From Thiotrichaceae bacterium (GTDB taxonomy: Bacteria > Pseudomonadota > Gammaproteobacteria > Thiotrichales > Thiotrichaceae), in the NCBI GenBank assembly GCA_026988095.1, contig JALSLX010000116.1, positions 1 through 42,189 on the forward strand: a DNA stretch of 42,189 bases, written 5' to 3'. Both the position numbers and the translations under genes were made by a program. Below the pieces are notes generated by a model. That model searched no databases. It had not been told where the DNA came from and saw only the letters and a list, made by a program, of their open reading frames with translations. Position 1 is the first letter of the stretch, and each line of letters starts with the position of its first letter. Of this stretch, positions 1 through 42,189 are shown one piece after another.

Positions 1-117
1 AAGGGTTACATTCAATGGATCATTGATAAGTTAAACAATAGACCTAGGAAATGTCTTAAGGGCAGAACCCCTAATGAGGTATTCTTTGCTGGAAATAGGA
101 TTGCACTTGCGAGTTGA
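1..117 (+). mobile_element. C-terminal fragment of IS30-family transposase (truncated by window edge)
   Basis: Frame 1 reads KGYIQWIIDKLNNRPRKCLKGRTPNEVFFAGNRIALAS*, matching the IS30 transposase C-terminal motif (LNNRPRKCL..RTPNEVF); stop at 115-117. Confidence 0.85.
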
Positions 118-194
118 ATTCACGGGGGGTTAATATAAAGTCTATAATAAGGGGTGTTTTTAAGGTTTTTAGAGTCTAAACTGAGGTAAACCCC

Positions 195-986
195 ATGAAA
201 TCGACCCTTTTATCTAGCTGTTTATGCTGGTTGTTTGTGTTTTCATCTGTGCAAGCAAAAGAAACCATTACTTTCCCCTCAAAAGATGGCTTGCCAATCA
301 CCGCTGATGCTTATATTGGTGAAACAGAAAAAAATATTCCGTTAATTGTGCTGTTTCATCAAGCAGGTTGGAGCCGTGGTGAGTATCTTGAGATTGCGCC
401 TAAGCTTAATAAGCTGGGGTTCAATGTGTTGGCGGTGGATTTACGTTCAGGTAAAACGGTTAATGGTGTTACCAATCAAACTGCCAAACGAGCACAAAAA
501 GCGGGCAAGAAAACGCGCTATATTGATGCCTTGCCCGATATGGAAGCAGCTTTGTTGTATGCGCGTAATCTAGCTGATAAAAATTCCAATACGAATGCAA
601 AGATAATCGCGTGGGGTAGCTCATATTCTTCTGCATTGGTTTTGCAATTGGTGGGTGAAAAACCAGAATTAGCCGATGCGCTACTTTCATTTTCGCCGGG
701 GGAATATTTTAGAAAATCAGGCAAGCCTAAAGATTGGATTAGTCGATCTGCCAAATCACTAAATGTCCCTGTGTTTATTACCTCGGCTAAACCTGAAAAG
801 GGTCGCTGGTTGGCGATTTTTCAATCGATTAAAAGCAAGAAAAAAGTAGCCTTTGTGCCAAAGATGAATGGTAATCATGGCTCAAGGGCATTATGGGAGA
901 AATTCCCAGAGAGTGATGAATATTGGCAGGCGGTTACACTCTTTTTAAAATCGCTTTTAAAGCCGCTAAAAAAAACGCTTAAATGA
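195..986 (+). CDS. secreted alpha/beta hydrolase (dienelactone hydrolase-like)
   Basis: Signal peptide-like N-terminus (..VFSSVQA), LIVLFHQAGWSRGEY and WGSSYSSALVLQ nucleophile-elbow-like motif, late NHGSRAL histidine. Confidence 0.75.
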   Translation: MKSTLLSSCLCWLFVFSSVQAKETITFPSKDGLPITADAYIGETEKNIPLIVLFHQAGWSRGEYLEIAPKLNKLGFNVLAVDLRSGKTVNGVTNQTAKRAQKAGKKTRYIDALPDMEAALLYARNLADKNSNTNAKIIAWGSSYSSALVLQLVGEKPELADALLSFSPGEYFRKSGKPKDWISRSAKSLNVPVFITSAKPEKGRWLAIFQSIKSKKKVAFVPKMNGNHGSRALWEKFPESDEYWQAVTLFLKSLLKPLKKTLK

Positions 987-1041
987 ATATTTTGATATGA
1001 CAAGACATTGAAAATTTCATAACTGGCTTCATAATAAAGCA

Positions 1042-2079
1042 ATGCAACCCGATCTAAACGAACGCGCCCAACATCTACTAAAAGTCCTAATAGAAGGCTA
1101 TATTAGCGATGGTCAACCTATTGGGTCGTCATTATTGGCACAGCGCAGTGGTTTAGATCTTAGCTCTGCGACAATTCGTAATGTGATGAAATCGTTAGAA
1201 GAGGCGGGTTATATTCATGCACCGCATACTTCTGCTGGCAGAGTGCCAACTTCGCAAGGTTATCGTTTATTTGTTGATACGTTGGTGAATGTTCAGCCCT
1301 TAGCTGAGCAAGAGTTCCAAACGCTTGAGGTTCAGCTTGAGCAACAATCATCCAGCGATTTAATTCATTCGGCATCCAATATGTTGTCAGGGCTTACCCA
1401 ATTAACGGGTATTGTGATGGCGCCACAGATGGAGGCTCGTTCGATTCGTCAAATTGAGTTTTTACAGCTCTCTGAAAAGCAAATTCTTGTTGTGTTGATT
1501 ATGTCGAATAACGATGTTGAGAATCGCATTATTCAGGTTGATCGTGCCTTTAGTTCATCTGAATTACAGCAAAGCAGTAATTATTTAAGCGAAGTACTCA
1601 TTGGCAAAGACTTACAACAAGCCCGCCGAGTTTTATTGCAAGAAATGGAAGAAGTCCGTGAAGACATGGATGCGATGATGCGTTCAGCAATTGATTTGGG
1701 TGAAAAAGCCGTGTCAGGTATGTCGGATGATCAATCAGATGATTATGTCGTAGCAGGTAGAACGAATCTAATGGATTATGATGACTTGTCAGATGTCACT
1801 AAACTGCGTCAATTATTTAATGCCTTCAACGAAAAACGCGATGTGCTAGGTTTGCTTGATCGATGCATGGATGCTGATGGCGTTCAGATATTTATTGGTA
1901 GCGAGGCAGGGCATGAAGTTTTTGGCGATTGCAGTGTGGTGACAGCGCCGTATCAAATTGATGACTCATACATTGGAGTGCTGGGCGTGATAGGCCCTAA
2001 ACGTATGCATTATGATCGTGTCATCCCTGTGGTAGATATTACTGCAAAGTTACTTTCAGCGGCTTTAAATAAAGACTAA
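1042..2079 (+). CDS. hrcA: heat-inducible transcription repressor HrcA
   Basis: MQPDLNERAQHLLKVLIEGYISDGQPIGSSLLAQRSGLDLSSATIRNVM winged-helix N-terminus; followed by grpE-dnaK-dnaJ. Confidence 0.95.
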   Translation: MQPDLNERAQHLLKVLIEGYISDGQPIGSSLLAQRSGLDLSSATIRNVMKSLEEAGYIHAPHTSAGRVPTSQGYRLFVDTLVNVQPLAEQEFQTLEVQLEQQSSSDLIHSASNMLSGLTQLTGIVMAPQMEARSIRQIEFLQLSEKQILVVLIMSNNDVENRIIQVDRAFSSSELQQSSNYLSEVLIGKDLQQARRVLLQEMEEVREDMDAMMRSAIDLGEKAVSGMSDDQSDDYVVAGRTNLMDYDDLSDVTKLRQLFNAFNEKRDVLGLLDRCMDADGVQIFIGSEAGHEVFGDCSVVTAPYQIDDSYIGVLGVIGPKRMHYDRVIPVVDITAKLLSAALNKD

Positions 2080-2096
2080 TTTATTTTAAAAAAATT

Positions 2097-2124
2097 CTTG
2101 AGTTCTCCTTCGAAAACCCCACAT
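2097..2124 (+). promoter_or_regulatory. putative sigma-32 (RpoH) promoter upstream of grpE
   Basis: CTTGAG-N14-CCCCACAT, close to the CTTGAAA-N11-16-CCCCATNT heat-shock consensus. Confidence 0.7.
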
Positions 2125-2173
2125 TTTACAGCATATTAATTTCAGATGATCTATAGATCAAAAAGAGCAAATT

Positions 2174-2749
2174 ATGAGCCAATCTAAACACGATGAAAAT
2201 CCATTCGAAGAGAATGAGAACGAAGCAAAAACTACAGAAGAAGCTGTAACTGATTCTACTGAAAATGAAGACGGTAGTGATGGTGAAGTAACAATAGAAT
2301 CACTCCAAGAAGAGTTAGAAACGGTGCGAGCAAGTGCGGATAAAAACTGGGATACCGTTTTACGCATGAAGGCAGAAGCAGATAACCAACGTAAACGTAC
2401 AGAAAAGCAAGTACAAGATGCGCACAAGTTTGCGGTACAAAAATTTGTAAGTGAGTTATTACCAGTCGCGGATAGCCTTGAAATGGGTATGGCGGCAGAA
2501 GGTGATGTTGAGCAAATCCGTGAAGGCATGAACTTAACAATGAATGTTTTTAATAAAGCCTTGGAGAAGTTCTCAGTTGAATCAGTTGATCCTTTGGGTG
2601 AAAAATTTGATCCAGAGTTACACCAAGCTATGGCAATGCAACCCAGTGATGAATATGAAGAAGGTCATGTAAGTGCAGTAATGCAAAAAGGCTATACATT
2701 AAGTGGTCGATTAGTTCGCCCAGCAATGGTGATGGTCGTAAAAAATTAG
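2174..2749 (+). CDS. grpE: nucleotide exchange factor GrpE
   Basis: Acidic N-terminus, central coiled coil, RMKAEADNQRKRTEKQV and GYTLSGRLVRPAMVMV motifs. Confidence 0.95.
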   Translation: MSQSKHDENPFEENENEAKTTEEAVTDSTENEDGSDGEVTIESLQEELETVRASADKNWDTVLRMKAEADNQRKRTEKQVQDAHKFAVQKFVSELLPVADSLEMGMAAEGDVEQIREGMNLTMNVFNKALEKFSVESVDPLGEKFDPELHQAMAMQPSDEYEEGHVSAVMQKGYTLSGRLVRPAMVMVVKN

Positions 2750-2762
2750 AACATAAAAATCT

Positions 2763-2907
2763 CCTCTCCTAGCAGGCGGTGTCCTGAGCGGGGGTTAGGG
2801 AGAGGTAGAAAGCTCAAAACATTCTACTAGTTTTAGAGTTTTACCCCTCATTCTAGCCCTCTTTTTTTCGTAACCGCTCAGGATGCTACTTACAGAGAGA
2901 GGGTAAA
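2763..2907. repeat. structured intergenic inverted-repeat element between grpE and dnaK
   Basis: CCTCTCCTA...TTAGGGAGAGG, TCCTGAGCGG (2782-2791) with CCGCTCAGGA (2874-2883), TTTTACCC (2840-2847) with GGGTAAAA (2900-2907). Confidence 0.65.
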
Positions 2908-2948
2908 ACAAATTATTTGTACAGTTGGTCAATTTTTTAAAGTCAACA

Positions 2949-2976
2949 CTTGATAAGCAAAAAGATAACCACACAT
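2949..2976 (+). promoter_or_regulatory. putative sigma-32 (RpoH) promoter upstream of dnaK
   Basis: CTTGAT-N14-CCACACAT; same spacer length as the grpE site. Confidence 0.6.
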
Positions 2977-3026
2977 TTACTACACAACTATTTATAGAGA
3001 GTTAAGACTCTAAAGAGGAACAAAAA

Positions 3027-4940
3027 ATGGGAAAGATAATCGGAATTGATTTAGGAACAACAAACTCCTGTATCGCAGTAATGGAAGGTGATAAACCTAA
3101 AGTTATTGAGAACGCAGAAGGCGAGCGCACAACGCCTTCGATTGTTGCATTTGCTAATGATGAGGTTTTAGTAGGCCAGCCTGCAAAACGTCAGGCAGTA
3201 ACAAACCCTGAAAATACACTTTACGCAATCAAACGTTTAATTGGTCGTACCTTTAAAGAAGATGCGGTTCAAAAAGACATCAAACTTGTGCCTTATAAAA
3301 TTGTAAAAGCAGATAATGGTGATGCTTGGGTTGAAGCAAATGGAAAGAAAATGTCTCCACCAGAAGTCTCAGCACGTATTCTTCAAAAACTGAAGAAAGA
3401 TGCAGAAGATTACTTGGGTGAGAGCGTAACAGAAGCAGTAATTACGGTTCCTGCTTACTTTAACGACTCACAACGTCAAGCAACTAAAGATGCTGGTAAA
3501 ATTGCTGGTTTAGAAGTTAAGCGTATTATCAATGAGCCAACAGCAGCAGCATTAGCTTACGGTATGGATAAAGCCGCGGGTGACAGCACGATTGCTGTTT
3601 ATGACTTAGGTGGTGGAACATTTGATGTGTCAATCATAGAAATCGCAGAAATAGACGGTGAGTACCAGTTTGAAGTCTTAGCAACCAACGGTGATACATT
3701 CCTTGGTGGTGAAGATTTCGATATGCGTCTTATTGACTACTTGGCAGATGAGTTCAAGAAAGATAATAGTGTAGACCTTCATAATGATCCTTTGGCTCTT
3801 CAACGTCTAAAAGAAGCGGCAGAGAAAGCAAAAATTGAGCTTTCATCAGCGCAACAAACTGATGTGAACTTGCCTTATGTAACGGCAGATGCTTCTGGTC
3901 CAAAGCACTTAAATGTAAAAGTAACTCGCGCAAAACTTGAGTCTCTAGTTGAAGATTTGGTAAAACGCACGATTGATCCCTGTAAGACAGCATTAAAAGA
4001 TGCAGGCTTAAAAGCATCTGAAATCAACGATGTAATCTTGGTTGGTGGTCAGTCACGTATGCCAATGGTTCAAGAAGCGGTAACAAGCTTCTTCGGTAAA
4101 GAACCACGTAAAGATGTTAACCCTGATGAAGCAGTAGCAGTGGGTGCGGCAATTCAAGGTGGTGTTTTAGGTGGGTCAGTTACAGACGTTCTATTGTTAG
4201 ATGTTACGCCTCTATCTCTAGGTATCGAGACAATGGGCGCGGTAATGACTAAATTAATTGAGAAAAATACAACGATTCCTACAAAGGCATCACAGATTTT
4301 CTCAACAGCAGATGATAACCAAAATGCAGTAACGGTTCACGTGTTACAGGGTGAGCGCGAGATGGCATCTGGCAATAAATCATTAGGTCGTTTTGACTTA
4401 ACGGATATTCCACCTGCTCCACGTGGTCAGCCACAAATCGAAGTAAGTTTAGATATTGATGCAAACGGTATTTTGAATGTATCAGCTAAGGATAAAGCGA
4501 CAGGCAAAGAGCAATCTATCGTAATCAAAGCATCATCAGGTTTGTCAGATGAAGAAGTTGATGCAATGGTAAAAGATGCTGAAGCTCATGCGGATGAAGA
4601 TAAAAAGACACGTGAATTAGTTGATGCTCGTAACCAAGCGGATGGCTTAGTTCATGCAACTGAAAAATCTTTAACTGAGTACGGTGATAAGGTTGATGAA
4701 GCGGAAAAGACTAAAGTTACCGCTTTAGTTGAAGAGCTTAAAGAGCTAATTCAAGGTGATGATAAAGAAGCGATTGAGACTAAATCTCAAGAGTTGATGG
4801 AAGCATCAGGTTCTTTAGCACAAGCAGCTACAGGTGATGCAAATGCTGAAACTGCAGATGCTGGTGAAGCAGCCGCAGAAGATGACGATGTGGTTGATGC
4901 AGAATTTGAAGAAGTAGAAGACGAAGATAAAAAAGCATAA
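3027..4940 (+). CDS. dnaK: chaperone DnaK (Hsp70)
   Basis: [21 protein letters not shown]; full-length Hsp70 ending in [20 protein letters not shown]. Confidence 0.99.
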
Positions 4941-4990
4941 GTTTTTATCTTTTAGCTCTCTTTTTTTGCTGTAAAAGAGAGTTGCGTTAG

Positions 4991-5036
4991 ACAAAAGGTG
5001 CATAGGTTTTATACCTATGCGCCTTGTTTTGTTTTT
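4991..5036 (+). terminator. intrinsic terminator-like hairpin between dnaK and dnaJ
   Basis: AAGGTGCATAGGT-tttat-ACCTATGCGCCTT followed by GTTTTGTTTTT. Confidence 0.6.
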
Positions 5037-5069
5037 GATGATAGTGTTTAAGAAATATAGGTTATTTAG

Positions 5070-6218
5070 ATGTCTCAACAATGTTATTACGAAATCCTTA
5101 GTGTTCAAAAGAACTGCAGCGATGGAGAGTTAAAGAAATCTTATCGTCGTATGGCGATGAAGTTTCACCCAGATCGTAACCCTGATAATGAAGATGCAGA
5201 ACATAAGTTTAAAGAAGTGAAAGAAGCTTATGAGATTTTATCTGATTCGCAAAAACGTGCAGCGTATGACCAATTTGGTCATGCAGGTGTTGATCAATCT
5301 CAAGGTGGCGGTCATCCAGGTGGCGGCTTTGGGGGTTTCGGTGATATATTCGAAGATATTTTTGGTGGTGGCGGGCGCAGTCAAGGCGGCGCAAACGCGG
5401 CTTACCGTGGTAGTGATCTTCAGTATAATTTAGAGCTAACGCTCGAAGAGGCTGTATTTGGTACAACGGTTGATATTCGTGTGCCGAGTAAACAGACCTG
5501 TGACACTTGTGATGGCTCGGGTGCAAAAGAAGGCTCTCAACCACAAACCTGTGGTACTTGTAACGGTCAAGGCCAAGTGCGAATGCAGCAAGGTTTTTTC
5601 TCGGTGCAGCAAGCTTGTCCACATTGTCATGGTGCTGGCACAATTATCTCTGACCCTTGTGGTGATTGTCATGGTGAAGGTCGAATTGAGAAGAGGAAAA
5701 CTCTAGAGGTTAAAGTTCCAGAAGGGGTCGATACTGGAGATCGGATTCGCTTAAGTGGTGAAGGTGAGGCGGGTATCAACGGTGGACCCGCAGGTGATTT
5801 GTATGTGCAAATGCATCTTAAAGAGCATGAATTGTTTACCCGGGACGGAAACGATCTTCATTGCGTAATGCCAATTCCATTCTCTCAGGCGGCACTTGGT
5901 GGTACGTTAAAAGTGCCAACATTGAGCGGAGAAGTGAATTTAAAAATTCCTACTGAAACTCAATCAGCAAAAGTATTCCGTTTACGTGGTAAAGGTGTTA
6001 AATCTGTACGCAGTAGTATGGTTGGTGATCTGCTTTGTAAAATAGAAGTGGAGACTCCAATCAACCTTACTTCGAAACAAAAAAAGCTATTAGAGCAGTT
6101 TCAAACTGCTTTAGACAAAGGTGGTAAAAAACACAGCCCGCAACAGCATGGCTGGGGTAATAAAGCTAAGTCGTTTTTTGATGATGTAAAGGGGTGGTTC
6201 GAAGGTGAATCCGAATAA
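5070..6218 (+). CDS. dnaJ: chaperone DnaJ (Hsp40, with zinc-finger domain)
   Basis: J domain with HPD motif, G/F-rich region, four CxxCxGxG-type motifs. Confidence 0.97.
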
Positions 6219-6368
6219 GTTCTTCAGCTTACCCCCTTATTTTCTCTATTGCAGCGTTGAAAGTGCTCATTTATATTTATAAACTTGCGCGCTTTTGCCT
6301 TATCCTAGAGAAAACGGAAACAATCTGAATAATTTCGAGAGTATCATTTGAAAGGGAAATATAAAATT

Positions 6369-6394
6369 CCCTCTCCCTAGCAGGGGGAGGGTTG
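6369..6394. repeat. hairpin repeat CCCTCTCCCTAGCAGGGGGAGGG, related to the grpE-dnaK repeat
   Basis: Palindromic CCCTC.CCC/GGG.GAGGG; shares the CCTCTCC(C)TAGCAGG core with 2763-2778. Confidence 0.6.
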
Positions 6395-6552
6395 GAATGC
6401 TCGAAGATAGTATTCATCTAAAAGTCCTTGGGTGCTACAAAGTATACAAGGAGTCGTGTAGCAAAGAGCAGTAGTGGTTGAAGCAAAGCGTGCTTTACGT
6501 AGCCTTTCTTTTAGTTAGGTATATCAAATATAGAAAAGCAATATTATTGTAA

Positions 6553-7362
<810 letters not shown>

Positions 7363-7370
7363 AGGCTTGG

Positions 7371-7419
7371 TTAAGGAAATCCTGATCAAGTCTAATCGGC
7401 TTAATCAGGCTTTCCTTAA
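7371..7419. repeat. palindromic repeat family P1, copy 1
   Basis: TTAAGGAAATCCTGATCAAGTC-taatc-GGCTTAATCAGGCTTTCCTTAA; same arm motif as 37880-38043 and 38711-38780. Confidence 0.7.
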
Positions 7420-7469
7420 GAGTTATATTGCTATAATTTTTAGTAGCTATTAAAAACGAGAATAATTAA

Positions 7470-8558
7470 ATGACACAAAGCAATCGCTGGTTCTGGCTCA
7501 CCGTCGCTATTATATCGATGGCACTTCTCTATTTTTTAGCACCAATATTGTTGCCGTTTGTTTCGGGGGCTTTACTAGCTTATTTGTTTGATCCTATTGT
7601 TGATCGCTTAGAAAAGTTCAACATATCGCGAACACTTTCTGTTGTTATAGTTTTCTTTGTTGTCCTTTTATTTGTATTGCCGATATTTTTCTTTTTAGTG
7701 CCATTAATCGAATCACAGATTAAATTATTGATTTCTAAAATGCCAGGTTATATAGATTGGATCATGGTTAATCTAGAGCCAACATTAAAAGATACTTTTG
7801 GAATAAGTATTCCAGCTTTAGAAATTGAACAACTTAAAACTACTTTTGGTGAGCAATTCTCTGATGCTGGCGGATTCTTTAAGAGTCTAGTCAGGACTAT
7901 TTCACATTCAGGTATGGTGGTAGCGGGTTGGGCAGCCAATGTGTTCTTAATTCCAGTAATCACCTTCTATCTACTGCGAGATTGGGATAACTTAGTCGAT
8001 TATATTCATGATTTATTGCCACGTTCGGTAGAGTCAACAGTATCGAGTTTGGCAAAAGAATCAGATGAGGTTTTGGGAGCTTTTTTACGTGGGCAAATGC
8101 TCGTAATGTTGGCGCTTGGGACAATCTATGCGGTAGGTTTAAAATTGATAGGTCTAGAGTTTGCTTTATTGATTGGCATGCTAGCTGGTGTATTAAGTTT
8201 TATTCCCTATATGGGGTTGATTGTTGGGATAATGGTTGCAGGTATTGCCATTATTTTACAAACACAAGACCCGACTAATTTACTCTGGGTGGCAGCAGTC
8301 TTTGTTGTTGCACAAATGATAGAAGGCACAGTTTTAACTCCACTCTTGGTGGGTGATCGTATTGGTTTGCATCCTGTAGCTGTTATATTTTCAGTATTGG
8401 CAGGCGGTCAGCTATTTGGTTTTTTTGGCATATTGTTAGCACTACCCGTGTTTGCCGTTATAGCGGTAATCATGAGACATTTTCATAAAAGCTATAAAGA
8501 CAGTCATCTCTACGATGATTTTGACTCTGATAAACAAGAAAAAATAGCAGAGGTTTAA
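7470..8558 (+). CDS. AI-2E family transporter (PerM-like permease)
   Basis: Multi-span membrane protein; FIPYMGLIVGIMVAG and GTVLTPLLVGDRIGLHPVAVIFSVLAGGQLFGFFGILLALP motifs. Confidence 0.9.
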   Translation: MTQSNRWFWLTVAIISMALLYFLAPILLPFVSGALLAYLFDPIVDRLEKFNISRTLSVVIVFFVVLLFVLPIFFFLVPLIESQIKLLISKMPGYIDWIMVNLEPTLKDTFGISIPALEIEQLKTTFGEQFSDAGGFFKSLVRTISHSGMVVAGWAANVFLIPVITFYLLRDWDNLVDYIHDLLPRSVESTVSSLAKESDEVLGAFLRGQMLVMLALGTIYAVGLKLIGLEFALLIGMLAGVLSFIPYMGLIVGIMVAGIAIILQTQDPTNLLWVAAVFVVAQMIEGTVLTPLLVGDRIGLHPVAVIFSVLAGGQLFGFFGILLALPVFAVIAVIMRHFHKSYKDSHLYDDFDSDKQEKIAEV

Positions 8559-8569
8559 TAAGTTTTAAA

Positions 8570-9295
8570 ATGTTATCTGAGTACTCTACAGAGCCGGAAC
8601 AACTCACGCTTAATGTTAAATTACGTGATGGTTATATTTTTAACTCCTACTATGTTGAGCCTAAAAGCTCTAATGCAGAGGTAGTAAGTCTATTACAATC
8701 AATATTCACCTCGACAGAAACCCAGCAAAATATTATTTGGGGCGAGAAATTATCAGGTAAGACCCATTTGTTACAAGCCTGTTGTGCTAAAGCAGGAGAG
8801 GTTCACCAAAGCGTTAGTTATATCCCTTTAAAGACGTTTAAAATATACGGCACAGAAGTGTTAGAAGGTATATCTCAATCGAAACTATTGGTGATTGATG
8901 ATATTGATGAAGTGCTAGGGGATAAAAACTGGGAAGAGGCGTTATTCAACCTTATTAATATCACCCGTGAAAATAGCCAGAGTTTGTTATTAAGTGCAAC
9001 AGAGAATCCTCGTAAATTAAAAGATGTCTTGCCTGACTTATCTTCTCGTTTAATTTGGGGTGGGAGTTACCAGCTACACGCATTAACGGATGAAGAAAAG
9101 CCAAAAGCTCTTCAAGCCCGTGCCGAGCAACGTGGTTTCAAGTTAAAAGATAATGTAATCGAATACGTTTACCGTCGCTATCCGCGAGATATAGAATCAT
9201 TAATGGAAATATTAAATAAGCTAGATGAAGAGAGTTTTCGTCAAAAAGCGTTGATAACTGTTCCATTTGCTAAACAGATTTTAGAAGATTTTTGA
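8570..9295 (+). CDS. hda: DnaA regulatory inactivator Hda (DnaA-like AAA+)
   Basis: WGEKLSGKTHLLQACC P-loop, LLVIDDIDEVLGDKNWEEALFNLIN Walker B, no DnaA DNA-binding domain. Confidence 0.88.
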   Translation: MLSEYSTEPEQLTLNVKLRDGYIFNSYYVEPKSSNAEVVSLLQSIFTSTETQQNIIWGEKLSGKTHLLQACCAKAGEVHQSVSYIPLKTFKIYGTEVLEGISQSKLLVIDDIDEVLGDKNWEEALFNLINITRENSQSLLLSATENPRKLKDVLPDLSSRLIWGGSYQLHALTDEEKPKALQARAEQRGFKLKDNVIEYVYRRYPRDIESLMEILNKLDEESFRQKALITVPFAKQILEDF

Positions 9296-9344
9296 TTCTT
9301 TTTTAAATTATTTTGATATTTTATGAAACTAATGAGATCAATGT

Positions 9345-9372
9345 TTGACTAACCCTGTGTGTGAGGTATAAT
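9345..9372 (+). promoter_or_regulatory. strong sigma-70 promoter for the cold-shock gene
   Basis: TTGACT-N16-TATAAT about 170 nt upstream of the csp start codon. Confidence 0.75.
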
Positions 9373-9541
9373 CTCGCACAGCTTGAAAGTACGTTTTTTA
9401 TATTTATGCAACACCATCTCGAAGTTCCATTTGTTTTGATCCTCGTCCTGTTTTCATATTTCATAGCAACACCACTTCAGCACAACCGTTTTAGAAATGT
9501 TTTCTAAAACACTTTTAATTTTGAATATTAGGAAGAATATT

Positions 9542-9748
9542 ATGTCTACAACTACTGGAACAGTAAAATGGTTTAATGAGTCTAAAGGCTTTGGTTTTAT
9601 CGAGCAAGAAGACGGACCAGACGTTTTTGCACACTTCAGCGCAATCTCAGGTGATGGTTTCAAAACTTTGAACGAAGGCCAAAAGGTTGAATTCACTGTT
9701 ACTGACGGCCAGAAAGGTCCTCAAGCAGAGAACATCGTAGCTCTTTAA
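9542..9748 (+). CDS. cold-shock protein (CspA family)
   Basis: [35 protein letters not shown] with RNP motifs; internal ATG at 9542 preferred over 9497 (upstream AGGAAG SD). Confidence 0.96.
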
Positions 9749-9771
9749 TTTTTAATTAAAGAATTACTTTA

Positions 9772-9801
9772 AAAAGCGAGGTTTTATACCTCGCTTTTTT
9801 G
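9772..9801 (+). terminator. intrinsic terminator of csp
   Basis: AAAAAGCGAGGT-ttat-ACCTCGCTTTTTT. Confidence 0.9.
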
Positions 9802-9905
9802 TGTCTGTAATAAACTGCTCACCTTGAAAAAATGGTAATTTACCCCTATAAATAACTATAATGATGAGAACTTAATATTAGTTAGCAACGAAGGAGTAAT
9901 AGTAA

Positions 9906-10631
9906 ATGGACACGAAATCATTTTTAGATGAGTTACTAAAAACAGGTAAAGAATACGCCAATAAAGGCCGTGAAATAGCAGAAGATAAACTGCAAATGCC
10001 AAAAGAAGGTGAAAAAGGCTATGATGCAACTATCGATGGCATGAAAAAAGGCGCAATGGCAGTTGGTGTATTGGCATTATTACTAGGTACAGGCGCAGGC
10101 AGACGTGTCACGGGATCAGCTCTTAAGATTGGTAGCTTAGCCGCAATCGGAGGAATAGGGTGGAAAGCCTATCAAAACTGGGTAACGCAAAAGAATAAGA
10201 GTGAGCAAGAAGTAAGGGATGTAGCATCCAACGCTAAAATTATCCCTATTAATGAATTAGGTGAAACAGAAGCCAATGAGCGCAGCCAAATTCTACTAAA
10301 AGCCATGATAGCCGCCGCAAAAGCAGATGGTCATATCAATAAAAAAGAAGTTACAGCAATCGACGAGCAAATAAAAAAGCTAGGTTTAACAGGTGATGTG
10401 GCAAGCCTAATGCAAGAAGAAATAGCCAAGCCATTAGATGTAAAAGAAATCGCAGAGCTAGCAAAAAACAACTCAGGTATTGCGGCAGAAATATATTTAG
10501 TATCAGCCGTCGTCTCAGATAAAGAAAACTCAATGGAGCGCGAATATTTGAGCTCACTAGCCAAAGAAATGGAGCTTCCAGAGTCATTAGTGGCAGAATT
10601 ACAGAAGGTAAAAGAGGAAGAAGTAGCTTAG
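9906..10631 (+). CDS. DUF533 / TerB-like family protein
   Basis: KKGAMAVGVLALLLGTGAGRRVTGSALKIGSLAAIGGIGWKAYQNW and a C-terminal TerB-like helical domain (AMIAAAKADGHINKKE). Confidence 0.82.
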   Translation: MDTKSFLDELLKTGKEYANKGREIAEDKLQMPKEGEKGYDATIDGMKKGAMAVGVLALLLGTGAGRRVTGSALKIGSLAAIGGIGWKAYQNWVTQKNKSEQEVRDVASNAKIIPINELGETEANERSQILLKAMIAAAKADGHINKKEVTAIDEQIKKLGLTGDVASLMQEEIAKPLDVKEIAELAKNNSGIAAEIYLVSAVVSDKENSMEREYLSSLAKEMELPESLVAELQKVKEEEVA

Positions 10632-10673
10632 CGGTTCTTTAATGATTGTTTCACCTGTTTTTCTATGCCACCT

Positions 10674-10746
10674 CCCCCCTTTTTTCGATGATTTGTATGT
10701 TATTTGAGCTGTATTTAAAATACAAAACGTCGAAAAAGAGGGGGGG
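10674..10746. repeat. palindromic repeat family P2, copy C (C-tract/G-tract hairpin)
   Basis: CCCCCCTTTTTTTCGATGATTTGTATG...AATACAAAACGTCGAAAAAGAGGGGGG; related to copies at 26291-26376 and 34035-34113. Confidence 0.75.
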
Positions 10747-10786
10747 CTCTAAAATAGAGCTGAAAAAAGAAAAAAGCGACCCTGTT

Positions 10787-12964
10787 TTACAAAACAGTCA
10801 AATTCGCATAGGTAAGCACTAGCCACTTGCTCCCAGCCTCAACAAAATTAACCTGCACTCGCGCCTGGCTGCCAGAGCCTTCCACGTCGGTAATCACACC
10901 TTCGCCAAATTTAGCATGGGATACTTGCTGTCCAACTCTCATGCCTGTTTCGTTTGTTCGTGTTGCTAATGGTTTTTTCACTTCTCTTTCGTAAGTGTTC
11001 TTATAAGTTTTCACTTTTGGTCGAATCTCGTTAATTAGGTTGTAAGGTATTTCTTTTAAGAAACGTGAGGGGGTGCCGTAAAGCGTGTTCCCATAAAGTC
11101 TACGTTGTTCAGCGTAGCAGATTACCAGCTGTTTTTCAGCACGGGTGATGCCAACGTAACAAAGGCGGCGTTCTTCTTCGAGATCATTTTCACTTTCTAT
11201 GGATCTTTGATGGGGGAATAAGCCTTCTTCTAAGCCAACTAAAAACACTAGCGGGAATTCTAAGCCTTTGGCAGAGTGCAGCGTCATTAATTGTACGCAA
11301 TCATCGCCAGCTTGACCTTGTCCTTCGCCCGCTTCTAACGAGGCGTGTGCCAGGAATGCGGTGAGGAAATCCATGTCGGCGTGTTCTTCGTCGGGCTTAT
11401 AGGTGAAACCTTGTGCGGCTGATATTAGTTCATTGAGGTTTTCAATGCGTGCTTGTCCAGCATCACCTTTTTCTTTTTTGAGATAGTGGTCTTTGAGTCT
11501 TGAATGTTCGATAACGTGTTCAACTTGATCGTCTAATGGAAGCCCATCTATCTCAGTTGCTATGTTATTGATGAGTGAAATAAAACCTGCAATGGAGGAG
11601 CCTGCTCGCGGTGTAAATGCATTTTTTTCAAGTAGTGCAAGCGTGGACTGCCACATAGAGGTGCTGGTGTTGCGTGCGTGTTCGCGTACGATGTCGATGG
11701 TTTTCCCGCCGATGCCTCGGGTGGGTTGGTTTACTACGCGCTCGTATGATGGGTCGTCATGACGATTAGAGGTGAGGCGCAAATAGGCGAGAGCATCTTT
11801 TATTTCAGCTCGTTCGAAAAAGCGTTGGCCACCGTATACGCGATAAGCGATGGCATTTTCATTTAACATACTTTCAAATACACGTGATTGAGCATTTGAG
11901 CGATATAAAATTGCGATATCTTTATGTGAGTTACCGTGACTTGTCCATTGTTGAATGCGTGAGATTACATAGGTAGCCTCATCAAGTTCATTATAGGCTG
12001 CGTATAAATGTATGGGTTCGCCATCCCCATCTGCTGTCCATAAGTTTTTACCTAAGCGACCTGTGTTGTTATCTATCACAGCATTGGCAGCGTTAAGAAT
12101 ATTGCCTGTGGAGCGATAATTTTGTTCTAGTTTAATGGTTTCTGCGCCAGAAAAATCACGAGAGAAATTTTGAATGTGTTCAATTTTTGCACCACGCCAT
12201 CCATAAATGGATTGATCGTCATCACCTACTACAAAGGGTGGAATATGCGCGCCTGATATAAGTTTCACCCAATTGTATTGCAGTGTATTGGTGTCTTGAA
12301 ACTCATCCACTAAAATATGCTGAAAGCGTTTTTGATAATGAAGTAAGATTTCCGCGTTATCGCGTAGTAATTCTAAAGAACGCAATAGTAGCTCGGCAAA
12401 GTCAACTACGCCAGCACGTTGACAGGCGGCTTCATATTGGGCGTAAATTTCAACTAGCTGGCGCGTGGTTGGATCGCCTTTAGCCTCTATATGCTGAGGG
12501 CGTACGCCTTCATCTTTACGGTTGTTAATATAGTATTGTGATTGTTTGGCTGGCCAGAGTTTCTCATCAAGCTCCATGCCGCGCATTATGCGTTTGATCA
12601 TGCGGAGTTGATCATCTGAATCTAGAATTTGGAAACCTTGGGGTAACTTTGCTTCTTGATAATGCCTGCGTAATAAGCGATGCGATAGACCGTGAAAGGT
12701 TCCTACCCACATTCCACCTATTGGAGATCCGAGTAGATTTTCAATACGCCCGCGCATTTCAGCTGCCGCTTTATTGGTAAAGGTAACTGCTAGTATTGCG
12801 AAAGGTGATATTTCTTCGACCTGTATTAGCCATGCGATACGGTGAACTAAAACTCTGGTTTTGCCACTGCCTGCTCCAGCAAGGATGAGTAGTGGATTTG
12901 CGCCAGCAGAAACAGCTTCGCGCTGAGGTTTGTTTAAGTCATCTAATATGTGTGATACGTCCAT
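10787..12964 (-). CDS. uvrD: DNA helicase II UvrD (SF1 helicase)
   Basis: LILAGAGSGKTRVLVHRIAWL, VDEFQDTNTLQYNWVKLI, VGDDDQSIYGWRGA, LMTLHSAKGLEFPLVFLVG. Confidence 0.96.
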   Translation of the reverse strand: MDVSHILDDLNKPQREAVSAGANPLLILAGAGSGKTRVLVHRIAWLIQVEEISPFAILAVTFTNKAAAEMRGRIENLLGSPIGGMWVGTFHGLSHRLLRRHYQEAKLPQGFQILDSDDQLRMIKRIMRGMELDEKLWPAKQSQYYINNRKDEGVRPQHIEAKGDPTTRQLVEIYAQYEAACQRAGVVDFAELLLRSLELLRDNAEILLHYQKRFQHILVDEFQDTNTLQYNWVKLISGAHIPPFVVGDDDQSIYGWRGAKIEHIQNFSRDFSGAETIKLEQNYRSTGNILNAANAVIDNNTGRLGKNLWTADGDGEPIHLYAAYNELDEATYVISRIQQWTSHGNSHKDIAILYRSNAQSRVFESMLNENAIAYRVYGGQRFFERAEIKDALAYLRLTSNRHDDPSYERVVNQPTRGIGGKTIDIVREHARNTSTSMWQSTLALLEKNAFTPRAGSSIAGFISLINNIATEIDGLPLDDQVEHVIEHSRLKDHYLKKEKGDAGQARIENLNELISAAQGFTYKPDEEHADMDFLTAFLAHASLEAGEGQGQAGDDCVQLMTLHSAKGLEFPLVFLVGLEEGLFPHQRSIESENDLEEERRLCYVGITRAEKQLVICYAEQRRLYGNTLYGTPSRFLKEIPYNLINEIRPKVKTYKNTYEREVKKPLATRTNETGMRVGQQVSHAKFGEGVITDVEGSGSQARVQVNFVEAGSKWLVLTYANLTVL

Positions 12965-13057
12965 TAGGGGATTGTAATGGATTTATGTAAATGTGTATTA
13001 GGACTTTTTGAATAAAATCGATAAACTTCACGGTTTTATTATTAATTAGAAAATTGA

Positions 13058-13468
13058 ATGCTTGATTTAATACTAATGGTGCGACAACTAAGGGATGTTA
13101 CTTTTTTTAAGGTCACTACGCGGGTGTTGGTGCTTGCTTTAATGATTGCGGGAGCTTGGGTGGCTACGCGAACACTAAATTTCCCAGAAACTGTTGAGTT
13201 TAATGATAAGGTGGTACACGTCATTGTATTCTTCGGTTTCGCTTTGCTAATGGATTTAGCATCTTCACGTCATCCATTTTGGCTGTGGAAAGGATTACCC
13301 TTACTAGCTTATGGGATAGTTATAGAGGTGATGCAATACTATTCTCCTGATCGTTCTTTCTCTCTTTTAGATTGGCTTGCTGATTTTTCTGGTGTCTTAC
13401 TGTATTTTCTTTCAAGGTATACCCTATTATGGGTAGCATCAATACAATCTATTAATGATCAACAATAG
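13058..13468 (+). CDS. VanZ-like membrane protein
   Basis: FNDKVVHVIVFFGFALLMDLASS and GIVIEVMQYYSPDRSFSLLDWLADFSGVLL are VanZ-like motifs. Confidence 0.75.
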   Translation: MLDLILMVRQLRDVTFFKVTTRVLVLALMIAGAWVATRTLNFPETVEFNDKVVHVIVFFGFALLMDLASSRHPFWLWKGLPLLAYGIVIEVMQYYSPDRSFSLLDWLADFSGVLLYFLSRYTLLWVASIQSINDQQ

Positions 13469-13588
13469 TTAGTATTAATATATTAAGAAATACTTATTTA
13501 TTTGCATAGTTTTGTTGAGTGTATGAAATTGTGGTGTTAGAATTCGCGCGGTTCGAAAGGCAGTTCGAGGTAAGAGGGCGTTTAAATC

Positions 13589-13936
13589 ATGCAAAGTTTT
13601 TTGTGGGCTCAAACGCTACTGATTTTGTTGGGAACTGGGTTTTCGTATTACTATATGGGCGAACTTGGTGCTCAATCTGCGGCTTACGGTGGTGGAATAG
13701 CTCTTTTTAGCTCTTTGATTTTAATGCGACGTACAACTCGCGCAATGAAGTCAGCAGAAGATGGATCTCCACAAGTGATGGGGTTGCTTTATATAGGTGT
13801 GATACAACGGTATGTGTTTGTTTTGTTGGGTTTAGGTGTCGGTCTAGGGCTTCTGAAATTAAATGCAAAGCCGTTGTTGATAGTATTTGGAATTTCCCAG
13901 CTAGCGTATTTTATGCCTTGGCTGGGGAAAGAATAA
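13589..13936 (+). CDS. atpI: ATP synthase subunit I
   Basis: Small four-span membrane protein immediately upstream of atpB. Confidence 0.82.
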   Translation: MQSFLWAQTLLILLGTGFSYYYMGELGAQSAAYGGGIALFSSLILMRRTTRAMKSAEDGSPQVMGLLYIGVIQRYVFVLLGLGVGLGLLKLNAKPLLIVFGISQLAYFMPWLGKE

Positions 13937-13952
13937 AAGTTTAAGGAAATAG

Positions 13953-14831
<879 letters not shown>

Positions 14832-14897
14832 TAGGTGTTAATTATAATTGTAGTTAATATCTAATATATATTTACATAAAACATTTTTTGATTTTAA

Positions 14898-15155
<258 letters not shown>

Positions 15156-15183
15156 TCTATTTACTATTTGAAGGTTTAGAATA

Positions 15184-15654
15184 ATGAATATTAACCTAAC
15201 ATTATTGCTAGAGATGATCGTTTTCGCCATATTTGTTTGGTTTACGATGAAGTTTGTTTGGGGGCCAATCGTTGGTGTCCTTGATGAGCGTAAAGCAACT
15301 ATTGCTGATGGTCTTGCTGCCTCTGAAAAAGGTCTTAAAGATCAAGAGATGGCAAAAGAGCTAGCTAAGCAGAAGGTAAAAGAAGCAAAGCTAGAAGCTG
15401 CTGAAATTATTGCTCAAGCAAAATCACGTGATACTCAAATGGTCGAAGAAGCGAAAGGCAAAGCTGTTGAAGAAGCAGATCGTATCATAGCAGGTGCTCA
15501 GGCGGAGATTGACCAAGAAGTTAATCGAGCTAAAGATTCTTTGCGTACTCAAGTATCAGAATTGGCAGTTGCAGGAGCGAGTAAGATTCTAGGCAAAGAA
15601 GTTGATGCAAGTGCTCATAAAACAGCGCTTAAAGACTTGATTGCACAAATCTAG
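15184..15654 (+). CDS. atpF: F0F1 ATP synthase subunit b
   Basis: NINLTLLLEMIVFAIFVWFTMKFVWGP then long charged helix. Confidence 0.97.
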   Translation: MNINLTLLLEMIVFAIFVWFTMKFVWGPIVGVLDERKATIADGLAASEKGLKDQEMAKELAKQKVKEAKLEAAEIIAQAKSRDTQMVEEAKGKAVEEADRIIAGAQAEIDQEVNRAKDSLRTQVSELAVAGASKILGKEVDASAHKTALKDLIAQI

Positions 15655-15680
15655 GAAGAAGCAGGAATAGGAGTTTAGAT

Positions 15681-16217
15681 ATGTCTGAATTAACTACCGC
15701 AGCTCGTCCTTACGCTCGTGCCGTATTTGAAATGGCTAATGAAGCAAAGGATTTGGCTAAATGGTCAGAGACACTTGCTTTTATGGGTGTAGTAGCAGGG
15801 AATGAAGATGTGAAAGCATTATTAGCAAACCCAAAAATGGCTAAACAAGCTGGTGCCGATGCTTTCATAAAGCTATGCGACAAGAAGCTGGATGATAAAG
15901 CGCAAAACTTAGTTAAAATGTTGGCTGAGAATGACCGTTTATCATTATTGCCTGAAATGAGTGTGATTTATGAAGCACTTAAAGATGAGGCTGAAGGTTC
16001 TATCGAGGCGCTAGTAACAGCGGCGAAAAAACTAACCAAGGCAGAAGAAACGTCGATTGCGGCTGCTCTGAAAAAGCGTTTGGGATGTGATGTAAAATTA
16101 AAAGTTAGCGTGGATGAGTCACTACTTGGTGGTGCAATTATTCGGGCTGGCGACTTAGTAATGGATGGATCTCTGAAAGGTCGTCTTGATAAAATGACAA
16201 ATGTAATGTTGAACTAG
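15681..16217 (+). CDS. atpH: F0F1 ATP synthase subunit delta
   Basis: TTAARPYARAVFEMA N-terminus; LGGAIIRAGDLVMDGSLKGRL C-terminus. Confidence 0.97.
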   Translation: MSELTTAARPYARAVFEMANEAKDLAKWSETLAFMGVVAGNEDVKALLANPKMAKQAGADAFIKLCDKKLDDKAQNLVKMLAENDRLSLLPEMSVIYEALKDEAEGSIEALVTAAKKLTKAEETSIAAALKKRLGCDVKLKVSVDESLLGGAIIRAGDLVMDGSLKGRLDKMTNVMLN

Positions 16218-16281
16218 TCGTTCACTTTAGATGTGTTAATGAAATGCTAAGTACAAATAATTATTGAATATAGGTAAAGGT

Positions 16282-17823
16282 ATGCAACTTAACCCCACAG
16301 AAATCAGTGATCTAATAAAGAAGCGTATTGATGGCTTCGATACAGATGCTGAAGCTCGTACGGAAGGTACAATCGTATCCATCATGGATGGCATCGTGCG
16401 TATACACGGCTTATCTGATGTTATGTCAGGTGAGATGATTGAATTCTCAAATGGCTCATTTGGTTTGGCTTTGAACTTGGAGCGCGACTCAGTCGGTGCG
16501 GTTGTTCTAGGTGACTACAAAGGCATGACAGAAGGTGATACGGCTAAATGTACGGGTCGTATTCTTGATGTTCCTGTAGGTCCAGAATTAATGGGTCGTG
16601 TTGTTGACTCGTTAGGTGCGCCAATTGATGGAAAAGGTCCAGTTAATACGAAAGAGATGAACCCGATTGAGCGTCAAGCTCCGGGTGTAATCGAACGTAA
16701 GTCAGTTGATGAGCCAATGGAAACTGGAATCAAAGCACTTGATTCAATGGTTCCTGTTGGGCGTGGTCAGCGTGAATTAATTATCGGTGATCGCCAAACA
16801 GGTAAAACGGCGATTGCGATAGATGCGATCATTAACCAAAAAGGTAGAAATGTTAAATGTATTTATGTTGCAGTAGGTCAAAAGGCTTCATCTGTAGCGG
16901 GTATCGTGCGTAAGCTTGAAGAATACGGTGCAATGGATTACACCATTGTTGTTGCGGCTAACGCATCAGATCCAGCTTCTATGCAATACCTCGCACCTTA
17001 TGCAGGTTGTGCAATGGGTGAGTACTTCCGTGATAACGGCGAAGATGCTTTGATTATCTATGATGATTTGACAAAGCAGGCTTGGGCATATCGTCAGGTA
17101 TCATTGTTGCTACGTCGTCCTCCGGGTCGTGAAGCATATCCTGGTGATGTTTTCTTCTTACATTCTCGTTTATTAGAGCGTTCGTCGCGTGTCAATGCTG
17201 AATATGTTGAGCGTTACACAAAAGGTAAAGTGAAGGGTAAGACGGGTTCTTTGACAGCTTATCCAATCATCGAAACACAGGAAGGTGATGTATCGGCATT
17301 CGTACCTACTAATGTAATCTCAATCACAGACGGGCAAATCTTCCTAGATACTGACTTATTTAACTCTGGTAATCGTCCAGCGATAGATGCGGGTCTTTCA
17401 GTGTCTCGAGTAGGTGGCGCGGCACAGACTAAAATCATCAAGAAATTAGGTGGCGGTATTCGTCTTGACTTGGCTCAGTATCGTGAATTAGCAGCATTCT
17501 CACAGTTTGCCTCTGATTTGGATGAAGGTACAAGAAAGCAGTTAGAGCGTGGTGAGCGTGTAACAGCACTTATGACGCAGAAGCAGTACTCGCCTTTAAA
17601 AACAGGTGAGCTTGCTTTTACATTATTTGCGGCTAACGAAGGTTTTATTGATGATGTTGAAGTTGCTAAGGTTGGCGATTTTGAATCAGCAATGCTTGCG
17701 TATGTTCGTTCAGAGAAGTCAGATTTTCTTGATAGCTTAAATGAAAGCGGTGATTACAGTGATGAAATCGCAGCTGAAATGAAAAGCGCGCTTGAAGACT
17801 TCAAATCGAAAGGTACTTGGTAA
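16282..17823 (+). CDS. atpA: F0F1 ATP synthase subunit alpha
   Basis: [38 protein letters not shown] at 16282 preferred over the TTG at 16264 used by the ORF track. Confidence 0.98.
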
Positions 17824-17852
17824 ACAGGTGCTTGGCAGATAAGGAGTAATCA

Positions 17853-18713
17853 ATGGCAGGTCTTAAAGAAATACGTTCGCAAATTGGTAGTATTCAAAAT
17901 ACCAAAAAGATAACCAAAGCTATGGAAATGGTTGCGGCATCTAAAATGCGTCGTGCCAGAGAGCGTATGGATGCTTCGCGTCCTTATGCTGATAAAATGC
18001 GTCAAGTGGTTAGTCATATGGCGTTAGGTAAGTTGGAATACCAGCACACTTTTGTAAAAGAGCGTGAAACAGTAAAGCGTGTGGGATATATAGTTATCTC
18101 ATCTGATCGTGGTTTGTGCGGTGGATTGAATACCAATCTATTCAAGAAGGCATTCCAAGACATTGCAGACTGGAAAGAACAAGATGTTGAAGTTGATATT
18201 GCAGTTTTTGGTAGTAAAGCACTTTCTACATTTAGACGTTTTGGCGTGGTTGCAGAAGCAACAGGGCTTGGTGATAAGCCTGGTATGAACGATATGGTAG
18301 GTACCATCAAAGTAATGCTTGATGCTTACGAAGAAGGGCGTATTGATCGTTTATTCTTGGTAGAGAATGAGTTTGTAAATAGTATGACTCAATCGCCACG
18401 CGTTACACAGATGATTCCAATTATTGCAGCTGATATGGAAGAGATACAATATCACTGGGACTATATCTACGAGCCAGAATCAAATGAAGTTATTGATATT
18501 TTAATGGATCGTTATATTGAGTCATTAGTATATCAAGGTGTCGTAGAAAATATCGCGTGTGAGATGTCGGCCCGCATGGTTGCGATGAAAAGTGCAACCG
18601 ATAATGCCGGTGATATGATTGATAAGTTAAAGTTGAAATACAATAAAGCACGTCAAGCAGCGATTACACAAGAAATTTCAGAAATTGTTTCAGGTGCAGC
18701 AGCAGTTGAGTAA
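17853..18713 (+). CDS. atpG: F0F1 ATP synthase subunit gamma
   Basis: [36 protein letters not shown]-terminal [18 protein letters not shown]. Confidence 0.98.
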
Positions 18714-18776
18714 CTGTTTCACGCAGTGGTCAGTTAAAAAATACGAAACAATTTAGTAAACAAAAATTTAATTTAA

Positions 18777-20177
<1,401 letters not shown>

Positions 20178-20228
20178 GTCGTCTTGTTGTTTTTTGCATA
20201 GATAACAGAGATTACAGGGAATATAAGC

Positions 20229-20651
20229 ATGGCTATGACAATGCAGTTAGACGTAGTAAGCGCTGAAGAGTCACTATTTTCAGGTGCTGTGCAAGAGTTG
20301 ATAGCACCAGGTTCGATGGGTGACCTAGGTATTATGCCTCGTCACTCTCAGTTGATTACAACTTTAAAAGCTGGTGAGCTAAAGTACAAAACAGGTGATG
20401 GTGAAGTTTCATTGTTTGTTGCGGGTGGCATAATGGAGGTTCAACCTTCAATCGTTACTATTTTAGCTGATACGGCGGTAAGATCAGAAGATCTCGACGA
20501 GCAAACAGCTAAAGATGCGCAAAAACGTGCGGAAGATGCTTTAGAGGGAAAAGATCCTGAAGACTTAGATTATGAAGCTATTAGAGCAGAACTTGATGCC
20601 GCGAAAGCTCAGATTGAAATGATTCATCGAATTGGTAAGACTTTAAGGTAA
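20229..20651 (+). CDS. atpC: F0F1 ATP synthase subunit epsilon
   Basis: MQLDVVSAEESLFSGAVQELIAPGSMGDLGIMPRHSQLITTLKAGEL. Confidence 0.97.
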   Translation: MAMTMQLDVVSAEESLFSGAVQELIAPGSMGDLGIMPRHSQLITTLKAGELKYKTGDGEVSLFVAGGIMEVQPSIVTILADTAVRSEDLDEQTAKDAQKRAEDALEGKDPEDLDYEAIRAELDAAKAQIEMIHRIGKTLR

Positions 20652-20783
20652 TACGAATAAATAATTCATGTTATATTTTGGATGTTAGTTTTAATTTGAA
20701 ATGTAAAAAAATCAATTTTTAGTTGTTTGTAATGACTATTAACAACAAATGTATAAATTTTTGTTGCTTTTTTACCATTTTTT

Positions 20784-20812
20784 TTGAATATGAGTTGATT
20801 TAAGACTATACT
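20784..20812 (+). promoter_or_regulatory. sigma-70 promoter for the peptidoglycan-binding lipoprotein gene
   Basis: TTGAAT-N17-TATACT. Confidence 0.7.
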
Positions 20813-20902
20813 CCCTCTGCGAATAAACAGTAATTATGGATCGTTTGTTCACAAATGGTCATTTAAAATTTTATAACTAACAAGTAGTAAAGGATGCACA
20901 TT

Positions 20903-21433
20903 ATGAAGATAACAAATCAACTTTCTATTGCAACACTCGTATTAGCGGGTGTTTTTGCAACAGGTTGTTCACAACAATCAGCAGGCGGTTCACAGGTTTC
21001 TGGGGGTTCTCAGCAACAAGTTGAAGGTGGTTCACAGGTACAAAATGCTGGTGGTTCACAACAAGCTAGTTCACAACAGCAAGTAGAAGCACCTGCTCCA
21101 GTAGTTGCTGCACCTGCTCCAACAGCAACTCCAGTTTCTGTTCCAGCAGCCGCTCCAGCAATGATGCCTAAGCCTCAAGGAAATCGTTGGACGCACACTC
21201 ACCCAGCAATTCCAAATTGTACTAAGTCAGTTCGTCACACACACAAGTACAACAGCGCGCGTCATTCTCACAAGTATGGTTGTCGTCCAATGGCTGCTAA
21301 AGCTAAAGCACCACAGGTTGATGTTCGTGCTTTACAAACTAAGCTGAAAGCTAAAGGCTACTACAAAGGACCTATCGACGGTGTTGTAGGACCTGCTACT
21401 CGTAGCGCACTTCAGCGTTTCATGCAGCGTTAA
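20903..21433 (+). CDS. lipoprotein with GGSQ-rich linker, His-rich segment and C-terminal peptidoglycan-binding domain
   Basis: Lipobox-like LAGVFATGC; repeated GGSQ; HTHP..C..VRHTHKY..ARHSHKYGC; PG_binding_1-like LQTKLKAKGYYKGPIDGVVGPATRSALQRF. Start at MKITN preferred; ORF track starts at 20894. Confidence 0.7.
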   Translation: MKITNQLSIATLVLAGVFATGCSQQSAGGSQVSGGSQQQVEGGSQVQNAGGSQQASSQQQVEAPAPVVAAPAPTATPVSVPAAAPAMMPKPQGNRWTHTHPAIPNCTKSVRHTHKYNSARHSHKYGCRPMAAKAKAPQVDVRALQTKLKAKGYYKGPIDGVVGPATRSALQRFMQR

Positions 21434-21476
21434 GGCAAAGCTAAAACGTTTACTCTAATATTTTTAGAGTAAAGAA

Positions 21477-21510
21477 TGGGACTGGGGTTTTACCTCAGTC
21501 CCATTTTTTT
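21477..21510 (+). terminator. intrinsic terminator of the lipoprotein gene
   Basis: GGGACTGGGGT-ttt-ACCTCAGTCCC followed by ATTTTTTTT. Confidence 0.85.
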
Positions 21511-21613
21511 TGGGTCTAATTTATATAAATATGCACGTATACATATGGATGTGGTCATAAGTATTAGATGTTGTTAGAATTGTTCTATACAGGGATAAAA
21601 AAGAAGGAACTTC

Positions 21614-22861
21614 ATGAATAAGTTTAATAGGTTTTATTTAAAAGGAGTATTTTTGCTCTTTTTTCTTATAGCCAGCTCGGTCTCTTCCGCGATGGTATGG
21701 AAAGCTGAAAATACATGGGATGCTGTTTGGGACAAACGCTACCAACATTGGGTGAAAAATAACTGGACTGAAGATTTCTTTATGGATGAAAAGAGGCCCA
21801 TTTATTATAAATTTTCTCATGATTGTGCTGATGTACTTTATGCGATGCGTATTATTTTTTCATATGAAAATAAATTACCTTTTGTAATTCACGATCCTAG
21901 TAAACGAGGAAGAATGATTAGTAATGGAAAAACTCGTTGGGATAAATATCCAGAAGCAAAGCGCGTGCGTAAGTTTTTAGAATATGTTGCGGATAGGACA
22001 AGTACAAGAACCTTAGCGCGTGATACCTACCCCATAGCACTGGATGATATTAAACCTGGGGATATATATGCTTCCCCAAATGTTCACTCTTATGCAATTG
22101 TAAATATTACAGATACAGGCGTGGCCGAAGTTATGTCTTCAACAACTCCACAAGCCCCACGTTTTATGGATAGAATCCCGTCATTTCCTTTTTACTTACC
22201 TGAAGATTATAAAAATAAAAAAGATGGATATCGCCGTTTTATTCAACCTCAAAATATAAGAAAATCGCTCAAAAAACAGAAGGGCTACAGCGAAGAGCAG
22301 TTTGAAATTGCTAAATCTGTTAACTACGACTATGTTCGTTTTACTAATATAATTGCAAGTGCGCTGGGAAAGAAAAAAGAAGAGGCCGATGCAAAAACCC
22401 TTAGGTTACTAATTGCAATGTGTATGTATGCAAATGATCGCAGTGTCTACGTTTATGATGCTCTGTTTAAATTACAAGAGATGAAAAAGAAGGGCCGTAG
22501 GTGTATGACTCGTGCAGAATACAATAACTATTCAACCCCTTCACGAGACAGACGTTTAAAGGCTTTTTTCAATGCTGTAAAAAGCCATTATGAGAGGAAT
22601 AGTAAATATAAACATTGGACGCAACCACAACGTTGGGCTAAAGCACTATTTTCAGTAAAAGAGCCACGGCCTGCAGAAGTTAAGGAGTTAAATGAATTTT
22701 GTATGGTGCAAATGAGTCTGGGTGAAAAGTACTTTATGCCATTACGGCAGTTGAGACAAAATTTATCATCGGGCAGAGTTATATCAGATCCTCATGCGCC
22801 TTTGGAATATCGTTGGGGAGCACAAGCTAGTCCTTATAAGGCACGTTGTAAGACATATTAG
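21614..22861 (+). CDS. secreted protein of unknown family, NlpC/P60-like catalytic arrangement suspected
   Basis: Signal peptide (FLIASSVSSA); HDCADVLYAMRIIF (candidate Cys) and IKPGDIYASPNVHSYAIV (candidate His after PGD). Confidence 0.55.
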   Translation: MNKFNRFYLKGVFLLFFLIASSVSSAMVWKAENTWDAVWDKRYQHWVKNNWTEDFFMDEKRPIYYKFSHDCADVLYAMRIIFSYENKLPFVIHDPSKRGRMISNGKTRWDKYPEAKRVRKFLEYVADRTSTRTLARDTYPIALDDIKPGDIYASPNVHSYAIVNITDTGVAEVMSSTTPQAPRFMDRIPSFPFYLPEDYKNKKDGYRRFIQPQNIRKSLKKQKGYSEEQFEIAKSVNYDYVRFTNIIASALGKKKEEADAKTLRLLIAMCMYANDRSVYVYDALFKLQEMKKKGRRCMTRAEYNNYSTPSRDRRLKAFFNAVKSHYERNSKYKHWTQPQRWAKALFSVKEPRPAEVKELNEFCMVQMSLGEKYFMPLRQLRQNLSSGRVISDPHAPLEYRWGAQASPYKARCKTY

Positions 22862-22875
22862 AAAGAGTTTTTATT

Positions 22876-22936
22876 ACAAATCATCGAAAATATGGGGGGG
22901 TGGGCTTATTCATCCCCTTTTCTATCGATTGAAACC
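22876..22936. repeat. possible partial copy (D) of palindromic repeat family P2
   Basis: ACAAATCATCGAAAATATGGGGGGGTGGG resembles the 3' arm of P2 copies; followed by an alternative partner CATCCCCTTTTCTATCGATT. Confidence 0.45.
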
Positions 22937-23033
22937 CTCATTTTATCTGTTCTCCAGTGTTGCAATGGCACCTAATTGCTTATAATTTAGTCAATAATAA
23001 AATAATCACCCCATTCTAATATACGTCAGGCTT

Positions 23034-24431
23034 ATGAATTTATTTCCGATCATACTCGCTGCGGGTCAAGGTACTCGTATGAACTCATCACTACCTAAGG
23101 TGTTACACACTATTGGTGGGAAACCCATGTTGCAACATGTTATTGACTGTTGTGGTGACCTTGGGGTTGAAAAGATGGCAATTGTCTATGGTCATGGTGG
23201 TGATTTAGTACAAGACGCGATCAACAAGAAAAATATATACTGGGTATTGCAAAAAGACCAAAAAGGAACAGGGCATGCTGTTGCTCAAGCGGCGTCCTTA
23301 ATTGAAAATGATGCTACCGTTATTATTGCTTATGGTGATGTACCGCTGATTAAAACAAAAACACTGAATATGCTCGCTAATAGTCTCGATAGTTGCATAT
23401 TAAGCGTATTAACAACTAAGCCTGATAATCCATTTGGTTATGGTCGAATTGTTAGAGATGCAGATGACAAAATTCTAAGCATTGTTGAAGAAAAAGACGC
23501 TAATGATGAGCAGCGTAATATCAAAGAAGTAAATACTGGCTTTATTGCAGCAAAAGGAGTTGATTTAAAGCGTTGGTTAAAACAACTCGAACCTAATAAT
23601 AAGCAAGGCGAATACTATTTAACCGATTGTATCGGGTTAGCAGTGAGTGAGGGTGGAGTGGTTGAAGCGGTAGTCTGTGATGATCCACTGGAAGTACAAG
23701 GTGTGAATAATCGTATCCAACAAGCGGAGCTTGAAAGGGCTTATCAAGTTGTTAAAACAGAAGAGCTCATGCTGGCAGGTGTAACACTATTAGACCCGAA
23801 AAGAGTAGATATTCGCGGTATATTGAAAGCAGGAAAAGACGTCTCAATCGATGTGAACACGGTATTTGTTGGAGATGTAATCTTAGGTGATAATGTCACA
23901 ATAGAATCTGGTTGCGTCATTAAGAACACGACAATTGCAAATAATACAACCATTCAAGCTAACTCTATTATCGATACTGCGGTGATAGGTGAAGCCTGTG
24001 ATGTAGGTCCATTTGCAAGAATTCGACCCGAAACAGTGCTAAAAGCTAAAGCAAAAATAGGTAACTTTGTAGAGATAAAAAAATCAACCGTGGGTCAGGG
24101 CAGCAAAGTTAGCCACCTCACCTATATTGGCGATACACAAATGGGTGTTGATGTGAATATTGGTGCTGGAACGATTACTTGTAACTATGATGGTGCAAAT
24201 AAATTTAAAACAATTATTGGTGATAATGTATTTGTGGGTTCTGACACTCAGTTAGTTGCCCCTGTTACCCTAGCTAATGGAACAGTGATTGGCGCAGGCT
24301 CAACGATTACTAAAGATACGCCTGAAAATGAGCTAACACTGTCAAGATCAAAACAAGTCACAATTAAAGGTTGGAATCGTCCTACTAAAAATAAAAAGAC
24401 AGCTAATAATAACAATAAGGAGAATAGCTAA
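23034..24431 (+). CDS. glmU: bifunctional N-acetylglucosamine-1-phosphate uridyltransferase / glucosamine-1-phosphate acetyltransferase
   Basis: IILAAGQGTRMNSSLPKVLH; left-handed beta-helix repeats; IGAGTITCNYDGANKFKT. Confidence 0.98.
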   Translation: MNLFPIILAAGQGTRMNSSLPKVLHTIGGKPMLQHVIDCCGDLGVEKMAIVYGHGGDLVQDAINKKNIYWVLQKDQKGTGHAVAQAASLIENDATVIIAYGDVPLIKTKTLNMLANSLDSCILSVLTTKPDNPFGYGRIVRDADDKILSIVEEKDANDEQRNIKEVNTGFIAAKGVDLKRWLKQLEPNNKQGEYYLTDCIGLAVSEGGVVEAVVCDDPLEVQGVNNRIQQAELERAYQVVKTEELMLAGVTLLDPKRVDIRGILKAGKDVSIDVNTVFVGDVILGDNVTIESGCVIKNTTIANNTTIQANSIIDTAVIGEACDVGPFARIRPETVLKAKAKIGNFVEIKKSTVGQGSKVSHLTYIGDTQMGVDVNIGAGTITCNYDGANKFKTIIGDNVFVGSDTQLVAPVTLANGTVIGAGSTITKDTPENELTLSRSKQVTIKGWNRPTKNKKTANNNNKENS

Positions 24432-26275
24432 TGTGTGGAATAGTAGGGGCAATTGCCCAGCGCCCTGTGACAGAAATATTATTAGAAGGCTTACGTAGAT
24501 TAGAATATCGTGGTTATGACTCAGCAGGTGTAGCACTGCTTGATAGTGACGGAAATTTACAACGTATTCGTGCATTAGGGCGTGTTGTAGAATTAGAAAA
24601 AAAGTTAGAACAATCGCCACATCAAGGCGTTGTTGGGATTTCACACACGCGTTGGGCAACTCACGGTGAGCCGGCAGAACGTAATGCTCATCCTCATCTG
24701 AGTAATAATCGTGTAGCTGTTGTGCATAATGGCATTATTGAAAATCATCAAGAGTTACGCGAGGCTCTAAAAGAAAAAGGTTATGAGTTTGAATCAGAAA
24801 CAGATACTGAAGTCATCGTACATCTCATTGAATCAAATCTAACAGACGGTGTTAGCCTTTTAGAGGCCGTAAAGCTTTCTATCCTGAATTTAACGGGTGC
24901 TTTTTCATTAGGTGTAATCTCATCAGAAGAGCCAAATATATTAATTGGAGCGCGCCAAGGTAGCCCTTTGGTCATTGGACTTGGTTTGGGTGAGAATTTT
25001 ATCGGCTCCGATATTCAAGCAATCTTACCTGTGACAAGCCGATTCATCTATCTTGAAAATGGTGATGTGGCTTCATTAGAAAGACACCAAATTACCATTG
25101 AAGATGGACAAGGTAACACCGTAGAAAGAGAGATTAAGCAGTCTAAGGCTTGTTCTTTAGAATCTGATTTGGGTGAATACCGTCACTATATGCTCAAAGA
25201 GATCTACGAGCAGCCGCAAGCAGTTCAAAAAACACTCGAAGGTCGGTTAGAAGTCGACACTATCAAGCAATGTATTTCAGGAAATATGTCGAGTGAGAAA
25301 GTAACAGCGTTATTAAAACAAGTTGAAGAGGTTCAAATTATTGCCTGTGGAACCAGTTACCACGCTGGACTGATTGCACGTTATTGGATGGAAAACCTTA
25401 CGGATATTCCATGTAATGTAGAGGTTGCCAGTGAATACCGCTATCGTCGTCAGCCACCTAGAAAAAATATGTTGTTTGTGACAATTTCACAATCAGGTGA
25501 AACAGCTGATACCCTAGCAGCATTAGATAAAGTGAAGAAAGCAGGCTGTCTTGCCAGCTTGAGTATCTGTAATGTAGATGAAAGCTCTTTAATTAGAGAG
25601 TCAGATCTATCACTACTTACCGTTGCAGGGCCTGAAATAGGTGTGGCTTCAACTAAAGCTTTTACCACTCAGCTTATTACTCTCCAGCTATTGATTGGCT
25701 TGTTGATGCAAGCAAAAGGTGGAAACGAAGATACAGTGGCAACAATAGTGGCTGACCTCAAAAAAGTGCCCGTACTACTTGAGCAAGCATTAGAGCATGA
25801 CAACGCCATAGAAGAGATGGCAGAGCAATTTATTGATAAGAATAACGCGCTATTTTTAGGACGAGGAGATCAATACCCCGTAGCAATGGAAGGTGCGCTA
25901 AAGCTGAAAGAAATTTCTTATATCCATGCCGAAGCCTATCCAGCAGGTGAGCTAAAACATGGGCCATTGGCTTTGGTAGATAGCGAGATGCCTATTGTCG
26001 CTGTTGCACCTAATACAAACTTGTTAGAAAAACTAAAATCAAACCTTGAAGAGGTTAGGTCTCGAGGTGGTGTGTTGTATTTGTTTGCCGATAAATCAGC
26101 AGGCATTTCAAAGCAAGACAATATTCACGTTATTGAGATGGAGCAAGTGCCAGAAAGCATAGCGCCGATTATTTATACTATCCCACTGCAACTATTGTCA
26201 TATCATGTCGCTGTTTTTAAGGGAACTGACGTTGATAAGCCAAGAAATTTAGCAAAAAGCGTTACTGTAGAGTAA
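24431..26275 (+). CDS. glmS: glutamine--fructose-6-phosphate aminotransferase
   Basis: MCGIVGAIAQRPVTEILLEGLRRLEYRGYDSAG; two SIS domains; 1-nt overlap with the glmU stop. Confidence 0.98.
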   Translation: MCGIVGAIAQRPVTEILLEGLRRLEYRGYDSAGVALLDSDGNLQRIRALGRVVELEKKLEQSPHQGVVGISHTRWATHGEPAERNAHPHLSNNRVAVVHNGIIENHQELREALKEKGYEFESETDTEVIVHLIESNLTDGVSLLEAVKLSILNLTGAFSLGVISSEEPNILIGARQGSPLVIGLGLGENFIGSDIQAILPVTSRFIYLENGDVASLERHQITIEDGQGNTVEREIKQSKACSLESDLGEYRHYMLKEIYEQPQAVQKTLEGRLEVDTIKQCISGNMSSEKVTALLKQVEEVQIIACGTSYHAGLIARYWMENLTDIPCNVEVASEYRYRRQPPRKNMLFVTISQSGETADTLAALDKVKKAGCLASLSICNVDESSLIRESDLSLLTVAGPEIGVASTKAFTTQLITLQLLIGLLMQAKGGNEDTVATIVADLKKVPVLLEQALEHDNAIEEMAEQFIDKNNALFLGRGDQYPVAMEGALKLKEISYIHAEAYPAGELKHGPLALVDSEMPIVAVAPNTNLLEKLKSNLEEVRSRGGVLYLFADKSAGISKQDNIHVIEMEQVPESIAPIIYTIPLQLLSYHVAVFKGTDVDKPRNLAKSVTVE

Positions 26276-26290
26276 AAACAACTGTTTGAT

Positions 26291-26376
26291 TTACCCACCC
26301 CCCCTCTTTTTCGATGTTTTGTATGAAAATATCATTAAAAATTTGTACAAAACATTGAAAAACAGGGGGGTGGGTA
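26291..26376. repeat. palindromic repeat family P2, copy B
   Basis: TTACCCACCCCCCCTCTTTTTCGATGTTTTGTATGAAAATATCA...TTTGTACAAAACATTGAAAAACAGGGGGGTGGGTAA. Confidence 0.85.
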
Positions 26377-26423
26377 AAGAAATATTCTATAAATAGGTAT
26401 CTAAGCAATAAAAAAACTTACCC

Positions 26424-28385
26424 ATGACAGAATCAAACACTATTTTGTGGCAACCATCTGCCAAACAGATAGCAAAAACAGAAATTACTGCATTTATACA
26501 GATGCTGAGAAAGCAGGGCGTTATCGTAAATAACTTTGCCGAGCTGTATGACTGGTCGATTAGTGATTCACAAGCATTTTGGTCTCACTATTGGGATTTT
26601 TCACAGCTTGTTGGTGAAAAAGGAGACGTTATTCTTGAAAATGGCAATGATATTGAAAAAGCTATTTGGTTTCCAGAGGCGCAATTAAACTATGCTGAAA
26701 ATTTATTAAGTCCTTTTTTAAACAATCGCCTCCCAAAAAAAACAGCAATAGTCTTCAAGGCAGAGGATAAAAAATCATATTCTCTTAGCCAAAGCGAATT
26801 GATTCATCAGGTCACTGTTGTAGCTTCTTGGTTAAAGTCACAAGGTATTCAAAAAGGAGATAGGGTTGCTGGCTATATGGGTAATATTCCAGAAACAGTG
26901 GTAGCTATGTTAGCAAGCACTAGTCTTGGTGCAATTTGGACATCAACCTCACCAGACTTCGGAGCACAAAGTGTGATTGAGCGTTTTGGGCAAACTCAAC
27001 CTAAGATCTTATTTACGCAAGATGGCTATTTCTATAATGGCAAACAAGTGGATATCCGAGAAAAGGTATCAGAAATTGATGAGGCAATAGATTCTATACA
27101 AGCCATTGTAAATGTTTCTTTTCTTGATTTAGACGTTTGTGAAAATTATATAGATTGGTTCAAGCTTGTTAGTAGTAGTTCATCAGAAGAGAAACTTACA
27201 TTTACAGCTTGTGGATTTAATGATCCGCTGTTTATTTTATATTCATCAGGGACAACGGGGCAACCAAAGTGTATCACGCACAAAGTAGGGGGGACCTTAC
27301 TTCAGCACAAAAAGGAACATCAACTACATACCGATATAAAAACAGGCGATAACGTTTTCTATTTTACTACCTGTGGTTGGATGATGTGGAATTGGCTGGT
27401 GTCAGCTTTAGCCTCGGGTGCAAGTTTAGTATTGTATGATGGCTCGCCATTTTTCCCTACAGGCAATGTACTTTGGGATTATATTGATGAGGTTGGTGTG
27501 ACAATGTTTGGCACATCAGCAAAATATATTGATGCTCTTAAAAAGCATGAATTTTCTCCGAAAGAAACACATCAATTAACGCAGTTACGCACAATCTGCT
27601 CAACAGGTTCGGTGCTTGTTCCTGAGAGTTTTGATTATGTGTATGAATTCATCAAAGAAGATGTTTGCTTATCTTCTATTTCTGGAGGTACCGATATTAT
27701 CTCTTGCTTTGTTTTAGGTTGTGCGAACCTCCCGGTTCGCAGAGGTGAGAGCCAGTGCAGGGGGCTGGGTATGGCGGTTGAAGTATTTAATAGCAAGGGT
27801 GAATCTGTAGAGAATGAAAAGGGTGAATTAGTCTGTACAAAAACATTCCCTGCTCAGCCCGCATTTTTTTGGGCTGATGAGGATGGTAGTAAATATCACG
27901 ATGCTTATTTTTCGGAGTACAAGAATGTCTGGCATCATGGCGATTATGTAAAGCTTAAACCCGAGGGTGGCATGATTATTTATGGTCGCTCAGATGCAAC
28001 CTTGAACCCAGGTGGTGTAAGGATTGGCACGGCAGAAATATATCGTCATGTTGAGCAGCTAGATGAAGTGATCGAAAGTATCGTCATAGGGCAAGATTGG
28101 GATAATGATGTACGAGTGGTATTATTTGTGGTTTTGAACGAAGGTATTATTCTTGATGAAATCTTGTCACAAAATATTAAACAAACAATATGCGAGGAAT
28201 GTACTCCACGACACGTGCCAGCAAAAATCATCCAAGTTACTGAAATTCCAAGAACCAAATCAGGAAAAATAGTGGAGCTAGCGGTAAGGGAGGTCGTTCA
28301 TGGCCGACGTGTTAAAAATATTAATGCACTAGCTAACCCAGAGGCTTTAGCCTTATATCAAAATATTGATGAACTAACTCTATAA
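26424..28385 (+). CDS. acetoacetyl-CoA synthetase
   Basis: AMP-binding enzyme: YSSGTTGQPKCITHKVGGTLLQHKKEH, YFTTCGWMMWNWLVSALASG, GGTDIISCFVLG. Confidence 0.93.
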   Translation: MTESNTILWQPSAKQIAKTEITAFIQMLRKQGVIVNNFAELYDWSISDSQAFWSHYWDFSQLVGEKGDVILENGNDIEKAIWFPEAQLNYAENLLSPFLNNRLPKKTAIVFKAEDKKSYSLSQSELIHQVTVVASWLKSQGIQKGDRVAGYMGNIPETVVAMLASTSLGAIWTSTSPDFGAQSVIERFGQTQPKILFTQDGYFYNGKQVDIREKVSEIDEAIDSIQAIVNVSFLDLDVCENYIDWFKLVSSSSSEEKLTFTACGFNDPLFILYSSGTTGQPKCITHKVGGTLLQHKKEHQLHTDIKTGDNVFYFTTCGWMMWNWLVSALASGASLVLYDGSPFFPTGNVLWDYIDEVGVTMFGTSAKYIDALKKHEFSPKETHQLTQLRTICSTGSVLVPESFDYVYEFIKEDVCLSSISGGTDIISCFVLGCANLPVRRGESQCRGLGMAVEVFNSKGESVENEKGELVCTKTFPAQPAFFWADEDGSKYHDAYFSEYKNVWHHGDYVKLKPEGGMIIYGRSDATLNPGGVRIGTAEIYRHVEQLDEVIESIVIGQDWDNDVRVVLFVVLNEGIILDEILSQNIKQTICEECTPRHVPAKIIQVTEIPRTKSGKIVELAVREVVHGRRVKNINALANPEALALYQNIDELTL

Positions 28386-28554
28386 TTGGTTTTTAGCTAA
28401 TAGTTACTAATACTTAAAAGGTAATAAGAGCTGAAAAAACAAGGGCTTTCCAATATAATATTGCATATGTACAGTGCACTTTTTCGATATTTAGAAGTAC
28501 GAATGGGGTTTATTTATGTCATGTAGCAAAAATAACACGTGAGAAGGTAAATTA

Positions 28555-30306
28555 ATGGCAAATGCACTGATTTCAGTCGTAAGTGGTTGGAAAAACCGTT
28601 TTACTCCTTTTCTTAGTTGGATTAGTGAGCTTAAGGACGGTAAAACACTAAAAGCAGATGCGCTCGCTGGCTTAACGGTTGCTTTAGTACTGGTTCCTCA
28701 ATCGATGGCTTATGCACAACTTGCCGGTTTGCCACCTTATGTGGGCTTATACGCTTCTTTTCTCCCCGTTATTATTGCTGCTGTATTTGGCTCTTCTCGT
28801 CAGATGGCGACAGGTCCTGTTGCAATTGTTTCACTATTAACAGCGGCAGCCTTAGAGCCACTTGCAATTGCTAATCCAGAAGGTTACATGGCCTATGCGG
28901 CTATTCTTGCGTTTATGGTGGGTATTTTTCAGCTATCATTGGGTTTACTGCGCTTAGGTGTGTTGGTTGATTTTCTTTCACATCCTGTTGTTGTAGGTTT
29001 TACCAATGCGGCAGCAATTATTATTGCAAGCTCACAAGCAAGTAAAATATTTGGTATTGCACCACGTAAAGGCGAGCATCATTACGAAACGGTTTGGCAT
29101 ATCGTTCAAGATTTACCCCAGACACATTTTACAACATTGGTGATGGGGATTTTGTCTATTTTATTATTGGTTCTCATAAAAAAGTTTGCGCCTAGGTTGC
29201 CGAATGTATTAATCACGGTCGTTATTTGTACACTCGCTGCCTATTTCTTAGGGTATGAAGCAAGGGGGGGAGAAGTCGTTGGTATTGTGCCAAGTGGTTT
29301 ACCAGCCTTTAAAATCCCCGAGGTCGAGTTTAGTCAAATTGTAAATTTAATGGTTTCAGCTTTAGTGATCGGTATGCTGGGTTTTGTTGAAGCGATTTCT
29401 GTTGCTAAAGCAATTTCATCAGAAACACGCCAAAGGCTTTCTGCAAACCAAGAGTTAGTTGGACAGGGGCTATCTAACTTAGTGTCATCAGTATTTCAAG
29501 GTTATGCTGTTTCTGGCTCTTTTTCACGTTCTGCTGTTAACTTTTCAGCAGATGCTAAAACAGGTTTTTCATCTATTGTGACAGGCGTGTTGGTTGCTAT
29601 AACTTTACTTTTTTTGACGCCATTGCTTTACCATTTACCGCAAGCGACTTTGGCTGCAGTTATTATGGTTGCGGTATTTAACTTAATTAAAATAAAGCCA
29701 ATTGTTCATGCATGGAAAGTGCATAGGCATGATGGTTTTGTTGCCGTCGCAGTTTTCTTTACCACAGTATTTTTTGCACCACATTTAGAAAAAGGTATAA
29801 TTGTTGGTGTATTACTATCACTAGGACTCTTTCTCTATCGCACTATGAGCCCTTACTTTGTTGAAGTTTGTAGGCATGAAGATGGAACATTGCGCGATGC
29901 AAAATTATTTGGTTTAAAAACCAGTGATAATGTTTCTATATTTCGGTATGACGGCGATTTATACTTTGCTAATGCAGGTTATCTTGAGGGGAAAGTGTTG
30001 AATAGCATGGCTGAAAAACCAAACCTTAAAGTCATGGTGTTAGATTTTGAATCAGTCGATCTTGTTGACTCCACTGGAGAAGAAACATTAGGGCGTATCT
30101 GTGAAAGATTAGAAACAGCAGGAATTGAATTATTTATAGCGAGAGCGAAAAAGCCGATGTTAGATGCCTTTAAACGCTCTGGTTTGTTAGAAAAAATTGG
30201 AGAAGATCGTTTTTTTCGTGAGAGAACTTTGGCAATTCGTCGTGCTAAAGAACTGATGGGTGACGAGATTGATGTTGAGCCTATTCTGAAGCCTATTCAT
30301 ATTTAA
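28555..30306 (+). CDS. SulP family inorganic anion transporter with C-terminal STAS domain
   Basis: DALAGLTVALVLVPQSMAYAQLAGLPPYVGLYASFLP; STAS-like LKVMVLDFESVDLVDSTGEETLG. Confidence 0.93.
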   Translation: MANALISVVSGWKNRFTPFLSWISELKDGKTLKADALAGLTVALVLVPQSMAYAQLAGLPPYVGLYASFLPVIIAAVFGSSRQMATGPVAIVSLLTAAALEPLAIANPEGYMAYAAILAFMVGIFQLSLGLLRLGVLVDFLSHPVVVGFTNAAAIIIASSQASKIFGIAPRKGEHHYETVWHIVQDLPQTHFTTLVMGILSILLLVLIKKFAPRLPNVLITVVICTLAAYFLGYEARGGEVVGIVPSGLPAFKIPEVEFSQIVNLMVSALVIGMLGFVEAISVAKAISSETRQRLSANQELVGQGLSNLVSSVFQGYAVSGSFSRSAVNFSADAKTGFSSIVTGVLVAITLLFLTPLLYHLPQATLAAVIMVAVFNLIKIKPIVHAWKVHRHDGFVAVAVFFTTVFFAPHLEKGIIVGVLLSLGLFLYRTMSPYFVEVCRHEDGTLRDAKLFGLKTSDNVSIFRYDGDLYFANAGYLEGKVLNSMAEKPNLKVMVLDFESVDLVDSTGEETLGRICERLETAGIELFIARAKKPMLDAFKRSGLLEKIGEDRFFRERTLAIRRAKELMGDEIDVEPILKPIHI

Positions 30307-30424
30307 GGATACCTGTACTGAAAATAAAGTAAAAAAAGAAGGCCAACCCAATCATTTTCTTGTAAATTTTCTTTTCAAAGGGCTTTTTTATTGTTTGTTA
30401 GTATTATTGTGCTACATTTACTTT

Positions 30425-30658
30425 ATGACAATTAATATACTATATTTTGCAAGCTTACGAGAAAGGATAGGGCGAGGGAGTGATACGCTTGAGCTACCTA
30501 AATCTTTGAAAATTAATCAAGTCTGGCTGCAAGCAACGGGTCAAGAAAGCTTTCCTGATGATGTTCTCATCGCGCTTAATCAAGAATATACCGATGCTAA
30601 TGCTATTGTTAATGATGGCGATGAAGTTGCATTCTTTCCGCCTGTAACGGGTGGTTAA
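30425..30658 (+). CDS. moaD: molybdopterin synthase sulfur-carrier subunit MoaD
   Basis: ILYFASLRERIG and C-terminal EVAFFPPVTGG; start moved from 30395 to the ATG at 30425. Confidence 0.93.
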   Translation: MTINILYFASLRERIGRGSDTLELPKSLKINQVWLQATGQESFPDDVLIALNQEYTDANAIVNDGDEVAFFPPVTGG

Positions 30659-31116
30659 TGATGGGCACACCACGCAAAATAGGAATTTTCGAGTCAATCT
30701 TTGATCCGTGGAAGCTTCAGCAGGAGTATCAGCTTTCATCCATGCAGGGAAAGACTGATTATGGTGCTACAGCAAGCTTTATTGGCACAATGCGTGATTT
30801 TAATGAAGGTGATGATGTTACAAGTATGACATTAGAGCATTATCCTAAAATGACGGAAAAACAACTCAACGAGATTATTGATGTGGCCGCTAATAAATGG
30901 TCGTTGTTGAATATTCTTGTCATACATCGTGTCGGTAAGATATTGCCTGCAGAACCAATTGTATTGGTTGCAGTATGGTCATCACACCGAGTGGATGCTT
31001 TTGAAGCTTGTCGCTTCATTATGGAAGACTTAAAGCACAAAGCACCTTTTTGGAAGCAAGAGTCTTTGAAAGATGGGAGTTATCGCTGGGTGGAAGAGAA
31101 TACGGCTGGTTACTAG
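30658..31116 (+). CDS. moaE: molybdopterin synthase catalytic subunit MoaE
   Basis: GATASFIGTMRDFNEGDDVTSMTLEHYPKMTE; HRVDAFEACRFIMEDLKHKAPFWKQE; overlaps moaD stop (TAATG). Confidence 0.95.
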   Translation: MMGTPRKIGIFESIFDPWKLQQEYQLSSMQGKTDYGATASFIGTMRDFNEGDDVTSMTLEHYPKMTEKQLNEIIDVAANKWSLLNILVIHRVGKILPAEPIVLVAVWSSHRVDAFEACRFIMEDLKHKAPFWKQESLKDGSYRWVEENTAGY

Positions 31117-31125
31117 TAGCTAGGT

Positions 31126-31163
31126 AATGTCACTTTGAAATCAATTCAAAGTGACATTCTTTT
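31126..31163. terminator. hairpin between convergent moaE and nhaB, possible terminator
   Basis: AATGTCACTTTGAA-atcaa... -TTCAAAGTGACATT (14-bp stem) followed by cTTTTAATTT. Confidence 0.7.
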
Positions 31164-31168
31164 AATTT

Positions 31169-32650
31169 CTATTGAAACAAATATCCCACAACAGTCAAAA
31201 CAATCGTGTATGGCAATGCCATAAATACCATCTTCCCATAACCTAAACGAATCGCAGGCGCTAGTGCTGAAGTTAGTAAGAATAAAAAGGCAGCTTGCCC
31301 ATTCGGTGTTGCGACACTTGGTAAATTTGTACCTGTGTTGATTGCTATAGCAAGTGTTTCAAAATGTTCACGTGAAATTGTTCCTGCATCAAAAGCTGCT
31401 TTCACCTCATTGATATAAACCGTCGCAACAAAAACATTATCACTAATAGCTGACAATATGCCATTAGCTAAGAAGAATGCTTTAGGCTGATCTTCTAGTG
31501 GTAAAGCAAGCACCCAGTTTACAACGGGGGTAAATAAATGTTGGTCGTGAATCATGCCAACGATGACAAAGAAAATGACCAATAGCGATACAAAAGGTAG
31601 TGACTCTTCGAATGCATGGCCGATGCGAGACTCTTCTGTAATACCTGTAAAAGCAGTTACTATGACTAAAAGCATTAGGCCTATAAGCCCTACCTCCATA
31701 ATATGGAAAGCCAAGCCAAATATAAGCATAACTGCACAGATGCCTTGAATGACAAGCGCGTATTTCTCTGTATCTGTACGATTCGCGTCTTCTTTTTCGA
31801 TATAGCCTTTTAGAATGTCTCTTACGTGCGGTTGTAGTTTAGCGCCATAACCAAAAGTACTTGTTAGCTCTACGGTAACCACTACCAATAAGCCTGCTAT
31901 TAGCGTTGGTATAGTGATGTGCGACATTTGTACTGCAAAATCTATAAAATTCCAGCCCAATTTTTCGCCTATTAATAGGTTTTGTGGCTCGCCCACTAGT
32001 GTCATTACACCGCCCAAAGCCGTACCTATTGCACCATGCATAACTAATGAACGTAAGAATGAACGAAATTCTTCTAAAGAATCACCCCCCATTTCTTTGC
32101 GGTCGAAAGTATCATTATCGTTATAATCAACACCGACAGAGGAATGTACCTTTTCGTATACGCCATATAGTGCAACAAATACGGTAATCAAAACGGCGGT
32201 AACAGTAAGTGCGTCTAGAAAGGCTGAAAGAAAGGCCGCGGAAAGTGAAAACATTAATGATAAGGCTATTTTATTTTCAACTTTTAATAGGATTTTACCG
32301 AAGATGAAAATCAAAAGTGGTTGCATGAAATAGATGAAGCTAACCATGAATACCAGTAGTAAAATCACCCCTAGATTTTGCTGAATTTCATTCCAAACAG
32401 TTTCTGGTGAGGTCAATCCTAGTATCAAGGCACCAATGGCTAGTAATCCACCAGACTGAAGGGGATAACATTTTAAGGCCATCGCTAATGAAAGAATAAA
32501 CATCGCGATAAATGCCCAGCCGACAACGGTATGCCCGCTATCACCTAATATTAACATTGCAGGGTAGCTCAAGGCTAAGAAGGCGATAATTGCTATTTTA
32601 AACCAGCTAGGACTTTTACCAAGAAAGCTGTTAAACGCTATTTGAAGCAT
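31169..32650 (-). CDS. nhaB: Na+/H+ antiporter NhaB
   Basis: FLGKSPSWFKIAIIAFLALSYPAMLILGDSG; NTGTNLPSVATPNGQAAFLFLLTSALAPAIRLGYGKMVFMALPYT. Confidence 0.92.
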   Translation of the reverse strand: MLQIAFNSFLGKSPSWFKIAIIAFLALSYPAMLILGDSGHTVVGWAFIAMFILSLAMALKCYPLQSGGLLAIGALILGLTSPETVWNEIQQNLGVILLLVFMVSFIYFMQPLLIFIFGKILLKVENKIALSLMFSLSAAFLSAFLDALTVTAVLITVFVALYGVYEKVHSSVGVDYNDNDTFDRKEMGGDSLEEFRSFLRSLVMHGAIGTALGGVMTLVGEPQNLLIGEKLGWNFIDFAVQMSHITIPTLIAGLLVVVTVELTSTFGYGAKLQPHVRDILKGYIEKEDANRTDTEKYALVIQGICAVMLIFGLAFHIMEVGLIGLMLLVIVTAFTGITEESRIGHAFEESLPFVSLLVIFFVIVGMIHDQHLFTPVVNWVLALPLEDQPKAFFLANGILSAISDNVFVATVYINEVKAAFDAGTISREHFETLAIAINTGTNLPSVATPNGQAAFLFLLTSALAPAIRLGYGKMVFMALPYTIVLTVVGYLFQ

Positions 32651-32725
32651 GATAGGTGTTTCTCCGGTTGGTGTGTTTGTTAGTTTTTTTATAGAAATGT
32701 TCTAATGCTATATAGTAGAACATTA

Positions 32726-33220
32726 TCAAGTTTTCTCCGCCACCCAATCTCCTGATTTACCCCCGCTTTTTTTCAATAAACGCACATCGTTGATAGTCAT
32801 TCCTCGGTCAACTGCTTTGCACATATCATAAACTGTTAATAACGCGATTTGAGTCGCATTGAGTGCTTCCATTTCCACTCCTGTTTGTCCACTGACCTCA
32901 ACGGTTGATTGACAATAAACAGCGGGAGGACTCTCTTCAGTCTTTAGCTGAATATCAACATGGGTAATAGCTAGAGGATGGCAAAGAGGGATTAACTCAG
33001 CCGTTTTTTTAGTTGCCATAATCCCTGCAATACGAGCAATGCCTAAAACATCTCCCTTTTTATTATCGCCATCAATGATTTTTTGCAAAGTTTCAGGTTC
33101 CATAAAAATTCGCCCCTCTGTAACAGCGACACGTTTGGTAATTGCTTTGCTCCCCACATCCACCATGTGGGCATCACCTTGTTGATTAAAATGGGTTAGT
33201 TTGTTATTTGACTCGGTCAT
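32726..33220 (-). CDS. moaC: cyclic pyranopterin monophosphate synthase MoaC
   Basis: [69 protein letters not shown]; start at MTESNN preferred over 33292. Confidence 0.95.
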
Positions 33221-33316
33221 TGAAATCTCTGTTTTTGAGGGATGAGCAATATAGTTTACTGTGACTATGTTAAAATCGCACTCTCTTTTCATATTAAGGT
33301 TTTTAAATAATAATCT

Positions 33317-34009
33317 ATGGTTTTTTTACATTCTTCTTGTGTGCTTTGTGGAGGTTCAGTGTCACGGTCAATTTCTTTATGTGAATCGTGTGAAGGAGAT
33401 TTCCCCATTTTAGCAAGTGCTTGTAAGCAATGCGGGTTACCATTATTTAAAGTAAGTGAGCATGATACAGTTTGTGGCGAATGCCTTAAAACCTCCTCTA
33501 TGATTGATTACACGCTGTGCTTGTTTCATTACCAAGCACCGCTCGACTTCTTAATTACTACGCTAAAATATAAACAACAATTATCCCATGCTGAAATTTT
33601 AGGGCAGTTGTTATTAACGCGGTTAAAACAAGAGAAAAAAGGTGAATTGCCCGAATGTATTATTCCCGTTCCTTTGCACAAAAGCAGATTAGTGAAACGT
33701 GGGTTTAATCAATCCATTGAAATAGCTCGCCCTGTAGCAAAAGCGCTTAAACTTACGATTGATACTAAGCTTGTGGAGCGAAACCGAAAAACATCAGCAC
33801 AAACAGATCTAAATGCATCGCAAAGAAGAAAAAATGTAAAAAATTGCTTTGAAATTAAGCTACAAAAAGCAATAAACTATGACCACGTGGTTATTGTTGA
33901 TGATGTAGTGACTACAGGGTCGACAATTAATGAGTTAGCAAAGCTATTAAAACAATCAGGTGTTAAAAAAGTAGGTGTTTGGGCAATTTCACGCGCTGTT
34001 TTGGCTTAA
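33317..34009 (+). CDS. comF: ComF family protein (amidophosphoribosyltransferase-like)
   Basis: CxxC zinc-ribbon-like N-terminus; [43 protein letters not shown]. Confidence 0.92.
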
Positions 34010-34034
34010 TCCACGCGTTTTTAGCCCTTTTTTG

Positions 34035-34113
34035 TTACCCACCCCCCCCTCTTTTTCGCTGTTTTGTGTGAAAATATCACACAAAACAGCGAAAAAGAGG
34101 GGGGGGTGGGTAA
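34035..34113. repeat. palindromic repeat family P2, copy A (perfect 37-bp arms, 5-nt loop)
   Basis: TTACCCACCCCCCCCTCTTTTTCGCTGTTTTGTGTGA-aaata-TCACACAAAACAGCGAAAAAGAGGGGGGGGTGGGTAA. Confidence 0.95.
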
Positions 34114-34181
34114 TAAAACATATGATTTAAAGCTTATTATTAAAGAAATAATCTAAAAAATAATCAGGTGTAGGCATATTT

Positions 34182-35051
34182 ATGATTAAAAGCATGACCG
34201 CATTCGCTCGTAAAGATAAAAAAGTGGCTAAGGCAGAATTAAGTTGGGAAATTAGAACGGTTAATCACCGCCATTTGGATATAAGCTTGCATTTACCTAG
34301 TGCACTTATCGCTCACGAACATAAATTTAAAGAGGTTATTCGAAAAAAACTGGCTCGGGGTAGGGTTGAACTTAAATTAACCTTGCAAGAGTCAGAGAAC
34401 GAAAGCGTTGATGTAATTAATATCAACGAAGATATGGTCAAATCATTATTGAATGCTTGTAGTGAGATAAAACATCTTACTCATAAGTCAGCCACATTGT
34501 CAGCAATGGAAATATTGCAGTGGCCTGGGGTAATAGAAAAGAAAGAGGTCATCGCAGATGATCTCTTTAAGCCTGCTCAATCACTGTTAGAAAACGCATT
34601 GGGTGATTTGATTATCATGCGAGAAACTGAGGGTCGTCGTCTTTCCAAAATGATTCGTTCTCGTTGTGATGTCGTGGTTAAAATAGTTGAAAATGTGAAG
34701 TCTAGACGTATTGAAGTCATCAAACTATTACGAGAAAAGGTAATGGCTAAAATTTCAGAACTAGATGTAAACGTAGATGATAACCGACTCGAGCAAGAAT
34801 TGGTCTACCATGTACAACGCTTAGATGTTGATGAGGAGTTGGATCGCCTTGGCGCACATATCGAAGAAGTTAATGCAGTGCTTGCACATAGTGAACCTGT
34901 TGGTAGACGTTTAGATTTTTTAATGCAAGAGCTAAATCGTGAAGCCAATACTCTTGCATCAAAATCTAATGACGCTGAAACGACAAAATCAGCAGTTGAA
35001 TTAAAGGTATTAATAGAGCAAATGAGAGAGCAGTGCCTGAATATTGAATGA
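34182..35051 (+). CDS. yicC: YicC family endoribonuclease-like protein
   Basis: MIKSMTAFARKDKKV; EINTVNHRHLDI-like; LDFLMQELNREANTLASKSNDAETTKSAVELKVLIEQMREQ C-terminus. Confidence 0.95.
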   Translation: MIKSMTAFARKDKKVAKAELSWEIRTVNHRHLDISLHLPSALIAHEHKFKEVIRKKLARGRVELKLTLQESENESVDVININEDMVKSLLNACSEIKHLTHKSATLSAMEILQWPGVIEKKEVIADDLFKPAQSLLENALGDLIIMRETEGRRLSKMIRSRCDVVVKIVENVKSRRIEVIKLLREKVMAKISELDVNVDDNRLEQELVYHVQRLDVDEELDRLGAHIEEVNAVLAHSEPVGRRLDFLMQELNREANTLASKSNDAETTKSAVELKVLIEQMREQCLNIE

Positions 35052-35054
35052 TGT

Positions 35055-35429
35055 TTATGTGTTTTTTATGGCATAAATCAGCAAGCAAACCCAACCAACG
35101 ATAAAGGCAAGCCCACCTATCGGCGTAATCATCCCAAACTTAGTAATTCCAGTGAGTGCATAAAGGTAAAGACTACCTGAAAATAATAAAATACCAATGG
35201 TAAAAGCAATGCCAGAATAATGAATTAGACTAGGAATGGCAGAAAGTTGAGAAACGATAATACCCAATATCATTAACGCCATGACATGATAAAACTGGTA
35301 TTCAACGCCAGTTTTATAACGCGATATAGCGTGTTCGGTTAAAGTGTTTTCAAGACCATGTGCGCCAAATGCGCCAATGATAACGGCGAGTAATCCAAAC
35401 AATGCACCGAGTGTTAAAAAGGTATTCAT
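35055..35429 (-). CDS. DUF423 family membrane protein
   Basis: LGALFGLLAVIIGAFGAHGLENTL; FSGSLYLYALTGITKFGMITPIGGLAFIVGW. Confidence 0.9.
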   Translation of the reverse strand: MNTFLTLGALFGLLAVIIGAFGAHGLENTLTEHAISRYKTGVEYQFYHVMALMILGIIVSQLSAIPSLIHYSGIAFTIGILLFSGSLYLYALTGITKFGMITPIGGLAFIVGWVCLLIYAIKNT

Positions 35430-35510
35430 ATCTTATCCAATTTAGCTTGATTTTAGCCGTTAAGATACCATGTTAAGAGCTAATTAAACCAATATTACAT
35501 TAGATGATTT

Positions 35511-36404
35511 ATGGACTACAAAGATTATTACAAGGTGCTGGGTGTCGATCGTGATATTAGTCAGGTAGATTTAAAAAAGACTTACCGCAAACTTGCACGT
35601 AAGTATCACCCAGATGTAAGTAAAGAAGCGAATGCCGAAGAGCGTTTCAAAGATGTAAACGAGGCGTATGAGGTACTGGGTGATGTAGAAAAGCGTGAAT
35701 CCTACGATAACCTAGGTGCAAATTGGCAAAATGGTCAAAACTTTAATCCTCCTCCAGGTTGGGAAGGTGGCTTTGATTCTAGCCAATTTGGTGGTGGTCA
35801 AGCAGGTGGCGGAGCAGGTTTCAGTGATTTCTTTGAATCAATGTTTGGTAGTGGTGGAGCAGGATTCCAGCAAGGTGGTTTTAATCAGCAGCAGCCACGC
35901 AGAAAGCCACCTGCAGAAGTCGTGATACTTACGGTTGATTTAGAAGATGTTTTTGCAGGTAATAATAAACGCGTTCGTTTGCCTAATGGTAAAACTATTG
36001 AGGTTAAAATTCCTCAAGGAATTGAGGAAGGTAAAAAAATTCGCCTTTCAGGTAAGGCAAGTAATGGTGGTGATTTACATCTTCAGATAAAAGTCAATAA
36101 GCATTCAATGTATCGATTTGATGGAAAGGATGTATATTTGGATTTGCCAATAGCACCATGGGAAGCTGCTTTAGGTGAAAGTATTACGATAGAGACTTTA
36201 GCTGGAAAACTGAAATTAAAAGTACCTGCTGATTCAAAGTCAGGAAAAAAAATGCGATTAAAAGGGCGAGGAATTCCCAAAAAAGGAGAGCTAACAGGAG
36301 ATCAATATGTTGTTTTGCAAATTGTTACACCTCCAGCTGATACAGATGATAAAAAAGACTTCTATGTGGATATGCAGAAGAAGTTTGACTGGAATCCACG
36401 ATAG
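35511..36404 (+). CDS. cbpA: CbpA-like DnaJ-class co-chaperone (no zinc finger)
   Basis: [40 protein letters not shown]-rich linker; C-terminal DnaJ domain lacking CxxCxGxG. Confidence 0.88.
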
Positions 36405-36460
36405 GACTATAACAGTAGTATAGCGGGATGCAGTATACTGAGTTAAACAGGTTGGTTTAA

Positions 36461-37600
36461 ATGAAAGGCTTGAAAAATAATTTTTTAATTTTGATTGTTC
36501 TTATTTTTTATATGAGCCTCAATAACGTAGCATTTGCAAAACTACCTGCAGTAGTTAATGGTCAAGTATTACCTTCTTTAGCCGATATGCTTGAAAAAAT
36601 CACCCCAGCTGTTGTAAATATTTCAACTAAAGGCAGGGCAACAACTACAGATGTTAAAGACCCTGTTTATCGTCATTTTTTTGGTAATACATTACCCGCT
36701 AAAAAGAAAAAAGTTGTTGGTGCTGGCTCAGGAATTATCATCGATGCTCAGTATGGCTATATTGTAACAAATGCTCACGTTATAGATGATGCTGATAAAA
36801 TTATTGTTACTTTAAAAGATAAACGTCAGTTTTATGCGGTATTGGTAGGAAAAGATTTGAAAGCCGATGTTGCAGTCATTCGCATCCAGCCTGATAGGTT
36901 GGCAGAAATGCATATTGCAGACAGTACAAAAATTAGAGTGGGAGATTTTGTTGTAGCAATAGGAAATCCCTACGGTTTAGGTCAATCAGTTTCTTCTGGT
37001 ATTGTGAGCGCATTAGGTAGAACAGGTTTAGGGATAGAGGATTATGAAAACTTTATCCAAACAGATGCGTCTATAAATCCTGGAAATTCAGGTGGGGCCT
37101 TAGTAAATTTGCGTGGTGAACTTATTGGTATTAATACTGCAATTTTAGGTGGTAAAGGTGGCGGCAATGTAGGAATTGGTTTTGCTATTCCTTCCGATAT
37201 GATTATAAATATCAAAGATCAGCTTATCGAAAATGGCTTTGTTAAACGCGGTCAATTAGGTATTGAAATACAAGATTTAAGACCAGGCTTGGTGAAAGCA
37301 TTTAGCTTGCGAGATGGTCATGGAGCAATGATTTCAAGCGTGGTGCCACATTCTCCAGCAGATATTGCAGGAATTAAAGCAGGAGATGTGATTATAAAAG
37401 TTAATGGGTCAATGGTAACGAGCAGTTCAAATCTAAAAAGTTTGATTGGTAATCTGCGTATGGGTTCAAAAGTAGACTTGGAGTATATGCGAGATGGCAA
37501 GATGAATGAATCTAGTGCATTAATTGGCCTAGTGAAAGCTGAAAGATATGGCGTGAAACCGCGCTTAGCAAAACATAAAGGGGGTGAAACCGCAGAATAA
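36461..37600 (+). CDS. periplasmic Deg-type trypsin-like serine protease with PDZ region
   Basis: GSGIIIDAQYGYIVTNAHVI (His), LKADVAVIRI (Asp), QTDASINPGNSGGALVN (Ser), PDZ-like SPADIAGIKAGDVIIKVNG. Confidence 0.92.
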   Translation: MKGLKNNFLILIVLIFYMSLNNVAFAKLPAVVNGQVLPSLADMLEKITPAVVNISTKGRATTTDVKDPVYRHFFGNTLPAKKKKVVGAGSGIIIDAQYGYIVTNAHVIDDADKIIVTLKDKRQFYAVLVGKDLKADVAVIRIQPDRLAEMHIADSTKIRVGDFVVAIGNPYGLGQSVSSGIVSALGRTGLGIEDYENFIQTDASINPGNSGGALVNLRGELIGINTAILGGKGGGNVGIGFAIPSDMIINIKDQLIENGFVKRGQLGIEIQDLRPGLVKAFSLRDGHGAMISSVVPHSPADIAGIKAGDVIIKVNGSMVTSSSNLKSLIGNLRMGSKVDLEYMRDGKMNESSALIGLVKAERYGVKPRLAKHKGGETAE

Positions 37601-37751
37601 AGTTTAAGAACAGTACCAGTCATCTTTACTTAGCAAGGTTTTATCGTTCGCTAACTTGTAAGCTGGTAATAAATATGTTTTTATAGAGATACCAGTTAGG
37701 CAGAATTTATTTTGTTTAACTTAGTAATCCGCAGCAAGGGGATTTAAAACT

Positions 37752-37867
37752 TATGGACACTTAAGCCCGGTGTTCTTTATTTCTCTTGCGGAGCACAGGT
37801 TTGGTGTCCCCAATCCAGACCTGTTATTTTAACCCCGTCAGTGGTCTCCATTGAACGGGGTTTTTTT
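37752..37867 (+). ncRNA. candidate Spot 42-like (spf) small RNA
   Basis: Intergenic, convergent with engB as spf is in E. coli; GGTGTTCTTTATTTC, GGTTTGG, TATTTTA-CCCC-GTCAGT blocks resemble recalled Spot 42 segments; hairpin 37796-37823 and Rho-independent terminator 37833-37867. 5' end estimated. Confidence 0.55.
37833..37867 (+). terminator. Rho-independent terminator of the candidate sRNA
   Basis: CCCCGTCAgtggtctccatTGAACGGGG followed by TTTTTTT. Confidence 0.88.
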
Positions 37868-37879
37868 ATGGTTGTTTGT

Positions 37880-38043
37880 TTAAGGAGAGACTGATTAAGT
37901 CGAATAGAATTCAGCGCAGAAAAATCTGTCAATATTTTCCACGAAGATCGGCGTAATAGTCACTCTATTACGCCGATCTTCGTGGAAAATAGCGGCTGAT
38001 TTGACAAGCTGAAAATAATTGGACTTGATCAGTTTCTCCTTAA
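37880..38043. repeat. palindromic repeat family P1, copy 2 (164 bp, with nested perfect palindrome)
   Basis: Outer arms TTAAGGAGAGACTGATTAAGTC / GACTTGATCAGTTTCTCCTTAA; inner perfect arms 37933-37959 and 37965-37991 (27 bp, loop tcact). Confidence 0.85.
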
Positions 38044-38056
38044 AGGTAGCGGGTAA

Positions 38057-38683
38057 CTATTTTTCAGGAAGATTGTTTTTATAAGGTTGTGGCTCTAGCC
38101 AGATATCAAGCTGCTTATGTAAAGCTTCAACACCTACGCCTTTTAAGGCGGAAAACATCTGAACGCTTGTTTCATTTTTATATTTTTTTAATTGTTGCTG
38201 CGTTTTTAAAAGAGCACTTTTGGCTTGCCCATGTTTTAGTTTATCTGATTTATTTAATACTATATGAACCGCTAAATGGCGGGATTCTGCCCAGCTTAGC
38301 ATATTGATATCATGATCAAGCATAGGGCGGCGAATGTCCATTACAATGACTAAACCACGTAGAGTGAAACGTTGTGTGAGATATAACTCAATAAATTTTG
38401 CCCACTTTAATTTAACCTTTTCAGGCACTTTTGCATAACCATAACCGGGTAAATCAACTAAAAATTTATCTTCAGGAAGCGCAAAAAAATTAATCAATTG
38501 TGTGCGTCCCGGAGTCTTACTCGTACGTGCAAGACTCCTTTGTTGGCATAGTCGGTTTAAGGTGCTTGATTTACCCGAATTTGAACGCCCAGAAAATGCC
38601 ACTTCAAAACCACTTTCTGGGGGTAGAGTATCTGGGGTCGTCGCGCTTTGTAAAAAATGCGCCTGTTGATAAAAAGCACTCAT
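38057..38683 (-). CDS. engB: ribosome biogenesis GTP-binding protein EngB/YsxC (YihA)
   Basis: EVAFSGRSNSGKSSTLNRLC; TPGRTQLINFFALPEDKFLVDLPGYGYAKVPEKVK; VLNKSDKLKHGQ. Confidence 0.96.
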   Translation of the reverse strand: MSAFYQQAHFLQSATTPDTLPPESGFEVAFSGRSNSGKSSTLNRLCQQRSLARTSKTPGRTQLINFFALPEDKFLVDLPGYGYAKVPEKVKLKWAKFIELYLTQRFTLRGLVIVMDIRRPMLDHDINMLSWAESRHLAVHIVLNKSDKLKHGQAKSALLKTQQQLKKYKNETSVQMFSALKGVGVEALHKQLDIWLEPQPYKNNLPEK

Positions 38684-38710
38684 AATAATGATCTCATTTA
38701 TTTGTTGTAC

Positions 38711-38780
38711 TTAAGAACAAACTGATCAATTTCAATTAGCTTAAGTTTAGATATAATCGACTTAATCAGTCTTTTATTAA
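38711..38780. repeat. palindromic repeat family P1, copy 3
   Basis: TTAAGAACAAACTGATCAATTTC ... TAATCGACTTAATCAGTCTTTTATTAA; right half shares TAATCGrCTTAATCAG with copy 1. Confidence 0.65.
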
Positions 38781-39028
38781 GGGGCATCTAAAATAGAAAT
38801 ATATTTTGTAGCTAAATGTGGAAAACTATTCTGGATATTATTCCCACTGGCTTAAGTCAGTAGAAGAACTATTTGACTTAAATCACTAAAAATTATCTCA
38901 CAAAATTACTTTCTCCTGCTACGGCTTCTATTCTTGGACAAACTCCTAGGCTCTATGGTATAAAACGCCACTGATTAGCTGTGGTATTAATTGGCGATGA
39001 AGTATACAAGGTATTTAGGAGTTTTTAG

Positions 39029-39655
39029 ATGAAAAATGTAACGATATTAGCGTTAGTAGTATGTTTGGGTTTAAGTTTTACAGTAATGGCAAATGAGACA
39101 TTAAAAGCTGGTGATGCAACTAAAGGTAAGGAAGCTAGTGCAACTTGTGCTGCGTGTCACGGAGCTGATGGTAATAGTGTAAACCCAGATTGGCCAAAAC
39201 TTGCAGGTCAAGGCGCAGGTTATCTTGCTAAGCAACTTGCTGATTTTAGATCAGATAAGCGTAATGATCCTACAATGACGGCAATGGCAAAAGGAATAGC
39301 ATCTGATGCTGATGTGAAAGATTTAGCTGCATATTATTCGACCCAAAAAGCTAAATCAGGCACTGCAAATAAAGAAAAAGTAGTAGTCGGTGAGGCGATT
39401 TACAAAGGTGGAAATCTCACTACAGGTGTTGCAGCCTGTGCAGCGTGTCATGGTCCAACAGGTTCTGGTAATGTAGCGGCTAAATTTCCAAAAATTGCGG
39501 GTCAACACGCGAAATACACGATTACACAACTAAAGGCCTTTAAGTCTGGTAAGCGTGCAAATGATGTAGGAAAAATGATGAGAAATATTGCTAAAAACAT
39601 GACAGATGCAGAAATGGATGCTGTTGCCGAGTATATTTCAGGCTTAAGCGATTAA
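39029..39655 (+). CDS. cytochrome c4 (diheme)
   Basis: Signal peptide; CAACHGADGNSVNPDWPKLAGQ and CAACHGPTGSGNVAAKFPKIAGQ, two CxxCH heme motifs. Confidence 0.93.
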   Translation: MKNVTILALVVCLGLSFTVMANETLKAGDATKGKEASATCAACHGADGNSVNPDWPKLAGQGAGYLAKQLADFRSDKRNDPTMTAMAKGIASDADVKDLAAYYSTQKAKSGTANKEKVVVGEAIYKGGNLTTGVAACAACHGPTGSGNVAAKFPKIAGQHAKYTITQLKAFKSGKRANDVGKMMRNIAKNMTDAEMDAVAEYISGLSD

Positions 39656-39672
39656 TTTTTTCGATATTTCTT

Positions 39673-39703
39673 AAAAAAGGGTGATTTAATCACCCTTTTT
39701 TAT
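39673..39703 (+). terminator. intrinsic terminator of the cytochrome c4 gene
   Basis: AAAAAAGGGTGATTtaaTCACCCTTTTTTATT. Confidence 0.88.
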
Positions 39704-39764
39704 TGGGTAAAAATTGCACAGTGTGGTATTAATAGCTCAATAATTATAAATAGAGGGCTATATT

Positions 39765-40487
39765 ATGGGGAGACAATCAAATTTACCCAAATTGGGCTTA
39801 ATTTTTTTGAGCCTAATTTTGTTAATAAATTTTTTAACGCTTAATGCTGAATCTAAGAAAGATAAAGATATAACGACAGATAATTTAAATGTAAAAGTTG
39901 AGATTGTTGAAGCGCTAAAAGAAAACATAGATGGCTCACGATTTATTCTAAATTGTGCCGAATGTCATGGTTTTGATGGTAACAGCGTCAATCCCGAACT
40001 TCCTAATATTGCTGGCTTGAATGAAAAATATATCATTCGACAACTTGAAGATTTTAAAACGGGCAAACGTGTTAATGAAGAGATGATGATAATTGTTAGA
40101 GAGTTTCCCTCAGATAAAGAGCTGACTAGTTTGGCAAGTTATTTTTCAAAACAAGAAATGATTAATCAAAATACGCCTGAAAGTATTAAAAATCACGAGT
40201 TTATTGATTTGAAAATAGGAGAAGAAATTTTTACGGGTAAACGAATTGAGTATGGTATTCCTGCTTGTTCAGCTTGTCACGGTGAAGATGGTTTGGGGGA
40301 TAAAGAGGGTGTTTTCCCTCGTTTAGTGGGGCAACAAATGGATTACATCATTAAGCAGATGGAGGCTTTTCGCTCAGGAGGGCGAAGTAATGATGCGCCT
40401 CCTCAGATGCGTAATATCGCAAAGCAAATGGACGATGAAGATATTGCATCTGTGGCAGCTTATATAGCGTACATGGGGATGGAGTAA
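39765..40487 (+). CDS. second cytochrome c4-like diheme protein
   Basis: CAECHGFDGNSVNPELPNIAGLNEKYIIRQLEDFKTGKR and CSACHGEDGLGDKEGVFPRLVGQQMDYIIKQMEAFRSGGR. Confidence 0.9.
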   Translation: MGRQSNLPKLGLIFLSLILLINFLTLNAESKKDKDITTDNLNVKVEIVEALKENIDGSRFILNCAECHGFDGNSVNPELPNIAGLNEKYIIRQLEDFKTGKRVNEEMMIIVREFPSDKELTSLASYFSKQEMINQNTPESIKNHEFIDLKIGEEIFTGKRIEYGIPACSACHGEDGLGDKEGVFPRLVGQQMDYIIKQMEAFRSGGRSNDAPPQMRNIAKQMDDEDIASVAAYIAYMGME

Positions 40488-40607
40488 CGATTTTTATAGG
40501 TGAGGTTTGGGAGAGCGCTACCCGTTAGAATAAAAAATGAACTTTACGACATAATGTGAAGTCATAATCTTTATAAAATATATTAACCAATAAAGGATTT
40601 AAGACCA

Positions 40608-41372
40608 ATGAATAATATGATTAAAATAACGTCAATAATGCTAGGCACATTAATATTTCTGACCGCTTGTGGTTCTGAGTCATCAGATGCAAAGAAAGTT
40701 GAAGTGAAAAAAGTTGAACCCGTAGTAAAAAAGGCAATGGCAACTGATACAACAGAGGCTGCAACGACAAAAGTTGCAGTAAAGTCTGAGAAAACAACTG
40801 AAAAATCAGAATTTATTGAGGGTGTTCATTATTTTGAAATATTCCCTCAAATGCAAACAGATACAACAGATGGCAAGGTAGAGGTTATCGAGCTTTTGTG
40901 GTTGGGTTGTCCTCATTGTTATAATCTTGAACCTACTATGAAAGAATATGAAAAGAATCTTCCTCATTATGTGGAGTTCACACAAGTGCCTGCTATGTTG
41001 AATCCAAGCTGGTCAGCAGACGCAAATACTTTTTACTTAGCAAAAGTACTAGATCCTACTGGTGAAAAAGATTTAATTAAAAAAATATTCCAAGCCATTC
41101 ATGAGCAAAAACGTCAATTGCGTGATCCTAGTGCTGTGAGACGTTTCTTTGTACAGCTAGGCTATTCTGAAGATGAGATTCAAAAAGCTAAACTATCGAT
41201 GTTGTTCCGTACAAAAATTAAACGTGCGCAAGAGATTAGTGCATCTTCTCAGGCGCAATCAGTACCTACGATCATCATTAATGGTAAATACCGTACCAGC
41301 CCATACACTGCCGGTGGTGAAAAACCATTAATGAAAATTGTTGATATGCTTACACGTAGAGAGAAAAAATAA
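40608..41372 (+). CDS. dsbA: thiol:disulfide interchange protein DsbA-like, predicted lipoprotein
   Basis: Lipobox-like LIFLTAC; LLWLGCPHCYNLEP active site CPHC; SVPTIIINGKYRTSP cis-Pro segment. Confidence 0.9.
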   Translation: MNNMIKITSIMLGTLIFLTACGSESSDAKKVEVKKVEPVVKKAMATDTTEAATTKVAVKSEKTTEKSEFIEGVHYFEIFPQMQTDTTDGKVEVIELLWLGCPHCYNLEPTMKEYEKNLPHYVEFTQVPAMLNPSWSADANTFYLAKVLDPTGEKDLIKKIFQAIHEQKRQLRDPSAVRRFFVQLGYSEDEIQKAKLSMLFRTKIKRAQEISASSQAQSVPTIIINGKYRTSPYTAGGEKPLMKIVDMLTRREKK

Positions 41373-41400
41373 AATTCTTCTGAAGATTATAGGGTTAATT

Positions 41401-42045
41401 ATGCGTAAATTAAGTATCTTTGATAAATTGATCAATGAAGTTGATCAAGCTTTGCGTACGGTTCATACGCTTGCACCAACGACTGAGCGCCCTAATCCTT
41501 CCCAAGGTTTAAGTATAGAAATTGAATTGTCAGAAGAAGAGCGTAAACTTTCATCTCGACTTATGCGGATTAACCATGCTGGAGAAGTTTCTGCGCAGGG
41601 TTTGTATCGTGGGCAAGCATTGACAGCAAAACGTGAAGACATTCGCGAGCAGATGGAGCGCTCTGCAATGGAAGAGAATGATCACTTAAATTGGTGTGAG
41701 ACACGTTTAGGCGAGCTTGATGGGCATAAGAGCTACTTTGGGCCAGTTTGGTATATGGGATCGTTTACAATAGGTGCTGTAGCTGGTTTGGTGGGTGATA
41801 AATGGAGTTTGGGTTTTGTAAAAGAAACTGAAGATCAAGTGGTAAGGCATTTAGATGAACATATTAATAAAATATCTAAAAATGATGAGCCAAGCTTAGC
41901 TATTTTAAAGCAAATGAAAATTGATGAGGCTCATCACGCAGATATTGCTGTAGAAGCTGGGGCTGCGAAGCTTCCTGTGCCAGTTCGTAAGTTTTTAATG
42001 CCTTTAATGTCAAAGATAATGACTAAAACAGCCTCTATAATCTAA
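41401..42045 (+). CDS. coq7: 2-polyprenyl-3-methyl-6-methoxy-1,4-benzoquinone monooxygenase (Coq7)
   Basis: LMRINHAGEVSAQGLYRGQAL; EENDHLNWCETRLGELDG; IDEAHHADIAVEAGA di-iron ligands; start at MRKLSIF rather than 41338. Confidence 0.94.
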   Translation: MRKLSIFDKLINEVDQALRTVHTLAPTTERPNPSQGLSIEIELSEEERKLSSRLMRINHAGEVSAQGLYRGQALTAKREDIREQMERSAMEENDHLNWCETRLGELDGHKSYFGPVWYMGSFTIGAVAGLVGDKWSLGFVKETEDQVVRHLDEHINKISKNDEPSLAILKQMKIDEAHHADIAVEAGAAKLPVPVRKFLMPLMSKIMTKTASII

Positions 42046-42064
42046 ATAAAGACAAATTTAAGGC

Positions 42065-42189
42065 ACTAGTGTCCGGTTAAAAACCCCAAAAACACAAAGA
42101 AGCCCGAGTCTATAAGGATAAGGTAGAATATGCAGTTAAATAGACAGCATTTTCACCCACCAAAGAGACTCAGGCTATGAAGCATACTA
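42065..42189 (+). mobile_element. left end of a probable IS4-family (DUF4372-type) insertion sequence, truncated by window edge
   Basis: CACTAGTGTCCGGTTAAAAACC resembles terminal repeats of this group; untranslated leader, then ATG at 42177 beginning MKHT. Confidence 0.5.

Follow-up and report, generated by a model that had tools for sequence, protein, structure and literature searches.

A palindromic IS5-type MITE beside engB in a Thiotrichaceae bacterium, with an inner stem most likely corrected by template switching

The DNA analysed here, referred to as the window, is a 42,189-nucleotide stretch from a Thiotrichaceae bacterium. In this window a candidate sRNA (37741-37868, plus strand) and the engB gene converge, and a palindromic element with its two target duplications (37880-38043, 164 bp) lies in the gap between them. 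The element starts 16 bp past the T-run of the sRNA terminator, and 17 bp separate its far end from the engB stop codon, which bore out the position given to it in the initial annotation. The sRNA occurred once per genome in 59 of the 63 genomes examined from the family, with a terminator that was conserved in the genus, and on the evidence of this conservation the candidate is a real sRNA. It matched no Rfam family above threshold and gave no match to Spot 42. Other sRNAs that adjoin engB are Spot 42, in Escherichia coli and the Vibrionaceae, and ErsA, between polA and engB in Pseudomonas (PMC3295665, PMC8575079); the window sRNA, convergent to engB, occupies the same position and may be a positional counterpart of Spot 42 and ErsA. 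Elsewhere in the window, positions 9372-9802 (plus strand) matched the cspA thermoregulator (RF01766) just over the gathering score.

The palindrome was real, with coordinates and arms as first described: 20 of the 22 positions in the outer 22-mers could pair, whereas the inner 27-bp repeat was perfect. Its extent of 164 bp was correct for the palindrome; the outermost TTAA on each side (37880..37883 and 38040..38043), however, is duplicated target, in keeping with a family that is flanked by direct 4-bp repeats, and the element proper is 156 bp (37884..38039, plus strand), with exactly these ends common to the dispersed copies. The left terminal inverted repeat, GGAGAGACTGATTAAGTC (37884..37901, plus strand, 18 bp), follows the pattern GGARNNNCTGATYAAGTC, and the same ends are carried by an intact IS5-family insertion sequence (IS). 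The right repeat, GGAGAAACTGATCAAGTC when read on the minus strand (38022..38039, 18 bp), agrees at all 18 bases with the corresponding right repeat of an IS5 relic, L276, from the same genome. The inner hairpin (37933-37991) consists of a perfect 27-bp stem, with its left arm at 37933..37959 and its right arm at 37965..37991, and a 5-nt loop, TCACT (37960..37964), all given on the plus strand. No ORF of note was present in the element, which is non-coding and palindromic along its whole length, and each copy of the family can fold back throughout. The RNA fold of the element had an energy of -98.3 kcal/mol compared to a mean of -32.8 kcal/mol for shuffled sequences (z = -17.5; reached by 0 of 200 shuffles), which is folding far beyond chance. 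The contrast in base composition that had been drawn between the inner and outer arms was weak, with a G+C content of 41% (11/27) and 36% (8/22), respectively.

The 2.26-Mb assembly of the window's own genome contained 23 full-length copies of the element, the window copy included, together with many partial or short forms; the GGARNNNCTGATYAAGTC pattern gave 61 matches in this genome compared to none for the reversed control. The element was matched in 14 of the 57 genomes searched (own genome included), several of which had at least 25 hits, and the carriers were Cocleimonas and other Thiotrichaceae genomes. Copies were dispersed over many loci and species, with differing flanks. Most of the 105 paired elements examined lay between two TTAA sequences; this tetramer is self-complementary, so that in elements flanked by it, the window copy among them, a duplicated target and an inverted repeat look alike. 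At the non-TTAA sites the flanking 4-mers were direct-only in 15 elements and inverted-only in one (sign test, p = 2.6e-4). Because non-palindromic sites showed this preponderance of direct repeats, the duplication is regarded as genuine, and the element as a 156-bp unit that duplicates 4 bp of its target. The family therefore shows the features of a MITE: a short non-coding sequence with terminal inverted repeats, a 4-bp target-site duplication and many dispersed copies.

Several variants of the element were observed. A second family member in the window (7371..7419) is a TTAA-flanked mini-element of 41 bp (7375-7415) that comprises little beyond the two inverted repeats with a 5-bp spacer. 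L198 and L204-L212 (in G001 and the own-genome contig C82) shared the ends of the element but belonged to larger size classes, of 261 and 279 bp; in the 261-bp copy L198 the apical stem was perfect over 16 bp and the loop was related. Head-to-tail copies that shared a single TTAA were seen at L020, L041, L217, L232, L237, L254 and L255, which suggests that a later copy had inserted into target sequence already duplicated by an older one. Outside the Thiotrichaceae, many single pattern hits looked like chance matches in coding sequence, and several paired hits look like relatives. At L115, L127, L134, L138 and L125, in records assigned to the Chromatiales, Planctomycetota, Rhodocyclaceae and Selenomonadales, unrelated interiors were enclosed by a pair of ends of this type (GGAAACNCTGATTAAGTC, with TTAA or CTAG duplications), which is therefore widespread.

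A search for autonomous elements with the transposase profile PF05598 identified an intact 1173-bp IS5-family IS in a related genome (L265), which had the same inverted repeats and TTAA on both sides. Its reading frame encodes a 332-aa transposase that matched NF033581 (IS5 family, transpos_IS5_4) over the full profile (E = 2e-97). A shorter relative of this IS was present in another genome (L280), and L276, the relic in the window's own genome, retained the right end but had decayed at its left end and in the N-terminal part of its transposase. Autonomous partners with the same repeats and duplication were thus found in intact, shortened and relic form. No intact transposase of the IS5 type was found in the own-genome assembly, which is fragmented and approximately 92% complete. 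IS-sized inverted-repeat pairs from a contig scan enclosed ordinary genes and no transposases, and were dropped. The interior of the MITE showed no similarity to the ISs found beyond the 18-bp repeats; because it matches none of them, the MITE did not arise from these ISs by internal deletion alone. IS5 of E. coli duplicates the target YTAR (PMC10359306), and TTAA falls within this motif. Judged from these shared ends and duplications, the family is probably moved by IS5-type transposases; following established IS5 behaviour, the transposase would bind the inverted repeats, insert the element at TTAA-like sites and duplicate 4 bp.

The suggestion of an active MITE was upheld in part. That the element is a MITE was supported by its dispersed copies with different flanks, the 4-bp duplications, the matching autonomous IS and the state of the engB locus in related genomes: engB was found in 10 congeners, the sRNA adjoined it in 10/10 and the element was present there in 0/10. 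Activity in the window's own genome was not supported, since the copies there were 79-90% identical to the window copy and the sole transposase of this type found there was a relic. In some congeners the space between the sRNA and engB was taken up by sequence of a different, unrelated kind. The expected form of the site before insertion is GGTTGTTTGT-TTAA-AGGTAGCGGG; the flanks of the congeners were too diverged from the window for a base-exact empty-site junction to be read at these element-free loci.

The inner hairpin was present within the 156-bp element in eight genomes, and was imperfect in copies other than that of the window. Fifty sequences had a length of exactly 156 bp, of which 49 aligned without gaps and carried the hairpin; the other, L240, was shifted inside and was left out of the alignment. 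Of the alignment cells, 90.4% paired, and there were 91 two-sided changes compared to a mean of 29 in shuffles and 24 or fewer in slid versions. The variable bases of the terminal repeats also matched within elements more often than between them (398 versus 304 expected).

In the own-genome consensus, the 27-bp stem contained six non-Watson-Crick pairs. The window copy departed from this consensus at six stem positions, five in the left arm (37939, 37947-37949 and 37951) and one in the right arm (37970), with one change in each of the non-Watson-Crick pairs; all six changes restored pairing and the rest of the stem was unchanged. The probability that six random substitutions would give such a pattern is approximately 3e-9, a figure that ignores shared descent. 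Four of the six pairs were repaired in a copy from another species (L231), the nearest relatives of which were unrepaired, and four were also repaired in an own-genome copy (L002). In a further copy, L008, the same segment was paired, but with other letters. Template switching in quasipalindromes turns imperfect inverted repeats into perfect ones (PMC7202029, PMC8794818). The pattern of changes suggests that the perfect stem of the window copy most likely arose by quasipalindrome correction through template switching, with the changes perhaps made in several steps; while replicating the element, the DNA polymerase would have changed template from one arm to the other, so that one arm became a copy of its partner. 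Part of this signal could also stem from selection for the fold. The absence of mismatches, which had been taken as a sign of youth, is better explained by such homogenisation of the arms.

It is unlikely that the perfect inner stem was instead ancestral, kept by the window copy while all other copies decayed. The presence of ATC at stem positions 64-66 in both L002 and L231, as in the window copy, would fit common retention; however, the mismatched segment was common to copies of every species sampled, distant ones too (L033, L034, L047 and L254), and the differently lettered pairing of L008 also argues against a single ancestral stem. Furthermore, when relatedness was judged from the outer part of the element, the copies closest to L231, L002 and the window copy mostly had the mismatch.

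Selection might also have acted together with correction, such that the fold-back was kept paired across copies and species since the structure was needed, either for transposition or as a transcript-end hairpin, and template switching supplied the repairs. This combination is considered decidedly unlikely; if it were true, the copies would record template-switch mutation in an uncultured lineage.

That selection keeps the fold-back for a function, such as that of a transcription terminator or of a hairpin at mRNA ends in the sRNA-engB gap, or that of a fixed structured RNA, appears very improbable. The extreme folding energy and the covariation of pairs within the family are in its favour, as is the location between two convergent genes, and many of the own-genome copies had the 3' end of a gene nearby. 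Most of these copies, however, were situated between tandem rather than convergent genes, which gives no sign of a special role where genes converge. The sRNA is already served by a terminator that lies 5' of the element. No Rfam family matched the element above its gathering score; the miRNA hits fell well short of the gathering scores and were rejected as matches to hairpins in general. A fixed structured RNA or binding site had been offered in the initial annotation as the alternative to a mobile element, to be recognised as a conserved single-copy locus; the absence of the element beside engB in all 10 congeners argues against it. Among the own-genome copies examined, none lay within an ORF of at least 100 aa. 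At engB the likeliest status of the element is that of nearly neutral selfish DNA, which would at most place a putative hairpin between the two converging transcripts, those of the sRNA and engB.

The earlier proposal that a younger palindromic element had inserted into an older one is scarcely credible: the single observation in its favour is that the 77-bp forms L058 and L060 cleanly lack the inner part, so that their GCAGA junction might represent an empty site and a duplication of 5 bp, but the hairpin belongs to the 156-bp element in eight genomes, no copy of it apart from the element was found in the own genome, and other short forms (e.g. L056 and L057) lack it through several different junctions at short repeats or microhomology. 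Such differing microhomology junctions point to deletion across palindromes as the origin of the short forms.

Taken as a whole, the locus is very probably explained best by a palindromic MITE of IS5 type, with mobilisation by an IS5-type transposase and correction of the stem by template switching as the inferred parts. The element is of an ordinary kind and its unusual point is the seemingly corrected inner stem. The analysis identifies a MITE family in Cocleimonas and other Thiotrichaceae, together with the IS5-type element that probably drives it; the literature searched contained no description of this family in Cocleimonas or the Thiotrichaceae and none that paired Cocleimonas with insertion sequences, and a search for the letters of the inverted repeat returned unrelated papers only. 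The many copies provide a natural data set on how often template switching corrects imperfect palindromes. For annotation, the mobile hairpin can be told apart from the conserved sRNA that adjoins it.

Quasipalindrome correction is known from E. coli and from RNA genes, whereas here it was read from dispersed copies of a MITE. ERIC, Correia/NEMIS and RUP elements are likewise short intergenic palindromes with many copies and size variants, but differ from the window family in their sequences and hosts. Correia/NEMIS elements duplicate TA; an assignment to these or to IS630-type elements, which share the TA duplication, was rejected on the 4-bp duplication of the window family, and a hairpin element of the IS200/IS605 or REP/RAYT type was likewise rejected on the target duplications and the IS5 partner. 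With the IS5-family ISs, the MITE shares the 18-bp repeats and the 4-bp TTAA duplication of L265, and its right end is that of L276; it differs from them in having no coding capacity, in being similar in the inverted repeats only and in being palindromic throughout. The window family resembles the MITEs of Candidatus Thiomargarita nelsonii, which are also abundant, short and palindromic and reside in a large sulphur bacterium (PMC4853749). The Thiomargarita MITEs, however, have 10-bp direct and 19-bp inverted repeats, or TATAG ends (PMC4853749), whereas the window family has a 4-bp duplication and IS5-type ends.
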